IMG/VR virus record: IMGVR_UViG_3300009158_000031
Location: 124,001-188,000 of that record
Source: a virus
Length of the DNA stretch: 64,000 nt
Reading direction: 5' to 3' (one strand)
The notes beneath the pieces were generated by a model. The model was not told the DNA's origin, did not search any database, and worked only from the letters and a program-made list of their open reading frames with translations. A program made the translations under genes and the position numbers. Of this stretch, positions 1 through 64,000 are shown in pieces (the stretch's first letter is position 1; each line of letters starts with the position of its first letter).

Positions 1-2
1 TC

Positions 3-1550
3 TTTTTAGAATTTCGTTTAGTTAGATATGGTACAGATGTAGGAACTAGAACTCTTACATTAGCGGCAATGGAATTCGAGAGCAAATCTGCTCCTGAACA
101 AATGGTTGAATCGCCATTTGGAAATACATCATGTTATGCACAATGTTCTCCATCACAAAACTTCTATACCGGAGTAAGAATTGATTGTGATCCAAGACTT
201 CTATTTCAACCTTACAATTTAATGAATCCGGCAATAAACTTCTATCGAGAAGCTTCGAATGCCGTATCTGAAATGTTTGGTCATTGTGTTCGTTATTTCA
301 AAACTCAAGCAGATGTTGCTTCAGCTGATGCGGTACTTAAAGAATATTCATTATTCAATGTGACTGATGTTAAAGACATCAAAATCATGGTTCCGGATAA
401 TACATTCCCAGATAATGCTATTGCATTCTTTCCTTATGATATGGATTTTGGAGAAGGTCTAGAGATACACATAGTAAGAGATCATTTCGAAAGAGCATTC
501 GGTGTAGATGATTTACCTGAACAAAAAGATTATTTATACTTTCCTCTCATAGATCGTATGTTCGAAGTTCATTCAGCATATCTTTATAGAGATTTTATGA
601 TGTCTCAAGTTTATTACAAAGTGATGCTATACAAATGGCAAGATAAGCTAAATGTAATGAGAGATATCAAAGAAATCAATGATTATGTAGATAATTTAAC
701 TGAGAATTTTGATGAAGTTCTACAACCAGAGGTGGATAAAGAATTTTTACAAATAACGAAACCAGATCAATATGTAACTTCATCCATGAATAATATCGGT
801 GGATATGATAATGTTAGATCTCTTATTAATACAGATATTCAAATAAAGACTTATGATCTAAACAATTACTTTACAATAGTAGGTAAGTATTTTTACGAAT
901 TGAATACCGGAATAAAACAAAATGATTTAGCGGTGAAATATAAATTGTTAGTAAATAGATCACAAAGTGAACATACTGCATTTTCTGCATGGTTCAAACC
1001 TTTAAAGTCTAATTGGACAACGCAAACAAATACATACGATACAATAATCAATGGATATAATACTGCAGAATCCAAAGGTTATCGAATCAATCTTCTTTAT
1101 AGTAATGTAAATAATACAGTTGTTACTAGTGGAATAGAAGTTAAAATAAATGGACAAACTTTACAATTCAATCAAGATTTTCCTCAATTAAATAGAGACG
1201 AATGGTATGCAATCGTATTTAATCAGCTAAACGATTTTTCACAGGCATCAATTCATATTTGGAAAATGAAATGGACAGGGGCACCAAACACACAAAAGAC
1301 AACCGATCTTCAATTAGTATACACTCAAAACGTTTCAATTATTGCAGAAGAAGTCAAACCAACTGCAACTAATTTTACTTTAGTCGGTGGAACTTTAGGA
1401 ATAACAAATGTAAGAATTTGGAAAGAATCTATTGAAGAAGAAAAACAACCATTGGTTCTTAATCAATATGTAGTAAGAGATTCTCATTTATCTTTAGCTA
1501 CAGACAATGCTATACCACCTTTACGATTAGTTAAAGAATATGTTAGATAA
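3..1550 (+). CDS. gp14-like neck protein with extra C-terminal domain (5' partial)
   Basis: The reading frame is open from base 3, so the start lies upstream of the window; the ATG at 69 is probably internal. Residues around 380-600 of the window resemble T4 neck protein gp14: an acidic-hydrophobic stretch followed by KDYLYFPLIDRMFEV, close to the T4 pattern GDLIYFP-x-LFEI, then a Tyr-rich helix. The last ~250 residues look like an added beta-rich domain of LamG or concanavalin type (SAWFKPL, DEWYAIVFNQ, NVRIWKE). The position just upstream of gp16/gp17-like genes agrees with the T4 order 13-14-15-16-17-18-19. In T4, gp14 joins the head to the tail. The assignment rests on motif memory and gene order; a different head-completion protein is possible. 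Confidence 0.6.
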   Translation, partial: FLEFRLVRYGTDVGTRTLTLAAMEFESKSAPEQMVESPFGNTSCYAQCSPSQNFYTGVRIDCDPRLLFQPYNLMNPAINFYREASNAVSEMFGHCVRYFKTQADVASADAVLKEYSLFNVTDVKDIKIMVPDNTFPDNAIAFFPYDMDFGEGLEIHIVRDHFERAFGVDDLPEQKDYLYFPLIDRMFEVHSAYLYRDFMMSQVYYKVMLYKWQDKLNVMRDIKEINDYVDNLTENFDEVLQPEVDKEFLQITKPDQYVTSSMNNIGGYDNVRSLINTDIQIKTYDLNNYFTIVGKYFYELNTGIKQNDLAVKYKLLVNRSQSEHTAFSAWFKPLKSNWTTQTNTYDTIINGYNTAESKGYRINLLYSNVNNTVVTSGIEVKINGQTLQFNQDFPQLNRDEWYAIVFNQLNDFSQASIHIWKMKWTGAPNTQKTTDLQLVYTQNVSIIAEEVKPTATNFTLVGGTLGITNVRIWKESIEEEKQPLVLNQYVVRDSHLSLATDNAIPPLRLVKEYVR

Positions 1551-1752
1551 TGGGAGAATGAAGGAGATTAACCTAACTAGTAACTACTAGTACTGCCTGA
1601 AGAACTATATTATTTCCTCGATCACCTTAGATAAAGGTTATATGTTATTTTGAAGTAGTCAGATTCAGTACCATCGTTGATTCATTTACACATTTCCTGC
1701 AAATAATAATAAAACCTAAGAGATGCTAATTTATGCATCCAATAAATAAATT
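1551..1752 (+). other. Intergenic leader, no gene seen
   Basis: About 200 bases with stops in all forward frames. It holds a small hairpin at 1576-1591 (ACTAGT, loop AACT, ACTAGT) and ends in AATAAATAAATT at 1740-1751, a T4-late-like ATAAATA element directly before the next start. No convincing coding sequence is present. Confidence 0.4.
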
Positions 1753-2382
1753 ATGGAAGATAAAAACGATTCAGTAAGAAAATCTATAGATGATTTATTA
1801 GCAGAAGATCAACAATCAAATTCTTTGTCTACTACATCAGGTGGAGGTTTACCTGCATTTCAAGTAACAGATCCTTTAGATTATGATGGAGAAAAAGATA
1901 TAGCACAGAATAAGGCCAAGAAATTAATGAATTCTCTTTTGAAATTCTACCTATCACAGGAGATAATTCAAAAGAATGAATATATTACTCTCAAAGCTAA
2001 AATTGATGTAATGACAATGAGTAACTTAATGTTTCAGATGAGAACTGCTGAACATGCAATAGTTACTTTGTTAAGATCTATTGATGCCGGTGAAGCTTCA
2101 CCTCGTATGTTTGAAGTTCTTGGTGGACTTCAGAAAACGATGTTAGATATTATGAAACATCAAACCCTTCATATGATGGCTGCGGAGGAGAACATGAAAA
2201 AACTTAAACGTGATATTGATATCTATGGAGATTCAATTGATATTACACCAAAAGACACAAAACCTCAGATTGCATCTGTTAATAGAGGAACTAGAAATCT
2301 AATGAGAGATATTCAATCAGAAATCAACGGAGAAGAAATTGAAGAAACTGATTTCGATTCCCAAAATCAAGAAGATATGTAA
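1753..2382 (+). CDS. Terminase small subunit, T4 gp16-like
   Basis: A 209-residue mostly helical protein. Residues 116-127 read SPRMFEVLGGLQ, followed by a long helix with KTMLDIMKHQ. This matches the conserved core of T4 gp16 (SPRxxEVxxxLxxxM then a helix ending in KLH). Small terminases form rings that recognise DNA and stimulate the large subunit during packaging. The N terminus (1-50) is low-complexity and acidic and the C terminus is acidic, as is usual in the family. It lies two genes before the large terminase. T4 gp16 is 164 residues, so this one is slightly longer. Confidence 0.75.
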   Translation: MEDKNDSVRKSIDDLLAEDQQSNSLSTTSGGGLPAFQVTDPLDYDGEKDIAQNKAKKLMNSLLKFYLSQEIIQKNEYITLKAKIDVMTMSNLMFQMRTAEHAIVTLLRSIDAGEASPRMFEVLGGLQKTMLDIMKHQTLHMMAAEENMKKLKRDIDIYGDSIDITPKDTKPQIASVNRGTRNLMRDIQSEINGEEIEETDFDSQNQEDM

Positions 2383-3060
2383 ATGATTAATCCAATTAAA
2401 GGTACTTTTAAAACCTTTCATAATTTCATTAAAATTATAGGTCATAACGATAAAGAGTTAGATCCTAAACAATTTACTCGAATTGATACAGAAGAGAAGG
2501 TTCTTTATCTAACGTTTGATACCTGTCCAACTAATGGAGTAGACTTCGATACCGTAAATTGGTTAATGGAAAATAAAATACCAGCAACCATATTTCTAAA
2601 TATTGAATGGTATAAAACAAACAAATCGAAAGATCTGTCATTCTTAAAATCCTCACAATTTGAAATTGGTGGTCATGGATATAATCATAAACGTCCATTT
2701 AGACAAGATCTTCGAGAACAAACATATGATATTGATTCTTGTGTAAACTTCATTGATAGTGAATTAAAACGAGAAGTAAAATGGTATCGTTGTCCTTATG
2801 GAAAACCTAATGAAGATACCTTTAATATATTAGAACCTTTAGGTATTAGATACGCATCATGGGCTGGTCATGTATTTGACAAGAGTGTACCTGATTTAGC
2901 AAATCCAAATAAAGTTGCATTATCATATCTAGCTCAAAATACTCGTCCTGGAGATATTTTGTTATTTCACATCAATGGTGAAGGAATTAATACATTAGAG
3001 ATTTTAAAGATTGCTCATACATGGGCAATCGATCAAGGATATTCCTTCAAAACGCTATAA
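2383..3060 (+). CDS. Polysaccharide deacetylase (NodB fold)
   Basis: A 225-residue protein with the ordered NodB/CE4 motifs: TFDTCPT at 44-50 (motif 1, with the second Asp of the usual TFDD replaced by Thr), HGYNH at 98-102 (metal-binding H-x3-H), RCPYG at 136-140 (motif 3) and LLFHI near 203 (motif 5). CE4 enzymes remove N- or O-acetyl groups from peptidoglycan, chitin-like or other polysaccharides. There is no signal peptide. The start codon directly follows the stop of the gp16-like gene and the stop is 3 bases before the large terminase, so it is embedded in the packaging operon. It could act on cell wall during entry or lysis, or on a phage-made glycan. The altered motif 1 leaves activity uncertain. 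Confidence 0.85.
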   Translation: MINPIKGTFKTFHNFIKIIGHNDKELDPKQFTRIDTEEKVLYLTFDTCPTNGVDFDTVNWLMENKIPATIFLNIEWYKTNKSKDLSFLKSSQFEIGGHGYNHKRPFRQDLREQTYDIDSCVNFIDSELKREVKWYRCPYGKPNEDTFNILEPLGIRYASWAGHVFDKSVPDLANPNKVALSYLAQNTRPGDILLFHINGEGINTLEILKIAHTWAIDQGYSFKTL

Positions 3061-3063
3061 TTT

Positions 3064-4854
3064 ATGTTTAAAGTAAAAGAATATAAAGAGGAAAATTCAG
3101 AAGATAACAAAGTAATTTGGACATCTGCAAAAGTTGAAAAACTTCTTGTGGCAATGGAAGAAGGATATGCTACGGTTGACCATCCATTTTATGAAGGTGA
3201 TCCTAGTTATCGAAAAGGAAATATTGTATTTGAATATAGTGATTGGGAATATGAAGAGATAAAGAAATGTGCTAAGGATATCATTCACTTTGCCAATCAT
3301 TATTGTACGGTAATGACAGATGAAGGTTACATGAAAATCGAACTTCGTCCATATCAAGAAGATGTACTTCGATCATATCAAGCAAATCGTTGGAATATCT
3401 TTATGGCATCTCGTCAAATAGGTAAAACTATTACATCTTCTATATTTTTAACATGGTATCTTCTATTTCACTTTGATAAAAATGTACTCCTTATGTCTAA
3501 TAAAGGAGCAACCACTAAAGAGATTATGGATAAGATCAAAGCAATCGTTGAAGGTCTTCCATTCTTCTTAAAACCTGGTGTTAATAAGAAAGACGTTATG
3601 ACAATGATATTCGATAATAAATGTCGTATCATTGGTCAGAATACTACAAAAACCGGTGGTATTGGATTTACCATCCATTTGCTATTTATAGATGAGTTTG
3701 CTCACATTCCAGAAGGAATTAAGAGAACCTTCTATGAAAACGTATATCCAACTTTATCATCATCCAAAATATCCAGGGTTATAATCACAAGTACACCTAA
3801 TGGATTTGATCTATTTCATGATTTATATTCATCTGCTATGGATGGATCTAATGAGTATAAAGCAATGAGAGTTGATTGGTGGCAAGTTCCAGGTAGAGAT
3901 GAAGAATGGAAAGAACGAGAGATAGCAAATTTAGGTTCGTTAGAAGCTTTTAATCAACAATATGGTTGCCAATTTCTTTCATCTTCTAATTTACTTCTTT
4001 CATCCGATGAATTAAAAAGACTTAAGCGAGATGAAGCAGAATATATCTTTCAGGAATTTGATGCTTTAGATGATTTAGGTTTGGATTATTCTCAGCTTAA
4101 ATGGCATCCTGATTTTGATATATTAGATATCGACGATCCAAATAAATTCTTCATATTTGCCATTGATTTGGCTGAAGGAATAGGACGAGATCATTCTATC
4201 ATAAATATATTTGAACTTGATTCGTTAACGTATGAAGATATTGAAAAATTAGAATCGCCAGGAGGAATAACGGATTTCTTTTCATTAAGACAAGTTGGTT
4301 TATTTAGATCTAATATACATCCAATAGAAAGTTTTGCAAAAATTCTTTATACGATGTCTGTGAAAATTTTTGATCAGGAAAATCTACGACATGTAATTGA
4401 ATATAATGTTTATGGTGCTGAGTTAATGAAAAACTTAATTACGTTATATCCATCATCCAATGATTTTGATGAGGATTGTGTAGTTAGGTATCATCATAGA
4501 GTCGGTGCTAAAGTTAAACAACCCGGACTTAGATTAAATAAAGATTTGAAGAAAATTTATTGTGAAAAGATGAAAGCTTTGATAATGTCTGGAAAAATTC
4601 AATTAAACGAGAGACAATCTATACAAGAGGCTTCTATGTTTTCTAGAAATCCTTCTGGAACATATTCAGCTCAAACTGGCCATGATGATATTATTATGTC
4701 GGCGGTTTCTGTATCTTCTTTCTTCGATACTTTAGATTTTGCAGACATCGTAGAAGAGTATTTCGAATTCCTCGATGGTGAGAAAGTCGCTAAAATAGAA
4801 CAGATCCTAGATGAACTAGGAGACGATACAGGGGAAATATATGATATTTTTTAG
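3064..4854 (+). CDS. Terminase large subunit, T4 gp17-like
   Basis: The DNA-packaging motor, 596 residues. The N-terminal ATPase shows Walker A ASRQIGKT (115-122), Walker B LLFIDE (206-211) and coupling motif TSTPNG (242-247). The C-terminal RNase-H-fold nuclease shows FAIDLAEG near residue 367 (first metal-binding Asp), an acidic VIEYN segment, and GHDDIIMSA near 539-547 (last Asp). Length and order match T4 gp17 (610 residues). It uses ATP to pump DNA into the prohead and cuts the concatemer. Gene order deacetylase-terminase-sheath-tube places it in the late structural block. Confidence 0.96.
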   Translation: MFKVKEYKEENSEDNKVIWTSAKVEKLLVAMEEGYATVDHPFYEGDPSYRKGNIVFEYSDWEYEEIKKCAKDIIHFANHYCTVMTDEGYMKIELRPYQEDVLRSYQANRWNIFMASRQIGKTITSSIFLTWYLLFHFDKNVLLMSNKGATTKEIMDKIKAIVEGLPFFLKPGVNKKDVMTMIFDNKCRIIGQNTTKTGGIGFTIHLLFIDEFAHIPEGIKRTFYENVYPTLSSSKISRVIITSTPNGFDLFHDLYSSAMDGSNEYKAMRVDWWQVPGRDEEWKEREIANLGSLEAFNQQYGCQFLSSSNLLLSSDELKRLKRDEAEYIFQEFDALDDLGLDYSQLKWHPDFDILDIDDPNKFFIFAIDLAEGIGRDHSIINIFELDSLTYEDIEKLESPGGITDFFSLRQVGLFRSNIHPIESFAKILYTMSVKIFDQENLRHVIEYNVYGAELMKNLITLYPSSNDFDEDCVVRYHHRVGAKVKQPGLRLNKDLKKIYCEKMKALIMSGKIQLNERQSIQEASMFSRNPSGTYSAQTGHDDIIMSAVSVSSFFDTLDFADIVEEYFEFLDGEKVAKIEQILDELGDDTGEIYDIF

Positions 4855-4908
4855 TCATCTATCACATATCAGAAAAACCCAGATATATAATTAAAAAATT
4901 AAAGACCC

Positions 4909-7900
4909 ATGGCAATATCTCCTAGTCTACAACAATTCAAATCTTCAGGTGTTTACCGATTAGAATTCGACAAGAGTCAAATTACTAATATTCCATCTGA
5001 AACAATCCGTTTAATTATCGGATTCTCAAAAAAAGGACCTTTTAATACTCCTGTTCTTTGTAAAGACACCGTCTTCTTTAAAGAAATTTTTGGAGATATT
5101 GATACTTCTCTTGAAAGAAAAGGTTCGTTCTTCCATAGAACGGCTCTAGTTTCTCTTGATAGAGGTCCAGTTATTGTATTGAATCTTTTGAATCTTGACG
5201 ATACTCTAGATCAATCACAATTCCGCTCAATCTCTACTGCTTCTTGGCAAGCTAATTCAGCGGTTAAGTATGCTCCAGTATCAAATTATTTCAACCAAGA
5301 TAAATTCTGGTTCACTGATGCTCAAGCTCTTATTGACACTGCAGATAATTCTGATTATCAATCAGTTTTAGCTCAAAGATTACTTAACCTTGCAAATGTT
5401 GGTAGAAAAAACATGTCAGTTTTTACTAAAAAATCTACAACTTTAGGTTTCGATATTTTAGCTAAAGATTGGTACGGAACTGGTAAAGTTCCAGAATTCA
5501 TTAACGAAAATGATTACATCTCTGATTATATGGTAGATTTGATTATCGTTGAAGGTGACTTCTCTAATTATCAATCTCTTGCAATCGATCCAATTTATGG
5601 AACTTATTTCGATGCAACTGGTTTAAAAACTACTATCACTGATTCTTATGGAAATATTTTAGATGGTTTAACTGCATTCTTAAACTTAAATTCAGTTAAT
5701 GTACTAGGTGTTTATACTGGTTGTTTAATTCCAGAATTCCAAGATAAAAATGGTAATAACCTTTTCATTCAAGATCTAGTTAATCTAGAAACTTCTAAGA
5801 CTGGTTTGCTATTAGGAATTAATGTAGATACTATTGATGATGCTCCTGAAACTATTGGAAACGATTTAATTGACTTAATTGGTCATGGTATCGAATCTCA
5901 AGAACCTACAGTAGTAGACTTCCTTTCTTATTATGGTTCTATTGTTTCTGCAATGCCTTATGCCGGAGCTACCGGTATCGATACTCTTATCGTTGCTGGA
6001 ACTGCTGGTCAAACTGGTGCTCAGGCATTAATGATTGCTTCTGCTGGTTTAACTGGAGCTTCTGCTACAAACGGTTGGAAAACTACAACAGGTCATTATG
6101 ATACTTTATTGGTATATGGTCCTTCTGCTACTCTTCCCACTTCATTTGCATCTAAATTTGCTAACGAAACAGCATTCGCTACTTTCCGTACTGCCGTTTC
6201 AGTGGATAATACATTCATTAAAGCTGGTGCTTCAGCGAATACAACTGGTGCTTCAGGTAACTACTCTTATTTAGCTTCCGAATCTTATGATACTACAACT
6301 GATATCTTAACACTTAAGATCTCTAACGTTGCTGGTTCTGGTGTTACTGGTCCTACTTCAGTTGCTCAAGGTTATTATTACTTATACCCAGTTGGTTTAA
6401 CCGCTGGTGGTACTGCTTCATTACCGGTTATCCAATCAGTGAATTTCAATTTTGCTGAAGGTGGTAATTTGTTTACTGGTGTTGCAAATCAACTTTATCA
6501 AGATAATCTTTCTGGTATTTTAACTGATGGAGATAAAGTTAAAGTTAATAATGCAGGTGCTACTGCTACTGCTTATGCTGAATTTAACCGAGTATCTACT
6601 AATGACTTTAGTGGTGCTACATTTACTAACGCTAATGCTTTTGGTAATGAAGCTCCTATTCTAAATGCATTTACTAATTACATTGAAGTTAATGCTTATA
6701 CAAATCCTAACTTATCTACTGGAGCTACTGCAATTACTCCGCAAACTACTTATGTGGTAAATACTTTAACCGGTAATATCAACGAATCTTTCGCTCTATG
6801 GGGTGGAACTGCCTATACAAATCCTACTAACGTAGTTTGGGTAGATAATGGTTCTACTGGTCCTCTTGGATTAAATGGTTTCAATGGTCTAATCATTAAA
6901 AATCAATTATTGCTTCAGAACTTTGGCGGAACTGGTGGTGCTACATCTAACAGTCCTATTACTGGAAAATCAAGATTAACTCGCATCCTTTCAGTTGCTG
7001 AAATTACCGATCCTACATCTGATCTTTACAAAAAGATCAAGATTACTACAGTAGATCCCATCTTTATTTCTGCAACAAGTGAAATTGAAAGATATAAAGA
7101 GGCTTCTAATTTTGTTACTCACTACAGACCTTCTGCTCTTAGAGGTTATACTTTAAGAACTGGTCAAATGCCTGATGGTACTGATACTCGTCAAAATGAA
7201 ATTCTAGACGTTATGTATAACAGTAATATCGCGGCTGCTCTTGCTGATCGTGAAACTATTAGTTTCCGTTATATTATCGATTCATTCCAAGGAACAATCG
7301 AACCTTCAACGAAGATTCGTTTAACTAAACTTGCTAAGAATCGTCAATCTGCTTTAGCAATTGTCAATATGCCTTCAGTGAAACAATTTAAAGATAGTAC
7401 TAACCCTATATTCAAATTAACTTCATCTTCTCAATTCGATGCTGCTTATATTGCTGATGGTGGTAATCTATCAACAAATCCTTCAAACATATTCAGCTTA
7501 CCAGGTATTGCTGATGGTGGTAATTACTCCGCTTTCTATGGTCCTAACTTGACTATCAGAGAAGCCGGTAAAAACACTTCAGTTCCTCCTGCTGCTCATG
7601 TTGGTAACTTATACATTGACAAATACACTCAAGCCCTTCCTTATTCAATTATCGCTGGTCCTCGTAGAGGTGTGATAACAGGAACTGGTCTTGTAGGTGT
7701 TGAATACAATTTTGATAGAACCGATCTAGATTCAATTGAACCATTTGGTTACAATGCAATCGTTAACAAGAGAGGTTTTGGATTAACTATTAATGCCAAT
7801 CAAACTGCTCAACAAACTGTAAAATCTGCTCTTTCACAAATTCACGTAAGAGAGTTATTAATTTACATTCAAGATGGTATTGAGGCTATCCTTAAAAATT

Positions 7901-8160
7901 ACCGTTGGGAATTCAACAGTGCTAATAATCGTTTAGAAATTAAAACTTTAGCCGACAATTTCCTATCACAAATCCTTTCTGATGGTGGAGTTTACGACTT
8001 CCAAAACATTATGGATACAACTAACAATACGACTGAGATCATCGATAACAATTATGGAATCCTTGATACTTACATCGAACCTGTTAGAGGAATGGGTATC
8101 TTAGTTCACAGAACTACAATTCTAAGAACTGGTGCTATTTCAACTGGTAACTTTATTTAA
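4909..8160 (+). CDS. Tail sheath protein, T4 gp18-like, enlarged
   Basis: A 1083-residue protein. The N terminus (SGVYRLEFDKSQ..., IIGFSKKGPFNTPV) and C terminus (ILKNYRWEFNS, VYDFQNIMD, GMGILVHRTTILRTG) have the features of myovirus sheath proteins, which polymerise around the tube and contract. T4 gp18 is 659 residues; the extra ~400 residues are a Gly/Thr/Ala-rich middle region (about 350-700) with sheath-like beta segments, probably additional surface domains. Codons strongly favour T-ending GGT, GCT and ACT, as expected for an abundant product. Followed by a strong hairpin and then the tube gene. Confidence 0.92.
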   Translation: MAISPSLQQFKSSGVYRLEFDKSQITNIPSETIRLIIGFSKKGPFNTPVLCKDTVFFKEIFGDIDTSLERKGSFFHRTALVSLDRGPVIVLNLLNLDDTLDQSQFRSISTASWQANSAVKYAPVSNYFNQDKFWFTDAQALIDTADNSDYQSVLAQRLLNLANVGRKNMSVFTKKSTTLGFDILAKDWYGTGKVPEFINENDYISDYMVDLIIVEGDFSNYQSLAIDPIYGTYFDATGLKTTITDSYGNILDGLTAFLNLNSVNVLGVYTGCLIPEFQDKNGNNLFIQDLVNLETSKTGLLLGINVDTIDDAPETIGNDLIDLIGHGIESQEPTVVDFLSYYGSIVSAMPYAGATGIDTLIVAGTAGQTGAQALMIASAGLTGASATNGWKTTTGHYDTLLVYGPSATLPTSFASKFANETAFATFRTAVSVDNTFIKAGASANTTGASGNYSYLASESYDTTTDILTLKISNVAGSGVTGPTSVAQGYYYLYPVGLTAGGTASLPVIQSVNFNFAEGGNLFTGVANQLYQDNLSGILTDGDKVKVNNAGATATAYAEFNRVSTNDFSGATFTNANAFGNEAPILNAFTNYIEVNAYTNPNLSTGATAITPQTTYVVNTLTGNINESFALWGGTAYTNPTNVVWVDNGSTGPLGLNGFNGLIIKNQLLLQNFGGTGGATSNSPITGKSRLTRILSVAEITDPTSDLYKKIKITTVDPIFISATSEIERYKEASNFVTHYRPSALRGYTLRTGQMPDGTDTRQNEILDVMYNSNIAAALADRETISFRYIIDSFQGTIEPSTKIRLTKLAKNRQSALAIVNMPSVKQFKDSTNPIFKLTSSSQFDAAYIADGGNLSTNPSNIFSLPGIADGGNYSAFYGPNLTIREAGKNTSVPPAAHVGNLYIDKYTQALPYSIIAGPRRGVITGTGLVGVEYNFDRTDLDSIEPFGYNAIVNKRGFGLTINANQTAQQTVKSALSQIHVRELLIYIQDGIEAILKNYRWEFNSANNRLEIKTLADNFLSQILSDGGVYDFQNIMDTTNNTTEIIDNNYGILDTYIEPVRGMGILVHRTTILRTGAISTGNFI

Positions 8161-8166
8161 TATTTG

Positions 8167-8206
8167 AATGAAGCTGGGATTCGCAAGGATCCCAGCCAAT
8201 TCATTT
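8167..8206 (+). terminator. Hairpin terminator after sheath gene
   Basis: GCTGGGAT (8173-8180), loop TCGCAAGG, ATCCCAGC (8189-8196), extended by AATGAA/TTCATT. Only a short T run follows, so it may be a partial terminator or an mRNA 3'-end stabiliser separating sheath from tube. Confidence 0.7.
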
Positions 8207-8218
8207 ACGAATCAGTAA

Positions 8219-8234
8219 GATAAATAATAAAATA
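8219..8234 (+). promoter_or_regulatory. Late-type promoter element (GATAAATAATA)
   Basis: GATAAATAATAAAATA about 20 bases before the tail tube start. It resembles the T4 late promoter TATAAATA, and the same core recurs before other virion-type genes in this window. Confidence 0.45.
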
Positions 8235-8254
8235 CACAAAAAAAGCAATATACA

Positions 8255-8809
8255 ATGCCAGGATTACCACATTTTCTAAACAGTAAAGCGGCTACTAAAT
8301 ACTACGAACCGTTTTATCAAAACTTGTTTGAGGTAAACATTCTTCCTCCTTCTACTATTTCTGGTGGAGAGATCTTGATTGAACACGTAAATAAAATCGG
8401 CGGTTTAACTCAAGATAGAGGTTCAGAAGCAACCACTCAATCATACAAATTCGCTAAGAGATCTTACGCAATGGGAACTCCTACAGATACCATTACAGAT
8501 TTAACAATCGGTTTCTCTCTTAACTTAAACGATGCAAACGAACTATACGTATATAAAACATTACGTGATTGGTTCCGTTTGATCTATAACCCACTTACTG
8601 GTGAACAAGGTTTGAAGAAAGATTATGTAGGTACTCTCGTTATTACAAACTATAATCGTGCCGGAGATATCTTCTGGCAACGTACTTTCCATGATTGTTT
8701 CCCTACTGGAGATATCGGTGAATTAGCTGCAGATTACTCAGGTGGTGAAAAAGTTGATATGCCAGACGTTAAATTTCGTTCTGATTGGTGGGAAGAGAAC
8801 ATCGTTTAA
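8255..8809 (+). CDS. Tail tube protein, T4 gp19-like
   Basis: A 184-residue protein right after the sheath gene, as in T4 (gp19 is 163 residues). It has the tube-protein layout: N-terminal NLFEVNILPP, a central FSLNLND... strand pair, LRDWFRLIYNPLTGEQG, then DIFWQRTFHDCFPTGDIGEL near the C terminus, which matches the conserved tube-family pattern. It forms the stacked hexameric inner tail tube through which DNA passes. It is framed by its own late-type promoter and a strong terminator, consistent with high, separate expression. Confidence 0.92.
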   Translation: MPGLPHFLNSKAATKYYEPFYQNLFEVNILPPSTISGGEILIEHVNKIGGLTQDRGSEATTQSYKFAKRSYAMGTPTDTITDLTIGFSLNLNDANELYVYKTLRDWFRLIYNPLTGEQGLKKDYVGTLVITNYNRAGDIFWQRTFHDCFPTGDIGELAADYSGGEKVDMPDVKFRSDWWEENIV

Positions 8810-8830
8810 TTTCAATCTATTAAGACTTTT

Positions 8831-8859
8831 AAAGAGAACTTCGAAAGAGGTTCTCTTTT
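8831..8859 (+). terminator. Rho-independent terminator after tube gene
   Basis: AAAGAGAAC (8831-8839), loop TTCGAAAGAG, GTTCTCTTT (8850-8858) followed by T. A perfect 9-bp stem, ending the tube transcript. Confidence 0.85.
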
Positions 8860-8882
8860 GTTGTATATTCATATAAGTAAGA

Positions 8883-8896
8883 GATAAATATAATAA
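8883..8896 (+). promoter_or_regulatory. Late-type promoter element (GATAAATATAATAA)
   Basis: GATAAATATAATAA about 25 bases upstream of the ATG at 8919, just beyond the tube terminator. It would drive the small membrane protein and the tagged head-protein series that follows. Confidence 0.45.
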
Positions 8897-8918
8897 CGAA
8901 AAAAAATTATATTTAAAA

Positions 8919-9182
8919 ATGGGTGAAACGTCGGTTGTTGGTATAATTTTAGCACTAATCGGTATATTTAAAGGAAAAGACATATGGGAATTCTTTAAAC
9001 ATCGAGCTACTATTAAAAGTAAAACTAATGACAAGGTCATTGAGATTTATGAAAAACAACTAAATACTTGCGAAACTAAAGTTCAGCTTTTAGAAACAAA
9101 AAATGATAAATTGTCTAAGAGATTTGAAACTAAATTGAAGAGTCGAGGAAAAACCAAAGAAGAACCTCTTAAAAAAGATTAA
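8919..9182 (+). CDS. Small membrane-anchored coiled-coil protein
   Basis: An 87-residue protein of unrecognised family. Residues 5-20 (SVVGIILALIGIF) form one hydrophobic segment, followed by a basic, heptad-like helix (KVIEIYEKQLNTCETKVQLLETKND). This anchor plus coiled-coil layout is seen in some spanin or virion-associated membrane proteins, but nothing decides between these. It is first in the operon that continues into the tagged head-protein family. Confidence 0.6.
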   Translation: MGETSVVGIILALIGIFKGKDIWEFFKHRATIKSKTNDKVIEIYEKQLNTCETKVQLLETKNDKLSKRFETKLKSRGKTKEEPLKKD

Positions 9183-9185
9183 AAT

Positions 9186-9230
9186 ATGAAAAACTACATA
9201 AACACATTTGAAGAGTTCTTAAATGAATCA
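9186..9230 (+). repeat. Repeated tag-coding sequence, group A (4 copies)
   Basis: The 5' ends of the genes starting at 9186, 9455, 9921 and 10528 are nearly identical for about 42 bases; the 18-base core ACATAAACACATTTGAAG is the same in all four. A second group (starts at 11671, 12513, 12991, 13355) shares ATGAAACATA...ACATTC...TTCCTAAA-type sequence, and 12513 and 13355 agree over ~35 bases. Confidence 0.85.
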
Positions 9231-9449
9231 ATTAACGAAAATGTTTGGGCAGATATAACTAAATCAGCAAAACCTACTAAAGGTCCTTGGACTCTAGTAT
9301 CATCTGATAATAAAAAAGTTTTAGCCCAGAGCACAACTGATAATATACACATGCTTCCTGCTCATTTTGAATCACTGAAACTAAAATTTCCAAAATCAAG
9401 TATTCATATAGAAAGTGCTTCCGGTGAAGTAATTTGGAAAATGAAATAA
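9186..9449 (+). CDS. Tagged internal head protein (CTS family, 1st of series)
   Basis: An 87-residue protein starting MKNYINTFEEFLNES. The first ~14 residues match the T4 capsid-targeting sequence (as in IPIII, MKTYQEFIAE) followed by a psi-x-E prohead-protease site (LNE before S); a second site SINE lies four residues on. The remainder (WTLVSSDNKKVLAQSTTDN...) is a small domain with a repeated-strand look but no recognised family. By analogy to T4 internal proteins it would be placed in the prohead core, clipped, and possibly ejected with the DNA. Confidence 0.7.
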   Translation: MKNYINTFEEFLNESINENVWADITKSAKPTKGPWTLVSSDNKKVLAQSTTDNIHMLPAHFESLKLKFPKSSIHIESASGEVIWKMK

Positions 9450-9454
9450 TCAAT

Positions 9455-9910
9455 ATGAAAAATTACATAAACACATTTGAAGGTTTCTTAAATGAAGTTC
9501 GATTAAATGAAGATAAAATGCCGGTAGTTTCGGACTTTAAAGCTAACCCAACCGTATTGGATGGTGTTAAAATTAAAAACCTAGCCGAAGAAAATCCTGA
9601 ACAGGTGTTCATTATAAAGAAGGAATATGGCAAATGGCCTGATGATATACTTGCTAAATACAGCAAAACAGAAACTTCGATAACTGAATTTCTACCAATC
9701 GATAAATATGCTACAATGACAAAGTTAGAGTACTTAGGTTCTATGGCTGAAGTTATTGATATGATGTTCGGAGCTGACGAATGGCCACCAGCTAAACAGA
9801 AAGAACTTGCAAATGAACCATACTTATCTACTAATAAACAAGGAGAAGTTATAATAGATGTTCAACGAGGAAATATCAGTAAGTTTGTAAAATTAGCAGA
9901 AAAAAAGTAA
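9455..9910 (+). CDS. Tagged internal head protein (CTS family, 2nd)
   Basis: Start taken at 9455 rather than the in-frame ATG at 9434, because the tag MKNYINTFEGFLNE begins here and the upstream ATG overlaps the previous gene. 151 residues. LNE is followed by a second likely protease site RLNE five residues later. The body (MPVVSDFKANPTVLDGVKIKNLAEENPEQ...) is helical-beta, ends in lysines, and resembles no family I recognise. Next gene follows after 10 bases. Confidence 0.7.
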   Translation: MKNYINTFEGFLNEVRLNEDKMPVVSDFKANPTVLDGVKIKNLAEENPEQVFIIKKEYGKWPDDILAKYSKTETSITEFLPIDKYATMTKLEYLGSMAEVIDMMFGADEWPPAKQKELANEPYLSTNKQGEVIIDVQRGNISKFVKLAEKK

Positions 9911-9920
9911 TTTAACTAAT

Positions 9921-10526
9921 ATGAAAAATTACATAAACACATTTGAAGGCTTCTTAAATGAATCTAAATACAAAGGAAATATCTCAGGAGATTCTGCTGA
10001 ATATATTGCTAAAGAAATGTCACAATATGTTAAAGGCATAATTAAACAGCCTAATGATAATGTTACTTACTTCCATTTAAAAGATAAATCCGGCAAATCA
10101 AAAGTTATTAAAACCTTATTAGATGTTTATGGATTAGAAGCAGTAGATGGTGGAAATCAATTTTCTCCATCACCTACTATTAAATTTGATAACGATCAAC
10201 TTCTTGAATCCCTTAGATCAGGTCCTAATGATGCTAAAATATATCCCATTAAAAAAGGAAGTGATCCAGAAGATCTTCTTTCCGGTAGATCTAGAGGATC
10301 ATGGGTAAGTTCAAAAACCATTAATGATATATTAGACGTTTTTGGTAAGGAAATGACCATTTATAAAGGTGACGAAATCACAGAATTCCTTCAAGTTAAT
10401 AGCCGAGATAATAGTGACATATATAAAATAGTTAGACGAGATTTAAGAGGACCTAGAACGGTTGGTTATATCCCTTCATATTATCAGAATTTTGACCAAA
10501 CCGAAGAAATAAACAATACTCGTTAA
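9921..10526 (+). CDS. Tagged internal head protein (CTS family, 3rd)
   Basis: A 201-residue protein beginning MKNYINTFEGFLNES, with one predicted psi-x-E cut after residue 14. The mature part contains a KxDxSGKSKVIKTLLDVYGLEAV segment that suggests an alpha/beta domain, and a C-terminal half with GRSRGSWVSSKTINDIL. No known catalytic signature was found. It sits one base before the next tagged gene. Confidence 0.68.
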   Translation: MKNYINTFEGFLNESKYKGNISGDSAEYIAKEMSQYVKGIIKQPNDNVTYFHLKDKSGKSKVIKTLLDVYGLEAVDGGNQFSPSPTIKFDNDQLLESLRSGPNDAKIYPIKKGSDPEDLLSGRSRGSWVSSKTINDILDVFGKEMTIYKGDEITEFLQVNSRDNSDIYKIVRRDLRGPRTVGYIPSYYQNFDQTEEINNTR

Positions 10527-10527
10527 T

Positions 10528-11010
10528 ATGAAAAACCACATAAACACATTTGAAGGATTCTTAAATGAAGCTCGATTAAATGAAAGCAAACCTGCTATGA
10601 TGTACTATGTAGTAGCCAAGGATGTCATTAAGGATAGAAGACTTAAAGTATATCCTGAAAACATCGAAAGACTTTTGAACAACTTACAAGCAGACGGACA
10701 TTTATCATATGATGCAACGATAACATCAGATGCAAAGAAAGATATTGAAAACGCATTAGATAAGTTAGACTTGAAAGGGAATGAATTGCTTTCATATGCA
10801 AGAAAAGGCATGAAGTACGAAAGTGAAGATGTTAATGAAGCCAATCAAATTAAAGTTGGAACTTTTGTTAGATACAAAAAAGACGAAGATTTTACTGGTG
10901 GTAAGATCAAATCTATAAGTTCTGGTAAAGCAGAAATACATAATTGGGATGGTTCAACAACAGAACTTCCACTTAAAGATCTTGAATATATTGAGTCTTG
11001 GAATAATTAA
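10528..11010 (+). CDS. Tagged internal head protein (CTS family, 4th), two modules
   Basis: A 160-residue protein with tag MKNHINTFEGFLNEA, a second site RLNES, and a third site DVNEA near residue 107. The third site would split the product into a ~85-residue helical module and a ~53-residue C-terminal module. The C-terminal part (GTFVRYKKDEDFTGGKIKSI, GKAEIHNWDGSTTELPL) reads like a small SH3/KOW-type barrel. This is a small version of the polyprotein layout at 61434-62957. Confidence 0.7.
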   Translation: MKNHINTFEGFLNEARLNESKPAMMYYVVAKDVIKDRRLKVYPENIERLLNNLQADGHLSYDATITSDAKKDIENALDKLDLKGNELLSYARKGMKYESEDVNEANQIKVGTFVRYKKDEDFTGGKIKSISSGKAEIHNWDGSTTELPLKDLEYIESWNN

Positions 11011-11013
11011 AAT

Positions 11014-11421
11014 ATGAAACCTATCAAACTATATAAAGAGTTTATTAATGAGGCAAAAGACGTTGATTCGGCAATGAAGAAAATCGATGATTTGCCAAAA
11101 GGATCAACCTTTGAAGATGCCAAAAGAATAGATCGTATTTTTGATATCAGTAAACATAGTTGGAGTGAGGTTGTGGAAACTTTTGAAAAGAATCAAAAAT
11201 CCGCAAAGATTAAACCGATAAATATAAAAGACATACAAATAACTCAACCAAATATCCAGAGCAATAAAGTGAAAGCCATGATTGAGAAATTTGATAAATT
11301 ACCTACAATTAATGCAGTTCAATTTCCGGATGGAATATCCATATATGATGGACATCATCGTCTATTAACTGCTTGGTCAATAGGAGAAACACGAATCAAA
11401 GTTAATCTTGTAAAAATATGA
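11014..11421 (+). CDS. Tagged ParB/sulfiredoxin-like domain protein
   Basis: A 135-residue protein starting MKPIKLYKEFINEA (tag and INE cut). The C-terminal half has the ParB N-terminal/Srx-fold signature: INIKDIQITQ, then FPDGISIYDGHHRLLTAW near residue 109, where DGHHR is the nucleotide-binding box, then GETRIKVNLV. Members bind CTP or ATP or cleave DNA. A capsid-addressed member could act on phage or host DNA just after entry. The GHHR box is clear; the activity is inferred only. It overlaps the next start by 4 bases (ATGA). Confidence 0.7.
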   Translation: MKPIKLYKEFINEAKDVDSAMKKIDDLPKGSTFEDAKRIDRIFDISKHSWSEVVETFEKNQKSAKIKPINIKDIQITQPNIQSNKVKAMIEKFDKLPTINAVQFPDGISIYDGHHRLLTAWSIGETRIKVNLVKI

Positions 11422-11648
11422 AACACCTACACACATACAAAGAGTTCTTATTCGAGTCAACGATTTCCGAAATGAAGATAACTTCAGTTGGCGTTAAAGA
11501 GATTCTTAAGAAGCTTTATGACGATGCTAAACTTACAAAAGCATTACATTTTAAAAACTTCCGAGATGCACTCGATTCTATTCTTGGATATAGTCAAACG
11601 GAATTAGAAGAATTAGAAACAGAGATAAAAGAACTAGAGCACGCTTAA
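11418..11648 (+). CDS. Tagged internal head protein (CTS family, 6th)
   Basis: A 76-residue protein starting MKHLHTYKEFLFES; the predicted cut is after FLFE, a variant psi-x-E. The mature part is all-helical and ends in an acidic coiled-coil (ELEELETEIKELEH). It is translationally coupled to the preceding gene by the ATGA overlap. Function unknown. Confidence 0.65.
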   Translation: MKHLHTYKEFLFESTISEMKITSVGVKEILKKLYDDAKLTKALHFKNFRDALDSILGYSQTELEELETEIKELEHA

Positions 11649-11670
11649 GATAATTTAAAAAATAAAAAAC

Positions 11671-12501
11671 ATGAAACATACACAAACATTCAAAGAGTTC
11701 TTAAATGAACAAGAAGAGATACTTAATGAAGATAGTTCTCTTGCACTTATGGTAATACTGCAAGCGGCTATAGTTAATGGACTTCTAATAGGTCAAATGG
11801 CGGCTAGTGGTGGTGGAGATGGCTTTCATCCTATCGATGATTTAAAAGCTTGGTGGGCGAAACGTAAAAAAGATAAAGCTGTAAAAAGTATTGTTGATAA
11901 ATTAAAAGAAGATCCTGAAGTTTTAGCCTTTTTGAAAATGTCAAATTGGGCACAAAAAGGAAAATGGTATAAACTTATTGAACCTAAACTTAATGACGAA
12001 GAGAAAAAATATCTAAAAAGTATTTCAAGAACTCCATTTATGAATGAGGAAGTTAATGAAAATTCCGCAATCCTTCTTGATCTTTCTGATAAGCAGTTGG
12101 CACTTTCTATAAAGGCTAAATTACCAGCCAAGTATAAAAAAGATACGAAGACTTTAATATACAATGCTCCATATTCAATGGTTTCTCATGGTGCTAAACT
12201 TACAAACCTTCCAACTCCTTCACGAGTATATCAATTGGAAAAAATGAATGAAACTTATAGAGGATCTGATAATTGGATATCTTTATCTTCATTAGCTATT
12301 GTACAAGATACAACCAATCAAGTTACTTTTGTAATTGTATATGAAGAATTTGATCCAATTCAATTTGATGAAATAAAATCAAATAAAGATTTGTACAAAG
12401 AAGAGGATTATAAAGACGAAAAAGATTTGCTTAAAAAGATGCAAACTTGGTTTGCTTATTCTGAAAAGGTCTTTAAAGAAGTAATAGAAGATCACTCATA
12501 A
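11671..12501 (+). CDS. Tagged head protein with membrane-like segment, two modules
   Basis: A 276-residue protein starting MKHTQTFKEFLNEQ with a second site ILNE. Residues ~24-46 (LALMVILQAAIVNGLLIGQMAA) are a long hydrophobic stretch, unusual for a capsid-internal protein and suggestive of membrane insertion after ejection. A further site EEVNE near residue 130 would release a C-terminal ~145-residue domain (DLSDKQLALSIKAKLP..., FVIVYEEFDPIQFDE). No family recognised. Confidence 0.66.
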   Translation: MKHTQTFKEFLNEQEEILNEDSSLALMVILQAAIVNGLLIGQMAASGGGDGFHPIDDLKAWWAKRKKDKAVKSIVDKLKEDPEVLAFLKMSNWAQKGKWYKLIEPKLNDEEKKYLKSISRTPFMNEEVNENSAILLDLSDKQLALSIKAKLPAKYKKDTKTLIYNAPYSMVSHGAKLTNLPTPSRVYQLEKMNETYRGSDNWISLSSLAIVQDTTNQVTFVIVYEEFDPIQFDEIKSNKDLYKEEDYKDEKDLLKKMQTWFAYSEKVFKEVIEDHS

Positions 12502-12512
12502 AAAAACATAAT

Positions 12513-12989
12513 ATGAAACATATACTCACATTCAAAAACTTCTTAAACGAGGAAAGAGTTTATGGAATGTTCAATGATTCTCAAGGAAAACCATCTAAAC
12601 TTTCACAAGAGATTTTAGATATTTGTCTAAAAGCACTACCTAAATATGTAATAGATAATATTGAATCAGTTGAAGCTTCCGGTTATTCTAAGACAAATTT
12701 AGCATCACCTCCTACGGTTAGTAATAAAGGTCAATCAAGAGGTGAAAATGATTATACGACTATTGTTCTAATATTCAAAAATCCAATGGGAAAATCTAAA
12801 ACAACTGAATTGACGGTTGGATTAAGAAAAAGAACTTCTGGACCAGGAACTGGTTATCTTGCGGTTAAACCTACTGCAAATGGTCATTATGTTTTACCTG
12901 AACATAGTGCCGCAATTGAATTTTATGATGCAGCGCCTGAAAGTTTAGCGGATTTATATAAGAGTACACTAGAAAAATTAATGAAATAA
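12513..12989 (+). CDS. Tagged internal head protein (CTS family, 8th)
   Basis: A 158-residue protein starting MKHILTFKNFLNEE. The mature part has a loop rich in Gly/Ser (SNKGQSRGEND), then a strand pair TTIVLIFKNPMGKSKTTELTVGLR and a C-terminal helix. No recognised domain. Its tag-coding DNA is almost identical to that of the gene at 13355. Confidence 0.66.
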   Translation: MKHILTFKNFLNEERVYGMFNDSQGKPSKLSQEILDICLKALPKYVIDNIESVEASGYSKTNLASPPTVSNKGQSRGENDYTTIVLIFKNPMGKSKTTELTVGLRKRTSGPGTGYLAVKPTANGHYVLPEHSAAIEFYDAAPESLADLYKSTLEKLMK

Positions 12990-12990
12990 T

Positions 12991-13353
12991 ATGAAACATA
13001 TACCAACATTCGATAATTTCCTAAATGAAGGAACCATCATGATTTTTCACTACTCAAAGAAATCTTCAGAGATTGATGGTGACGTGAAAGAATTACAGAA
13101 GAAAGCTCAAGAATTTATTAAAATCGCAAGAGACAAAGATTACAATATATCTTCTAACGATTCCGTACTTTATTTTCCAAATTTTAAATGGGCAGGAGGT
13201 AAACAAATCTTTGGACCATCATTAGGTATTAAAGCAGGATCAGAAACAATGCTAATTAATCCAATAGGCTCTGATAAAATAATCAAGATTAGCGAAGGCT
13301 TGCTTGTTCGTTTTGTAAAAGACGGCAGAATCGAATCATATAATTTATACTAA
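12991..13353 (+). CDS. Tagged internal head protein (CTS family, 9th)
   Basis: A 120-residue protein starting MKHIPTFDNFLNEG. The remainder is alpha/beta with DYNISSNDSVLYFPNF and a strand-rich C terminus; no catalytic motif recognised. It starts one base after the preceding stop and is followed one base later by the next tagged gene. Confidence 0.65.
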   Translation: MKHIPTFDNFLNEGTIMIFHYSKKSSEIDGDVKELQKKAQEFIKIARDKDYNISSNDSVLYFPNFKWAGGKQIFGPSLGIKAGSETMLINPIGSDKIIKISEGLLVRFVKDGRIESYNLY

Positions 13354-13354
13354 T

Positions 13355-13603
13355 ATGAAACATATACTCACATTCAAAAACTTCTTAAATGAAGGATTCA
13401 AGAAACCTTATAGCGAAAAAATGAGCCTTGAGGATTTTTCTGCTATAGAAGTTGGAAGTGAGGTTCTTTATGCTGGAGCAACTTACGAAGTGGTTAACAA
13501 CGATGGTGCAACTCTTCAATTAAAACCGGCTAAAGGTGCTAATGGTAAAGCGACTAAAGTTAATTTCTCAATGTTTAATGTTGCTGGAGCAATCCGCGAT
13601 TAG
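13355..13603 (+). CDS. Tagged internal head protein (CTS family, 10th)
   Basis: An 82-residue protein starting MKHILTFKNFLNEG. The mature ~68 residues (VGSEVLYAGATYEVVNNDGATLQLKP) look like a small SH3-like beta barrel. It is the last of ten consecutive tagged genes; an 85-base gap with no gene separates it from the sugar operon. Confidence 0.66.
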   Translation: MKHILTFKNFLNEGFKKPYSEKMSLEDFSAIEVGSEVLYAGATYEVVNNDGATLQLKPAKGANGKATKVNFSMFNVAGAIRD

Positions 13604-13688
13604 TTGAATCTTCATAAATTTCAAATCATATAATTAAAATTATAAGTCTAAGGATATGATCTGCTTATAGTAAAAAATATCATATGTT

Positions 13689-15050
13689 TTGAAATTAAGA
13701 CAAGGGTTATTATTCCTAAAATCTCTACACACAAGATCTAAATCCGATGAAGAAGTTCTTCAATGGATAGAATCTAGACGATCATTAGTTAAGCACACGA
13801 TTCAACAAATCGATCTTAATAAGCTAAATGGTTGGAATTTCTACGATCATAAGATAGAACATACTTCTGGTAAATTTTATCAGATTCATATTAGACGCAA
13901 TGAGTTAGATGGAAGGATTTGGGATCAACCAATAATCAATCAACCCGAAATTGGTATTCTTGGATTTATTACCAAACAAATCGATGACGTACTTCATTTT
14001 CTAGTTCAAGCTAAAATTGAACCAGGAAATATCAATATCGTTCAGTTATCACCAACCGTACAATCAACTAAAAGTAATTTCACTAAAGTTCATGGTGGTG
14101 CATTAACACCCTTTGTAGAATATTTCTTAAAAGGAGAATCTAGAATTTTAGTAGATCAACTACAATCCGAACAATCTAGTAGGTTCTTTCAAAAACGTAA
14201 TCGCAATATTATTATAGAAGTTGAAGATGAGTTATCTCATGAAAATTATTTATGGATGACTCTTGGAGATCTTGTTGCATTAACTAGATATCCTAATACT
14301 GTCAATATGGATAGTCGAACCGTTTTAAGTTGTATTCACTTTGGTTCATATTCATTTGAACATCTAGAACTAAGAGATTTTCTTGGTGGAATTTCACATG
14401 ATTCTGCTTGGATAGATTCACTACTTCGTAAAGATGTATATCAAAAATCCCATCCAGAAATTCTTTCATTAATTACCGATCTTAAATTTAGAAGAGAAGC
14501 TTTGACTAGGTTAATTTATCTTTCAGAATCACATGATTGGAATTTGATTGATGGTAAGATTGTTCATAAAGATGAAAAATATTTTGATGTAGTAGGTTAT
14601 CGAATATTTATTGAAAATCGAGAATCCGCTCAATGGGATCAACCTTTAATCCGACCTAAATCTACTGGAATATGTTGTTTCTTTGCTCGTAAATTTGAAG
14701 GAGTATTTCACTTACTAGTTCAGCTAAAAGATGAGATTGGATCTTTTGATGGTGTTGAAATGGCACCAACTATTCAAATGTCTGAAGAGAATTTAGATCT
14801 ATCGCCTTTCTTTGAATCGTATCAAAGACTAATAAATACAGATTCGGTTTTATTTGATGTTATGCAATCCGAAGAAGGAGGAAGATTTTATCAAGAACAA
14901 AACCGAAATATTATCATAGAAGTTAATGAAGAACTGGAACTTCCAAGAAATTATATTTGGATGACTCTTAATCAACTTAAAACATTCTTACAATATAACA
15001 ATTACGTAAATATTCAAACACGTTCAATTATGTCATCTTTACCTCTATGA
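13689..15050 (+). CDS. NDP-hexose 2,3-dehydratase
   Basis: A 453-residue protein of the TylX3/SpnO/EvaA-type family, which removes the C2 hydroxyl of an NDP-4-keto-6-deoxyhexose as the first step to 2-deoxysugars. It has the typical two tandem homologous halves. The N half shows WDQPII, HFLVQAKIEPGN, PTVQSTKSN, LQSEQSSRFFQKRNRN and NMDSRTVLS; the C half repeats WDQPLI, HLLVQLKDEIG, MQSEEGGRFYQEQNRN. The start is a TTG, because an upstream TAA at 13671 leaves no ATG; the ATG at 13684 is out of frame and stops after two codons. It overlaps the next gene by 4 bases. Very unusual for a phage. The NDP-sugar precursor genes are not in this window. Confidence 0.9.
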   Translation: MKLRQGLLFLKSLHTRSKSDEEVLQWIESRRSLVKHTIQQIDLNKLNGWNFYDHKIEHTSGKFYQIHIRRNELDGRIWDQPIINQPEIGILGFITKQIDDVLHFLVQAKIEPGNINIVQLSPTVQSTKSNFTKVHGGALTPFVEYFLKGESRILVDQLQSEQSSRFFQKRNRNIIIEVEDELSHENYLWMTLGDLVALTRYPNTVNMDSRTVLSCIHFGSYSFEHLELRDFLGGISHDSAWIDSLLRKDVYQKSHPEILSLITDLKFRREALTRLIYLSESHDWNLIDGKIVHKDEKYFDVVGYRIFIENRESAQWDQPLIRPKSTGICCFFARKFEGVFHLLVQLKDEIGSFDGVEMAPTIQMSEENLDLSPFFESYQRLINTDSVLFDVMQSEEGGRFYQEQNRNIIIEVNEELELPRNYIWMTLNQLKTFLQYNNYVNIQTRSIMSSLPL

Positions 15051-16000
15051 AAGTAGCTATTCTAAATTGTTCAGATATTGCAAAACGAAGAATGATTCCG
15101 GCATTTCAGGCAATACCTGAAGTTGAAGTTTCTATCGTATGTAGCCGAGATATTCGTAGAGCTAAACAATATGCTGAAGAATTTGGAATCCCAAAATATA
15201 CGGATAATCCAGATGAAATTATTGGAGTTGATCTAGTTTATATTTCATCTCCTCCATCTGAACATTTTGATGCGATTAAAACATTTATAAAGAGAAAAAT
15301 TAATATTCTTTGCGAAAAATCTCTTACCATAGATGCATATCAAACAACCTATCTAATTAATCTAGCCGATAAACAAGGAGTTCTTATACAAGAAAATTAT
15401 GGATTTCCTTTTCATACTCAGTGGAAATGGATAAAAGAAAACCTAAATAAAATAGGAGATCTTCTTTACATAAGAAGTGGATTTGAATTTCCTCCAAGAA
15501 ATACCGAAACAGATTTTCGTTACAAATCTGCTCTCGGTGGTGGTGCTCTTTTCGATGCCGGTGGATATCCTATTAAATTAGCCTCTTTATTATTGGGAAC
15601 TCCTCAAAAACTTGATGCAGTTACTCATATATCAAAATCACTTGATATTGATCTTTCTGGAAGAACATTTATTATTGATGAAACTGGAAAATCTGCATTT
15701 TTAACTTGGAGTTTTGAATCTACTTATCGTTGTGATGTAGAAATTGTAGGAACTCAAGGAACAATTAAAGCTGGTAAGATATTTACTCCTAGAATTGATG
15801 AACATGTTGAAGTGTCAATTTCACTTATTGGAGAGCCGGTAGAAAGACAACAATTTGTTTGCGATCATTTCGTTGAACTTATTCGAGATTTTATAAATAG
15901 AATAAAGATTAAAGATAACTCTCATCATAAAAGTATATTAAAACAATCAAAATGGCAAACATATGTATCGTCTACTAGTATCAGAACCTTCACTAACTAA
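15047..16000 (+). CDS. Gfo/Idh/MocA oxidoreductase (probable sugar 3-ketoreductase)
   Basis: A 317-residue NAD(P)-dependent oxidoreductase. The Rossmann start is MKVAILNCSDIAKRRMIPAF, with a degenerate glycine loop; the family signature EKP appears as CEKSLT near residue 95, and GGGALFDAGGYPI matches the conserved substrate-domain motif. In deoxysugar pathways such enzymes (SpnN, TylC1 type) reduce the 3-keto product of the 2,3-dehydratase, which is the gene just upstream, so this role is likely. It overlaps the next gene by 38 bases. Confidence 0.85.
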   Translation: MKVAILNCSDIAKRRMIPAFQAIPEVEVSIVCSRDIRRAKQYAEEFGIPKYTDNPDEIIGVDLVYISSPPSEHFDAIKTFIKRKINILCEKSLTIDAYQTTYLINLADKQGVLIQENYGFPFHTQWKWIKENLNKIGDLLYIRSGFEFPPRNTETDFRYKSALGGGALFDAGGYPIKLASLLLGTPQKLDAVTHISKSLDIDLSGRTFIIDETGKSAFLTWSFESTYRCDVEIVGTQGTIKAGKIFTPRIDEHVEVSISLIGEPVERQQFVCDHFVELIRDFINRIKIKDNSHHKSILKQSKWQTYVSSTSIRTFTN

Positions 16001-17045
16001 CTTCGAAGAATTTGCAAATATTGCAAAAGAAGTTTGGGCAAGTGGAATCCTAACGCACAATGGACCTAAGGTCAAAGAACTCGAACATCGGTTAAAAGAA
16101 CAATGGCAGATACCTCATCTATCATTAGTTACAAATGGAACTATTGCACTTGAAGTTGCAATGAGAGCTCTAGAACTTCCTAAAGGAAGTGAAATTATTA
16201 CAACTCCATTTACCTGGATTGCAACTGCATCAGCTATTCAATGGCAAGATTATGAACCTATTTTTGTTGACGTTGATCCAAATACTCTTAATATAGATCC
16301 GGCTAAAATTGAAGAAAAAATAACAGATAGAACATCTGCTATTTTAGCGGTTCATGTATTCTCGAATCCATGTGATGTAGATTCTATTCAAGAAATTGCA
16401 GATCGTCGAGGTCTACGAGTTATTTATGATGGTGCTCATGCAGTTGGTGTAAAATATAAAGGAGTAGATCTTTCTCAATTCGGTGATATTACAACTCATT
16501 CATATCATGCAACTAAAATTTATAATAGTGGAGAAGGTGGATCGATTATTACTAGAAATCCAGAGTTAGCTAAAAGAATTGATCGTCTTCGCTTCTTTGG
16601 ACATAATGAAAAGAAAGATATTGTACATGAAGGAACTAATGCTAAAATGCATGAAATCTCTGCTGCAATTGGATTAGCTAATTTAAAAATGTTACCTAAA
16701 ACAATTATGCATAGAAAACTTTTAACTCTTATGTATAAACATAGAATGGAAGGTTTACCGGTTAGATATCAAGCAATCAGCAACGACTCTTATAATTTTT
16801 CATATTTCCCCATCATATTTGAAACAGAAGAACAATGTCTTAAAGTGTATGCGGCATTAGATGCTATTAAAATTATGCCTCGTAGATATTTCTATCCATC
16901 AGTTAACGAATTCAAAATCTTTGATCCTCAATCATGTCCTATTAGCGAAGATATTTCTAGACGAATTCTTTGTCTACCATGTCACGATGGTGTGAAGCTT
17001 ATGGATGTCGATGAAATCTCACACACAATAATCAAAACTTTCTAA
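15963..17045 (+). CDS. DegT/DnrJ/EryC1 sugar aminotransferase
   Basis: A 360-residue PLP-dependent aminotransferase. It shows the fold's N-terminal VTNGTIALEVAMRAL, TTPFTWIATASAI, the D-x-A-H PLP-ring motif (YDGAHAVGVKY) and the Schiff-base lysine in SYHATKIYNSGEGGSI. These enzymes install an amino group on an NDP-keto-sugar. With a 2,3-dehydratase, a reductase and an acyltransferase alongside, the product is probably an N-acylated amino-deoxyhexose. Contrast the second DegT-fold gene at 51535, which lacks the lysine. Confidence 0.92.
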   Translation: MYRLLVSEPSLTNFEEFANIAKEVWASGILTHNGPKVKELEHRLKEQWQIPHLSLVTNGTIALEVAMRALELPKGSEIITTPFTWIATASAIQWQDYEPIFVDVDPNTLNIDPAKIEEKITDRTSAILAVHVFSNPCDVDSIQEIADRRGLRVIYDGAHAVGVKYKGVDLSQFGDITTHSYHATKIYNSGEGGSIITRNPELAKRIDRLRFFGHNEKKDIVHEGTNAKMHEISAAIGLANLKMLPKTIMHRKLLTLMYKHRMEGLPVRYQAISNDSYNFSYFPIIFETEEQCLKVYAALDAIKIMPRRYFYPSVNEFKIFDPQSCPISEDISRRILCLPCHDGVKLMDVDEISHTIIKTF

Positions 17046-17046
17046 G

Positions 17047-17661
17047 ATGCATGTAGTTATTGGAGCTAATGGATTAGCTAAACAAGTACTTCCTTTATAC
17101 GACGCAAATCCTAGAGTTATCTTCTTTGATGATACTGAAAATGCAGGAGAGAACCTATATGAACATAAAATTGCACATGATCTTAAATGGGTAAAAGAGT
17201 ATACGTCAATTGGCGAGACAGTAAATTTCTCAATTTGTATAGGAAATCCTAAATGGCGTGAGTATTTTTATTATCTTCTGGTTGATATGGGAGCCACACC
17301 AATTAATATCTTATCGGAATTATCCTCCATTCAAGAGAGATCCGAGATTGACACAGGGAATATCTTTTTAGACTACACTTTAGTAGAAACCGATGTAAAA
17401 ATTGGAAAAGGAAACCTTATAAATTGCTATGCCGGTTTATTTCATGATTCTCAAATAGGAGATTTTAATGAGATTATGCCAGGAGCTAAAATTCTAGGAG
17501 GAGCTAAAATAGGTAACTCTTGTAGAATAGGAACGAATGCAACAATTCTTCCACAAATACATATTTGCTCGAATGTAGTAATTGGAGCTGGAGCAGTGGT
17601 TACTAAAAATATTACTGAACCAGGAACATATATTGGAATTCCTGCAAGGAAGCAAGGATAA
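17047..17661 (+). CDS. Sugar N/O-acyltransferase, PglD-like left-handed beta-helix
   Basis: A 204-residue protein with an N-terminal Rossmann-like segment (MHVVIGANGLAKQV) and C-terminal hexapeptide repeats (VKIGKGNLINCYAGLFHDSQIG, AKIGNSCRIGTNATI, VVIGAGAVVTKNI), ending in the characteristic GTYIGIPARK. PglD-type enzymes acetylate UDP- or dTDP-amino-sugars at the new amino group. It follows the aminotransferase by one base and most likely completes the sugar. Confidence 0.88.
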   Translation: MHVVIGANGLAKQVLPLYDANPRVIFFDDTENAGENLYEHKIAHDLKWVKEYTSIGETVNFSICIGNPKWREYFYYLLVDMGATPINILSELSSIQERSEIDTGNIFLDYTLVETDVKIGKGNLINCYAGLFHDSQIGDFNEIMPGAKILGGAKIGNSCRIGTNATILPQIHICSNVVIGAGAVVTKNITEPGTYIGIPARKQG

Positions 17662-17674
17662 ATAACAAAATACA
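17657..17674 (+). promoter_or_regulatory. Late-type promoter element (GGATAAATAACAAAATAC)
   Basis: An ATAAATA core overlapping the end of the acyltransferase gene, about 20 bases before the tagged glycosyltransferase. It suggests the latter can be transcribed with virion genes. Confidence 0.4.
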
Positions 17675-17684
17675 ACATATATTA

Positions 17685-18566
17685 ATGGAATTTTTAAAGT
17701 ACAACAACTTCATTCTTAATGAGCAATCTAAATGGGTTAATTTAGACACTATTAATGAAGCTGCACTTACGGCTACTCCAGATAAAAGCGTTAAGTTTGG
17801 TATTTGTATTACCACTTACAAAATTGATGCTGGTGGTAGACAAAATCACATGTCCACCGAAAAAGTTCTGAGAGAATGTTTAGAGTCAGTTAAAACACAG
17901 AGTTGGCCAGAATGGAAAGTCTATATTATGGGAGACGCATATCCACAAGAAGAATGGCCGGAAATTGAAAAACTTGCTGCATCTATCGTTCCAAAAGATA
18001 AACTTTGGATGGATAATCTAAAAACACCAGGAGAAAGAGACAAATATGATGGATCTATTCCACATCTAACAGGAGGAAATACGGCAGCAAACGTGACCAT
18101 CGCTCAAATGAAAAAAGATGGCATTAAGTATTTTGCACGTCTTGACCATGATGATGCTTGGAAAACCGATCATTTAAAAACTCATGCTACTGCTTATACA
18201 CAATTCCCAGAAGTTGTTTATAGTTTAACACAAGCTCGCAAGAAAAGAGTAAAAGGAGATGCCGGATCTTACATGTATTTTCCTGACAAAGGAACATATG
18301 AGAATTCTGAAAATAATTACACATTAGGTCTTGGTGGACAATGTCATTCAGCAATGACTTGGAAATTAGAACCTTTAAAATATATCAAGTATCGTACTTG
18401 GGATCAACAAAAAGCGACACAACCTCGTAGAAAAGAGTGCTTCCCTGGCGATTGGGATAATACTGAAAGAATTAAAAGAATTGTAGAAGATGAAAATAAT
18501 AAACACTCAATGATTTTTGTTCCTAAATTAACTGTAAAATATCGTAACTCTGAAGGAAAATTTTAA
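17685..18566 (+). CDS. Glycosyltransferase with capsid-targeting-like N terminus
   Basis: A 293-residue GT-A fold protein: FGICITTYKID at ~38-48, ESVKTQSWPEWKVYIMGD, the metal-binding RLDHDDAW near residue 155, and a C-terminal acceptor region. Residues 1-14 (MEFLKYNNFILNEQ) mimic the head-protein tag with an ILNE cut, and TINEA at ~25-29 gives a second site just before the catalytic domain. It therefore looks like a glycosyltransferase packaged in or assembled with the capsid. It directly follows the amino-sugar genes, so it probably uses their product. Confidence 0.82.
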   Translation: MEFLKYNNFILNEQSKWVNLDTINEAALTATPDKSVKFGICITTYKIDAGGRQNHMSTEKVLRECLESVKTQSWPEWKVYIMGDAYPQEEWPEIEKLAASIVPKDKLWMDNLKTPGERDKYDGSIPHLTGGNTAANVTIAQMKKDGIKYFARLDHDDAWKTDHLKTHATAYTQFPEVVYSLTQARKKRVKGDAGSYMYFPDKGTYENSENNYTLGLGGQCHSAMTWKLEPLKYIKYRTWDQQKATQPRRKECFPGDWDNTERIKRIVEDENNKHSMIFVPKLTVKYRNSEGKF

Positions 18567-18567
18567 T

Positions 18568-19140
18568 ATGAAAAAACTACTAATCTTATTAATCTCGAGT
18601 CTTCCTCTTTTTGGATATTCACAAGACACTCTGGTAAAAAGACCTATCTATACTGTAAAATATTCTCAATCACTACAACAACCTCTTTGGTTAGAGTATT
18701 CTGTTAAAAGTCGTGAATGTGGAGCGAAACGAGATGGAATGGATTTTTATTCCGAAAAGGGAATTATAACAAGTGACAACGCTGATTATGCCGATAATGT
18801 TTATGATAAAGGTCATATGGCTCCTGCTGCCGATTTCTGTGTTAATCGAGAAACTCTATTACTAACATTTTCCTATCTCAATTGTGCTCTTCAACACTAT
18901 AAATTAAACCGAGGTGTATGGAAACAACTTGAATCAAATGAACGTGAATGGTCTAAAACTGATTCATTGATTATTCGAATCGATGTTATTTTTGAAAATG
19001 CTACCAAACTTCCTAGTGGTGCAACTATTCCTACTGCTTTTAAGAAGACTATTAAATTCTATAATTCAAAGAAGACGGTTGTTTATTACTTCAAAAACGA
19101 ACCTCCTACAAAAACACTAGATCAATATCTAGTTAAATAA
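18568..19140 (+). CDS. Secreted DNA/RNA non-specific endonuclease (beta-beta-alpha-Me)
   Basis: A 190-residue protein with signal peptide MKKLLILLISSLPLFGYSQ. The catalytic box is DKGHMAPAAD (family DRGHxxPAxD), with His as general base. Downstream NCALQHYKLNRGVWKQLE supplies the metal-binding Asn and the conserved W-x-x-LE. It would degrade nucleic acids in the periplasm or outside the cell, for example competitor phage DNA or host extracellular DNA. It lies one base after the tagged glycosyltransferase. Confidence 0.9.
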   Translation: MKKLLILLISSLPLFGYSQDTLVKRPIYTVKYSQSLQQPLWLEYSVKSRECGAKRDGMDFYSEKGIITSDNADYADNVYDKGHMAPAADFCVNRETLLLTFSYLNCALQHYKLNRGVWKQLESNEREWSKTDSLIIRIDVIFENATKLPSGATIPTAFKKTIKFYNSKKTVVYYFKNEPPTKTLDQYLVK

Positions 19141-19144
19141 CTAA

Positions 19145-19201
19145 TTGTTAATAACTTTTGATCCCGAGATTTTTTAATCTCGGGATTTTGTATTATATTT
19201 G
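19145..19201 (+). promoter_or_regulatory. Host-like promoter with GTTAATAAC box
   Basis: Upstream box TTGTTAATAACTTT (19145-19158) and Bacteroidota -7 element TATATTTG (19194-19201), followed by TATACAATTTAAA and an ATG at 19224. The box holds the perfect odd palindrome GTTA-A-TAAC. Confidence 0.8.
19161..19190 (+). terminator. Hairpin inside the promoter spacer
   Basis: ATCCCGAGATT, loop TTTT, AATCTCGGGAT: an 11-bp perfect stem between the upstream box and the -7 element, followed by a short TTT. It probably ends the nuclease transcript. Confidence 0.7.
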
Positions 19202-19223
19202 TATATACAATTTAAAACAATAT

Positions 19224-19616
19224 ATGCAAAAGATTAGTGCTCAAGTTGTCCTCATCAACGAGGAAGGAAAAATTCTCTGTGTTTCTAGAAAAGATAACCA
19301 TTCTGATTTTGGTTTACCTGGTGGTAAATCCGATCCTGAAGATAATGGTGATCCCGTTCAAACTGCCATTAGAGAAACCAAAGAAGAAACCGGTTTAGAT
19401 GTTCACGATCTTAAACTTATATTTGCAATTCATAAATACGGTTTCATGAATTATACTTATGTTGCCAAGTATTCTGGTGAAATTCATTTTAATGAACCTC
19501 ATATTGTTAAATGGGCACCAATCAAATTAGCAACGGAAGGAACCTTCGGTGTGTATAATCAATTAGTTGCAGAATCCTTAAGAGATTCAAATTATGAATT
19601 CATCCGCCATTTTTAA
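19224..19616 (+). CDS. Nudix hydrolase
   Basis: A 130-residue protein. Start taken at 19224, just downstream of the promoter -7 element; a longer in-frame ATG at 19158 lies inside the promoter and is rejected. Nudix box at about 33-58: GGKSDPE...AIRETKEETGL, with the catalytic REx2EE. Such enzymes hydrolyse nucleoside diphosphates linked to another group (dNTPs, NAD, ADP-ribose, capped RNA); the substrate cannot be told from sequence. Confidence 0.93.
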   Translation: MQKISAQVVLINEEGKILCVSRKDNHSDFGLPGGKSDPEDNGDPVQTAIRETKEETGLDVHDLKLIFAIHKYGFMNYTYVAKYSGEIHFNEPHIVKWAPIKLATEGTFGVYNQLVAESLRDSNYEFIRHF

Positions 19617-19618
19617 AA

Positions 19619-19675
19619 TTGTTAATAACTTTATTCAAAAAGATTTTTTTATTTCACAAAGATTTATTATATTTG
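19619..19675 (+). promoter_or_regulatory. Host-like promoter with GTTAATAAC box
   Basis: Box TTGTTAATAACTTT at 19619-19632, a T-rich tract (AGATTTTTTTATTTC) near -33, and TATATTTG at 19668-19675. ATG at 19701. Confidence 0.8.
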
Positions 19676-19700
19676 TATATACAATTTAAACAAATAACAT

Positions 19701-19910
19701 ATGCAACCTTTCGTAATTACTCTATCCGCTAAAGCCGCAAAATCTTTTCTTAAAGATCTTCGATCAAATGCAATTTCATTACAAACCATCGTAGAAAAAA
19801 CCCATTTTACGCATTTCGGATTTATGGAAGATTCACCTAAACTCCAAATGGCAATTCATTTAGTGAAAGAAAGATTCGGTACTAAATCATTTTCAATTGA
19901 ATACATCTAA
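19701..19910 (+). CDS. Small protein of unknown function
   Basis: A 69-residue basic protein (SAKAAKSFLKDLRSNAISLQTI...). No recognised domain. It has its own GTTAATAAC-type promoter, like several other small genes nearby, which suggests early or middle expression and a host-takeover role. Confidence 0.6.
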   Translation: MQPFVITLSAKAAKSFLKDLRSNAISLQTIVEKTHFTHFGFMEDSPKLQMAIHLVKERFGTKSFSIEYI

Positions 19911-19928
19911 TATTAAAACCAAAATCAT

Positions 19929-20348
19929 ATGAGCAATTACAAACAATGGATGAATCAAAAACAATCAGAAGTAAAAATAACAATTTCACCTTCTGATCTT
20001 GAGTACTCTGAAATTATAAAAGAATATACATTACTTACTGGATCTACGAATTATTACGATAATCGTGATCTATACAATCAAATTACCAATAATATACGAA
20101 AGGTAATTATCTTAGAAAATGTTTCTTTAAACGAAGCTCAAACTTTCGCTGAACCTTTAAGAATTACATTCCCTAATCAATGTGTTTCACTTTATGCTGG
20201 TGAAAATTCATTCGTTGGTAATACCACTTGGAACGATCAATTAAAAATGTTTTTTGAATATCCAACATTTACGGAAATTGGAAAATCCATAATGGCAATC
20301 CGAAAAGAAGAAGCAAACGCAATGGGAATCGAAGCATCTTGGGAATAA
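19929..20348 (+). CDS. Hypothetical protein
   Basis: A 139-residue soluble protein with a central alpha/beta region (NNIRKVIILENVSLNEAQTFAEPLR) that resembles the ribosomal-protein-L7/L12-C-terminal-like fold in rhythm only. No catalytic motif seen. It probably shares the transcript begun at the 19619 promoter. Confidence 0.6.
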   Translation: MSNYKQWMNQKQSEVKITISPSDLEYSEIIKEYTLLTGSTNYYDNRDLYNQITNNIRKVIILENVSLNEAQTFAEPLRITFPNQCVSLYAGENSFVGNTTWNDQLKMFFEYPTFTEIGKSIMAIRKEEANAMGIEASWE

Positions 20349-20363
20349 TCAAAATTAATCTAT

Positions 20364-20498
20364 ATGCAATATATCAAAAAAATCTATCGTGCAATACGAT
20401 GCAAATTTTGCGGAAAGAATATATCTTCCGTTGGTGCAGGAACCGAACCTCGACCTGAAATGTGTGAGCGATGCTATGAACATGGCGGAGATGAATAA
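20364..20498 (+). CDS. Tiny zinc-ribbon protein
   Basis: A 44-residue protein with two Cys pairs, CKFCGK and CERCYE, spaced about 25 residues apart: a minimal zinc ribbon, preceded by a basic helix. Small Cys4 proteins of this kind bind nucleic acid or partner proteins. The stop is followed directly by the next promoter box. Confidence 0.65.
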   Translation: MQYIKKIYRAIRCKFCGKNISSVGAGTEPRPEMCERCYEHGGDE

Positions 20499-20555
20499 TT
20501 GTTAATAACTTTCCTACAAAACATTTTTTTATTCCACAAAAAAGTATTATATTTG
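20499..20555 (+). promoter_or_regulatory. Host-like promoter with GTTAATAAC box
   Basis: Box TTGTTAATAACTTT at 20499-20512, T-rich tract, TATATTTG at 20548-20555, ATG at 20580. Confidence 0.8.
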
Positions 20556-20579
20556 TTATAACCAATTAAAAAATAATCT

Positions 20580-20822
20580 ATGAATTCATTCTATGACAAT
20601 CTAAAAGGCGTTGAAAAAGTAATGTACAAAACAAAATTCGACTTTCACATGAAATATTCTACCGGTGCTACCAAAGATTCTGCACATACTGCTGGTATTA
20701 AAGAGCTAGAAAGACTTGGAAAAATGCGTAAAGAAATGGATCAACCACAAACTTATGTAGATCTTTCAACTGGTCGTAAATTTCGTTCAACCGAATCAGA
20801 ACTTATATCACGTAATTCTTAA
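20580..20822 (+). CDS. Hypothetical protein
   Basis: An 80-residue charged, helical protein (GIKELERLGKMRKEMDQPQTYVDL). No recognised family. First gene behind the 20499 promoter, followed by a lipoprotein and the topoisomerase genes, which may share the transcript. Confidence 0.58.
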   Translation: MNSFYDNLKGVEKVMYKTKFDFHMKYSTGATKDSAHTAGIKELERLGKMRKEMDQPQTYVDLSTGRKFRSTESELISRNS

Positions 20823-20842
20823 CATCATATAAATTATAACTA

Positions 20843-21088
20843 ATGAAAAAATTACTCACATTTGCTCTTATCATTGTTTCTATTGCAACTTCATGTAAAG
20901 AGCCAAAAAGTAAAACCGTTGTTAATCACATAGTTCAATCTATTGACACATCATTAAAATGGAATCCGACTATTCAACGAATGGAACCAATCTATGTTTA
21001 TCATTATATAGATGGTGATAGTGTAAGAATGGCTGCTGATCGAATAAAAATCGGTGATACCATACCATACATATATTATAAATACTAA
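20843..21088 (+). CDS. Small lipoprotein
   Basis: An 81-residue protein with a type II signal peptide: MKKLLTFALIIVSIATSC, lipobox ATSC with Cys18 as the lipidated residue. The mature part ends in aromatic residues (IPYIYYKY). Phage-encoded lipoproteins often change the host envelope to exclude other phages; that role here is only inferred. Confidence 0.75.
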   Translation: MKKLLTFALIIVSIATSCKEPKSKTVVNHIVQSIDTSLKWNPTIQRMEPIYVYHYIDGDSVRMAADRIKIGDTIPYIYYKY

Positions 21089-21097
21089 TCTTTTCGA

Positions 21098-22933
21098 ATG
21101 AAAGTAACAGACATAAGTAAAAAATACGAATTACTCGATGAAATACAGCACGTCTTAAAAAGACCTGGAATGTATATTGGTTCAACCAAACCACATCAAT
21201 CATCCGAGTATTTTTTAGAAGATGGTAAATTTCAAAAAGAAGAAATTGAATTTAATCCAGGCTTTCTAAAATTATTTGATGAAATCGTTTCCAACTCGGT
21301 AGATGAATCTAAACGTAATAAGACACTAGATACTATCGTTGTAAATGTAAACGAACAAACAAATGAAATTACCATTTGGGATAATGGTGGTATTCCAGTT
21401 GTTCAACATACTGAACACAAACAATGGATTCCAGAATTAATCTTCTCAAATCTTCGTGCTGGTTCAAATTTCGATGATACTCAATCAAGAACCGTTGCTG
21501 GAACAAATGGTGTTGGTTCCACATTAACTAATATCTTTTCCAAGAAATTTACAGTAAAAACGGCAGATGGTAAAAATCAATACCTTCAAACCTTTTCCGA
21601 CAACATGGGAAAACGAACCGAAGCTAAGATTTCCAAATCTGATAGAAAATTTACTGAAATATCTTATATCGCGGATCTTCAACAATTTGGAATGAAATCA
21701 ATTGGCGAAAAGCATCTCAAAATGATGCGTAAACGTTTAATCGATATTGCCGCTGCAAATCCAGGACTTCGAGTAAATTTCAATAAAGAGAAATATCGTT
21801 TCAAATCATTTTTAGAATATGTTAAATTATACGTCAATGAAGCTTTATTCGAATCTTCAGAAAATTGGGAATTCGCTTTTGCACCATCAAACGGATCTTT
21901 TCAATCTGTTTCCTTTGTTAACTCCATTGAAACTAAGGATGGTGGAACTCATATCAATTACATCTTAAATCAAGCAGTTGAAAAACTACGAATTCTAATT
22001 AAGAAAAAACATAAAGTCGAGGTAAAACCAGCCGAGATTCGTAATCACATTTTTCTATTTGTTAATGCAACGGTATTCAATCCGGCATTCTCATCCCAAA
22101 CTAAAGAAAAACTAATTACCGAACCTAAAGATTTTGGATCTTCTCATATCATTTCAGATAAACTTGCAATGCGTATCTTTCAATCTGAAATTGTAAAATC
22201 ATTACTTGATTGGATAGATCGTAAAAAGGAAGCTGATGAAAGAGCACAACTTCGTAAATTAAACAAGAATTTAGATACCACCAAGATTCAAAAGCTAATT
22301 GATGCAAAATCTAGAGGTGATCGTGATAAATGTGTACTTGGTATATTCGAAGGAATGAGTGCATTAAGTGCCGTTCGTAAATTTAGAGAACCTCAATCAT
22401 TCGGTGCATTTCCACTCAAAGGAAAATTCCTAAATGTTAATGAACTAAAACCATCTGATGTTATTAAGAATCGTGAAGTAGTCGATCTTATGGGTTCGCT
22501 TGGACTTCGTTTAGGTGAAGCACCTGAAAATCTTCGATATGGTAAAATTTACATATATACCGATGCTGATCCAGATGGTGATGCAATCGCTGCATTGTTA
22601 ATTAATTTCTTCGCTAAATTTTGGCCAGAATTATTTACTGAAAATCGCATCTTCCGTATTATGACTCCTATTGTGGTTGCTCAAAAAGGAAAACAAACCA
22701 TGAGTTTCTATACTAACGAAGAATATCATAAATGGTTTAAAGAAATCGATCCAAAACCCTGGTCTATCGAATACAAAAAAGGTCTTGCATCTCTTGAAGA
22801 TGTGGAATACAACGATATCATTCGTAATCCAAATACTTTATTGCTTACTAGCGATAAATTATTCAAACAAACTTTATCTGAATGGTTCGGTGGAGATTCA
22901 ACCCCTAGAAAAACAAAATTGTTAAAAGCGTAA
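21098..22933 (+). CDS. Type II topoisomerase, ATPase plus TOPRIM subunit (T4 gp39/gp60 fused)
   Basis: A 611-residue protein. The GHKL ATPase motifs are DEIVSNSVDE (61-70), DNGGIP (95-100) and GTNGVGS (135-141); the TOPRIM domain has FEGMSALSA near 415 and DADPDGD at 489-495. In T4 these functions are split between gp39 and gp60; here they are one chain, as in most type IIA enzymes. It makes the ATP-driven strand-passage subunit and pairs with the next gene 4 bases downstream. Used for phage DNA replication and decatenation. Confidence 0.95.
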   Translation: MKVTDISKKYELLDEIQHVLKRPGMYIGSTKPHQSSEYFLEDGKFQKEEIEFNPGFLKLFDEIVSNSVDESKRNKTLDTIVVNVNEQTNEITIWDNGGIPVVQHTEHKQWIPELIFSNLRAGSNFDDTQSRTVAGTNGVGSTLTNIFSKKFTVKTADGKNQYLQTFSDNMGKRTEAKISKSDRKFTEISYIADLQQFGMKSIGEKHLKMMRKRLIDIAAANPGLRVNFNKEKYRFKSFLEYVKLYVNEALFESSENWEFAFAPSNGSFQSVSFVNSIETKDGGTHINYILNQAVEKLRILIKKKHKVEVKPAEIRNHIFLFVNATVFNPAFSSQTKEKLITEPKDFGSSHIISDKLAMRIFQSEIVKSLLDWIDRKKEADERAQLRKLNKNLDTTKIQKLIDAKSRGDRDKCVLGIFEGMSALSAVRKFREPQSFGAFPLKGKFLNVNELKPSDVIKNREVVDLMGSLGLRLGEAPENLRYGKIYIYTDADPDGDAIAALLINFFAKFWPELFTENRIFRIMTPIVVAQKGKQTMSFYTNEEYHKWFKEIDPKPWSIEYKKGLASLEDVEYNDIIRNPNTLLLTSDKLFKQTLSEWFGGDSTPRKTKLLKA

Positions 22934-22937
22934 ATAT

Positions 22938-24296
22938 ATGAAAGTAGCTGAACAGAAATCAAAATCGGTAACTGAATATCTGGATACCGAATATTTAAGT
23001 TATGCCAAGTATGTGGTGGAAAATCGTGCAATACCTTCGGTTATTGATGGATTCAAACCAACACAAAGAAAAATCATTTTTACTGCAAATCGAGCATGGA
23101 AGAATGGAACTGAAAAACCTTTTAAGATTTTTCAATTGAGCGGTAAAGTTGCAGTTGAATCTTTTTATCATCATGGTAATGCATCACTTGATGCTGCAAT
23201 TATTGGTATGGCACAATCATTTAAGAATTCACTTCCGCTCCTTGAAGAGATTGGTCAATTTGGATCTTTGCGATCTCCTGAAGCCGGTGCTCCTCGTTAT
23301 ATCTCAACTAAATTATCTAAAAATTTCAGATTGATTTATAAAGACTTCGAATTACTTACTCCTCGAATGGAAGAAGGAAATGAAATTGAACCTGAATATT
23401 TCTTACCAATTATACCTACTGTTTTATTAAATGGATCTTCCGGTATTGCAGTTGGATTTGCCACTAACATTCTTAACCGAAATCCAATTGATTTAATCGA
23501 TGCTTGTCTTGCGATTGTTAATGGAAAGAAATTTAAAGAACCTTTACCATGGTGGAGAGACTTTAACGGTAACGTTGAAAAAGTCGATGGCAGTGCATCA
23601 TCATTTGTATTTCGTGGAATCTATGATGTAAAAGATACTACAACCGTAGAAATCACAGAACTTCCACCTTCAATGACTCTTGAGAAATATGATAATATTC
23701 TTAATGGTTTATTGGAAAAAGGAATCATTCGTCATTATGATGATAATTGTTCAAATGGAATTAGCTATACCGTAAAAATTGGTAGAGCAGAAATGAAACA
23801 ACATGAACCTCGTCTTGAAGGTTATTTAAAATTAGCCGAAGCCGAAACAGAAAATCTAACTTGTTTAGATGAACGTGGTAAGCTAATCATTTTCAAAAAC
23901 GTAAATGAAATTATCAATTACTTTGTAAACTTCCGTCTAAGTTATTATGACAAACGAAAACAATATTACGTTGATCTATATACCCGAGACCTAACTAGAT
24001 TATCAAATCGAGCTAGATTTATTAAAATGGTTGTTGATAGCAAACTAAAAATTAATAACGTTCCTAAAGCACAAATCGAAGCTGAATTAATAAAGAATAA
24101 ATTCGATCAGCTAGATGGATCGTTTACTTACTTACTTTCAATGCCTATTCATTCATTAACGAAAGAAAAAATCGATGAATTGCTTAAAGATGTTGAAACC
24201 AAAAAATCTGAAATCGAAGAAATTCAAAAGTTAACTAAGGAAGAATGGTATAAACAAGACCTTATGGCTCTTAAAAAATCATTACAAACCAAATAA
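22938..24296 (+). CDS. Type II topoisomerase, DNA-cleaving subunit (T4 gp52-like)
   Basis: A 452-residue protein homologous to GyrA/ParC and T4 gp52 (442 residues). Signature parts: YLSYAKYVVENRAIPSVIDGFKP, QRKIIFTANR, then GSLRSPEAGAPRYIS with the catalytic Tyr near residue 121. A C-terminal coiled-coil (IDELLKDVETKKSEIEEIQKL) serves as dimer gate. No C-terminal wrapping beta-pinwheel, as in T4. Confidence 0.95.
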   Translation: MKVAEQKSKSVTEYLDTEYLSYAKYVVENRAIPSVIDGFKPTQRKIIFTANRAWKNGTEKPFKIFQLSGKVAVESFYHHGNASLDAAIIGMAQSFKNSLPLLEEIGQFGSLRSPEAGAPRYISTKLSKNFRLIYKDFELLTPRMEEGNEIEPEYFLPIIPTVLLNGSSGIAVGFATNILNRNPIDLIDACLAIVNGKKFKEPLPWWRDFNGNVEKVDGSASSFVFRGIYDVKDTTTVEITELPPSMTLEKYDNILNGLLEKGIIRHYDDNCSNGISYTVKIGRAEMKQHEPRLEGYLKLAEAETENLTCLDERGKLIIFKNVNEIINYFVNFRLSYYDKRKQYYVDLYTRDLTRLSNRARFIKMVVDSKLKINNVPKAQIEAELIKNKFDQLDGSFTYLLSMPIHSLTKEKIDELLKDVETKKSEIEEIQKLTKEEWYKQDLMALKKSLQTK

Positions 24297-24301
24297 TTCA
24301 C

Positions 24302-24562
24302 ATGAAAAAATATATCATCATTGCGATTGCAGCCTTAATTATAGAAGCTGCTGGTACCATGTACATATCAACCGTTGCTGATAAAAGTATATCAATGATA
24401 TTTTGGGCTTCTCTTGGTCCTTTCCTCGGTCTACCATTTGTAGGCTATATGGTTGAATCTAAAACTTGGAAAGACCGTATAAAAATGGCTTTAGCCTCTT
24501 CTACTGGTTTTACTATTGGAGCGGCAATCATTTATGGAGTTAACAGCACTCATCTTTTTTGA
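24302..24562 (+). CDS. Small membrane protein, three hydrophobic segments
   Basis: An 86-residue protein with hydrophobic stretches at about 4-24, 32-52 and 63-82. No recognised motif. It follows the topoisomerase by 5 bases. Roles such as a holin or superinfection-exclusion protein are possible but not supported by anything specific. Confidence 0.6.
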   Translation: MKKYIIIAIAALIIEAAGTMYISTVADKSISMIFWASLGPFLGLPFVGYMVESKTWKDRIKMALASSTGFTIGAAIIYGVNSTHLF

Positions 24563-24783
24563 TGGCCTAGTAGATATATTCCCAATAAGTATTTTGATTA
24601 TACTTCTCGGATCAATAGATGACCACCTTTGTTTAATGATAATTTTGTTAAGGAAAAACTTTATCAAATAAATTCTGGTCATTAGAGTATCATATATTGA
24701 ATCCATATTTTTAGATTATAGGAATACTATAATCATATACTATTTTATTATAGTTCTTAGATATATAAAATAAAACCAAGGAA
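24563..24783 (+). other. Intergenic region, no gene seen
   Basis: About 220 AT-rich bases between topoisomerase-linked and baseplate genes. It contains a perfect 8-bp hairpin GATTATAG-loop-CTATAATC (24714-24734) and TATATAAAATAAAA just before the ATG at 24784, possibly a late-type promoter. No ORF of note on either strand. Confidence 0.4.
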
Positions 24784-25026
24784 ATGAAAGAGAACAAAGA
24801 TAGAAAATACCAAGTTCTACTCTCTCCTTCGGATGACCATAAATTAAAGAACATTATCATCAATTACTCATCGGTGAAAGGTCAATTAATGACGGCATCA
24901 GCTTATATTCGAGATATGATTAACAATCATATAAGAGAATATGAAGGAGAACAAAATTCGTTTGTGAATGAACGAGTTAAAGAAATTATTCAAACAACAA
25001 AACAAAATTCAAAAAACGAAAATTAA
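24784..25026 (+). CDS. Ribbon-helix-helix-like small protein
   Basis: An 80-residue charged protein. The order beta strand (KYQVLLSPSDDHKLKNII) then helix (TASAYIRDMINNHIREYE) resembles a ribbon-helix-helix DNA-binding fold, with a basic/acidic tail. It lies 3 bases before the gp26-like gene. The fold call is tentative. Confidence 0.45.
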   Translation: MKENKDRKYQVLLSPSDDHKLKNIIINYSSVKGQLMTASAYIRDMINNHIREYEGEQNSFVNERVKEIIQTTKQNSKNEN

Positions 25027-25029
25027 AAA

Positions 25030-25992
25030 ATGGAAAACAAAAATAATTATGAGGCAGGGATGAATGATTTAGAGAATCGTGAATTTCGCCAAGAAACGAA
25101 AATTGAAGAACAGGAAGTAAAACCTACTTCATTGGGTAAAGCTAGAGATTATACTGATCGTGGATCAGATGAAGCGGCTTTATTACCAGGTTATCATGAA
25201 ATCTATGCAGAGCAATTCCCATCAAAAGGAATTTTTTATCCAGAAGGAACTCGCTTTATGATTCGTGCAGCACAAGTAAAAGAGATTCGTCATTTCTCTA
25301 CAATCGACGAACAAAATCCCTTTTCGGTAGATGAAGCCTTAAATGAAATTCTTAATGGATGTATGCAAATTCGTGTACCTGGCCGTCAAGCATCTTTTAA
25401 AGATCTTAAAGAAGAAGATCGTATATTCATAATCATGGCTATTCGTGAATTAACTTTCCTTAAAGGTGAAAATCGTCTAATGTTAAGTGTAACTTGCAAA
25501 GAGTGTAGTACTGATAATGAACTTGATATTCGTAATGATGCATTTGAATCTACTAAATTAGAAGATACCATTATGAAATATTACGATCCAGAATCTCGTA
25601 TATTTGATGTACAAACTAAATCATCAGGTAATATTAAAATCTCTCCACCATCAATTGGTATCATGAGAGAAATTACTAAATATATTCAAAAGACTCAACA
25701 AGAAGGAAAGAAAATCGATCAATCATTCGTTAAGGTTCTTCCTTACATGATTCAAGAATGGAGAGGATTTACTGAAGCATCCATTAAAAATATGGAAGTT
25801 GAATTTATGCGTTGGGATACTACTAAATATCAAACAATGAGTAAATTAACTGAAATGACTCGAATAGGGGTAAAAGAAGAGCTAAGTCATAATTGCTCAA
25901 AGTGCGGTACGGAGTTGCGCACTCCCATTAGCTTTCCCGGCGGTATCAAAAGTCTTTTCGTTATTTCAGATATCTCTGGAGAACTTATTTAA
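25030..25992 (+). CDS. Baseplate hub protein, T4 gp26 type
   Basis: A 320-residue protein of the T4 baseplate (gp26) family: YAEQFPSKGIFYPEG, LNEILNGCMQIRVPG, EEDRIFIIMAIRELTF, then a C-terminal GVKEELSHNCSKCGTEL. It also has CKECSTDN, so two CxxC pairs could form a zinc site that T4 gp26 lacks. T4 gp26 is 208 residues; the extra length is an N-terminal acidic arm and the zinc insert. It helps assemble the hub of the baseplate. Next to the tape measure, consistent with hub gene order. Confidence 0.82.
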   Translation: MENKNNYEAGMNDLENREFRQETKIEEQEVKPTSLGKARDYTDRGSDEAALLPGYHEIYAEQFPSKGIFYPEGTRFMIRAAQVKEIRHFSTIDEQNPFSVDEALNEILNGCMQIRVPGRQASFKDLKEEDRIFIIMAIRELTFLKGENRLMLSVTCKECSTDNELDIRNDAFESTKLEDTIMKYYDPESRIFDVQTKSSGNIKISPPSIGIMREITKYIQKTQQEGKKIDQSFVKVLPYMIQEWRGFTEASIKNMEVEFMRWDTTKYQTMSKLTEMTRIGVKEELSHNCSKCGTELRTPISFPGGIKSLFVISDISGELI

Positions 25993-26047
25993 GACTAAAA
26001 CTTATTTACTTTATCATCTACGACTACAGCCTTCAGAAATTGAAGGC

Positions 26048-26257
26048 ATGTCGTATTATGAGTACGAATATATCACACAGAACTTGATAGATATATTAAA
26101 GGAGAAACAAGATGCCGAAGAACGTTCTCATAAAGGACAATCTGATAGTATGAATGTTAATTCCATGATGAAAGACGCTAAAAAGAGTTTACCTTCAATG
26201 CCTAGCATGGGTTCACTATCATCTTTCCCTGGAATTCCCTCCTCATTAAAAATATAA
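26048..26257 (+). CDS. Small protein between baseplate and tape measure genes
   Basis: A 69-residue protein with an acidic helix and a Ser/Pro/Met-rich tail (SLPSMPSMGSLSSFPGIPSS). Its place between the gp26-like protein and the tape measure suggests a hub-assembly or tape-measure chaperone role, analogous to T4 gp51, but sequence similarity could not be judged. Confidence 0.55.
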   Translation: MSYYEYEYITQNLIDILKEKQDAEERSHKGQSDSMNVNSMMKDAKKSLPSMPSMGSLSSFPGIPSSLKI

Positions 26258-26264
26258 TTTGTAA

Positions 26265-29200
26265 TTGAGCGCTAGACAAGTAAATGCACAAGAAGCAATT
26301 GTTTCCATCACTAGCAAGATGGAAGCGATGCTTCAGCAAGTGCAAACCCAATATGATCAGTCAATTAATTTATTAACGTCATTAAATACAACAATGACGG
26401 TTGATGTTGGGCAGGAGCTTAAGAAGCAAACCTCCTTACTTATGTCCATTGAGGCTAAGATAGGAACCAATGGAGGTAGTGCTGGCGAAGATAAAATGTT
26501 AGGCAAGAATTTAGAAATTCTCTCTAAAGGATTGAGTAAACTTGTTAAAGCGGCTGAAAAAATTAAACCTAAAACTGGCGAACAAGTAAAAGAATTTTTA
26601 GGTAATATAGCTGATGGTCTAGCTAGTTTAACTGATAAAATAGATGAAAAGAAAGCTGAAATTATAGCGAATACGGTTATAACTTTAGCAAAAGGTGTTC
26701 TTCTATTTGGATTAGCAATGACTCTATATGTAATACTCGGACCAACCGCAATGTTAGGTTCAATGCTATTTGGATTAACAATTAGACTCTTATTGAAATC
26801 TGCCGGAGAAGTAGATGAAAATTCGCTTAAAGGAATTGTTGCAGTTGCTGCATTAGGTCTTGGTGTTATATATTTTGGATTAGCAATGGCTTTATATGCA
26901 GTTATTGGTATTCCTGCAATGCTAGGTGCTGTTTTATTTGGATTAACCGTTAGATTATTAGCTAAAACTGCCGGATTAAATGATCCTAAAGTTGCTGCTG
27001 GAATTGTCGGAATTGCTGCATTAGGTCTTGGAGCCATATATTTTGGATTAGCAATGTTGGGTTATGCAATTATCGGTATTCCAGCAATGCTAGGTGCTGT
27101 TTTATTTGGATTAACCGTTAGATTATTAGTGAAAACAGCTGGTTTAAACGATCCTAAAGTTGCTGCCGGAATGCAAGCCTTAATAGGACTTGGTAAAGCT
27201 ATTTTAATATTCGGTTTAGTTATGTTGGCTTATGCAATTATTGGTATTCCTGGATTGATTGGTGCTTTGGTTCTTGCATTAACTCTTAAACTTCTTTCGA
27301 AAAGTATTAAGTCAATGGGATCTAATATGGTCAGAAAAGGAATTATAAATATGGCTTTAGGAGCTATTGCTATTATTCTTCTCGGATTAACTATTATATT
27401 ATTTGCAAAAGAGGTTCCTATAATGAGTTCTCTTTATGTTATTCTTACCATTGGTGCATTTGCTTTAGCCTTCTATATAGTAGGTAAATTCTTTAATGAT
27501 ATATTAAAAGGAGCTCTTGCAGTTGCTGCTATAGGATTAGGTATATCATTCTTAGCCTTAGGTTTATTCTTTTATAAATCAGTTGGAATGACTTGGGAAG
27601 AAACCGCAATGTTAGGGGTTACTATCGCTGGTCTTGGATTAGTAATGGGAGGTGCTGGTGAATTCTTTATGGAAATTATTAAAGGATCCGCTGCAATGAT
27701 AGTCGCCGGAATTGCTCTAATAGTTATTTCTGCGGGTTTACTTGTATTCGCTCAAACTAAATTAACATTTCAAGATGCTGCTATTCTAGGAGCTACCATC
27801 TTAGGACTTGGTGTTGTAATGGGAATTGCCGGTGCTGGACCGGTACCTTTATTTATTGCATTAGGATCTGCCGCAATGATTGTTGCTGGTTTATCTTTAG
27901 TAGTTCTTTCTCTTGGTCTTGGAGCATTCAAGCTAACCGGATTTAAAGTTGAAGATGCTTTATCTTTAGGAGCTGCTATAGGTGCAGTTGGTGTAACTAT
28001 GGGTATTGCCGGATTAGCCTCTCCATTTATTATATTAGGTAGTGCAGCAATGGCTATTGCCGGTGTTGCATTAATGCCTCTTGCATTAGGATTGGCCGTA
28101 TTCAAAGCTATTGGTTGGAAAAAAGGAACCGATGATGAGAGTTTAAAATCTGCATTAGGTTCCGTAATATCTGGTTTTCTTGGAGGAGATATGCCTGGTG
28201 GTATTCTTGCATCAATTAAATTTGCTGCTCAAGCGGCAGCTAGATCGGTTCTTCTATTCATAGCAATTCCGCCATTAATTCTTGCCGGTGTTGCTTTATT
28301 GTCTATCTCTTTAGGATTAGCCGCATTTAAGAAAGCCGGATTTACTTCTTCGGATTCTGCTAATATGGAAGCTGCTATTGGTGGTATCGTTGGAGCATTC
28401 TCATTAGTTACTGATAAAGAACGTCAGAAGAAAATGGGAATCAATGTCGATTGGATGGATTTAATGATTGGTATTATGGCACTTTCACAAGCCGGAAATA
28501 CTCTATCTTCATTAGCAAAAGGAATTCAAGCATTTGCTAATCTTTCAGTTATTGAATATGAGGTGGTTGGTGCTGGAACTAAAAATGCTAAAATCGTTCC
28601 TAAAGGAATTACCAAATTAAGCAAGTCCGATTTTGAATCAGCGGCTTATGGAATGGCACAAGTAATTGGGGCTATTGCCGAACCATTCGCTTTAGTTGGT
28701 AAATTAGAAAAGGGTACACCATCTGGAAATCCTTTCTATGATGCAATATTCGGTGGTGGATTTGTATCTGCCGGTATTGATGCATTATCAAGATCTGGAG
28801 ATACTCTTGTTAATTTAGCAAAAGGAGTACAAGCATTCGCTAATCTCGAAATAACTGAATATGAAGTAATTGGTGCTGGAACTAAAAATGCTAAAATAAT
28901 TCCTAAATCGATTACGAAAATGTCGCCGACAGATTTTGCTGCTGCCGGAGCCAATATAGCAAAAATTATTGCGGTTGTTGCCGAAGCATTCGCTAAAGTA
29001 GGTAAAGATGAAGCTGCATCTGAAGGAGTATTCTCTGGAGGATTCTTATCTAAAGGAGTCGAAGCATTAGCTAACATAGGAGAAAATCTACAAGGAATTA
29101 CTGAATCGGTTATTAAAGTTGCAACAGGAACATTTACTCCAATGACTGCCGTTCAAGACGGAAAAGGTACTAAATTAGTACCTGGAACTCCTATTAAAAT

Positions 29201-30005
29201 TTCTAAGGCAATGTTAGAAGAGGCTGCCAGAACAATTAATAGTGTTATAATGGTTCTAGGACAGGGAATGATGGACTTCGGAACATTCGTTGACGAGAAT
29301 GAAGATTCTATCGACGAAGCTATTGAATACATTCCTACAATGAGTGAAGCCTTAATGAAGATGGTAGAGGTTAATGAAAAATTCTCTAAGATAACAGATG
29401 CAGATAAAGGAGTTAAATCATTTACTAGTTTTAATCAAGCAGTAATGGATGCTTATGATCCAGCCAAGCAGAAAAATCTTCCTCAAACAGCAGGATATAT
29501 GATGCTATTCGTTAAAGGTATTGAAAGACTTGCTGCACCGGCCGATCAATTAGGTAAGGTTGCATCTAACGTAGAACGTATAGAAGCAGCAATGAAAAAT
29601 ATCAAAACTCATGTTAATGGATTTGATATGGAAAGGCTTACTAAAACGGATTCTCTATTTAAGTCAATGGCGATTTTATCAAAGAATCCTGAAGCTATGG
29701 CTGCTAAAATTAATGATACTCTTAAAGTTGCATTTGAAGAATTTGGTAAAGCTCTTACCGAAGCAATTAAAGAATCCGGTGGTGGTGGTGGCGGTGGCGG
29801 TGGTGGAATACTTGAAGGCGTTAAAGATATTTTGACTCCAGGTCCAGCAGGTGCTGCTCCAAAAGCTACCGATCCAAAAGGAAAGGCTGCTCCTGGACCT
29901 GCTCCTCTCACTGCAGAGGCGATTGGAGCTGCTATGTCGAAAGCTTTAAATGCCGCTTCAATTACCATAAAACCGGCAGCAAACGCGGTATTCAAAACCA
30001 CCTAA
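26265..30005 (+). CDS. Probable tape measure protein
   Basis: A 1246-residue protein from a TTG start at 26265, 8 bases after the previous stop. The N terminus (1-140) is helical with heptads; residues ~145-620 are many hydrophobic Gly/Ala/Leu/Ile segments, including tandem 56-residue repeats (GLAM..YAIIGIPAMLGAVLFGLTVRLL). Residues ~750-960 contain two further ~110-residue repeats with EYEVVGAGTKNAKIVPK. A run of eight or more Gly lies near 1174. Long, repetitive and membrane-like proteins beside hub genes are typical tape measures, which set tail length and may enter the host membrane. T4 gp29 is 590 residues. Confidence 0.72.
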   Translation: MSARQVNAQEAIVSITSKMEAMLQQVQTQYDQSINLLTSLNTTMTVDVGQELKKQTSLLMSIEAKIGTNGGSAGEDKMLGKNLEILSKGLSKLVKAAEKIKPKTGEQVKEFLGNIADGLASLTDKIDEKKAEIIANTVITLAKGVLLFGLAMTLYVILGPTAMLGSMLFGLTIRLLLKSAGEVDENSLKGIVAVAALGLGVIYFGLAMALYAVIGIPAMLGAVLFGLTVRLLAKTAGLNDPKVAAGIVGIAALGLGAIYFGLAMLGYAIIGIPAMLGAVLFGLTVRLLVKTAGLNDPKVAAGMQALIGLGKAILIFGLVMLAYAIIGIPGLIGALVLALTLKLLSKSIKSMGSNMVRKGIINMALGAIAIILLGLTIILFAKEVPIMSSLYVILTIGAFALAFYIVGKFFNDILKGALAVAAIGLGISFLALGLFFYKSVGMTWEETAMLGVTIAGLGLVMGGAGEFFMEIIKGSAAMIVAGIALIVISAGLLVFAQTKLTFQDAAILGATILGLGVVMGIAGAGPVPLFIALGSAAMIVAGLSLVVLSLGLGAFKLTGFKVEDALSLGAAIGAVGVTMGIAGLASPFIILGSAAMAIAGVALMPLALGLAVFKAIGWKKGTDDESLKSALGSVISGFLGGDMPGGILASIKFAAQAAARSVLLFIAIPPLILAGVALLSISLGLAAFKKAGFTSSDSANMEAAIGGIVGAFSLVTDKERQKKMGINVDWMDLMIGIMALSQAGNTLSSLAKGIQAFANLSVIEYEVVGAGTKNAKIVPKGITKLSKSDFESAAYGMAQVIGAIAEPFALVGKLEKGTPSGNPFYDAIFGGGFVSAGIDALSRSGDTLVNLAKGVQAFANLEITEYEVIGAGTKNAKIIPKSITKMSPTDFAAAGANIAKIIAVVAEAFAKVGKDEAASEGVFSGGFLSKGVEALANIGENLQGITESVIKVATGTFTPMTAVQDGKGTKLVPGTPIKISKAMLEEAARTINSVIMVLGQGMMDFGTFVDENEDSIDEAIEYIPTMSEALMKMVEVNEKFSKITDADKGVKSFTSFNQAVMDAYDPAKQKNLPQTAGYMMLFVKGIERLAAPADQLGKVASNVERIEAAMKNIKTHVNGFDMERLTKTDSLFKSMAILSKNPEAMAAKINDTLKVAFEEFGKALTEAIKESGGGGGGGGGGILEGVKDILTPGPAGAAPKATDPKGKAAPGPAPLTAEAIGAAMSKALNAASITIKPAANAVFKTT
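26850..27185 (+). repeat. 168-bp tandem repeat in tape measure gene
   Basis: Two adjacent units begin with GCATTAGGTCTTGG at 26850 and 27018, a period of 168 bases (56 codons), and share long identical tracts such as ATGCTAGGTGCTGTTTTATT. More diverged units precede (from ~26682) and follow (to ~27350). Confidence 0.85.
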
Positions 30006-30023
30006 CCTAATAAAAAACAATAT

Positions 30024-30770
30024 ATGGCTAAAAGAAGAAAGAATTATCAAGAGGAAGAACAAGATTACCAAGAGGTAATCAATCATTTCCAACCAAATCA
30101 ACCCATTCTTGAAAAATACAAAATTGAGTTAAAACCTAAAAGCGAAAATCAAAAGATTTTTTTAGACTTAATAAGTAATAAGGAAATTGTAATATGTTCG
30201 GGTCCAGCTGGTACAGGTAAAACTTTCTTAGCTTGCGTTCAAGCACTTAAATTATTCAAATCCGAATTTAAGTATCGTAAAATCGTATTAGTAAAATCCG
30301 TTACAACTCTTAAGGATGAAGAGATTGGTTATCTTAAAGGAACTATGGAAGAAAAAATGGAACCTTTCGTTTATTCATTCTTTCACAACTTCGAGAAAAT
30401 CCTTCCCAAGAATGTTATTAAAAATTTAAAAGACTCTCAATCAATTGAAGTTCTTCCTCTTGCATATATGCGAGGAATTAATCTAGATAATTGTATTGTA
30501 ATTGTCGATGAATGTCAAAATATTACACCTGATAATATGAGAACTATTATGACTCGTATAGGTGAAAATTGTAAGATGATATTCTTAGGTGATGAAGGTC
30601 AAATCGATTTGAAAAATAAGAAAAACTCTTCTTTACAGCTAATCATGGATAAATTCTCAACGGTTCCAGCAATTGGATGTATTAGATTCACCGAAGAAGA
30701 TACGGTTAGAAATCCATTAATCAGAAAAATAGAAGAAGTTTTTAGATCTATTTCTAATCCTACTGCATAA
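30024..30770 (+). CDS. phoH: PhoH-like ATPase
   Basis: A 248-residue P-loop NTPase: Walker A GPAGTGKT (60-67), LVKSVTTLKDEEIGYLKGT, Walker B VIVDECQN (near 155-162) and LGDEGQIDL. PhoH proteins are RNA-helicase-like ATPases common in large phages, often near structural genes; their role is unsettled, with links to RNA metabolism. Clear full-length member. Confidence 0.93.
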   Translation: MAKRRKNYQEEEQDYQEVINHFQPNQPILEKYKIELKPKSENQKIFLDLISNKEIVICSGPAGTGKTFLACVQALKLFKSEFKYRKIVLVKSVTTLKDEEIGYLKGTMEEKMEPFVYSFFHNFEKILPKNVIKNLKDSQSIEVLPLAYMRGINLDNCIVIVDECQNITPDNMRTIMTRIGENCKMIFLGDEGQIDLKNKKNSSLQLIMDKFSTVPAIGCIRFTEEDTVRNPLIRKIEEVFRSISNPTA

Positions 30771-30777
30771 AATAGGT

Positions 30778-31299
30778 ATGAAAAGAAAAAAGCCAAATGT
30801 CTTCTTAATATCCGATACTTTCTTTGGTAGAAATTTAGCTGCCGTTGAAAGAGGATTTGAGAGTGTAGAAGAGATGGAAGATAACATGATTGATTTATGG
30901 AATGAAACCGTCGGTGAAGATGATGTAGTATATCATTTAGGTAATTTTGCATGGGATCCTATTTCAGCAGAAACGGCAATCAATTTTCTGAAAGGTAAAA
31001 TTTATTTCGTATCCGGTAAATGTGATACCTTTCTACCGACCATATCTTTAGTTAAAACTGGAGTTCATACTTTATTTACCAATCAGATTGGAACTATGAA
31101 AGATCACAATTTTATATTTTCTCATTGGCCTATGTTAGATTGGCCTGGAAAAGAAAATGGATTTATGCAATTTCATGCCGGAGAAGAACCAACAAATATT
31201 AAAGAACAACGAATCAATGTCAATTGTAAGAATTGGGGTTTAAAACCAGTTGCCCTAGATGCTATACTTGATATTATTGAAATAACAAATAAAAAATAA
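30778..31299 (+). CDS. Degenerate calcineurin-like phosphoesterase
   Basis: A 173-residue protein of the metallophosphoesterase fold in which most metal ligands have changed. Compared with the intact relative at 42482, DTH has become DTF, HLGDW is HLGNF, GNHD is GKCD, and the final GHxH is lost (FHAGEE), although SHWP keeps its His. The overall order and spacing are preserved, so it is probably a non-catalytic scaffold or binding protein, not a broken gene. It follows PhoH by 7 bases. Confidence 0.78.
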   Translation: MKRKKPNVFLISDTFFGRNLAAVERGFESVEEMEDNMIDLWNETVGEDDVVYHLGNFAWDPISAETAINFLKGKIYFVSGKCDTFLPTISLVKTGVHTLFTNQIGTMKDHNFIFSHWPMLDWPGKENGFMQFHAGEEPTNIKEQRINVNCKNWGLKPVALDAILDIIEITNKK

Positions 31300-31316
31300 A
31301 CATAGAGCCTCACTCT
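31298..31316 (+). repeat. Inverted repeat, left arm
   Basis: AAACATAGAGCCTCACTCT. Its reverse complement recurs at 32176-32195 with one extra C, so the two arms frame the gene at 31395-32171. Confidence 0.85.
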
Positions 31317-31317
31317 T

Positions 31318-31377
31318 GTTTGTCTTGGGTTTAATCACCCTAGAGTAGTCTAATCGGCTACAATAAGATTAACAAAC
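31318..31377 (+). ncRNA. Structured leader RNA, possible three-way junction
   Basis: By eye: closing stem GTTTGT (31318-31323) with ACAAAC (31372-31377), continued by CTT/AAG; inside it hairpin GGGT-TTAATC-ACCC (31327-31340) and hairpin GTAGTC-TAATC-GGCTAC (31345-31361, one G-T pair). It ends 17 bases before the ATG at 31395. It may be a cis-regulatory leader or a small RNA. Confidence 0.45.
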
Positions 31378-31394
31378 TAAAAACAAAGGTAAAA

Positions 31395-32171
31395 ATGTAC
31401 ACAACAACCACAACAGAAAAAGCTTGCGAAGCTCATATCGCTATTAATCACAGCCGTCTAAAGAGCTATGATAAAAATCGCTACTATCTTAAAGATAAAA
31501 CAAATTTCGAGATAGAGGTATTCAATCCACATACCGTTTCGGTATTAGCAAAAATCAAAATGAATGGTGAGTATATCTCAACTGCCGGATTGATTATTAA
31601 ACCAGGTCAACGAGTATTTCTTTCTCGTTATCTAGACACAAACAATTCCTTCCTTTTCGAAACATATGATGTTGAGAATAATCATGAAGTACTTGAAGCA
31701 ATTGCCAACAATGGTAAAATTGAAGTTGAATTCTTCTTAGAACAGAATTATTATAATCCTACTTTTAGTGGAATATCGTGGACTTCATCGCCAACGGTTT
31801 ATTATCAAAACAACTTCCATAATGGAAATATGTTGTTCGATTCACAACCCATCTTTGGAGGAATTGCCTCTACCTTCACATCATCTCTTAATATGCCTAT
31901 TGCCGGTAGTTCAGATGTAAAATCTCTTTCGGTAGATGCATCAATAGAAACGGGAAGAATTGAGAAAGGTGAAAAGACTAATCAAAAAATGGAATCATCT
32001 TATGGATCTTATAATTCATGGCCAACGAACGCCATTCAAATTCAGCTATTCCCGGAATCAATCAAACCAATTGAGGTTTCTGAAATTCGTACATATTGTA
32101 CTGAATGTGGAACTCGAATGAAAAAACAAACATGGAAATTCTGCCCTAATTGCGGAACTAAAAATGACTAA
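31395..32171 (+). CDS. Zinc-ribbon protein with N-terminal beta domain
   Basis: A 258-residue protein. Residues ~28-100 form a beta-sandwich-like domain (FEIEVFNPHTVSVLAKIKMNG, LIIKPGQRVFLSRYLD) of a kind I associate with large phages, without a known role. The middle is low-complexity Ser/Asn/Thr. The C terminus is a zinc ribbon, CTECG...CPNCG (near 235-254). It is framed by an inverted repeat and preceded by a structured leader, which sets it apart from its neighbours. Confidence 0.72.
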   Translation: MYTTTTTEKACEAHIAINHSRLKSYDKNRYYLKDKTNFEIEVFNPHTVSVLAKIKMNGEYISTAGLIIKPGQRVFLSRYLDTNNSFLFETYDVENNHEVLEAIANNGKIEVEFFLEQNYYNPTFSGISWTSSPTVYYQNNFHNGNMLFDSQPIFGGIASTFTSSLNMPIAGSSDVKSLSVDASIETGRIEKGEKTNQKMESSYGSYNSWPTNAIQIQLFPESIKPIEVSEIRTYCTECGTRMKKQTWKFCPNCGTKND

Positions 32172-32175
32172 TTAG

Positions 32176-32195
32176 AGAGTGAGGCCTCTATGTTT
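32176..32195 (+). repeat. Inverted repeat, right arm
   Basis: AGAGTGAGGCCTCTATGTTT, complementary to 31298-31316 except for one inserted C. It starts 4 bases after the stop of the zinc-ribbon gene and is followed by the next promoter box. Confidence 0.85.
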
Positions 32196-32199
32196 TAAT

Positions 32200-32256
32200 T
32201 TGTTAATAACTTTATTCAAATAAATTTTTTTATTCCACAAAAAAGTATTATATTTG
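32200..32256 (+). promoter_or_regulatory. Host-like promoter with GTTAATAAC box
   Basis: Box TTGTTAATAACTTT at 32200-32213, T-rich tract, TATATTTG at 32249-32256, then TATACAATTTAAAACAATATA and the ATG at 32283. Confidence 0.8.
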
Positions 32257-32282
32257 TATATACAATTTAAAACAATATACAT

Positions 32283-32483
32283 ATGACAATGACTAAATTA
32301 GACTACAACAAAATCTCAAACGTATTCGTAGGTGGAATCGATATGGAAGATTTTCCAGATTTCTGTGACGCTTACATCGAATCTGCTGATTATGATAATC
32401 GTGAAATGACCGACGAAGAATTAGATATTCTTAACGAAGACGGTAGCTTTATTTCCGAACACGCACATTCACAAATTTGTTAA
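32283..32483 (+). CDS. Small acidic protein
   Basis: A 66-residue protein, strongly acidic (VGGIDMEDFPDFCDAYIESADYDNREMTDEELDIL). No specific function can be read. First gene of a set of short overlapping genes behind the 32200 promoter; acidic early phage proteins are often inhibitors or DNA mimics, but this is only a possibility. Confidence 0.6.
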   Translation: MTMTKLDYNKISNVFVGGIDMEDFPDFCDAYIESADYDNREMTDEELDILNEDGSFISEHAHSQIC

Positions 32484-32484
32484 T

Positions 32485-32646
32485 ATGATAATTTACATGA
32501 TACAAACTCTTCAGATGTTCGTAAACATAAGAGGAGAAGAATTCGCAAAACGAATTTCAGAATGTGGAAGATTCCAACAAACTAAAGATGGAGTTCCATT
32601 TTTAATAATTGAAGACGAAGATAAACTTAATACTCTACTAAATTAA
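32485..32646 (+). CDS. Small protein, 53 residues
   Basis: ATG one base after the preceding stop; a 53-residue mixed alpha/beta sequence (MFVNIRGEEFAKRISECGRF, DGVPFLIIEDED). No recognised family. Kept because of its tight operon spacing and normal codon use. Confidence 0.55.
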   Translation: MIIYMIQTLQMFVNIRGEEFAKRISECGRFQQTKDGVPFLIIEDEDKLNTLLN

Positions 32647-32647
32647 T

Positions 32648-32809
32648 ATGGAAGATAAAGAGATAATCATAAAAGCAATCGCTCAAAGAATCAAAGATGA
32701 GCAAAAGAAACATGAACGAAGTATTCCAGATTGGCATGAAATTGCTGCACGAAAAATATATGCTTCATTAGATATTAAACCTAAAACAGATTCAGATGAA
32801 AACTTATGA
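32648..32809 (+). CDS. Small protein, 53 residues
   Basis: ATG one base after the preceding stop. Charged helix (KAIAQRIKDEQKKHERSIPDWHEIAARKIY). It overlaps the following gene by 14 bases, in keeping with a tightly packed early operon. Function unknown. Confidence 0.55.
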   Translation: MEDKEIIIKAIAQRIKDEQKKHERSIPDWHEIAARKIYASLDIKPKTDSDENL

Positions 32810-33023
32810 ACCAACCGATTCTATGCGAACGAATCAACTATCATTTACTCCAGGAGGATCTACTATAAAGGTTCTATATGAAACTCATGAAGTGGTATAC
32901 ACAAAAGTAAAATATCCAAATGCATATATTAGGAAAATTCTAACCGATGCTCAACCTGAAGCAATTTGGATAAACGATCAATTAACACACATAAAAAAAG
33001 ATGGGACGATTACGAAACTTTAA
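32796..33023 (+). CDS. Small hypothetical protein
   Basis: A 75-residue protein with strand-rich sequence (GSTIKVLYETHEVVYTKVKYP) and no known motif. It overlaps both neighbours (14 and 23 bases), suggesting coupled translation. Confidence 0.55.
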   Translation: MKTYEPTDSMRTNQLSFTPGGSTIKVLYETHEVVYTKVKYPNAYIRKILTDAQPEAIWINDQLTHIKKDGTITKL

Positions 33024-33492
33024 TAAATTAAAATGGAAACCTTTTCAATTGAGAGAGGGTTCAATTTCCATAACTAATTACTTTATCGATAAAGATGGAA
33101 AGAAATGTCCAATGCAATCACATTTAGATATTCCCAAATATTCATTCTTTGAGATTGTAAAATGGGAACCTAATCAATATTATGGTAAGCTTCAAGAATA
33201 TTTAGATAATGGATGGAACATATCATTTGGCGGAGATTTCCTTCAACGGAATAATACCTCTATTTCTCTATCATTCTTTACCGGATCTCCTGAATCTTGT
33301 TTCATGCTTGCCTCATGGGAAAACATGGATCATGATGAAAAATCTCCTGACCTTAAATTTGTAGGATCTCGTCCAATGGATTTAAATGAAGAAGAACAGG
33401 CAATTTTCATGCAGATTGCAAAAGCCGGTCAACAACATATAGAAAAGGTATTAAGCAAATTCAACGAAGAAGATCACGATCATTGGAATTAA
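33001..33492 (+). CDS. Hypothetical protein
   Basis: A 163-residue protein containing many aromatic residues (YFIDKDGKKCP, FEIVKWEPNQYYGKLQEYLDNGWNISFGGD). No recognised family. The start at 33001 overlaps the previous gene by 23 bases; no other ATG lies close by in frame. Last gene of the 32283 operon, followed at once by the next promoter box. Confidence 0.6.
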   Translation: MGRLRNFNKLKWKPFQLREGSISITNYFIDKDGKKCPMQSHLDIPKYSFFEIVKWEPNQYYGKLQEYLDNGWNISFGGDFLQRNNTSISLSFFTGSPESCFMLASWENMDHDEKSPDLKFVGSRPMDLNEEEQAIFMQIAKAGQQHIEKVLSKFNEEDHDHWN

Positions 33493-33493
33493 A

Positions 33494-33550
33494 TTGTTAA
33501 TAACTTTTGAAACAAATATTTTTTTATTCCAAAAAGATTTATTATATTTG
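33494..33550 (+). promoter_or_regulatory. Host-like promoter with GTTAATAAC box
   Basis: Box TTGTTAATAACTTT at 33494-33507, T-rich tract, TATATTTG at 33543-33550, ATG at 33577. Confidence 0.8.
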
Positions 33551-33576
33551 TATATACAATTTAAAACAATATACAT

Positions 33577-33846
33577 ATGACACACAGAGAATTCCATTTA
33601 AACGTAACAAAAGCAATTACCGAAAACTCCGGTAGAGAAGTTTATCCCATAATATACAAAGTTGGTGATACTTTAACACTTAACGAAAAACAATTCGATG
33701 ATCTTCAATCTGGTTCTACTATCACTTTTTATACTAACGAAGGAATCATGGAATTTGACAAATATAATTTTAATAATGAAGTTTCCTTCACAGAAATAAC
33801 CGTTCAATCCGGAACTCGCAAATTAGGTCAACGTAAAAAGAAATAA
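33577..33846 (+). CDS. Small hypothetical protein
   Basis: An 89-residue protein with beta-rich middle (YKVGDTLTLNEKQFDDLQSGSTITFYT) and a basic tail (RKLGQRKKK). It may bind nucleic acid through the tail. It is a single-gene unit with its own promoter. Confidence 0.58.
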   Translation: MTHREFHLNVTKAITENSGREVYPIIYKVGDTLTLNEKQFDDLQSGSTITFYTNEGIMEFDKYNFNNEVSFTEITVQSGTRKLGQRKKK

Positions 33847-33847
33847 T

Positions 33848-33914
33848 TTGTTAATAACTTTCCATCAATAAATTTTACTTTACCAATTTTTTTTATTATA
33901 TTATACTATAAATA
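33848..33914 (+). promoter_or_regulatory. Hybrid promoter of the sigma-factor gene
   Basis: Box TTGTTAATAACTTT at 33848-33861 as in the host-like class, but the -7 region has no TTTG. Instead a perfect T4 late element TATAAATA lies at 33907-33914, 21 bases before the ATG at 33936. Confidence 0.65.
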
Positions 33915-33935
33915 ATAACTTAAACAAATCAACTT

Positions 33936-34535
33936 ATGGCTAAAAACGAATCATTAAAGGAATTAGGCGTTTCATTTAAAGAAACCAGATCAGAACGAGT
34001 ATTTACCGATTTGTATCATCGACTTAAACCAGGATTAACAAATTATGTCTTTCAAATTGTAAAAGATTACGATATGTCTAATCATATTGTTTCGGCGGTA
34101 ATGTCTGAGGTTTACAATAAAATCGATAAATATGATCCCAAATGGCATATATCAACGTGGATTTATCGAATAGCATACACTCATGCTTGTGGTTATCTTC
34201 GTGCTAAAAAAGTACAAAGAACGGTTTCCCTTTCTGCATTCGATAACGATGAAAATCGTAACCGTTTACATAAACTTGAATTTGAATCTATCGAAGATCA
34301 TCGTGATGCAATCGAAAAACGTGAGGATGCTGATGCGGAAAAAGCACACATTTTATACCTTCGTACAATCGTCGATAATTTACCAATCGAATATCGTGAG
34401 GTAGTAGTTGAAAAATTCTATAACGATTTAAAATACGATGAAATCGCCGAGAAACTAAATATTCCATTACATACCGTAAAAAATCGAATTTCTCGAGGAA
34501 AACGAATCATTCAAGAAGAACTTACCAAAAAATAA
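33936..34535 (+). CDS. RNA polymerase sigma factor, sigma-70/ECF type
   Basis: A 199-residue protein with sigma region 2 (DMSNHIVSAVMSEVYNKI, HISTWIYRIAYTHACGYLRAKK, about 47-90) and region 4 helix-turn-helix (LPIEYREVVVEKFYNDLKYDEIAEKLNIPLHTVKNRI, about 149-187). It would redirect host RNA polymerase, and is the best candidate for recognising the ATAAATA late-type promoters, the role gp55 plays in T4. The promoter in front of it combines both promoter classes, so it may be both early-expressed and self-activated. Confidence 0.92.
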   Translation: MAKNESLKELGVSFKETRSERVFTDLYHRLKPGLTNYVFQIVKDYDMSNHIVSAVMSEVYNKIDKYDPKWHISTWIYRIAYTHACGYLRAKKVQRTVSLSAFDNDENRNRLHKLEFESIEDHRDAIEKREDADAEKAHILYLRTIVDNLPIEYREVVVEKFYNDLKYDEIAEKLNIPLHTVKNRISRGKRIIQEELTKK

Positions 34536-34551
34536 ATTAATTTGAAATATT

Positions 34552-34620
34552 CAATTGTCACTTATCAATGATAGGTGACAATTGCTGTTCCTACAGACCG
34601 CTAGTAGTAAGCAATTTTTT
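34552..34620 (+). promoter_or_regulatory. Alternative-hairpin leader / terminator
   Basis: Hairpin 1: CAATTGTCACTTAT with ATAGGTGACAATTG (34552-34584, 14 bp with one G-T). Hairpin 2: ATTGCT (34581-34586) with AGCAAT (34610-34615) followed by TTTTT, with an inner CTAC/GTAG pair. They share ATTG and cannot form together, like an attenuator, ahead of the surface-protein gene at 34659. Confidence 0.5.
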
Positions 34621-34658
34621 CATCACTTTTAGGATACATATCTTAAAACAAAAACAAA

Positions 34659-36581
34659 ATGAAGAAATTGCTTAAATCATTTCTATTGATGATTATTCTA
34701 GCTCTTCCAATTCTTACGTTTGCACAATCTGGTCCACCAGCACCAAGTGCAGGAATCTGGGCTTTAATAGATACCAACTATTCTGTTGGTACATCAACAT
34801 TAGGAATATCAAAAGCCAGAATAACTCTTAAAAACACAACCAGTACATTATATACTGGTGTACAATTTAGAGTATTCTACGACAAAAATGCTTTCTCATC
34901 TGCATCAGTTGCTTTAGTAGGATCAACAACTAATCTTTACCTACAATCAGTAGATAACAATACGGCAGGTTATGTTACTATGTCTCTAGTTTATACAGGA
35001 AATAGTTCAGCATATACATTAGCAGACGGTGAAAGATTTGAAATTACATTTAATCACGTATCATCCGGTGCATTTTTTGCCTTACCAAGTATTAGTGCAT
35101 TAACCTGGACTGGTTCTGCTACTTTTCCTGAGATTGCTGCTGAGCAAACTGGTTTAGATACGGTCTTAAATTTACATAGTTATGGTGGAACTTGGTTAAG
35201 ACCACAACTTAGTTATCATGGTAAATTTACTAACGTAACCGCAACACCAGCTAAAAACCTTCCGCTTTCATTAGAAAAAAAAGTTAAGATTGGTGGAACT
35301 TGGGGTGCACATGCAACTTACACAACTAACCTTTTAGGAGTATTTTCATTTACGGAATTAATCGATACAACTTATTATGATGTTCGTCTTTCTATTCAAG
35401 GAGATACAATGTCAGTTGGTAACGTTATTTCAACTGCCGATGCTCAGCTAATTAATCAATGGGTTCTTGGTGGAGCTACTCCTTCTGGATTTGATTTTTA
35501 TACTGGAGACGTTAATTCATCTAATGGAATATCCATCACCGATGCTTATGGAGTATTTGGTAGAATTGCCGGTAGATTTAGCACTTGGCCTAACTCAGTT
35601 AAAGATGTAAAATTCTTTACTGAAACAGAATATACCACAATCGTTGGAACCCCAACCACAAACTTTACTGGAACTATTTCAGGAGCTACGAACTTCTATT
35701 TTGATATACTTCCTGGAGCACCAGATAGTGTAACTTATTATGTATGTGTACCTGGTGATGCAAATGGAACCGGTTATCATATGGCTCGTCTAACCCCAAT
35801 AGATATTATTGTTAGTCCACCTGCCGGAACTCCTATCCAACAAGAAAATGTTATTGATATGAAAGTTGAATATGACTTTCCTACATCTTCTATGGAAATA
35901 GGTCTACCTTCACTTTCTGTTAAAGAAGGAAATCTAGTGGAACTTCCAGTTACTGTTAAAACTAATGGAAAAGATATTTCAGCATTACAACTTTCAATGC
36001 TATACGATCAAACGCTTTTACAATTCAAAGATGTTAAGAATTCTCAAAAATCCATGTTTTGGATGTCTTCTATTAATCCTATGAATGGTATTATAGAATG
36101 GGCCGGATATGATCCTTCATCTAACAAATCATATATGATTTCTGATGGATATGAAATATTCACTCTTCGTTTCTTGGCTTTGAAACCTCAAGCAGAATGG
36201 AATCAATCACCTCTTTATACTTCTCGTAAATTTTCAGGTGATGCTTATTCTAAAGATATGAATATTACTCCAGCAAATGGAATTTTGATTGTCGCTAAAA
36301 TGGCACCTATTTCTGGAGGTTTAAGTGAAAATGAAATGACTATATTTCCAAATCCAACATCTGGTGAAATTACCATCGACTTTACCGTAAAACAGACAGG
36401 TCGAGTAAAGTTATATATAGTAGGCATGAATGGAGAAATCAATCACATAATTCTTGATAAAGATATGCCAGAAGGTGAATATGTTTATACTTCAAATATT
36501 AATCATCTTACTCAAGGAATTTATGTTGCTTCTTTACAAGCCAAGAATCAAACTATAAGTAAAAAAATAATCAAAAACTAA
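34659..36581 (+). CDS. Secreted surface protein with cohesin-like and dockerin-like parts and a T9SS sorting domain
   Basis: A 640-residue protein. Signal peptide MKKLLKSFLLMIILALPILTFAQ; cohesin-like beta domain ~31-165; transthyretin-like domain ~184-248; dockerin-like calcium-loop segment GDVNSSNGISITDAY (283-297); second cohesin-like domain ~413-520 (VSPP..., LSVKEGNLVELPVTVKT, ISALQLSMLYD); and a C-terminal type A T9SS domain ~556-640 with the hallmark FPNPTSGE, LTQGIYVASL and terminal KKIIKN. That domain directs export through the host type IX system to the cell surface. Phage carriage is very unusual. It heads a run of exported proteins. Confidence 0.9.
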   Translation: MKKLLKSFLLMIILALPILTFAQSGPPAPSAGIWALIDTNYSVGTSTLGISKARITLKNTTSTLYTGVQFRVFYDKNAFSSASVALVGSTTNLYLQSVDNNTAGYVTMSLVYTGNSSAYTLADGERFEITFNHVSSGAFFALPSISALTWTGSATFPEIAAEQTGLDTVLNLHSYGGTWLRPQLSYHGKFTNVTATPAKNLPLSLEKKVKIGGTWGAHATYTTNLLGVFSFTELIDTTYYDVRLSIQGDTMSVGNVISTADAQLINQWVLGGATPSGFDFYTGDVNSSNGISITDAYGVFGRIAGRFSTWPNSVKDVKFFTETEYTTIVGTPTTNFTGTISGATNFYFDILPGAPDSVTYYVCVPGDANGTGYHMARLTPIDIIVSPPAGTPIQQENVIDMKVEYDFPTSSMEIGLPSLSVKEGNLVELPVTVKTNGKDISALQLSMLYDQTLLQFKDVKNSQKSMFWMSSINPMNGIIEWAGYDPSSNKSYMISDGYEIFTLRFLALKPQAEWNQSPLYTSRKFSGDAYSKDMNITPANGILIVAKMAPISGGLSENEMTIFPNPTSGEITIDFTVKQTGRVKLYIVGMNGEINHIILDKDMPEGEYVYTSNINHLTQGIYVASLQAKNQTISKKIIKN

Positions 36582-36586
36582 TAATC

Positions 36587-36916
36587 ATGTCAGAAGAAAC
36601 ACAAGATCAAAATGACGGAACTTGGTCAGGTCTAAAGAAAACTTTAATAGGAACTCTAACCACAGTTATTGCTGGCGGAGGAATCTGGTTATCTACTACT
36701 CTATTTGGTGGTGGACACGAAGATAAAGAAGAAACTAAAACCGAGCAAGCTGCACCAGCACCAGTTGTAATTAATGTACAACAAAATCAAGAGAATACTC
36801 AAAAACAACAAAACAATGGTGGTACCACTACTATCATCAAAGAAAGAGTTATAGAGAAAGCTCCTGCTGAAAAGAAAGAAGAAAAGAAAAAAGAATCTGA
36901 GGATGCTCCTTGGTAA
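36587..36916 (+). CDS. Single-pass membrane protein with Lys/Glu/Gln-rich tail
   Basis: A 109-residue protein: a short cytoplasm-like N terminus, one hydrophobic segment at ~17-42 (TLIGTLTTVIAGGGIWLSTT), then a long low-complexity tail rich in Gln, Asn, Glu and Lys. It starts 5 bases after the T9SS protein. It could be a spanin-like or holin-associated protein, or an inner-membrane part of the surface system; nothing decides. Confidence 0.6.
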   Translation: MSEETQDQNDGTWSGLKKTLIGTLTTVIAGGGIWLSTTLFGGGHEDKEETKTEQAAPAPVVINVQQNQENTQKQQNNGGTTTIIKERVIEKAPAEKKEEKKKESEDAPW

Positions 36917-36935
36917 TTAAAAAAATTAAAACAAA

Positions 36936-37232
36936 ATGGCTAAATTACAAAACACCAAACCTGGATTCTTTAAGAGAATGTTTATGGATGATAACGATAT
37001 TAATGAAAAATCTATCGTTGGATTTTGTGCTTTCATTGTGATGGTTATTGCATTTGGAGTTGATATTTATACCGGTTTCAAAGGTATGCCTTTCGAGATT
37101 AATGAATTCATTTTTGATGGATTTATGGTTATTACTTTAGGTGCATTTGGTATCGCTTCAGTTGATAAGTACTTAACCGGAAAGAATAAAAATGAGAGTT
37201 CATCATCTAATGAAGAACCGCCTATTGAATAA
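36936..37232 (+). CDS. Two-pass membrane protein, possible holin
   Basis: A 98-residue protein with hydrophobic segments at ~26-46 (IVGFCAFIVMVIAFGVDIYTG) and ~58-80, a basic N-terminal arm (FFKRMF) and a charged tail. The size and two-helix layout suit a holin, but no lysis gene is adjacent. Overlap with the upstream ATG at 37192 is avoided by starting the next gene at 37243. Confidence 0.55.
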   Translation: MAKLQNTKPGFFKRMFMDDNDINEKSIVGFCAFIVMVIAFGVDIYTGFKGMPFEINEFIFDGFMVITLGAFGIASVDKYLTGKNKNESSSSNEEPPIE

Positions 37233-37242
37233 ACCAAAATTT

Positions 37243-37962
37243 ATGAAAGCGATTATAATTTCTATATTGCTATTATTTTTTGCTCAAGCAAGTATTGCTC
37301 AGATTGGTACTATAAAATCTGAGCAATATCAAGCTGAGTTTGAAAAGAAGCAATCTCTTGATGCATTACCAGAATATACTGATACAGTTAAAGTTCCCAT
37401 TCAAATTCTTAAAATTGGAATCAATTCAGAATTGTATGAGATGTACCCTGAATTGAAAGATAAAAGAGTTGGTTTAGGTGTAACTAATATTGTTCTAGAA
37501 TATCTTGAATATACTAATCGTTTTGTATTCACTGAAGATAAACTTGAAATTAAAGAACGTATGGTTCAGCAATTTAAAGCATCTGATAAAGGATTTACTG
37601 AAAATAAAATAGACGGTAGAGGAAAGATCAAACTCGCTAAATATTTTGTTTATATTGAGGTCTATGATTTTTCTGTATCTGATGATGAAGTTGTAAAAAT
37701 TAATGGCGAATCAAAAACCACTCAAATAACTCGTTTAGGTTTACAAATTAAATTTGTGGATGCTGAGACTGGTGAAATTATTATGGGATCCGGTCTTGGT
37801 GAAGCATCAACTATTAAGACGGTTTCTATTTTAGATGGAGTTGATGATAGTGAAATTAAGTTCAATCAATCACACATTGGTATAACTACCAAGAAATCTC
37901 TTGAAACGGCATCTTCTAGAATTGTTTCGAGAATGATTAAAAAAGGCATATTCAAATCGTAA
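37243..37962 (+). CDS. CsgG-like curli-type secretion protein
   Basis: A 239-residue protein. The start is set at 37243 because a clear signal peptide (MKAIIISILLLFFAQASIAQ) begins there; an ATG at 37192 adds a basic, unlikely leader. The core has the CsgG pattern VGLGVTNIVLEYLEYTNRFVFTED, GAKYFVYIEVYDF-like IKLAKYFVYIEVYDF, TRLGLQIKFVDAETGEIIMGSGLGEAS and a C-terminal amphipathic helix. CsgG forms an outer-membrane channel for curli subunits. There is no lipobox Cys. The next gene starts right after the stop, so the pair is probably co-translated. Confidence 0.78.
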   Translation: MKAIIISILLLFFAQASIAQIGTIKSEQYQAEFEKKQSLDALPEYTDTVKVPIQILKIGINSELYEMYPELKDKRVGLGVTNIVLEYLEYTNRFVFTEDKLEIKERMVQQFKASDKGFTENKIDGRGKIKLAKYFVYIEVYDFSVSDDEVVKINGESKTTQITRLGLQIKFVDAETGEIIMGSGLGEASTIKTVSILDGVDDSEIKFNQSHIGITTKKSLETASSRIVSRMIKKGIFKS

Positions 37963-39726
37963 ATGTACATTAGATCAATTATATTCTTTATTGCCTTTTG
38001 GTTCACGTCAATAGCAAGTTATGGTCAGTCTTTTAATTATTCATATACTGATCCTTGTACAGGTGTAGTCAAGACAATACCGGTTTCTACTAATGGAATA
38101 ACGGTAACCTATTACGGCCAAATCCATACATTTCAACCTACTGATTTTTACAATGGAGGTTTTGAAAGTTGGGCTCAAACGGTATACTCATCCTTTGGAA
38201 ATAATAATCCATGTGCTTCTATTGTAGGTCTTCCTACTGGAATTAATATAGCACAAAACACAGCAATCAATTTCTTAAGTATTATAAATTCTCTATCTGC
38301 TATTAGTGATTTATCTTCTTTAGGTGGAGCTACTAATTTATTATCAGGAATTGGAAGTGTTTCCGGTTCTACTAGTAATAAAAAGAAAGATGATAAAAAG
38401 AGTGGATCCGCTCAAACAGACGGAACAACCACAACTACTGAAGGTAGCGTATCAACTCCTAATGGAGGATCAACAACATCAGGTTCATCAGGAAATTCCG
38501 GATCCACTCAAACGAATGGAACTGCTACAAATACGGAAGGAAGCGTATCAACTCCAAGTGGAGGTTCAACAACTTCAGGATCTTCTACTAATCAAGGAAC
38601 TGGAAATACAAATCCAACTCAACCTACTCAAACAGGAGGTCAAACAACTCAACCACCGGTAGGTTCTACTCAAAATCAAACTGGCACAAATGGAAATAAT
38701 AACACGAGTAATACCAATAGTAATTCTAGTGGGTCTAGTAATACTAGCAATAATACAAACAATACTCAACCTACGACTGGTACAAATCAAACACAAAACC
38801 CTACCACAACCCAAAATGGAAATTCACAGAGTGGAAGCACAAATTCAAATAGCGGCAATGCTAACCAAAATGGGAGTGGATCCTCTAATAGCAATGGATC
38901 GAGCAACCAAAATGGTAGCGGATCAAACTCAAACGATGGATCTTCTCAAGAAGGTAAAAGTGGAAGCGGAAATACTCAAGGAAGCGAAACGCCTAAAGAA
39001 GAAGGTGGAAAAACCAACCTAGTAGGTGGAGCCGTTTCGACTTTAGCAAATTCAACTAGTTCTGGTAAAGCCGCTTCAACTGAAAGTAGAAAACCCACAA
39101 TTCTAGGAAGTAGTGATTTTGTTGGATTTAATTTTAAAGATTCCGATATTGATCGAGGAGCTAAATTTACAGGAGGTTATACTTCATTAAGATGGGATGG
39201 ACAAAGATCCCATGGAATTTTAGTTGATTATACAACTGCTCTTAAAGGACCAAATATTACTGGATTTTATGCAATCATAAAGAAGAAGAGAATTGATTTA
39301 ATATCAACTACGCTTACATTAGGATTTGATCGAAAGACTTCGGTTTATGGAACTTTGGCTCTTGGTCAAATGTGGAATATTGATAAAAAGAAAAAACTTA
39401 AAGCAGTATACATGTTAACCGGATCATTTGGTTCTGTATATGGCGAAGAATTTGTTGGTACTGCTGCAATTGCCGGTGTAATGTACGATTGGAAAATTTC
39501 TAAACGAATAGATATTAAATTAATGGGGCTATATGTCTATGCTCCATATGTTAGTTATTATAATGACATACTACTAAAATCTCCTCATGTAGTTCTTCCT
39601 ATCATTGGAACTAACATTGGACTTACGAAGAGATTTAAGTTAAACATAAATGGTGGTGGAGCTTGGGCATTACAAGAAAATGCATTAAACTACACCATAA
39701 TGATGGGTACTAGATTTTTATTATGA
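37963..39726 (+). CDS. Outer-membrane barrel protein with long Ser/Asn/Gly/Thr-rich linker
   Basis: A 587-residue protein: signal peptide MYIRSIIFFIAFWFTSIASYGQ, a ~115-residue N-terminal domain with two or three Cys, a ~250-residue low-complexity linker (Ser, Asn, Thr, Gly, Gln), then ~200 residues of alternating amphipathic strands (GGYTSLRWDGQRSHGILVDYTT, IDLISTTLTLGFDRKTSVYGTLALGQ) ending in Phe-Leu-Leu, as in an outer-membrane barrel. It touches the CsgG-like gene upstream and overlaps the lectin gene by 4 bases. Possible adhesin display or secretion partner. Confidence 0.75.
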   Translation: MYIRSIIFFIAFWFTSIASYGQSFNYSYTDPCTGVVKTIPVSTNGITVTYYGQIHTFQPTDFYNGGFESWAQTVYSSFGNNNPCASIVGLPTGINIAQNTAINFLSIINSLSAISDLSSLGGATNLLSGIGSVSGSTSNKKKDDKKSGSAQTDGTTTTTEGSVSTPNGGSTTSGSSGNSGSTQTNGTATNTEGSVSTPSGGSTTSGSSTNQGTGNTNPTQPTQTGGQTTQPPVGSTQNQTGTNGNNNTSNTNSNSSGSSNTSNNTNNTQPTTGTNQTQNPTTTQNGNSQSGSTNSNSGNANQNGSGSSNSNGSSNQNGSGSNSNDGSSQEGKSGSGNTQGSETPKEEGGKTNLVGGAVSTLANSTSSGKAASTESRKPTILGSSDFVGFNFKDSDIDRGAKFTGGYTSLRWDGQRSHGILVDYTTALKGPNITGFYAIIKKKRIDLISTTLTLGFDRKTSVYGTLALGQMWNIDKKKKLKAVYMLTGSFGSVYGEEFVGTAAIAGVMYDWKISKRIDIKLMGLYVYAPYVSYYNDILLKSPHVVLPIIGTNIGLTKRFKLNINGGGAWALQENALNYTIMMGTRFLL

Positions 39727-40715
39727 GAAAGTTTATCACCACAATAATTGCCATCTTGTTAACCGGTGCTACATATGCACAAGCGTTTACATATTCAGGC
39801 TACATATATAACGCAAATGGTACAGGAGCAGTAAATGTTCCAGTAAAGTTATATAAGAGAACAACTCCAAATATAACTGGTTTTACGTCTCAAACAAACT
39901 ATAATGGTCACTCATATTATAGATCAACCGGTTCTATGACGTGGACTGATGCAAAACAAGCTTGCATAAATATGAATGGGCACTTGGTTACAATTGCTAA
40001 CGCCTCTGAACAATCATTCGTATTTAATACATGGCCATCAGGATGGATTGGATTTACTGATGAATCGGTTGAAGGTACATTTGTATGGGTAACTGGAGAA
40101 CCTGTAAATTATACCAATTGGAATCCTGGTGAACCAAATAATGCAGGCAATGAAGATTATGCTCAATTTGTTAGTGGCGGTAAATGGAATGATCTACCTA
40201 ACACATCTTTACCTTATGTAATTGAATTTGATTATATTGTAACCACTACTCCATGGGTTTTGCATCAAACCGTATACACAAACGCTAGTGGATATTATTC
40301 ATTCAATCAATTGACAAATCCATCAGTTGAATGGTATATTCGATATGATGCACCAACACCAATCACAATACATCAAACATCTGATTTAAGTACAATTGGA
40401 AATATCGTATTAGGAGTTACCACCAAGAAATCTTTACATTGGAATATGTTCGATGTGAATAATGATGGAAATATAACGATATCTGATGCATACTATGTGA
40501 GTGGAAAGAAAAACGGAATATTTGCAAGTTGGATTGGATCTCAATCATCAGCCTTATATACGCCAGCCCAATTTAATATTCTAAATACCGGAACTACTAA
40601 TTTAAAGGCAACATACCCTGGAGTAAGCTCATTTACAATATCAACTCCAGTGAATGGTGGATCTGCAAATTATTACCTAATTGCTCCAGGTTATGCTGGA
40701 CAAGTAACATACTAA
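39723..40715 (+). CDS. Secreted C-type lectin protein with dockerin-like segment
   Basis: A 330-residue protein with signal peptide MRKFITTIIAILLTGATYAQ. Residues ~51-172 are a C-type lectin domain: WIGFTDESVEGTFVWVTGEP, NYTNWNPGEPNNAGNEDYAQF, KWND; the EPN triad suggests calcium-dependent mannose-type sugar binding. On both sides lie parts of a transthyretin-like domain (YSGYIYNANGTGAVNVPVKLY and TNASGYYSFNQL), then a dockerin-like loop FDVNNDGNITISDAYYV (243-259). Everything after the lectin is homologous to residues ~184-370 of the T9SS protein at 34659. There is no T9SS tail of its own. Confidence 0.88.
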   Translation: MRKFITTIIAILLTGATYAQAFTYSGYIYNANGTGAVNVPVKLYKRTTPNITGFTSQTNYNGHSYYRSTGSMTWTDAKQACINMNGHLVTIANASEQSFVFNTWPSGWIGFTDESVEGTFVWVTGEPVNYTNWNPGEPNNAGNEDYAQFVSGGKWNDLPNTSLPYVIEFDYIVTTTPWVLHQTVYTNASGYYSFNQLTNPSVEWYIRYDAPTPITIHQTSDLSTIGNIVLGVTTKKSLHWNMFDVNNDGNITISDAYYVSGKKNGIFASWIGSQSSALYTPAQFNILNTGTTNLKATYPGVSSFTISTPVNGGSANYYLIAPGYAGQVTY

Positions 40716-40721
40716 ATATTT

Positions 40722-41177
40722 ATGAAAAATCTACTTCTTATATTACTTCTGCTTCCAATGTTATCATTCGGACAAATCAATTCATGTGTTCATGTTGATT
40801 CGGTTTATTCAACCGCTAAATATAAGGATATGGGTAATCGTGATATTCGCTTTGGTATTAGACAAATGACCGAGGATATTCTTTCTGAAAAATATTGTAT
40901 CAATTCATCATCTCCGGATGTAGATGTAGAGGTATTTTTCTTTGGTTTACCTAGAAGTACTTATAGAATAATTGGAGTAGAGAAAACTAATCAAATAACT
41001 CAAGTTGGCATTCGTATTTATTATAATGGTGTTAAATACGAAGCTTATGGAGAATCTGATACTGAAATACGAACTGTGATGTTAGAGATTGTTGAAGGAC
41101 AGACTCCATTTTCAAAGATGACGGTTTCTAATGCGATAAAAAAAGCAATAGAATCATGCGTATCTCAAATGCCTTAA
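40722..41177 (+). CDS. Exported protein of the CsgG-linked operon
   Basis: A 151-residue protein with signal peptide MKNLLLILLLLPMLSFGQ. The mature part (VDVEVFFFGLPRSTYRIIGVEKTNQITQVGIRIYYNGVKYEAYGES) reads like a small periplasmic domain found with CsgG-like proteins; the phrase QITQVGIRIYYNG resembles QITRLGLQIKFVD in the CsgG-like neighbour, so the two share a fold or ancestry. Perhaps a secretion accessory, comparable in role to CsgE. Confidence 0.6.
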   Translation: MKNLLLILLLLPMLSFGQINSCVHVDSVYSTAKYKDMGNRDIRFGIRQMTEDILSEKYCINSSSPDVDVEVFFFGLPRSTYRIIGVEKTNQITQVGIRIYYNGVKYEAYGESDTEIRTVMLEIVEGQTPFSKMTVSNAIKKAIESCVSQMP

Positions 41178-41617
41178 TTATATTCTTACTCTTTATACCA
41201 TCATTCATATTTGGACAAATTAAAGTTCAAGATGTTGGTGACGGATGGCAAAGCAAAGTAGATTCTGCTATTACTCTTATACAGAAAACTGATACCATCG
41301 CCTATCAAATCTTAATAGAAAATTGTAAGGATGTGGAATTTATTATTGGTAAGTACTCTACTACTAAACCTCCTTATACGATTGCTATAACCACTAAAGA
41401 TATGAATCTAAATTCCATCAATAATATAGCAGCCGTGTTAATACATGAATCATATCATCTTTTTATATACAATAACAAAATAGTATATTCACCAACCGAT
41501 GAAGAAGCCACTTGCTATGAAAGAGAATATGAATTTCTTTGTAAACTCCCTAATGTTGAAGATTGGCTATTTCTTAATGCCATGAACAACATCATCCTTT
41601 TCCGAAATCGGAAGTAA
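41156..41617 (+). CDS. Exported zinc metallopeptidase-like protein
   Basis: A 153-residue protein with signal peptide MRISNALIIFLLFIPSFIFGQ and an HExxH motif in LIHESYHLF (near residue 103), followed by DEEATCYEREYEF, where the downstream Glu pair could supply the third zinc ligand (gluzincin-like). Its start lies inside the previous gene (22-base overlap). It could trim surface proteins made by this cassette or act on the host wall. Confidence 0.65.
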   Translation: MRISNALIIFLLFIPSFIFGQIKVQDVGDGWQSKVDSAITLIQKTDTIAYQILIENCKDVEFIIGKYSTTKPPYTIAITTKDMNLNSINNIAAVLIHESYHLFIYNNKIVYSPTDEEATCYEREYEFLCKLPNVEDWLFLNAMNNIILFRNRK

Positions 41618-41671
41618 CTTTTTATTACACGGTTCATATAATTAATATATTGATCTCTTAAAATTAAGGAA

Positions 41672-42298
41672 ATGAAACCACACAAGCTAAAAGGAGATTT
41701 TGATCTAGATGAATCTTCATCTAACAAAATCAAAGAAGTAAAAGATAAAATATCCAATTGGCTTTGGATGAATATTGGATGGCAATTTAGATACATTTAT
41801 CGTAAAATTCGTAATCTAATTAGATGGACTCCTATTATTTGGAAAGATCAAGATTGGGATGATACTTTCATATTTGAAATTCTAAAATTCAAATTGACCA
41901 ATCAAGCTAAATATATTGGTGGTCAGGATCGTCATACAACGGCAAAAAGAGATGCCGAGATTATGATGACTTGCGTTAGATTAATTGATCGTATACAAGA
42001 TGATTTCTATGATAGTGAATATACAGATTATCATGAAGCTGATTTTAGATTTGAAGATTGCGAAGATAAACCCGGATATTCACAATTACACATTGATGAG
42101 ATTTCTAATAGATTTCCAGAATACTTCTCTAAATATCCAAGACAATATAAACGAGCATTAGATCCTAATACTCATTGGTATTATAGCGAGAAATCTGATA
42201 AGACAATTGCAATGTGGATTAGTAACGAAAATCAAAAACGAGCACAAACTCTACTCTTCAAAATTATAAACGAAAGAATCCAAGGATGGTGGGATTAA
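41672..42298 (+). CDS. Hypothetical protein
   Basis: A 208-residue soluble protein rich in Trp, Asp and Arg (WQFRYIYRKIRNLIRWTPIIWKDQDWDDTFIFEILKFKL). I do not know the family; similar Trp-rich sequences occur as conserved hypotheticals in large phages. No catalytic motif recognised. Confidence 0.65.
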   Translation: MKPHKLKGDFDLDESSSNKIKEVKDKISNWLWMNIGWQFRYIYRKIRNLIRWTPIIWKDQDWDDTFIFEILKFKLTNQAKYIGGQDRHTTAKRDAEIMMTCVRLIDRIQDDFYDSEYTDYHEADFRFEDCEDKPGYSQLHIDEISNRFPEYFSKYPRQYKRALDPNTHWYYSEKSDKTIAMWISNENQKRAQTLLFKIINERIQGWWD

Positions 42299-42403
42299 TC
42301 AACAGATGTACTTCTTAGTTCATCTATTGACCCTAATAGAATCAATAACTATTATATACATTATCTTACAATCAATACCTCTATTGTTAATAATTGGCTA
42401 AAA

Positions 42404-42460
42404 TTGTTAATAACTTTATGACTCGAGATTTTTTAATCTCGGTTTTTTGTATTATATTTA
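42404..42460 (+). promoter_or_regulatory. Host-like promoter with duplicated GTTAATAA box
   Basis: Box TTGTTAATAACTTT at 42404-42417, with a partial copy TTGTTAATAATTGG 20 bases earlier (42384). The -7 element is TATATTTA (42453-42460). ATG at 42482. Confidence 0.72.
42423..42448 (+). terminator. Terminator hairpin within the promoter spacer
   Basis: CGAGATT, loop TTTT, AATCTCG, then GTTTTTT: a 7-bp stem (plus T-G) and six T. It sits between the upstream box and the -7 element, just as at 19161-19190. Confidence 0.75.
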
Positions 42461-42481
42461 TACTATAATTAATTAAACAAT

Positions 42482-43126
42482 ATGAAGATAGAAATTCCAA
42501 AAGGCGTAAACGTTTGGTTTACTTCGGATACCCATTACAATCACAAAAACATTTGTCGAGGCGTAAGTACATGGGAAGCTGGAAGAGGAACTCGAGATTT
42601 TACAAATCTACAAAAGATGAACGATGCGATCGTTAATCAAATCAATTCAAAGGTAATGGAAGATGATATTCTTTTCCATCTTGGTGATTGGTCATTTGGT
42701 GGATTTGAATCTATTATGGAATTTCGTAATCGTATCGTTTGTAAAAACATTCACTTAATCTTAGGTAATCATGACCATCATATCGAAAATAATGCAGATG
42801 ATGTTCAAGATTTATTTTCTTCTGTTAATCAGTACTTGAAAATGCAAATCAACATTAACCGAACAGCAAATGGCGTAGATAAACATAACTTCGTTTTATG
42901 TCATTATCCTCTTGGATCTTGGCACGATATGGCAATGGGTGTAATACATTTACATGGTCACGTTCACCTTCCACCAAATTTAAAACTTGGTGAAGGAAAG
43001 GCAATGGATGTAGGTGTTGATGGAAATAATATGGCAGTATACTCATTACAAGAAATTGTGAACATCATGAAGAAACAACCAATTGCCTCTTTACGTTTAC
43101 CAAAAGATCATCATGAACAAGTCTAA
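42482..43126 (+). CDS. Metallophosphoesterase (calcineurin-like), intact
   Basis: A 214-residue protein with the complete motif set: SDTHYNH, HLGDWSFGG, LGNHDHH, CHYPL, and HLHGHVH. This is the active-looking relative of the degenerate copy at 30778. Such enzymes cleave phosphomono- or diesters, often nucleotides, RNA ends or DNA. First gene of a nucleic-acid-repair-like operon behind its own promoter. Confidence 0.9.
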   Translation: MKIEIPKGVNVWFTSDTHYNHKNICRGVSTWEAGRGTRDFTNLQKMNDAIVNQINSKVMEDDILFHLGDWSFGGFESIMEFRNRIVCKNIHLILGNHDHHIENNADDVQDLFSSVNQYLKMQININRTANGVDKHNFVLCHYPLGSWHDMAMGVIHLHGHVHLPPNLKLGEGKAMDVGVDGNNMAVYSLQEIVNIMKKQPIASLRLPKDHHEQV

Positions 43127-43138
43127 CATAAAATAAAT

Positions 43139-43543
43139 ATGAAAAATCTAATTCTACTTCGAGGATTACCAGGTTCTGGAAAATCCACAGCTGCAAAACT
43201 ATTTCAAGGATCAGGATATTCTTCACATTATGAAGCCGATATGTATTTCCTTAATAAAGAAACTGGTGAATATCAATTTGATCCGAGTAAATTAAAATTG
43301 GCTCATAATTGGTGTGCTATACAAACTCAAAAAGCAATGGTTGATGAGATACCTACTATTATAATCTCGAATACATTTACTCAAGAATGGGAAATGGACA
43401 ATTATCGTGAATTAGCAAAAATGCACGATTATCAAGTATTTACTCTAATTGTAGAAAATCGTCATGGTGGAGTTAATGTACATGGAGTACCTGATGATAA
43501 ATTAAAAGCAATGGAAGACCGTTTTGAACTTAAATTAATATAA
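43139..43543 (+). CDS. P-loop kinase (polynucleotide-kinase-like, AAA_33 type)
   Basis: A 134-residue protein with Walker A GLPGSGKST (9-17), EADMYF, a Walker-B-like IIISNTFT and the lid ENRHGGVNVHGVP with the conserved Arg. It resembles the kinase domain of T4 Pnkp and small zeta-toxin-like kinases; phosphorylation of RNA or DNA 5' ends is the best guess. It lies 12 bases after the phosphoesterase. Confidence 0.82.
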   Translation: MKNLILLRGLPGSGKSTAAKLFQGSGYSSHYEADMYFLNKETGEYQFDPSKLKLAHNWCAIQTQKAMVDEIPTIIISNTFTQEWEMDNYRELAKMHDYQVFTLIVENRHGGVNVHGVPDDKLKAMEDRFELKLI

Positions 43544-43544
43544 C

Positions 43545-43763
43545 ATGAAAAATGACAGACACATTTGGGAAGGTTGGACAGCTCAATCTTTTATCGATGA
43601 ATTACAACCAATCTTTAATATGATAATCCAAAATCAATCTCATATTAAACCTTTTAAAACAAAAGAAGAACTTAAAACCTGGTGTAAGGATCATCAACCT
43701 TACTATAAGAAACATATACCAGAAGTATACAATCATTTCTTAGAACTTACTGAATTAAAATAA
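43545..43763 (+). CDS. Small hypothetical protein
   Basis: A 72-residue protein, helical and Lys/His-rich (ELKTWCKDHQPYYKKHIPEVYNHF). It sits one base after the kinase and ends directly before the next ATG. No recognised family. Confidence 0.58.
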   Translation: MKNDRHIWEGWTAQSFIDELQPIFNMIIQNQSHIKPFKTKEELKTWCKDHQPYYKKHIPEVYNHFLELTELK

Positions 43764-44012
43764 ATGGGAAAAATAATATTAGAATTCGATTCAATCGAAG
43801 AATCGCAAGATGCAAGAGTAGCATTGGATGCGATGAAATGGAAAATGGCAATGTGGGACTTAGATCAAAAGTTAAGAGGAACTACTAAATATGGAGCAAG
43901 TCAACTTGATACAGCAAAAGAAGCAACAGATGAAGAGATGAATATTGCAGAAAAATACAGAAATACGATTAGGGAAATACTTAATGAATATAATCTAAAC
44001 ATAGAAGATTAA
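43764..44012 (+). CDS. Small hypothetical protein
   Basis: An 82-residue helical protein (EESQDARVALDAMKWKMAMWDLDQKLRGTTKYG). The pattern around WDLDQKLR and the trailing NTIREILNEYNL occurs in phage conserved hypotheticals I have seen, but no function is known. It starts immediately after the previous stop. Confidence 0.6.
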   Translation: MGKIILEFDSIEESQDARVALDAMKWKMAMWDLDQKLRGTTKYGASQLDTAKEATDEEMNIAEKYRNTIREILNEYNLNIED

Positions 44013-44032
44013 ACGATTACAAAATATAATAG

Positions 44033-44293
44033 ATGAAAAATATTGATATTGAATTAGACCGAATAAATGTTCGTTCAGAACAAATACTTGATAGATTAAA
44101 AGAAATTCAAGGAGAAAGAACAACTATTAAATTCAAGATAAAAAATAATCTAATAGATTTTGTTTTAGGAGAGCTACAAATGCAAACACTCGATTATGAA
44201 GCACTTCTTCTAGTCGAAGAAACGGTAGAATTAGAAGTAGATATTTCGTTCGTGGAGTTAATCGATGAATTGGATATTGATATACAAAGATAA
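44033..44293 (+). CDS. Small acidic coiled-coil protein
   Basis: An 86-residue protein with a heptad-like N-terminal helix (LDRINVRSEQILDRLKEIQGERTTI) and a very acidic C-terminal half. No known motif. Confidence 0.56.
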   Translation: MKNIDIELDRINVRSEQILDRLKEIQGERTTIKFKIKNNLIDFVLGELQMQTLDYEALLLVEETVELEVDISFVELIDELDIDIQR

Positions 44294-44299
44294 AAAATT

Positions 44300-44914
44300 A
44301 TGAAAGCGTTAAAAAAAATAAAGTACTTCATCAAAGATTTCGAATTTTTGAAGGCGTATAACTCACCATTCCTAGCACCAAAACCTCATTTGTACATTGG
44401 AAAAATTGCTTTAGGAACACCACATTTTTTTCCTAGAAAATGGGTAAAGGCTACTCCAGAAAGAGCTACTGAGGCAGCTTTACGAGAAATTGAAGATACC
44501 AAGAAATTTAATGAAAATCATACCGAATATAAAAGAACCGTCAAGACTTTTGATGATCTTTATGTAGAGAAGATGAGATGGTCTTATACCGAACCTAAAA
44601 AAATCGGTTTTGATTTTGTTTCACTTGGTTGGAAAACTAAATGGTCAGATACCGATTATCGTTTTGAATGGTCGCCTAGATGGTCATTTGTCTTTTTTAA
44701 ATGGCAAATTGCCATTACGTTTGTTGCTCCTCAAATAGATCATTATTGGGAATGTTGGTTATTTTATACTCGAAATACTGATAAAACTAAATCAATTGAA
44801 CAAAGAATCATTCAATGTAGAAAAGAATTTCCTTGTAATTGGATTTCCTCAATTGATGGAGTAAAAACAACTACTTGTTATTGGGATGTAATTTTAAAGG
44901 AAAAATGGTTATAA
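44300..44914 (+). CDS. Hypothetical protein, Trp-rich
   Basis: A 204-residue protein with abundant Trp and Phe (DFVSLGWKTKWSDTDYRFEWSPRWSFVFFKWQIAITFVAP). No recognised family. It sits between small genes and the HAD phosphatase in the same transcription unit. Confidence 0.62.
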   Translation: MKALKKIKYFIKDFEFLKAYNSPFLAPKPHLYIGKIALGTPHFFPRKWVKATPERATEAALREIEDTKKFNENHTEYKRTVKTFDDLYVEKMRWSYTEPKKIGFDFVSLGWKTKWSDTDYRFEWSPRWSFVFFKWQIAITFVAPQIDHYWECWLFYTRNTDKTKSIEQRIIQCRKEFPCNWISSIDGVKTTTCYWDVILKEKWL

Positions 44915-44926
44915 CATATAATAGAT

Positions 44927-45493
44927 ATGAAAGTAATATTTTTAGATAATGATGGAGTAATTTGTTTATCTAGCAATTGGGGTGGAAGATCTAAGAAATG
45001 GTCTAATTATAGGAGTGAAAATCCTGAATCTAGTAATGACTTAAGATCTGCTCCTGTTACCGTGAGATTTGATAATTTCGATAAGAAAGCCATTAAAATT
45101 CTTAACGAAGTTATTGAGGAAACTGGTGCTGAAATTGTGGTAAGTTCTGATTGGAAACTTCACGCAAATCTCGAAGAACTTGGAGATTATTATGAATCAC
45201 AAGGAATCGTTAAAAGGCCTATTGCAATAACTCCTAACTTAGAAGATTTTGATCCTGATTCTGCTGGCATATATCATTGGAAAGGGTGGAAGGAAAGAGC
45301 TCGAATATTAGAAATACAAAAGTATCTTGAACTACATCCAGAGATTACACATTGGGTTGCTATTGATGATTTGAATATGTCACCAGAATATAACCAAGAT
45401 CATGGATTAGAACATTTCGTTTTAACGCCGAGATCGAATGAAGGAATTAAACAATCCGGTATAAAAGAAAAACTAATTAATAAATTGAAATAG
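44927..45493 (+). CDS. HAD-family phosphatase of the RNA-repair (Swiss-army-knife) type
   Basis: A 188-residue protein with HAD motif I FLDNDGVICL (5-14, DxD form), a long cap-like insert, motif II VVSSDW and motif IV-like AIDDLNM. The arrangement, with short DxD start and terminal IDDLN, matches the HAD domain found with RNA-repair proteins, where it removes terminal phosphates. It ends directly before the second intact phosphoesterase. Confidence 0.78.
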   Translation: MKVIFLDNDGVICLSSNWGGRSKKWSNYRSENPESSNDLRSAPVTVRFDNFDKKAIKILNEVIEETGAEIVVSSDWKLHANLEELGDYYESQGIVKRPIAITPNLEDFDPDSAGIYHWKGWKERARILEIQKYLELHPEITHWVAIDDLNMSPEYNQDHGLEHFVLTPRSNEGIKQSGIKEKLINKLK

Positions 45494-46156
45494 ATGGAAA
45501 CGAAGATTGTTTGTATCTCTGATACACATGGTAAACACAAACAAATTCCCGAAGATTGGTTTCCTGAAGGAGATATTATCGTACATGCCGGTGATATTAG
45601 TTCAATGGGTTATTTACACGAAATAGAAGAATTTTGTAAATGGTACTCTAATCTATCATATTCTTATAAGATTCTTATTGCAGGAAATCATGATTGGGGA
45701 TTCCAAACTAAACCTCAGGAAGTAAAAGAAATTCTTGATCGTTATCCAGAAATTACCTACCTACAAGATTCTAGTATAGAAATACGAGGTATTAAATTCT
45801 GGGGTTCTCCATGGCAACCTGAATTTTGTGATTGGGCTTTCAATCTTAAAAGAGGACCTCGAATTCTAGAAAGATGGAAACAAATACCCGAAGATACTCG
45901 AGTACTTATTACTCATGGTCCTGTACAGGGAAGATGTGATATGACATTAAGTGGAGAATTCGTTGGTTGTGAAATGCTTGAAATGGAACTTCATACTAGA
46001 TTAAATGTTGAGCTACATATATGCGGACATATTCATTGTGCTCATGGAGAAACTCATGATGGTAAAACACATTTCATCAATGCCGCAATTCTAAACGAAC
46101 GTTATCAAGTACAATATAAACCGATCGTTTACACCGTTGACCTAAACGACGAATAA
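45494..46156 (+). CDS. Metallophosphoesterase, MPPED/UPF0046-like
   Basis: A 220-residue protein with all metal ligands: SDTHGKH, HAGDISSMG, AGNHDWG, THGPVQG and CGHIHCAHG. The HGP...GHIH...FINAA layout is that of the MPPED1/MPPED2 group of phosphodiesterases, different from the type at 42482. The start follows the HAD stop at once. Likely acts on a cyclic nucleotide or nucleic-acid end. Confidence 0.9.
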   Translation: METKIVCISDTHGKHKQIPEDWFPEGDIIVHAGDISSMGYLHEIEEFCKWYSNLSYSYKILIAGNHDWGFQTKPQEVKEILDRYPEITYLQDSSIEIRGIKFWGSPWQPEFCDWAFNLKRGPRILERWKQIPEDTRVLITHGPVQGRCDMTLSGEFVGCEMLEMELHTRLNVELHICGHIHCAHGETHDGKTHFINAAILNERYQVQYKPIVYTVDLNDE

Positions 46157-46165
46157 ATATAAAAA
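46151..46165 (+). promoter_or_regulatory. Late-type promoter element (GAATAAATATAAAAA)
   Basis: An ATAAATA core over the end of the phosphoesterase gene, about 15 bases before the ATG at 46176. Confidence 0.4.
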
Positions 46166-46175
46166 ACAACTTACC

Positions 46176-46469
46176 ATGGATAAAATTCCTACATATAAAA
46201 ACTATAAACAAGATTTTACGACTAAGAAGCTAGATGAAGCCGGCATGAAAGTATCTCGTCAACTTCAAAAAGCAACCGAAGATTATCATCAAGCACAACT
46301 AGATATGCAGACTATACAAAAAGATTTTATTGCAACTGCTAAAAATGATGAATCTAAACGTAAAGAACTTAAAGATAAACTAATTAAACAAAATGAAATC
46401 GTCAAAACCAAAGAGAAAGCGTTTCATCAAGCCCTTGGCAACGAGGACATTGACGATCTTGAAATCTAA
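46176..46469 (+). CDS. Coiled-coil protein with possible head-type tag
   Basis: A 97-residue protein, almost all coiled-coil from residue 25 (QLQKATEDYHQAQLDMQTIQKDF). The start MDKIPTYKNYKQDFTTKKLDEAG loosely resembles the head tag, with LDE before A as a possible cut, but the spacing is longer than in the clear cases. It has its own late-type promoter element. Could be a core or scaffold component. Confidence 0.55.
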   Translation: MDKIPTYKNYKQDFTTKKLDEAGMKVSRQLQKATEDYHQAQLDMQTIQKDFIATAKNDESKRKELKDKLIKQNEIVKTKEKAFHQALGNEDIDDLEI

Positions 46470-46473
46470 AAAT

Positions 46474-46959
46474 ATGGGTCTATTTAATTTCTGGTCATGG
46501 CCAGCTGAACTTATCGATGATATACGACAATGGTTTGTTGTTAGATCAGCACTTAAAGAACCGGCTACTGATGCTGAGTTTAAAGCATTTAAAGATCTTG
46601 AAATCAGAAAAGATAAAATTGGTAGATTATATACCGTCGTAAATTTACCCGAAGAACTTTGGCCATATGAAAAAAAGAATATGGCTTGGCCTTATGTCCT
46701 AGATAAATTAAGAACTGTAGATGAACTTCTAATGAGATTGCGTCTAAACGAACTTCTATTTCCAGATGTTAGACCTATCGAAGATTCATTTGCATATTTG
46801 GTAATTCTTTCTCCATCAATTGAATCCTTTTCGATATGGAAATTTTTAAGATGGTTACTTAATTTATCAGTAACTACCGGAACATTATTTTTAATCGATC
46901 GAATAGTACTTAAACTTTCCGGATTAGGTATACTAGATCACTTCATAACATTATTTTGA
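46474..46959 (+). CDS. Hypothetical membrane-associated protein
   Basis: Start taken at 46474 (MGLFNFWSWPAELIDDIRQWF) because the in-frame ATG at 46393 lies deep in the preceding gene. 161 residues: charged N-terminal two-thirds and one hydrophobic segment near 124-150 (WLLNLSVTTGTLFLIDRIV). No recognised family. Its stop overlaps the TTG start of the nuclease gene. Confidence 0.58.
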   Translation: MGLFNFWSWPAELIDDIRQWFVVRSALKEPATDAEFKAFKDLEIRKDKIGRLYTVVNLPEELWPYEKKNMAWPYVLDKLRTVDELLMRLRLNELLFPDVRPIEDSFAYLVILSPSIESFSIWKFLRWLLNLSVTTGTLFLIDRIVLKLSGLGILDHFITLF

Positions 46960-47678
46960 GAACTACAATAGGAAACCACGGTGCTGGTAGATACTATGTT
47001 GTAGACGAAGAGAAACAAATCAAACTCCCATCTGTCACTACTATACTTGGTGAAATGATGGACAAATCCGGTTTGCTAGAATGGCAAAAACGAGTTGGTG
47101 TTGAAGAGGCAGAAAAAATCGCCAAGAAAGCAGCAAATCGAGGAACATTCATGCATGCCGTTTTAGAGAATTATGTTGATAACTTATTCGTTGCACCTAT
47201 AGAAAATGCATTACAAGAATCTTTTAAAAAGGCAGTAGCCGAAAACGATTTCACTGAAGAAGAATTTGAAATTGGTAAGAACTTATTCTTTAACTTTTAT
47301 CAATCCGACTTTTTTAATAAAATTGATGGAGTTCTTTATCAAGAAGAAGCTCTATGGTCTAATCGAGGTGGTGGTTATGCTGGTCGTATGGACTTAGCAG
47401 TTAGGTATAAAGATCAAAAGAAAAAAGTCGTAGATTATAAAACATCTAAAAAACCTAAAAGAGATGATTGGATTCTAGGTTATAAAATGCAAGTATCCGC
47501 TTATGCAGTTGCGTTATACGATCGATTTGGAATTGTCATAGATGAATGTGAAATATGGATATCTTGTGAGACTGGAGATTTACAAACATTTACACTAACA
47601 CAACCAGATATGAAATTTTATTTCGGTGAATTTATGAAGTTAGTTAAAGGTTATCATGAGAAATTCCCACAGAATTAA
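46956..47678 (+). CDS. PD-(D/E)XK nuclease, RecB/Cas4-like
   Basis: A 240-residue protein starting from TTG (overlap TTGA with the previous stop). Motifs: GTFMHAVLENY (the RecB-type H-x3-E), YAGRMDLAV (metal-binding Asp) and VVDYKTSKKPK (D-x-K), then MQVSAYAVAL (Q-x3-Y motif). These four mark the RecB-family exonuclease fold used in recombination and DNA processing. Likely a phage exonuclease. Confidence 0.87.
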   Translation: MRTTIGNHGAGRYYVVDEEKQIKLPSVTTILGEMMDKSGLLEWQKRVGVEEAEKIAKKAANRGTFMHAVLENYVDNLFVAPIENALQESFKKAVAENDFTEEEFEIGKNLFFNFYQSDFFNKIDGVLYQEEALWSNRGGGYAGRMDLAVRYKDQKKKVVDYKTSKKPKRDDWILGYKMQVSAYAVALYDRFGIVIDECEIWISCETGDLQTFTLTQPDMKFYFGEFMKLVKGYHEKFPQN

Positions 47679-47691
47679 CATATAATAGAAT

Positions 47692-48345
47692 ATGGCGATA
47701 CCTAAAATTATACATCAAATTTGGATTGGTCCCAAGAAATGCCCTGATAAATTAATACAAACTTGGCGAGATCTACATCCAGAAGAAGATGGTTGGCAAC
47801 ATATACTTTGGACAGATAAAGATGTAGATGATTTCAAAATGAAAAATATCCGTCATTATAATGATATTGAAGAATGGGCAGGAAAAGCAGATGTTTGGCG
47901 ATATGAAATACTTTATCGTTATGGTGGATTCTTTTGTGATGCAGATTCTATTTGCACTAATACATTAGATGATTTTTTCTTTGAACATGATTGTTTTGCT
48001 GGTTTCGAAAATGAACAAGCTAGACCTAATCTAGTGGCAAACGGTTATATCGGTGCTTCAAAAGAAAATCCATTCATGAAAATCCTTATTGATGAGTTAT
48101 ACAAAACTACATCGGTTTCTCATAAATATACTAATCGTATGGCTTGGCAAAATACCGGTCCTCTTTTCTTTACGAACACAATCATTAAACATCAATATCC
48201 AATTTCGGTTTATCCATCATTTGTTTTTATACCTGAACATTATTCAGGAGTCAAATATACAGGAGATAAAAAATCTTACTCTAAACAATTATGGGGTAGT
48301 ACGCAAGAATTTGGAGCTAACCCAAACTTTTATAACGAATTATGA
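47692..48345 (+). CDS. Glycosyltransferase family 32 (OCH1-like)
   Basis: A 217-residue protein: IPKIIHQIWIGP at the N terminus and KADVWRYEILYRYGGFFCDAD with the metal-binding DxD near residue 83. GT32 enzymes transfer mannose, glucose or galactose-type residues. It starts a tight sugar-transfer operon, overlapping the next gene by 4 bases. Confidence 0.9.
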   Translation: MAIPKIIHQIWIGPKKCPDKLIQTWRDLHPEEDGWQHILWTDKDVDDFKMKNIRHYNDIEEWAGKADVWRYEILYRYGGFFCDADSICTNTLDDFFFEHDCFAGFENEQARPNLVANGYIGASKENPFMKILIDELYKTTSVSHKYTNRMAWQNTGPLFFTNTIIKHQYPISVYPSFVFIPEHYSGVKYTGDKKSYSKQLWGSTQEFGANPNFYNEL

Positions 48346-49046
48346 TAGCATCTGTAATTGTTCCTATTTACAATACACCCATTGAATGGCTTAAACTTTC
48401 AATCGAATCGATAAAAGCACAGACATATAAAGATCTGCAAATTTTACTTATTGATGATTGTTCAACCGATCTTGAAGTACAAAAAGCCTGTCAAGAGCTA
48501 GAGGATTCTGATAATAGAATTGAATACTATAGATTAGAAGAAAATCGAGGTATTGCCGGTGCACTTAATGTAGGTTTGCATTATTCGAAATCTGAATGGG
48601 TTTTTAGAATGGATGCCGATGATATTATGTTACCAGGAAGAATTCAATTACAAATGGATTATCTTAAAGAAAATCCAACCGTTGATATTCTTGGTGGTGG
48701 TCTTTTTTATCTAATTAAAAATGAAGATACTTGGAATTATGATCCTAATCCAATAATTCATCCTAATATAATTACTCGTGAAATTGGTAAAAACTCTCAT
48801 TGGTTTATTAATCATCCAACAGTAGTTTACAGAAAATCTAAGATTCGAGAAATTGGTGGTTACGATGAATCTTTACGAGGTCTTCCTGAAGATTATGAAC
48901 TTTGGTGTCGTTCTTTACGTAATGGATTGACCATACATAACATTGCTCTTCCTTTAATATTTCTAAGACTTTCGCCAAAATCACTTTCTCAAAATTTCGA
49001 TTCTAGAGTACTTGATTTTCTAAATCAAAACCAGAAAACCCTATGA
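48342..49046 (+). CDS. Glycosyltransferase family 2
   Basis: A 234-residue GT-A enzyme: SVIVPIYNTP, IDDCSTD, NRGIAGALNVGL, RMDADDIM (DxD-type) and the acceptor-side GLPEDYELWCR, which carries the usual ED catalytic pair. It elongates a surface-type glycan. Overlaps neighbours by 4 bases on both sides (ATGA). Confidence 0.92.
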   Translation: MIASVIVPIYNTPIEWLKLSIESIKAQTYKDLQILLIDDCSTDLEVQKACQELEDSDNRIEYYRLEENRGIAGALNVGLHYSKSEWVFRMDADDIMLPGRIQLQMDYLKENPTVDILGGGLFYLIKNEDTWNYDPNPIIHPNIITREIGKNSHWFINHPTVVYRKSKIREIGGYDESLRGLPEDYELWCRSLRNGLTIHNIALPLIFLRLSPKSLSQNFDSRVLDFLNQNQKTL

Positions 49047-49816
49047 TAACTACTGCATTAATAGGTGGACTTGGAAATTACATGTTCCAAATTGCCACAG
49101 CTCATTCTATCGCTAAAGATGTAAGAACTGATGCCTTTTTTGATTTAAGTAGAACCGGCCAATCACAAAGACACATCAATTATTATTTAGATAATATCTT
49201 CAAAAATGTAAAGTTCGGAACCCCAATCCCGAAATACTTATATAACGAGAAAAAATTCAGTTTTGATACGATCCCAGCAGTAGATGATTTATATTTAAGC
49301 GGATATTTTCAAAGTGAAAAGTATTTTGAAAAATACGCTAAAGAAATACGAGATCTATTTAGATGCAAAGAAACTGAAATTAAATTAAGGGAACATATCT
49401 CACAAATCGATTTTACTTGCTCAATACATGTTAGACGAGGAGATTATCTTCAATATCCGAATAAACACAATCAATCACCTGCAGATTATTATAAAACAGC
49501 AATTCAATTAGTAAAAGATCAATTTCCTAATTATGAAGTAACTTTTCTGGTATTCTCTGATGATATACAATGGTGTAAAAATCATTTCATTGGAATGGAA
49601 TATATGTTCATTGAAGGATTCGAAGATTGGGAAGACATGATACTCATGTCTTTATGTGATGCTAATATTATAACAAATTCCACCTTTTCTTGGTGGGCAG
49701 CTTGGTTAGGTGAAACTCCTAATAAGCTAATCATTGCACCAGAAAAATGGTTTGGTTCAGAAGGACCACAAGATCAACAAGATATTATACCTGAACGATG
49801 GATAAAATTAAGATAA
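49043..49816 (+). CDS. Glycosyltransferase family 11 (alpha-1,2-fucosyl/colitosyltransferase)
   Basis: A 257-residue protein with GT11 motifs: GGLGNYMFQIA (N-terminal), SIHVRRGDYL (motif I, binds GDP-sugar), VFSDDIQWCKN (motif II) and NSTFSWWAAWLG (motif III). GT11 includes alpha-1,2-fucosyltransferases and the colitosyltransferase WbgN of E. coli O55. The nearby GDP-sugar enzymes fit either donor. Overlaps the next start by 19 bases. Confidence 0.92.
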   Translation: MITTALIGGLGNYMFQIATAHSIAKDVRTDAFFDLSRTGQSQRHINYYLDNIFKNVKFGTPIPKYLYNEKKFSFDTIPAVDDLYLSGYFQSEKYFEKYAKEIRDLFRCKETEIKLREHISQIDFTCSIHVRRGDYLQYPNKHNQSPADYYKTAIQLVKDQFPNYEVTFLVFSDDIQWCKNHFIGMEYMFIEGFEDWEDMILMSLCDANIITNSTFSWWAAWLGETPNKLIIAPEKWFGSEGPQDQQDIIPERWIKLR

Positions 49817-50628
49817 GAGATTATGCCTTTGCTCATGCAAAGTACAGTACAGATTTTCAAAACTCTCAATTTATTGAATGGGATAGAGGACCTATAACTG
49901 CTGAAGACAAAGTGGTATTCTATACTGACAATTCATTAGAATTAGTTCACCGAGAATCTTCGCAAAATGCACATTGTAAAAAGATTGCATGGTTGCTAGA
50001 ACCGGTGGATGTATGTCCTCATTCATACGATTTCATCCGAATAACTCGTTATTTTGATTTAGTTCTTTCGCATAACATAGATTTCGTAAATGAAATGCAA
50101 AATCGAGGAGTTGAAGCATTATGGGTACCATTTGGTGGTTGTTGGATAAAACCAGAAGATCAACGAATATATGATAAACATGGAATGACTTCAATCATTG
50201 CATCAGATAAACAAATGACGGTTGGTCATCGTTTACGACACTCAGTCATTGCAGCAACTAGAGATAAACTAACTGTTCGAGGAAGAGGCTATACGCCTGT
50301 TGATTATAAGCTCGATTTACTCAAAGATTTTAGATTCCATGTAGTTATTGAAAACGCTAATATTGCTGGTTGGTTTACTGAAAAGCTAATTGATTGCTTT
50401 AGAACAGGAACCGTTCCTATTTATTGGGGAAATCCTCTGATCGAAGAAATTTTTGATCGTGAAGGAATGATACTTTGCTACAATGAACAACAAATTATTG
50501 ATGCAATAAATTCTGTTACTCTAGAAAAATATGATACGATGAAAGAGGCAATACAACGAAATTTCGAAATTGCACAAACCTACCTAATTGCCGAAGATTA
50601 TATCTATAAAAATATTCTCAATAAATGA
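49798..50628 (+). CDS. Glycosyltransferase family 10-like (alpha-1,3-fucosyltransferase fold)
   Basis: A 276-residue protein. The diagnostic C-terminal motif reads FHVVIENANIAGWFTEKLID...GTVPIYWGNP, closely following the GT10 pattern (F-ENS-x-YxTEK ... VPIxxG). The N-terminal half (EPVDVCPHSYDFIRITRYFDLVLSHN) is the acceptor domain. It would use GDP-fucose or a related GDP-deoxysugar. Together with the GT11 enzyme it suggests two 6-deoxyhexose additions. Confidence 0.85.
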   Translation: MDKIKIRDYAFAHAKYSTDFQNSQFIEWDRGPITAEDKVVFYTDNSLELVHRESSQNAHCKKIAWLLEPVDVCPHSYDFIRITRYFDLVLSHNIDFVNEMQNRGVEALWVPFGGCWIKPEDQRIYDKHGMTSIIASDKQMTVGHRLRHSVIAATRDKLTVRGRGYTPVDYKLDLLKDFRFHVVIENANIAGWFTEKLIDCFRTGTVPIYWGNPLIEEIFDREGMILCYNEQQIIDAINSVTLEKYDTMKEAIQRNFEIAQTYLIAEDYIYKNILNK

Positions 50629-51551
50629 AACAAAAAATTCTAATAACTGGATCTAATGGAATGGTTGGTAAAGACCTTATTAGATTAATAGAAGACGAAG
50701 GGTTATACTCAGTAATAGGAGTTCCTTCTAAAGTATATGATCTTAGAGATTCTCAAGAAGTATTTGGTTTATTGAGACTCAATAAACCGGATATTGTAGT
50801 TCATTTAGCTGCAAAAGTCGGAGGAATTGTAGATAACATAGAAAAACCTGCAGAATACACAGAAGATAATTTACTAATGAATACGAACATCGTATCAGCT
50901 TCTCGTAATTTTGGAGTAAAAAGATTAATTGGAATTCTTTCAACTTGTGCATATCCTGATAAAGTTGAAATTTATCCCATGACAGAAGAACAACTTCATG
51001 ATGGTCCACCGGCACCAACTAATTTTGGTTATGGTATATCTAAACGTTGTATGGCATCTCATATAGATGCAATCAATAAACAATATGGATTGGAATATCA
51101 ATATCTAATTCCCTGCAATTTATATGGAGAACACGATAAATTTGATAATCAAAGAGCACATTTCATATCAGCTCTAATCAAAAAGATATTAGATGCTAAA
51201 GAACAAAATGCAGAAGAAGTAACCCTATTTGGTGATGGAACTCCTCTTCGTCAATTTATGCATTCTAGAGATTTAGCTAACATCATATATGAATGTATCA
51301 AAAATGATATAACCGAATCAATGAATGTGGCAACTGAAGATAATTTATCTATTGATGAAATGGCACATATTGCTAGAACTTCTTTAGGTGCCGATCATAT
51401 AAAAATAAAATACGATATCACCAAACCAAATGGTCAATTTCGTAAAGATGTTTCAATACAAAAATTACGTAAACATTTCCCTGACTTTAAGTTCACTACT
51501 TTAAGCGAAGGAATCAAACAAATATATCAAACTTATGCAAAAAGCAATTAA
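50625..51551 (+). CDS. GDP-L-fucose synthase / GDP-L-colitose synthase (Fcl/ColC-like)
   Basis: A 308-residue short-chain dehydrogenase: Rossmann ITGSNGMVGKDL, HLAAKVGGI, TCAYP (catalytic Ser/Thr-Cys region), YGISKR (YxxxK) and CNLYGEHDKFD. These are the signature parts of GDP-4-keto-6-deoxymannose epimerase/reductases. ColC of the colitose pathway is a close relative, and the next gene favours that reading. The 4,6-dehydratase (Gmd) is absent here and may come from the host or another part of the genome. It overlaps the next gene by 17 bases. Confidence 0.88.
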   Translation: MKQKILITGSNGMVGKDLIRLIEDEGLYSVIGVPSKVYDLRDSQEVFGLLRLNKPDIVVHLAAKVGGIVDNIEKPAEYTEDNLLMNTNIVSASRNFGVKRLIGILSTCAYPDKVEIYPMTEEQLHDGPPAPTNFGYGISKRCMASHIDAINKQYGLEYQYLIPCNLYGEHDKFDNQRAHFISALIKKILDAKEQNAEEVTLFGDGTPLRQFMHSRDLANIIYECIKNDITESMNVATEDNLSIDEMAHIARTSLGADHIKIKYDITKPNGQFRKDVSIQKLRKHFPDFKFTTLSEGIKQIYQTYAKSN

Positions 51552-52713
51552 GTTAGTATCCGACACAATTGATAAGAAAGATCTAAAGGCTCTATCTGAT
51601 TGGATGTTACACTCAGAAACTCCACAATTAACAAAAGGTCCTTTAACAATTGAATTTGAAAAGAATTGGTCAGAATGGTTAGGTGTAAAACATACGACTT
51701 TCGTAAACTCCGGTTCATCTGCAATTCTTTTGGCGCTTGCCGCATTAAAAGAAACAAATCGTTTAAGAAACGAAAAAGTCGTAGTTCCTGCATTGAGTTG
51801 GGTAACCGATGTTAGTTCTGTTATGCAATTAGGAATGACTCCTATTTTATGTGATTGTAATAATGAAGATCTTTCATTAGATCTCGATGATTTAGAGAAG
51901 ATATTTATTGAAGCAAATCCTTCAGTAATGATTTTAGTTTCCGTTCTTGGTCTAGTACCAGATATGAATAATGTTGTTAAGCTTTGTAAAAAATATGGAG
52001 TTTATCTTATTGAAGATGTATGTGAAAGTATGGGATCTTCTTATAATGGAAATAAACTAGGAACCTTTGGTGACATATCTTTATTTTCACTTTACTATGG
52101 ACATCATATTTCAACTATTGAAGGTGGTTTAATTTGTACTAATAACGAAGAGCTAAATACCATAATTCGATCAATGAGATCTCATGGTTGGGATCGCGAT
52201 TGGAACGATAAAACCAAACGAGAATATAGAGATCTATATGATATATCAGAATTTGATTCAATGTATACATTCTATTATCCAGGGTATAATCTCAGATCTA
52301 CTGATTTACAAGCCTTCATTGGTTTACGCCAAATAGGAAAGATCGACGAATTTGCTAAACTTCGTTCGTATAATTTCACGATCTATCAAGAACTTTTATC
52401 AGAATACAATGAATTAGATATTGAATATCGAGAAAATACATTTATTTCTAATTTTGCATATCCTATGGTACATGCAAATCGAGAAAAAATTATTACTGCT
52501 CTTCGAGAAAAAAATATTGAAGTTCGACCTTTAATTGCCGGAAATATGGCAAACAAACCATTTTGGAAAATGAAATATGGTGATCGAGATGATTACTTCT
52601 TCAATTGTGTTGACATTGATAAATGTGGATTCTATCTACCAAATCATCAAGGTTTAATCCGGGAAGACATTGAATTCATATGTTCAATAATTATCAAACA
52701 TGCAAAATCTTAA
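51535..52713 (+). CDS. DegT-fold sugar 3-dehydratase-like enzyme (ColD type), PLP lysine replaced by His
   Basis: A 392-residue PLP fold-type I enzyme: VNSGSSAILLALAAL, PALSWVTDVSSV, EDVCESMGS and then SLYYGHHISTIEGGLI, where aminotransferases have S-x-x-x-x-K. The lysine that would form the Schiff base is His, as in ColD (GDP-4-keto-6-deoxymannose 3-dehydratase) and RfbH, in which a catalytic His drives C3 deoxygenation. No RfbH-type iron-sulfur cysteine set is evident, favouring ColD. Next to a ColC/Fcl-like gene and a GT11 gene, this suggests GDP-L-colitose or a similar 3,6-dideoxysugar. Confidence 0.82.
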   Translation: MQKAIKLVSDTIDKKDLKALSDWMLHSETPQLTKGPLTIEFEKNWSEWLGVKHTTFVNSGSSAILLALAALKETNRLRNEKVVVPALSWVTDVSSVMQLGMTPILCDCNNEDLSLDLDDLEKIFIEANPSVMILVSVLGLVPDMNNVVKLCKKYGVYLIEDVCESMGSSYNGNKLGTFGDISLFSLYYGHHISTIEGGLICTNNEELNTIIRSMRSHGWDRDWNDKTKREYRDLYDISEFDSMYTFYYPGYNLRSTDLQAFIGLRQIGKIDEFAKLRSYNFTIYQELLSEYNELDIEYRENTFISNFAYPMVHANREKIITALREKNIEVRPLIAGNMANKPFWKMKYGDRDDYFFNCVDIDKCGFYLPNHQGLIREDIEFICSIIIKHAKS

Positions 52714-52752
52714 TATTAAAACAATCATATAAAATAAAACAAACAAATTAAA

Positions 52753-53268
52753 ATGAAAGTAGTTAAAGCAAACGACGTTCCTACTCAGGAACAAACAAAA
52801 ACAGGTGCAATTAATGAAGTATTAGTTGCTCAATTGGTGGAAAAATTTGATAACATGAAAATGTTAGTAGATACTAAAAAGTACTCTATTCTTTTAGATG
52901 AAAATCAAACAAATGCATTGATGAACGAATTCTATCCAGCATTTCAATGGAAAGGTTACGAATCTTATGCAGTGGCAGAAACCTATAATCAATTAAGTGA
53001 AATGGTTAAAGATAACAAAATCGATTCAGGTGCTGATGCTCCTATTATTGAAGCTATCTTTCACTTCTTAAAAAATTATATTGGAACTGGTGTTGATTCT
53101 GCTACTAAATTCCGTTCAATTTGCGATCAATTTGCATTACCTATGCAAGACATCAATACTGATCGTCAAACATTGAAAGATGTTGCTCTAGAATTAACTG
53201 CAGCGGAAAAAGGAATTACCGTAGAATCATTAGTAAATTCATTCGATCCAGAAAAACGAAATATATAA
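52753..53268 (+). CDS. Hypothetical protein
   Basis: A 171-residue helical protein (NEVLVAQLVEKFDNMKMLVDTKKYSILLDENQTNALMNEF). No recognised family. A TGAINEV near the N terminus could be a psi-x-E site but the tag itself is absent. It lies between the sugar operon and the next tagged gene. Confidence 0.6.
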   Translation: MKVVKANDVPTQEQTKTGAINEVLVAQLVEKFDNMKMLVDTKKYSILLDENQTNALMNEFYPAFQWKGYESYAVAETYNQLSEMVKDNKIDSGADAPIIEAIFHFLKNYIGTGVDSATKFRSICDQFALPMQDINTDRQTLKDVALELTAAEKGITVESLVNSFDPEKRNI

Positions 53269-53284
53269 TAGAAAGAAACTCCTA

Positions 53285-53524
53285 ATGTTCAAGAAATTCT
53301 TTCAATTTATAAGTGAAGGCAAAAAACCAAAACCGCATGAGATCCAACAAGCTGACCCTCAAAGTCCTCCTGTAGATCCATCAATAGTAACTAAATGCCC
53401 TAAGTGTGGAAGTACTGGTATGATTTGCGATTGCTATACTGATGATTATTATAATGCAAAGCTGCCTCAACAGGCACCAAGACCTAATAAAAAAGTAAAA
53501 CCTAAAACGAAAAAAGATGAATAA
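53285..53524 (+). CDS. Short tagged zinc-ribbon protein
   Basis: A 79-residue protein starting MFKKFFQFISEGKK, a variant head tag with ISE before G. A Pro-rich spacer is followed by CPKCGSTGMICDC (two Cys pairs, zinc-binding) and a basic tail (PNKKVKPKTKK). After cleavage it would be a small DNA-binding-like protein. Overlaps the next gene by 8 bases. Confidence 0.62.
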   Translation: MFKKFFQFISEGKKPKPHEIQQADPQSPPVDPSIVTKCPKCGSTGMICDCYTDDYYNAKLPQQAPRPNKKVKPKTKKDE

Positions 53525-53807
53525 ATTCGAACAATTCATAGAGAAACATTTTAACAAATTAGCTTTATTTTTGTTGATTGTTACTTTCCTAAATACATGC
53601 GGAAACCCAAACAAAGTTACAAACAAACGTTTAGATGCTTTAACAACTAAGATTGATTCTTTACAATCAATTACTGTTAATATAAAAGATCTTCAAATCG
53701 AAGGACTTAAAGCCGAAAAACGAATGATACAATCAACCGATCGTAAAATGTTAGACGTTAGTCGTCAAACAGAAATCGATAAAGAGATTGAAAAACTTTC
53801 CAAGTAA
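53517..53807 (+). CDS. Single-pass membrane coiled-coil protein
   Basis: A 96-residue protein: a short start MNKFEQFIEKHFNK, hydrophobic segment ~15-30 (LALFLLIVTFLNTCG), then coiled-coil (KRLDALTTKIDSLQSITVNIKDLQIEGLKAEKRM). The Cys after the hydrophobic segment is not a clean lipobox. It could be a spanin-like protein. Followed by two terminators. Confidence 0.6.
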   Translation: MNKFEQFIEKHFNKLALFLLIVTFLNTCGNPNKVTNKRLDALTTKIDSLQSITVNIKDLQIEGLKAEKRMIQSTDRKMLDVSRQTEIDKEIEKLSK

Positions 53808-53816
53808 TATATAAAA

Positions 53817-53841
53817 GAACCGAGCAATCGGTTCCTTTTTT
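53817..53841 (+). terminator. Rho-independent terminator 1
   Basis: GAACCGA, loop GCAA, TCGGTTC, then CTTTTTT. Confidence 0.9.
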
Positions 53842-53851
53842 GTTAATAATT

Positions 53852-53877
53852 AGGAGATCTAAATGATCTCCTTTTTG
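53852..53877 (+). terminator. Rho-independent terminator 2
   Basis: AGGAGATC, loop TAAAT, GATCTCCT, then TTTT. It follows terminator 1 by 10 bases. Confidence 0.88.
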
Positions 53878-53893
53878 CATATAAATAATATAC
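53877..53893 (+). promoter_or_regulatory. Late-type promoter element (GCATATAAATAATATAC)
   Basis: A perfect TATAAATA directly after the double terminator, about 15 bases before the ATG at 53900. Confidence 0.5.
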
Positions 53894-53899
53894 ATAAAA

Positions 53900-54277
53900 A
53901 TGAAAGTTACCAAAAGCATTAAATTAGAAGATTATCTTTTCCTTGAAATCGAAAGAATTATCAATGAAGATAATTCTATAGAAAAACACTTTTACTTAAA
54001 AGATGACGAAAATAAAATTCGTCAGAAATTAGCAGTATTAAGCGATCTAAGATGGTCATCTCATAATCCAATGGCATTGGATAAATTTTTTAAAATATCA
54101 AAACAATATAAGGTGCCTATAACAAATAACATCAATAAAGGATTGGATTTCGAACATGAAATAAGTATTCAAAAGAGATTTAATTGTTTCAGCCGAACAT
54201 TCAAAATTAGAGTAACTAGATTAACCAATCAAACAGCCAGAAATACAAGAAATGCAATACAGAATATACTTGGATGA
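53900..54277 (+). CDS. Hypothetical protein
   Basis: A 125-residue basic protein, first gene after the double terminator and late-type promoter. IERIINEDNSIEKHF near the N terminus contains an INE but without the tag. Overlaps the next gene by 26 bases. No recognised family. Confidence 0.58.
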   Translation: MKVTKSIKLEDYLFLEIERIINEDNSIEKHFYLKDDENKIRQKLAVLSDLRWSSHNPMALDKFFKISKQYKVPITNNINKGLDFEHEISIQKRFNCFSRTFKIRVTRLTNQTARNTRNAIQNILG

Positions 54278-54725
54278 TGTAAGAACTCCAGTCGATAAAG
54301 ACTCTTGGGTGATTGTTAGAAATTATGAAAAATTCATAGCTAAAGTTAGCGAATTAGGATTGAAGAACATTTCAACAATCTCATTAGATCATGATTTAGG
54401 CGATGGAGCTATGAGTGAATACTTCAATAATGTATCACCAAATTATAAGTTAGATTATAACAACATCAATGAAAAAACAGGAATGGATTGTACTAAATGG
54501 TTGATTAATCATTTTTACGAAATCAATCCTAAGAGAACGGAAATGACACGTTTTGATAGAAAATCTGTTCCATTAATATTTCCTACCGTATATGTACATT
54601 CTGCAAATCCAATTGGAAGCGCTAATATGATGGGATATATCAATAACTTCTTAATGAATGAAGGTGCTCCTCAAACATGTGTTAGAGTTCGTATCGATCA
54701 TACTATGGAAACTATCATCGAATAA
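54252..54725 (+). CDS. Cyclic-phosphate-processing receiver-domain protein
   Basis: A 157-residue protein starting IYLDDVRTPVDKDSWVIVRNYEKF, then ISLDHDLGDG. The LDDxRxP...VRNYxEF...SLDHDLG pattern is that of the receiver-like domain predicted to process cyclic-phosphate RNA ends, found in RNA-repair systems. The conserved DD and DHDLG acids are present. It fits with the kinase, HAD phosphatase and ligase-like genes elsewhere in the window. Confidence 0.8.
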   Translation: MQYRIYLDDVRTPVDKDSWVIVRNYEKFIAKVSELGLKNISTISLDHDLGDGAMSEYFNNVSPNYKLDYNNINEKTGMDCTKWLINHFYEINPKRTEMTRFDRKSVPLIFPTVYVHSANPIGSANMMGYINNFLMNEGAPQTCVRVRIDHTMETIIE

Positions 54726-54748
54726 ATAAAGAAAATATACTTACGTCA

Positions 54749-55546
54749 ATGAACAAACGCGACAACATAATTAAATGGACAATCATTGGAATCTTTGTTG
54801 GCTTATATGCCATGGTTTCAGCTATCTCCACTATTCACGTTATCGATTTCTTTCGTTTAAGTAATCCAAATTGGTTGGCAATTACTTTAGCGATTGCATT
54901 CGAGATTGGTGCTGCTGCATCGTTAGGTGCTATCGTAATCCTAGATAAAACTTCTCGTTTTATGGTTTGGATGTTATTCTTAATTATAACTGCAATGCAG
55001 ATGATGGGAAATATGTATTATGCATATACTCATTTAACCGAATATCAATCTTGGTCTGAGCTATTTGGATTGATTGAAGACGAACCCATTTATCAAAAAC
55101 GAATACTTTCATTAATTTCTGGTGCAATTTTACCTTTAGTTGCACTTGGATTTATCAAATCCCTAGTTGATTATATTAGACCTTCAAAAGAACAACATTT
55201 AACCGATAAAGAAATACAGAAAGAGGCTATCATAAAGACGATGAAATCTGACGAGAAATCTAATATATATGATACTCCTGAAGTAAAAGAAAAAATGTTA
55301 GCCGATTTATTTACAAAAGATGAGGTTATTGAAGAAGACGTTCAAGTTAGTCCTAGCATCGAATCCGAAGAAAATCCTCATAATATCACAATAGAATCGG
55401 TAGAGAATAAAGAAGAATGGCCACCAAAAGAAGAAATTCAATTCTATAAAGGACCTACTGCTAGCGAATCGTCAACTTTACCTAAAGAACCACAAACTGT
55501 TAATACTATAGAAGAGCTAAGACACTTCAATAAGATGCATGCATAA
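54749..55546 (+). CDS. Multipass membrane protein with acidic cytoplasmic-like tail
   Basis: A 265-residue protein with four hydrophobic segments (about 9-28, 42-62, 70-88, 118-140) and a ~120-residue charged tail rich in Glu and Lys. GAATAAATAAAG at 54719 gives a late-type promoter element upstream. Function unknown; similar four-helix proteins occur in large phages. Confidence 0.65.
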   Translation: MNKRDNIIKWTIIGIFVGLYAMVSAISTIHVIDFFRLSNPNWLAITLAIAFEIGAAASLGAIVILDKTSRFMVWMLFLIITAMQMMGNMYYAYTHLTEYQSWSELFGLIEDEPIYQKRILSLISGAILPLVALGFIKSLVDYIRPSKEQHLTDKEIQKEAIIKTMKSDEKSNIYDTPEVKEKMLADLFTKDEVIEEDVQVSPSIESEENPHNITIESVENKEEWPPKEEIQFYKGPTASESSTLPKEPQTVNTIEELRHFNKMHA

Positions 55547-55552
55547 TCAATG

Positions 55553-55568
55553 AGATAAATATAAAAAC
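55553..55568 (+). promoter_or_regulatory. Late-type promoter element (GATAAATATAAAAAC)
   Basis: ATAAATA core about 20 bases before the ATG at 55581; same form as at 8883. Confidence 0.45.
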
Positions 55569-55580
55569 ATCTCATTTTAA

Positions 55581-56123
55581 ATGGACATAGTATCATCGGG
55601 TAGTAGTATCAATGGAATTTCTCAATTTGGAACGGCATTTATGGACTTGCAAGAGAATTTCTGTTGCTGGGACACGGATAACCGACATATCATTCGTTGG
55701 ATTGGTTGTAATCCATCTATTTACAAAAACAACAAAAATGTATTTTCTGCAGCCGATTTAGCATTCTGTAATTGGTATCAGGTAGTAGATTCTTATCAAT
55801 TTACTATTGTAGAAATGGCTCCTGAAGCATTAGTTGAGGTTGCTTTAAATTCAAAGTACTTAATGATGAAAGTTATATGGCCAACCGGAACTACTGGACC
55901 ATTAGAATCTGCTAAAACTATAGAAGTTCAAATTAATGAACAGGCTGGTTATGTTGGTTCTACCGTACCTGTTAATATCGAATCTCCTAGTCCTGCTAGA
56001 TATAACACATATGTTATGAAAGATGTATTTACTCTTAATTCAGAATCTCTTTTAACTAGCAATTTAATTCTAAACAATATATCTGCCTATACGGTAGATG
56101 TTGCAATATTATACGCAAAATAA
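55581..56123 (+). CDS. Probable virion protein
   Basis: A 180-residue protein, beta-rich (FTIVEMAPEALVEVALNSKYLMMKVIWPTG) with Cys/Trp in the N-terminal part. No named family. Its late-type promoter and the collagen-like neighbour suggest a structural or decoration protein. Confidence 0.55.
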   Translation: MDIVSSGSSINGISQFGTAFMDLQENFCCWDTDNRHIIRWIGCNPSIYKNNKNVFSAADLAFCNWYQVVDSYQFTIVEMAPEALVEVALNSKYLMMKVIWPTGTTGPLESAKTIEVQINEQAGYVGSTVPVNIESPSPARYNTYVMKDVFTLNSESLLTSNLILNNISAYTVDVAILYAK

Positions 56124-56133
56124 ATAAAAAACA

Positions 56134-56451
56134 ATGTCTATAGCAAGTAGAAATACATTAAAAACCGGATTTGTTGCAGGTACTGCAGCAACCGCAACTA
56201 AATTTGCAGATTTAATCGATTCTGCATTTAACCGAAATGATGACTCTTTAGTATTAGGTCCAACCGGAATGACTGGTGTTTATGGTCTATTAGGTCCAAC
56301 TGGTGGAACTTATATGGGAATGTTCATCTCTCCATCTTACGCTGGATTTACTGGAGCTTCTGGAATGACTGGTCAAACTATTTTTGACGGTTATACCATG
56401 TATGTTTATAGTGGAGTAAATTGGGTAAAATTTGGTGGTACTTCAGTTTAA
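56134..56451 (+). CDS. Small virion-type protein with collagen-like Gly repeats
   Basis: A 105-residue protein with short G-x-T/G-x-x repeats (LGPTGMTGVYGLLGPTGG) and a C-terminal YVYSGVNWVKFGG that resembles the tips of tail-fibre or head-fibre repeats. AAATAAATAAAAAAC lies directly upstream. Probably a minor fibre or decoration protein. Confidence 0.6.
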   Translation: MSIASRNTLKTGFVAGTAATATKFADLIDSAFNRNDDSLVLGPTGMTGVYGLLGPTGGTYMGMFISPSYAGFTGASGMTGQTIFDGYTMYVYSGVNWVKFGGTSV

Positions 56452-56484
56452 GTAACTTCATATAATTACTAAAACCAATTATAT

Positions 56485-56745
56485 ATGTCACAAAAGAAAA
56501 GTGTTACTAATGCTGGTGAAGCTATCTCAGTATTAATTCAAACCGCAGAATTAGCTCAATCAAGAGGAATCTTATCGTTAGATGATGCATTCCTGGTAAA
56601 GCAATCAATTGATTTGCTTGATGCAATGGCTAAGGCTGCACAACGTATGGATGGACCAATTCCTCCAGGACATCCTGTTCCTGAAACGGCAATTCCTACA
56701 TATGATGAAAATCAAGTTTTAAACGAAAGTGCAAAAACCAAATAA
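56485..56745 (+). CDS. Small helical protein
   Basis: An 86-residue protein (NAGEAISVLIQTAELAQSRGILSLDDAFLVKQSIDLLDAM) with a Pro-rich tail. It resembles conserved small phage proteins of unknown role. Overlaps the next gene by 17 bases. Confidence 0.6.
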   Translation: MSQKKSVTNAGEAISVLIQTAELAQSRGILSLDDAFLVKQSIDLLDAMAKAAQRMDGPIPPGHPVPETAIPTYDENQVLNESAKTK

Positions 56746-57040
56746 AGAAAACCTGCTTACTCAAGGTGAATATAACCCAGGTACAGAAAATACTGATCTA
56801 GAAAAGATTCGTTTTTTTCGTTCTACTTGGAAAAATTTCTTCGACTACTGGAAGGCTAGAGGTGTAGAAACCGATCCTTATGAAGGTACAGAGATGGAAT
56901 ATCCTACTAAAAAAGTACAAGATAAACCAACTTTACCATATCAGGACTTTGGCACTTACGACAAATCTAGTAAAAATCAGAAGCTATCTGAAAGTTTCAA
57001 TGATTTCCAAAAAGAAGAAGATAATTCAATCGAAGAGTAA
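56729..57040 (+). CDS. Small hypothetical protein, GTG start
   Basis: A 103-residue acidic protein (FFRSTWKNFFDYWKARGVETDPYEGTEMEYP). The start is GTG at 56729 within the previous gene; no ATG fits better. No recognised family. Confidence 0.55.
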   Translation: MQKPNKENLLTQGEYNPGTENTDLEKIRFFRSTWKNFFDYWKARGVETDPYEGTEMEYPTKKVQDKPTLPYQDFGTYDKSSKNQKLSESFNDFQKEEDNSIEE

Positions 57041-57057
57041 GTACATATAATTAATAT

Positions 57058-57285
57058 ATGTCATACCGAGAATTAATCCCAAATTCAAATTTTTCTAATC
57101 CTCTTAACGAATTAATGTTTAAATTCATGGATCGTTTAGATATGGATGCTCGAGATCGAGAGATCTTCGAGGATTTGGCGTTATTCATTTATCATGAAGG
57201 TAAATTAAAAGGTGCAGAAGAGTACTTAAACGAAATAACTGAAATTAAATTAATAGATAATGGAGAAAACAAAACAGCCGATTAA
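57058..57285 (+). CDS. Small hypothetical protein
   Basis: A 75-residue helical, acidic protein (NPLNELMFKFMDRLDMDARDREIFEDLALFIY). Overlaps the glycosyltransferase start by 26 bases. No known function. Confidence 0.58.
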   Translation: MSYRELIPNSNFSNPLNELMFKFMDRLDMDARDREIFEDLALFIYHEGKLKGAEEYLNEITEIKLIDNGENKTAD

Positions 57286-58441
57286 CGGCTTACCTACTAT
57301 TGGATTGAGCATCATTGTAAAAAATGAATCCAAAGTAATTGAAAGAATGCTCAATACCGTGCATCCTATACTTGATTACTATTGTGTAATTGATACTGGA
57401 TCTACTGATGGAACGCAAGATATTATTCGCAAATTCTTTGAAGAAAAAGGAATACCCGGTGAAGTAATCGAACATCAATGGGTTAATTTCCAAGATGCTC
57501 GTAATACGGCAATGAATGCCGTAAAAGGTAAAGTAGATTTTGGATTTTGGATAGATGCCGATGAACAATTAACATACGATCCAAGATTTAATTTAATGGC
57601 TTTGAAAATGAGTCTAGCTAAAATCGATGGTGGAAATGTAAAAGTAACTTATGGTGATCAGAATTATTACCGTATGCAATTCTTTCGAACTAATAAACCA
57701 TGGTATTGGTATGGTCCAGTCCACGAGGTTCTTATTAGTGATGAACCACTAATATCAAATGAAGTTCCTGGTCTTGGTGTCCTAGTTACTCCTGATGGTA
57801 ATTCATGGACTTCTGAATCGGTACAATCTAAATATGAAGGTCATGCTAAAATCCTAGAAGATTACGTAGCAAATGATCCCAAGAAAGATCCTCGTTGGTT
57901 ATTCTATTTAGCTCAATCATATAGAGATGCTAATGGTGAAGAAAACCTAAAGAAATCTCTTGGATGGTATACTAAACGTGCTGAAACGCTTAGTGGATTT
58001 TGGGAAGAGGTTTATTATTCAGGTTTAATGGCTGCAACTATTAAAGCTCAATTAAAACATCCAACATCAGAAATTATCGAAGATTATCTTAAGATAGGTA
58101 AAACTAATATCTTCCGTTGTGAACACCTAGTTCCCATCATTATGCATTATCAAGCAATAAAAGAATTTGATATTGCATACATATTCTCATCACATGCAAT
58201 GAAATATGCCGGTAAGAATCCATTCCCTAAAGCAACTTTATTCATCGATAAAAACACTTACAATTGGAAGATTTTTGATCTTCATTGTTTAAGTTGTTTC
58301 TATTCTGGTCGTAAAGAAGAAGGCGAACAAGCATTTAGAAAATTGCTTAAAGCTAAAGAGAAAGGACTTATCCCACAAACGGAATTAGCTAGAATTGAAC
58401 AAAACCGTCAATGGTTTATTAAAGCAAAAAATGGAAAGTAA
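57260..58441 (+). CDS. Family 2 glycosyltransferase with TPR-like C terminus
   Basis: A 393-residue protein: LSIIVKNESKVIERML, VIDTGSTDGTQDI, WIDADEQL (DxD), then GPVHEVLI at the acceptor side. From ~200 the sequence is helical with paired repeats (LFYLAQSYRDANGEENLKKSLGWYTKRA), a tetratricopeptide-like arm seen in many phage and bacterial GT2 enzymes. Not adjacent to sugar-nucleotide genes. It may modify virion or host glycans. Confidence 0.88.
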   Translation: MEKTKQPINGLPTIGLSIIVKNESKVIERMLNTVHPILDYYCVIDTGSTDGTQDIIRKFFEEKGIPGEVIEHQWVNFQDARNTAMNAVKGKVDFGFWIDADEQLTYDPRFNLMALKMSLAKIDGGNVKVTYGDQNYYRMQFFRTNKPWYWYGPVHEVLISDEPLISNEVPGLGVLVTPDGNSWTSESVQSKYEGHAKILEDYVANDPKKDPRWLFYLAQSYRDANGEENLKKSLGWYTKRAETLSGFWEEVYYSGLMAATIKAQLKHPTSEIIEDYLKIGKTNIFRCEHLVPIIMHYQAIKEFDIAYIFSSHAMKYAGKNPFPKATLFIDKNTYNWKIFDLHCLSCFYSGRKEEGEQAFRKLLKAKEKGLIPQTELARIEQNRQWFIKAKNGK

Positions 58442-58442
58442 A

Positions 58443-58658
58443 ATGAAGCTTAACAAAAGAGAAGATATTAAAGTAGCTATGTGGATAAATGAAGAGCTGG
58501 TTACTAATGATTCTAATATTGTGTATGCTGAAATTGAAGAAAACGACCTTTTCTTGTTAATAAAAACCGAGTCAAAAGATTATAAATTTAAAATATCCAA
58601 ATATGAAAACATTAAAGAAAATGAACCTGAAAGGGGAAATGGAGTACAAGAGAGTTAA
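58443..58658 (+). CDS. Small hypothetical protein
   Basis: Start set at 58443, two bases after the glycosyltransferase stop (in-frame ATGs at 58395 and 58431 lie inside that gene). About 71 residues, charged, strand-rich (VAMWINEELVTNDSNIVYAEIEENDLFLLIKTE). No recognised family. Overlaps the next gene. Confidence 0.5.
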   Translation: MKLNKREDIKVAMWINEELVTNDSNIVYAEIEENDLFLLIKTESKDYKFKISKYENIKENEPERGNGVQES

Positions 58659-58818
58659 TGACTCTGAAGGAAACAATCTTACACGAGTTGGATGGAACTT
58701 CTGTCCTAAAACTGAGTGGAAAGAAAATGTAAGAGATTTCGGTAAAACGAAAGAAGAAATCACTAAGGTTGATAAACCTAAGAAAGAAAAGAAGATTAAA
58801 AAGGAGAAAGTCGCTTAA
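58639..58818 (+). CDS. Small basic hypothetical protein
   Basis: Start taken at 58639 (MEYKRVNDSEGN), preceded by the purine-rich AAGGGGAA; ATGs at 58603 and 58621 are also in frame but would lengthen the overlap. 59 residues with a strongly basic tail (KKEKKIKKEK). The stop lies inside a terminator hairpin. Confidence 0.5.
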   Translation: MEYKRVNDSEGNNLTRVGWNFCPKTEWKENVRDFGKTKEEITKVDKPKKEKKIKKEKVA

Positions 58819-58829
58819 TTGCGGCTTTT
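58807..58829 (+). terminator. Terminator hairpin
   Basis: AAAGTCGC, loop TTAATT, GCGGCTTT with one G-T pair, then T. It overlaps the stop codon of the small basic protein. Confidence 0.6.
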
Positions 58830-58864
58830 GCCGTTTTAACCATCGAGGATTGAATATATATTAC

Positions 58865-60178
58865 ATGAAAAGATTATTAAAGTATAAAGACTTTGTTGAA
58901 GTTTTAAGCGAAGGTGCTAGACTTCAAGCATTGGTCGATGATCTTCCTTTGTTTGAAGGTGGTGCATACGGTCACCTATCACATCCTTTCGAAGACATGA
59001 ATTTGACTATGGCAGATTTGCATACGATGATACAAGATACTGTTAATGGATCTTTTGGTCCTGAGAATTTTGTTCAAGAGAAAACTGATGGTCAGCAAAT
59101 ATCAATATCTTGGAAGGATGGTAAATTGATTGCGGCAAGAAATAAAAGTCATCTAAAGAATGCTGGCGAAGCCGCATTAGATTCTTCTGGTATTGCTTCT
59201 ATGTTTGCTGGTCGTGGTGATATCGAAATTGCCTATAATGCAGCAATGGAAGATCTTCAAAAATCTATTGGCGGTTTATCAGATAAAGATAAATTAGCCT
59301 TCTTTGCTAATGGTAAGAAATTCGTTTCATTAGAAGTTATTACGCCTATCACACAAAATACAGTTCCTTATGGTCAAAATATGCTTGTATTCCATGGAGT
59401 ACTTGAATATGATGAATCCGGAAATGTTATCGATGAAGATAAACAAGCTGCTAGAAATCTTGGTAAATCAATTGCTGATGCGAATCTAGCTGCACAGAAA
59501 ATGTTCTTTGTTAGAGGACCTCAAGATATGGATATTAAACCATTTCCTAATACCGCAAAAAGATCTTCATATTACGAAAAGAAATACAACGAAATCCTTA
59601 CTACTTGTGGATTAACTGATGCATCTACCGTATTTGATTATGCAATAGGTATGGCTAGATTAGTACTTGAAGAAGAAGCTAAATCTGCAAAGGTTGAAAT
59701 CCCTGCATCTGCAATCGATGGTTTGGCTGCACGTATAGCAGATATTAATAAGTCTTTTTCGGTTTCGTTAATCAAGAAAGAACTTGGTGATAATGCTGAT
59801 TGGTATTTTGATCTAGAAAAGAAAAGTGCCAAACAACTTAAACGTAAAATTTATGCTCCTCTTGAATCGCTTTTCCTTGAAATAGGAACAGAATTCATGA
59901 AGAATATGTCTACCTTCCTATCTGCAAATCCTACGGAAGCAGCCGAAGCAATGAAAAATGAAATTGATTCTACTATCGCAAAGATTCGTACAAATGGTGA
60001 CGAAAAAGACGTAGAAAAATTAGAACACGAATTAACTAGAGTTACTGCTGCTGGTGGTGTCGAAGGATTGGTTCCTACTGAAGGAATTACATTCGTTTAT
60101 AAAGGTAAACTTTATAAGTATACTGGAATTTTCGCTCCACTACATCAAATACGCTCTATTTTAGCTTATAAAAAATAA
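58865..60178 (+). CDS. Tagged RNA/DNA-ligase-like nucleotidyltransferase
   Basis: A 437-residue protein; start at 58865, where the tag-like MKRLLKYKDFVEVLSEG begins (cut after LSE), not the in-frame ATG at 58769 over the terminator. It shows ligase-superfamily motifs: motif I EKTDGQ (K-x-D-G) near 72-77, followed by KDGKLIAARNK; motif III-like FVSLEVI; motif IV EGLVPTEG; and KLYKYTGIFAP near the C terminus. RNA/DNA ligases join nicked ends through a lysyl-AMP. A capsid-addressed ligase-like enzyme would be delivered with the genome. Whether it ligates or only binds cannot be told. Confidence 0.78.
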   Translation: MKRLLKYKDFVEVLSEGARLQALVDDLPLFEGGAYGHLSHPFEDMNLTMADLHTMIQDTVNGSFGPENFVQEKTDGQQISISWKDGKLIAARNKSHLKNAGEAALDSSGIASMFAGRGDIEIAYNAAMEDLQKSIGGLSDKDKLAFFANGKKFVSLEVITPITQNTVPYGQNMLVFHGVLEYDESGNVIDEDKQAARNLGKSIADANLAAQKMFFVRGPQDMDIKPFPNTAKRSSYYEKKYNEILTTCGLTDASTVFDYAIGMARLVLEEEAKSAKVEIPASAIDGLAARIADINKSFSVSLIKKELGDNADWYFDLEKKSAKQLKRKIYAPLESLFLEIGTEFMKNMSTFLSANPTEAAEAMKNEIDSTIAKIRTNGDEKDVEKLEHELTRVTAAGGVEGLVPTEGITFVYKGKLYKYTGIFAPLHQIRSILAYKK

Positions 60179-60191
60179 AAACAAAGTAATT

Positions 60192-60368
60192 ATGCAAAAG
60201 TACGAAGAAATCAAAACTTTAATCTCATCAATCGATGGTGACGTAGACAAATTTTATAATAAAGGAAATAAGTCTGCTGGAACTCGTATCCGTAAAGCTA
60301 TGCAAGATTTGAAAAAACTTGCTCAAGACTTACGTGTTGATGTTCAAGAATCGAAAAGTGCTGAGTAA
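60192..60368 (+). CDS. Histone-H1-like DNA-binding protein
   Basis: A 58-residue basic protein: a short acidic-hydrophobic helix then DKFYNKGNKSAGTRIRKAMQDLKKLAQDLR. The GNKxAGTRxRKxxxxLKK pattern is that of the histone-H1-like proteins of Bacteroidota. It probably binds or compacts DNA. It has no head tag but is surrounded by tagged genes, so it could be packaged or act on host or phage DNA. Likely acquired from a host. Confidence 0.82.
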   Translation: MQKYEEIKTLISSIDGDVDKFYNKGNKSAGTRIRKAMQDLKKLAQDLRVDVQESKSAE

Positions 60369-60374
60369 TCCTAA

Positions 60375-60830
60375 ATGACCGGATTGTTCAAAATTAATGA
60401 AGATTCTGCCTTTGGACCGGGAATGATGTTTGGCATCCCTGGTCCTGGTCCAAAAGCGGATTCTCCAAAACAACCTTCTGATAAAAAGAAGGAAAAAGGA
60501 ATTACCCCGAAACAAATGAAGAAGACTATACCATCATTCAAAAAATTTAACGAAGGTTTTGCTTACGTTAAAGATCCTTTCAGAGAAGGTGAAAGGATGT
60601 TCAGTAAAGATATTAAAATAGACAATGTTGCTGTTATTAATATCAATGGTTCTATTGATGGATTAGATGCTACACACACAGCAATCGTATCCGTTATAAC
60701 TAGTACTATGGATAACTTCGGCGAAGATCTTGGTAAAGAACGAATCATATTAACACAAAAAGATTTTACCACTAAAGCAGAGGCTGAAAGCTTTTTGAAG
60801 AAAATTGAAAAAGAAATTATCTACAAATAA
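60375..60830 (+). CDS. Protein with internal head-type tag
   Basis: A 151-residue product. The first ~47 residues are Pro/Gly/Lys-rich; at 48-61 it reads MKKTIPSFKKFNEG, a good tag with FNE cut, so translation may start at the ATG at 60516, or the first part may be a removable leader. The rest is a small alpha/beta domain (VAVININGSIDGLDATHTAIVSVITSTMD) with a C-terminal helix. It overlaps the next gene by one base. Confidence 0.6.
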   Translation: MTGLFKINEDSAFGPGMMFGIPGPGPKADSPKQPSDKKKEKGITPKQMKKTIPSFKKFNEGFAYVKDPFREGERMFSKDIKIDNVAVININGSIDGLDATHTAIVSVITSTMDNFGEDLGKERIILTQKDFTTKAEAESFLKKIEKEIIYK

Positions 60831-61417
60831 TGAAGAAATTTAAAGAATTCGTTACAGATATTCTGATATTTGAAAAGATTGATGGAAAGGAAGTTTGTAT
60901 ATTTCCTGGACGTTTTCAACCTTTTCATAATGGACATATTGAAGCAATACATCGAACAGCAAAAGCTTTCGGAGTTCCTGTTATCCCGGTACAAATCAAA
61001 TCAAAGAACGAAAATTCACCTTTCCCAGATTCTCTTCTAGAAAAGATTGGTAAGGCCATGATTAAAGAATTTCCTTTCATTGAAGATTATGTACTTTATC
61101 CTCCTGATAAGAAAACTGTAGTACCTCAAATGGTTAAATTCCTTCAAGAAAAGGGTTATGATCCAATTGGTATTGGTTGTGGAAGTGATCGTTTAAGAGA
61201 TTATGAACGTCAAGTTGAATATCTAACATCACCGAAATCGGATGTTCAAGTTAATAAATTTTCGGTTGCAATGGTTGATGAACGAAGAGCCGATGGTCCT
61301 TCAGGAACAAGAGTTCGTGAAGCACTTATGAATGATGATAAAGAGGCATTCGAAAAAGCTACACCAAGATCACTACATCCTTTCTATAAAGAGCTACAAA
61401 AATACCTTAAAAAATAA
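60830..61417 (+). CDS. Tagged nucleotidylyltransferase (NMN adenylyltransferase-like)
   Basis: A 195-residue protein. The N terminus MKKFKEFVTDILIFEK is tag-like, with IFE as the likely cut; the catalytic domain begins at once with FPGRFQPFHNGHIEAI (HxGH nucleotide-binding motif) and ends with SGTRVREAL (the ISxTxxR motif). These mark the nucleotidylyltransferase family (NadM/NadR, CoaD, cytidylyltransferases); NMN adenylyltransferase is the closest in feel. It may serve NAD supply or another adenylylation, packaged with the DNA. Confidence 0.85.
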   Translation: MKKFKEFVTDILIFEKIDGKEVCIFPGRFQPFHNGHIEAIHRTAKAFGVPVIPVQIKSKNENSPFPDSLLEKIGKAMIKEFPFIEDYVLYPPDKKTVVPQMVKFLQEKGYDPIGIGCGSDRLRDYERQVEYLTSPKSDVQVNKFSVAMVDERRADGPSGTRVREALMNDDKEAFEKATPRSLHPFYKELQKYLKK

Positions 61418-61433
61418 AAATCATAATATAAAT

Positions 61434-62957
61434 ATGAAACCTATTAAAAACTACAACGAATTCATTAATGAAGCATGGATTGGTCCATTCGTATTCAATG
61501 AAGACATGACCGATGATGAACTAAAGGCTATATACCAAGGTGCATTAGATGGATTTGCTTATTGGCAAAAAGGATTTGAATATCCAAAAGCCGATTACAA
61601 AAAGGCATATACTGAAATTGGAAAGATTCTAAAGAAAAGAGGAGTTAATGTTGATGAATCTGTTAATGAAGGATCTAACGACGAAATGGTAAAACGGAGT
61701 TGTGTCGAAAGACTTTCTCAATTCTTTAGAGTTAGTCCAAACGCATTATCACATTTCAAATTTGATGGAACCGATAACATTAAAGCTTTAACAAAAGCTC
61801 TTAATTCTACATCAGATGAAGGAACCGAGGCATACTATAAAGTAGCAATCCGAGTTGGAAAACAAGATGCCGGTATCGAAGAATCTATCGAGGAATCAGC
61901 TAAATGTCCTCCTATATACATTCCGGTATTATCTAATATCGATCATACTAGAATAATCAAATGGATGGATATTCATTTTGATAGTCATAAATGGGATATG
62001 AAGAAATCCGGTGCTGGTTTTGAAATCGATGTTGAAAAACTATCTAGTCAAGAACAAGATGATTTATTAAAATATTTACACTCACAAGATTATTTAGAAG
62101 AATCTGTTAATGAAGCTTGGAGTAATATAGACACCGACAAAGCTGCCGATCTAATCAATAAAGAAATTGGAGTTAATCCTGGTTATTTCTTTATTGGCGA
62201 TGAAGATTTATGCATCAAATTTGATAAATTATGGACTGAAAAGAAATACAAAGTAGCTCTTAATATGTTATTTTTTATTGAAAATCTAAAAGATCTTAAA
62301 GACTTCATAAAACAAAACCAAAACGAATCGGTTAATGAAGCAGTATCACCAGAAGTACATCGTATGGTTAATAAATTTGTAACCGGTATGGCTGATAAAT
62401 ATGATTATTCTTTACAAGATGCAGTTTATGCAATACTAGACGTTTTAAAAAGTCAAAAATATAAAGGATTAAAAGAATCTGTTAATGAAGGTGAAACTTT
62501 AATATTTGATGAGATCGGAGAAAACCTAACCAAACTTCAGGATCAAATAGATGCAATGCTTAAATGGGAAATCACCGATCAAAAATGGATCGTTGCACTT
62601 AAAACAATTCAATCTGCCTGTTCTAAATTGGAAGATACTGTCGCTAAAGCTGATCAGAAATTAGGTGCTATTGAATATAATGAATCCATTAGTGAAGGTC
62701 TTTTAAAATTAGATGAAGGTGCTGTTAAACAATTTGAGATCGATTATAAAGACATGGAAAGTAGTATCAAACGAGGTATTGGTTGGATTGATCCTGAATA
62801 TGTGGCTGAAACTTGGGAGAATTCTTCAGATACTATTGATTATGAAATAGTTAGAAATGAAATTCTTACTCGTCTAATTAAAGCCGATCTTCTTTATACA
62901 TCACTAGATGGAGAAACTAAAGGTAAAAGAATTACCAACATAAGTCAAATTAAATAA
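61434..62957 (+). CDS. Tagged internal-protein polyprotein with repeated protease sites
   Basis: A 507-residue protein; start at 61434 (MKPIKNYNEFINEA), not the in-frame ATG at 61332 inside the previous gene. After the tag cut at residue 13 there are matching psi-x-E sites at 79 (SVNE-G), 227 (SVNE-A), 302 (SVNE-A), 352 (SVNE-G), 421 (SISE-G) and 428 (LDE-G), plus a weaker SIEE-S at 154. The pieces between them are about 50-79 residues long and each looks like a small folded helical or alpha/beta domain. This strongly suggests one precursor that the prohead protease cuts into several small internal proteins. None of the modules has a recognised family. Confidence 0.75.
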   Translation: MKPIKNYNEFINEAWIGPFVFNEDMTDDELKAIYQGALDGFAYWQKGFEYPKADYKKAYTEIGKILKKRGVNVDESVNEGSNDEMVKRSCVERLSQFFRVSPNALSHFKFDGTDNIKALTKALNSTSDEGTEAYYKVAIRVGKQDAGIEESIEESAKCPPIYIPVLSNIDHTRIIKWMDIHFDSHKWDMKKSGAGFEIDVEKLSSQEQDDLLKYLHSQDYLEESVNEAWSNIDTDKAADLINKEIGVNPGYFFIGDEDLCIKFDKLWTEKKYKVALNMLFFIENLKDLKDFIKQNQNESVNEAVSPEVHRMVNKFVTGMADKYDYSLQDAVYAILDVLKSQKYKGLKESVNEGETLIFDEIGENLTKLQDQIDAMLKWEITDQKWIVALKTIQSACSKLEDTVAKADQKLGAIEYNESISEGLLKLDEGAVKQFEIDYKDMESSIKRGIGWIDPEYVAETWENSSDTIDYEIVRNEILTRLIKADLLYTSLDGETKGKRITNISQIK

Positions 62958-63859
62958 TGCTAAAATTTAATCAATTTGTTAACCTGATTCTTAATGAAGG
63001 AGGTAATGCGATTGAGGATGCTCGTCCTATTTTGCAATCTGAAATAGATGCAACGTATGCATATGTTATTAAAAACATATATCCTCTTATTGGTCTTGCC
63101 GAAGATTTTGCTAAACCAATAGGATCTTTTAAGAAAAAAGCACCTGATCAAACATCTGGTGATATCGATATTGCCGTTCTTGCTGATAGAATTGCCGGAG
63201 AAAATGGAATTGATTTATCTCAGGTTCTTGAATTCATCGCATCTAAATTGAGTGATTATTCTCCGGTCGTTAGTAAAGGGTTTCAACAAGTTTCTATAGG
63301 TGTTCCAATTGAAGGTGATAAGAAAAAAGGTATTGCACAAATTGATTTGATGCTAACAGATAATCTGAATTTTTCCTCCTTCATGTATCATTCACCAGAC
63401 TTTACTCAAGCAGAATCCAAATATAAAGGACTTTACCGTAATATTCTACTAATGAATATCATTAGCAATTCGAAACGAGAAACTACCAAGCTAACCGACA
63501 AAGGTGAAATTGAAGAATATCGTTCATATGTACTTCGTCTAAATCAAGGTGTTGTTGCGGTAACCAAATCGTTTATAGGTAAGAAAGGGTTAGTTAAGAA
63601 TCCTACATTACTCAACGATCAAGATAAATTTATGTCTAATACTCCAGAAGTTATTGCGGAATTGGCATTCGGTCCGGATGTTCCCATTTCAGAAATAATG
63701 ACTTTTGAAGATACTTGGAGACATACAATGGATTCTAAATTTATTCACCAAGATAAATTAGATGCAATTCTAAAAGATTTCAGAACTAGATTACTTGCTG
63801 CTAAAGTTCCTTTCCCTATTGAATGTGTAGAACAATACCCAAATATATTTACATCATGA
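62957..63859 (+). CDS. Tagged nucleotidyltransferase (Pol-beta fold)
   Basis: A 300-residue protein starting MLKFNQFVNLILNEGG (tag with ILNE cut). The NTase fold shows GSFKKKAPDQTSGDIDIAV (G-S then D-x-D near 70-72) and AQIDLML (third Asp). Such enzymes add nucleotides to RNA, protein or small molecules (for example CCA-adding, MNT-type or OAS-like). It starts inside the stop of the polyprotein (TAATG) and is followed by another tagged gene. Confidence 0.82.
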   Translation: MLKFNQFVNLILNEGGNAIEDARPILQSEIDATYAYVIKNIYPLIGLAEDFAKPIGSFKKKAPDQTSGDIDIAVLADRIAGENGIDLSQVLEFIASKLSDYSPVVSKGFQQVSIGVPIEGDKKKGIAQIDLMLTDNLNFSSFMYHSPDFTQAESKYKGLYRNILLMNIISNSKRETTKLTDKGEIEEYRSYVLRLNQGVVAVTKSFIGKKGLVKNPTLLNDQDKFMSNTPEVIAELAFGPDVPISEIMTFEDTWRHTMDSKFIHQDKLDAILKDFRTRLLAAKVPFPIECVEQYPNIFTS

Positions 63860-64000
63860 TGTTAAAATACAATCAATTCGTTCAATGGTTAAATGAATCA
63901 GCTATGGCTCCAGTTGAATGGAATGAGAAGCCTAAATATCGAGTACAATTTCTTAGTTTCTTAGAAGATAAAAATAAAGAACTTATAATTGATGGTAAAT
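63856..64000 (+). CDS. Tagged internal head protein (3' partial)
   Basis: Runs off the window. It starts MMLKYNQFVQWLNES (ATG at 63856, or 63859), a clear tag with LNE cut, then VEWNEKPKYRVQFLSFLEDKNKEL. At least 48 residues are visible. Overlaps the previous stop by 4 bases. Confidence 0.65.
   Translation, partial: MMLKYNQFVQWLNESAMAPVEWNEKPKYRVQFLSFLEDKNKELIIDGK

Follow-up and report, generated by a model that had tools for sequence, protein, structure and literature searches.

The ten tagged genes of the array

The window, i.e., the whole stretch of 64,000 nucleotides that was analysed (positions 124,001 to 188,000 of the virus record IMGVR_UViG_3300009158_000031), belongs to a genome of 254,393 bases. 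Between positions 9186 and 13603 it harbors ten genes, all on the + strand and arranged head to tail, each beginning with a shared N-terminal sequence (hereinafter, the tag) of the form MK-x(2-4)-[TSL][FY]xxF[LIV][NF]E. A preliminary description had reported these ten consecutive genes, and all ten ORFs were recovered with the tag at each start. They are listed below; the slash marks the predicted cut.

9186..9449, + strand, tagged gene 1 (87 aa); tag 9186-9227, MKNYINTFEEFLNE/S; second site INE/N after residue 18
9455..9910, + strand, tagged gene 2 (151 aa); tag 9455-9496, MKNYINTFEGFLNE/V; second site LNE/D after residue 19; start at ATG 9455, versus TTG 9434 in the mechanical ORF
9921..10526, + strand, tagged gene 3 (201 aa); tag 9921-9962, MKNYINTFEGFLNE/S
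10528..11010, + strand, tagged gene 4 (160 aa); tag 10528-10569, MKNHINTFEGFLNE/A; second site LNE/S
11014..11421, + strand, tagged gene 5 (135 aa); tag 11014-11052, MKPIKLYKEFINE/A
11418..11648, + strand, tagged gene 6 (76 aa); tag 11418-11456, MKHLHTYKEFLFE/S
11671..12501, + strand, tagged gene 7 (276 aa); tag 11671-11709, MKHTQTFKEFLNE/Q; second site LNE/D after residue 20
12513..12989, + strand, tagged gene 8 (158 aa); tag 12513-12551, MKHILTFKNFLNE/E
12991..13353, + strand, tagged gene 9 (120 aa); tag 12991-13029, MKHIPTFDNFLNE/G
13355..13603, + strand, tagged gene 10 (82 aa); tag 13355-13393, MKHILTFKNFLNE/G

The bodies behind these tags had been described as unrelated to each other; indeed, only one pair of tagged bodies in the genome matched at E<=1e-3, and neither member lies in the array. 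Probing Pfam, PHROGs, NCBIfam and PADLOC with the array bodies retrieved nothing above threshold except for a weak PHROG match to a ParB-like segment in gene 5. Some bodies recur in related phages: that of gene 5 in G007_2538 (59% identical) and that of gene 8 in G002_74705 (66% identical, beginning at the first post-cut residue). The body of gene 1 is the C-terminal module of G006_114173, where it follows VNE/G, and that of gene 10 is the first module of G003_35252, where a nucleotidyltransferase module comes next. Gene 7 likely encodes a two-module polyprotein with an internal site (VNE/N) after residue 130 (nt 12060), its first module being the C-terminal one of both G003_39517 and G006_115110.

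Other tagged genes in the window

The previous count of about 17 tagged genes in the window is right if variant spacings are included, the ten above being joined by the following seven:

17685..18566, + strand, glycosyltransferase-2 protein with a variant tag, MEFLKYNNFILNE/Q, then TINE/A
53285..53524, + strand, short variant tag, MFKKFFQFISE/G (79 aa), a weaker candidate
58865..60178, + strand, variant-tagged protein of 437 aa, ...LPLFE/GGAYGHL
60830..61417, + strand, cytidylyltransferase-like (HIGH) enzyme with a variant tag, MKKFKEFVTDILIFE/K
61434..62957, + strand, tagged polyprotein of 507 aa
62957..63859, + strand, variant-tagged protein of 300 aa, MLKFNQFVNLILNE/G
63856..64000, + strand, start of a further tagged gene that continues past the window end, M(M)LKYNQFVQWLNE/S

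The 437-aa protein has orthologues in G003_43518 (LNE/GGAYGHL) and G007_77679 (LLE/GGAAGHM), while the cytidylyltransferase-like module is also found inside the tagged proteins G003_35252 (MFE/A) and G006_171442 (VFE/A). By eye, a KxDG ligase-like motif can be recognized in the former protein and a Pol-beta-type motif, SGDIDIAVL, in the 300-aa one. The NadV/NAPRTase family, which was looked for with the idea that a tagged nucleotidyltransferase restores NAD, had no match in the genome.

Distribution and conservation of the tag

A search for the tag over the genome and related phages had been proposed in the preliminary description. Over the whole genome (254,393 bases), the strict DNA pattern ATGAAN{9,21}TWYNNNNNNTTYNTNAAYGAR hit 24 sites on the forward strand, each of them in frame, and none in reverse, with no match of the reversed-pattern control; in five related records it gave 10–26 matches each, with two control matches in total. 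No strict match was found in pT24, PAU, MA9V-2, Lak-B5, MaF61 or PTm1. Counting any version of the tag, at least 30 and about 37 genes carry it genome-wide, a spread that the preliminary description had missed. Related phages have 10–38 tagged genes per genome, counts that are not fully independent since the compared phages are kin.

The tags are 9–16 residues long and end with [LIV]-x-E. In the 123 tags compared, P4 is F/Y in 123, P7 is F/Y in 121 and P3 is L/I/V in 123, counts partly fixed by the construction of the search rule, which was derived from the tags themselves and from whose matches 14 look-alikes were taken out by hand. The residue after the predicted cut (P1') played no part in this rule; it is S, A or G in 92 of the 123 tags, compared to a background of 19.7% (P=2e-39). 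The tags of neighbouring array genes are near-identical in DNA, so local copying accounts for part of their similarity. As for genome-specific "flavours", i.e., a tag co-evolving with the core, the within-genome excess of similarity was only 0.015 (the largest of 2000 shuffles reached 0.027); it is too small for such flavours to be claimed.

Modular polyproteins

As judged from their sequences, many of the tagged proteins are modular polyproteins. The 507-aa one has predicted cuts after residues 13, 79, 154, 227, 302, 352 and 428, which would yield seven modules of 50–79 aa separated by linkers of the ES[VI]NE/[GA] type. Polypeptides with internal modules reach 1029 residues, and a module that stands by itself behind a tag in one phage can be an internal segment in another. 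The C-terminal module of the 507-aa polyprotein is the following:

62718..62954, + strand, module F (79 aa)

Module F occurs in 43 viral loci and is directly preceded by psi-x-E/[GA] in all 32 distinct contexts, P1' being G or A in 32/32 while the residues upstream of P3 vary; it also occurs alone behind a tag (L153, L155). Cut exactly at its sites, it is predicted to fold alone (pLDDT 95), and the comparison of this fold with PDB and viral models gave no significant match, the best hits including winged-helix domains with E above 1. The AlphaFold model of the full-length polyprotein is poor (pLDDT 47) and not usable.

Module borders found by homology coincide exactly with psi-x-E in 13 of 16 cases, versus 2.4% per residue. 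A looser first border test was weakly positive (144 against 119.9 expected, sd 8.4); in the second, strong sites lay near 85 of 184 borders, against 35.7 expected (sd 5.4), using a shifted search interval because homology often extends through the linker. In tagged bodies, double sites of the form ES[VIL]xE reach about 40 times the density seen in untagged genes, an enrichment limited to the doubled or strong form, since plain psi-x-E is no denser there than elsewhere. Moreover, two close phages differ by modules gained or lost exactly at cut sites.

The second site four to eight residues beyond the first, noticed in the preliminary description, is real (e.g., FLNESINE/N and FLNEVRLNE/D); its role as a polyprotein linker had been overlooked, the two being the same element. 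The linkers resemble the end of the tag (FLNES-VNE/G), and most borders keep its cleavage half without the targeting half. None of the papers searched brought together phages, polyproteins, capsids, ejection proteins and cleavage.

Protease, probable scaffold and capsid protein

A tag for targeting and cleavage similar to that of T4 internal proteins (IPs) had been proposed, together with a check for a gp21-type protease. The genome does encode a gp21-type S77 protease, recognized with E 2e-14 and matching the PHROG "head maturation protease" at E 5.6e-42. It also encodes a gp23-type capsid protein, and both findings support the proposal. The protease carries a fused, long C-terminal region rich in psi-x-E, which is probably the scaffold; in the relative PTm1 such a fusion is annotated as scaffold and protease. 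The capsid protein of another relative, PAU, is shortened from 585 to 520 residues according to N-terminal sequencing (PMC5646251), and an LME/N lies within one residue of the sequenced cut.

Proposed explanation and comparison with known systems

We propose, with a probability of about 0.75, that the tagged proteins are capsid-targeted cargo, in part polyprotein, which the maturation protease sets free inside the prohead. The shared N terminus would be a T4-type capsid-targeting propeptide, one address label that some 10 to 38 different genes share in each genome of the family; its two aromatics, seven and four positions before the cut, may bind the prohead core, and [LIV]-x-E/ would be the point at which the gp21-type protease cuts off the tag as the head matures. 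The cargo domains would act as exchangeable cassettes, each behind its own tag or strung behind a single one, with linkers of the ES[VI][VN]E/[GA] type as further sites for the same protease. Once cleavage is complete, the head would contain numerous small proteins, each folded on its own. These most likely pass into the cell alongside the DNA and function early. It also seems fairly likely that the family packages cargo polyproteins in which modules of ~30–95 residues behind one tag are freed by head maturation at a size suited to ejection through the tail, single genes and polyproteins being two states of one cassette system that changes modules at cut sites.

One close likeness is with T4. 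Mutants of IPIII showed that positions 4, 7, 8 and 10 govern targeting and processing (PMC9026906), and these correspond to the conserved P7, P4, P3 and P1 here. IPI–IPIII and Alt share with the present proteins a short N-terminal propeptide (10–19 residues in T4), aromatics at the targeting positions and a psi-x-E/ end; an S77 protease, a gp23 capsid protein and unrelated, variable bodies in clusters are also common to both systems. However, T4 has three IPs plus Alt (at least 10 IPs are reported across T-even relatives), compared to about 37 tagged genes here, where the consensus ends with [LIV]NE and the tag also heads multi-module polyproteins.

Ejection proteins of giant phages of the phiKZ/SPN3US type are packaged in large numbers, as is proposed here, and several are matured by a gp21-related protease with a preference for P1' serine, but SPN3US-type propeptides mostly exceed 100 residues and have the motif A-x-E. 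Polyvalent proteins (Iyer et al. 2017, PMC5512222) combine several small, shuffled domains in one virion-associated polypeptide, and the polyproteins described here, with their own shuffled domains, would resemble them in this respect. In the present phages, however, the prohead protease would free the domains by cutting coded linkers, and the same modules are also met one at a time behind a tag of their own. Metallopeptidase (MPTase), ADP-ribosyltransferase (ART) and MuF domains were absent by Pfam from the 61434 polyprotein and the other tagged proteins scanned, and by PHROGs from two long polyproteins.

Alternative explanations

Since T4 discards its core proteins after cutting them at numerous sites of this kind, the polyproteins, and perhaps many tagged proteins, could be prohead core or scaffold chopped to clear the head and not delivered to the host. 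The T4 core proteins gp22, gp67 and gp68 have many psi-x-E sites cut in the prohead, as predicted here, giving several fragments at the same motif (PMC9026906), and the conserved, helical-looking start of some long polyproteins (MAQVNKISSFKSFTE...) could be a core component. We regard this explanation as unlikely: gp22, gp67 and gp68 are reduced to peptides, whereas the sites here fall between domains and would separate whole folding units, which are also found singly behind a tag; module F, predicted to be compact, is an example. Furthermore, some of the cargo is enzyme-like (the cytidylyltransferase module and a RimK ATP-grasp on one tagged protein), and rapid module exchange with mostly orphan bodies fits cargo better.

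The likeness of the linkers to the tag end is what fused neighbour genes would leave, and they might be scars of gene fusion, the tag serving for targeting and the internal sites staying uncut in multidomain proteins that act whole, as has been proposed for polyvalent proteins. The retention of the cleavage half alone at most borders and the invariable G/A at P1' before module F make this improbable, and the candidate protease would share a compartment with the linkers. Finally, the shared N terminus might serve a role other than head targeting (e.g., translation control, membrane attachment or binding to another assembly), its T4 likeness being convergence. Local copying of the array tags would be in keeping with this, but the P1' preference, the match to the functional positions of the T4 tag and the co-occurrence of protease and capsid protein in one genome render it very improbable. 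Against it stands also the related Sphingomonas phage PAU, which has another tag, MKT[LI]xxL[YF]E[SA] and in its longer form MKT[LI]xxL[YF]E[SA]KLNE[SA], on 17 genes, many near head genes and one annotated as "internal capsid protein".

Biological meaning

If the proposed explanation is true, a readable sequence label marks head cargo in a large group of giant phages, most of which are uncultivated, and the packaged set could be listed from genomes alone. The named relatives of this group infect Bacteroidota. Processing of polyproteins by the capsid protease would then be a further means of filling a phage head with many small proteins, and the modules with their natural linkers would form ready libraries for function tests. 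In T4, IP1–3 block host restriction enzymes (PMC12373910); the tagged polyproteins suggest a modular set of helper proteins carried into the host.

Distribution and genomic setting of the tagged genes

The ten consecutive genes at positions 9186–13603 (+ strand) of the window, hereafter the array, all match the preliminary description in carrying a short shared N terminus (the tag) ending in psi-x-E, the T4 gp21-type cleavage motif; its estimate of about 17 tagged genes in the window also held, since 17 were counted, variant-spaced genes included. Probing the whole source genome (254,393 bases, of which the window covers bases 124001–188000) with the strict DNA form of the tag retrieved 24 matches, all forward and in frame, with none on the reverse strand or with reversed-pattern controls. 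A looser protein rule, after by-hand removal of 14 look-alikes across six genomes, resulted in 32 tagged genes and, with five variant-spaced genes of the window, in a total of about 37; another tagged cluster lies at 217.4–224.7 kb. The strict tag was matched 21, 26, 15, 13, 10, 9, and 4 times in related records and 11 times in a 462-kb phage, counts that are not independent, the compared phages being related.

Neighboring tags at window positions 9186–10569 and 12513–13393 are near-identical in DNA (four of the MKN[YH]INTF type and two MKHILTFKNF), which points to local copying of the tag within the array.

Immediately upstream of the array, on the same strand, lie two genes of 1083 and 184 aa, read from position and sequence as putative tail sheath and tail tube; that the array directly follows them suggests late expression. 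The capsid protein is of the gp23 type, and by its sequence the source phage comes closest, among named phages, to the uncultured 462-kb phage (55% identity), Tenacibaculum phage pT24, Sphingomonas phage PAU, Chryseobacterium phages MA9V-1/2, and the Prevotella Lak phages; thus, the host is likely a member of the Bacteroidota.

The tag and the maturation machinery

In T4 IPIII, mutants revealed that targeting depends mainly on residues 4 and 7 and processing on residues 8 and 10, gp21 cleaving after L/I-x-E (PMC9026906). Counted back from the cut, these residues are P7, P4, P3, and P1, that is, the conserved columns of the tags analyzed here. The residue after the cut (P1'), which played no part in the tag search rule, is S, A, or G in 92 of 123 tags versus a background of 19.7% (P = 2e-39), and in 28.5% of cases after other psi-x-E triplets of the same tagged bodies (the remainder after the tag). 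As judged from its sequence, the shared N terminus is most likely a targeting and cleavage tag.

The search for a gp21-type protease envisaged in the preliminary description retrieved an S77 protease encoded in the source genome (PHROG head maturation protease match, E 5.6e-42), fused to a long psi-x-E-rich region; a comparable fusion in Tenacibaculum phage PTm1 is annotated as "prohead core scaffolding protein and protease". Two motifs are shared by the capsid protein and 20 relatives: L-I-N-[ES] at the N-terminal start and, near residue 43, L-[YS]-E-[NDSQ], each exact or in a near form. The mature PAU capsid protein comprises 520 of 585 residues according to N-terminal sequencing (PMC5646251), and LME↓N (↓, predicted cut) lies at most one residue from that mature N terminus. 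PAU has a different tag, MK[TS][LI]xxL[YF]E[SA](K)LNE[SA], on 17 genes (14 strict pattern matches, 0 controls), one of which is an internal capsid protein according to the depositors' annotation. Near the capsid gene of the source genome, an 861-aa protein (C1:106061–108646) has a tag-like C terminus, ...EEYQFLINE.

Modular polyproteins

The comparison of bodies between genomes revealed that a protein of one phage often has its counterpart inside a longer tagged protein of another phage. In 16 cases the body start mapped inside another protein, and the mapped cut was an exact psi-x-E in 13 of them, versus a density of 0.024 per residue; these cases collapse to about 11/13 distinct borders. More generally, a strong site occurred near 85 of 184 borders, versus 35.7 expected (sd 5.4, maximum 56 in 2000). 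Seven such units make up the 507-aa protein at window 61434–62957; in G002, a close phage whose capsid protein is 94% identical, the orthologue lacks four of them and has an additional one, the changes being located at cut sites. Long polyproteins carry ES[VIL](V)NE↓[GA] linkers between units mostly of 30–95 aa. The density of double sites (ES[VIL]xE-type linkers) in tagged bodies is about 40 times that in the 301 other genes, on small counts (6 vs. 2); plain psi-x-E has no such enrichment in the same comparison.

The C-terminal 79-aa unit of the 507-aa protein (module F), searched alone, retrieved 43 viral loci. These represent 32 distinct contexts: at one extreme is a 98-aa tagged protein (MKHIKEYEEYLNE↓GAVKQFDKDV), at the other a position in the middle of 1016–1029-aa proteins. 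In all 32 contexts psi-x-E directly precedes the module, the next residue being G (18) or A (14), and the sequence farther upstream varies freely. Cut exactly at psi-x-E, module F is predicted to fold with a pLDDT of 95.

A candidate for the smallest module is a repeat about 30 aa long (GNAFGDAVRKAKE..EFEFDGKTYKVEE), whose copies have VEE↓G between them in two of the viral loci compared (L147, residues 127–186; L131, residues 317–389).

Putative cargo and proposed role

Most tagged bodies are orphans; the recognizable ones, together with two motifs read by eye, are listed below.

Tagged bodies with a recognizable domain or a candidate motif
C1:109124, RimK-type ATP-grasp
C1:222842, KTSC
window 11014, ParB-like (weak match)
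window 17685, glycosyltransferase-2
window 58865, ligase-like motif (by-eye reading only)
window 60830, cytidylyltransferase-like, occurring also as a module
window 62957, Pol-beta-like motif (by-eye reading only)

In Pfam, a tagged 132-aa protein (C1:218420–218818) weakly matched a cysteine methyltransferase effector family, below threshold (E 7e-5), and its homologues in two related phages are tagged too. Relatives of the 60830 nucleotidyltransferase, mostly untagged, occur in the T4-type phages Stenotrophomonas phage Marzo, Xanthomonas phage X1, and cyanophage P-HM1, adjoining similar late genes and the baseplate hub; in phage X1, a tag-like TIPSFEDFLAE↓D also occurs close to the N terminus of a 76-aa protein. 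The protein at window 60375–60830 is without an N-terminal tag and has a tag-like TIPSFKKFNE↓G at residues 51–60, which could mean that the propeptide is longer or that the start is wrongly assigned.

In the most likely scenario, for which the sequence signals tested concern core binding and cleavage only, the tagged proteins would be made late, bind the core through the tag, and be enclosed by the shell; the protease would then cleave at tag and linkers, the tags would leave the head, the DNA would be packaged, and the cargo would be ejected along with it. The main rival to this ejection scenario is that the polyproteins are core proteins due for removal. The presence of enzymes among the tagged bodies would favor an active role after entry.
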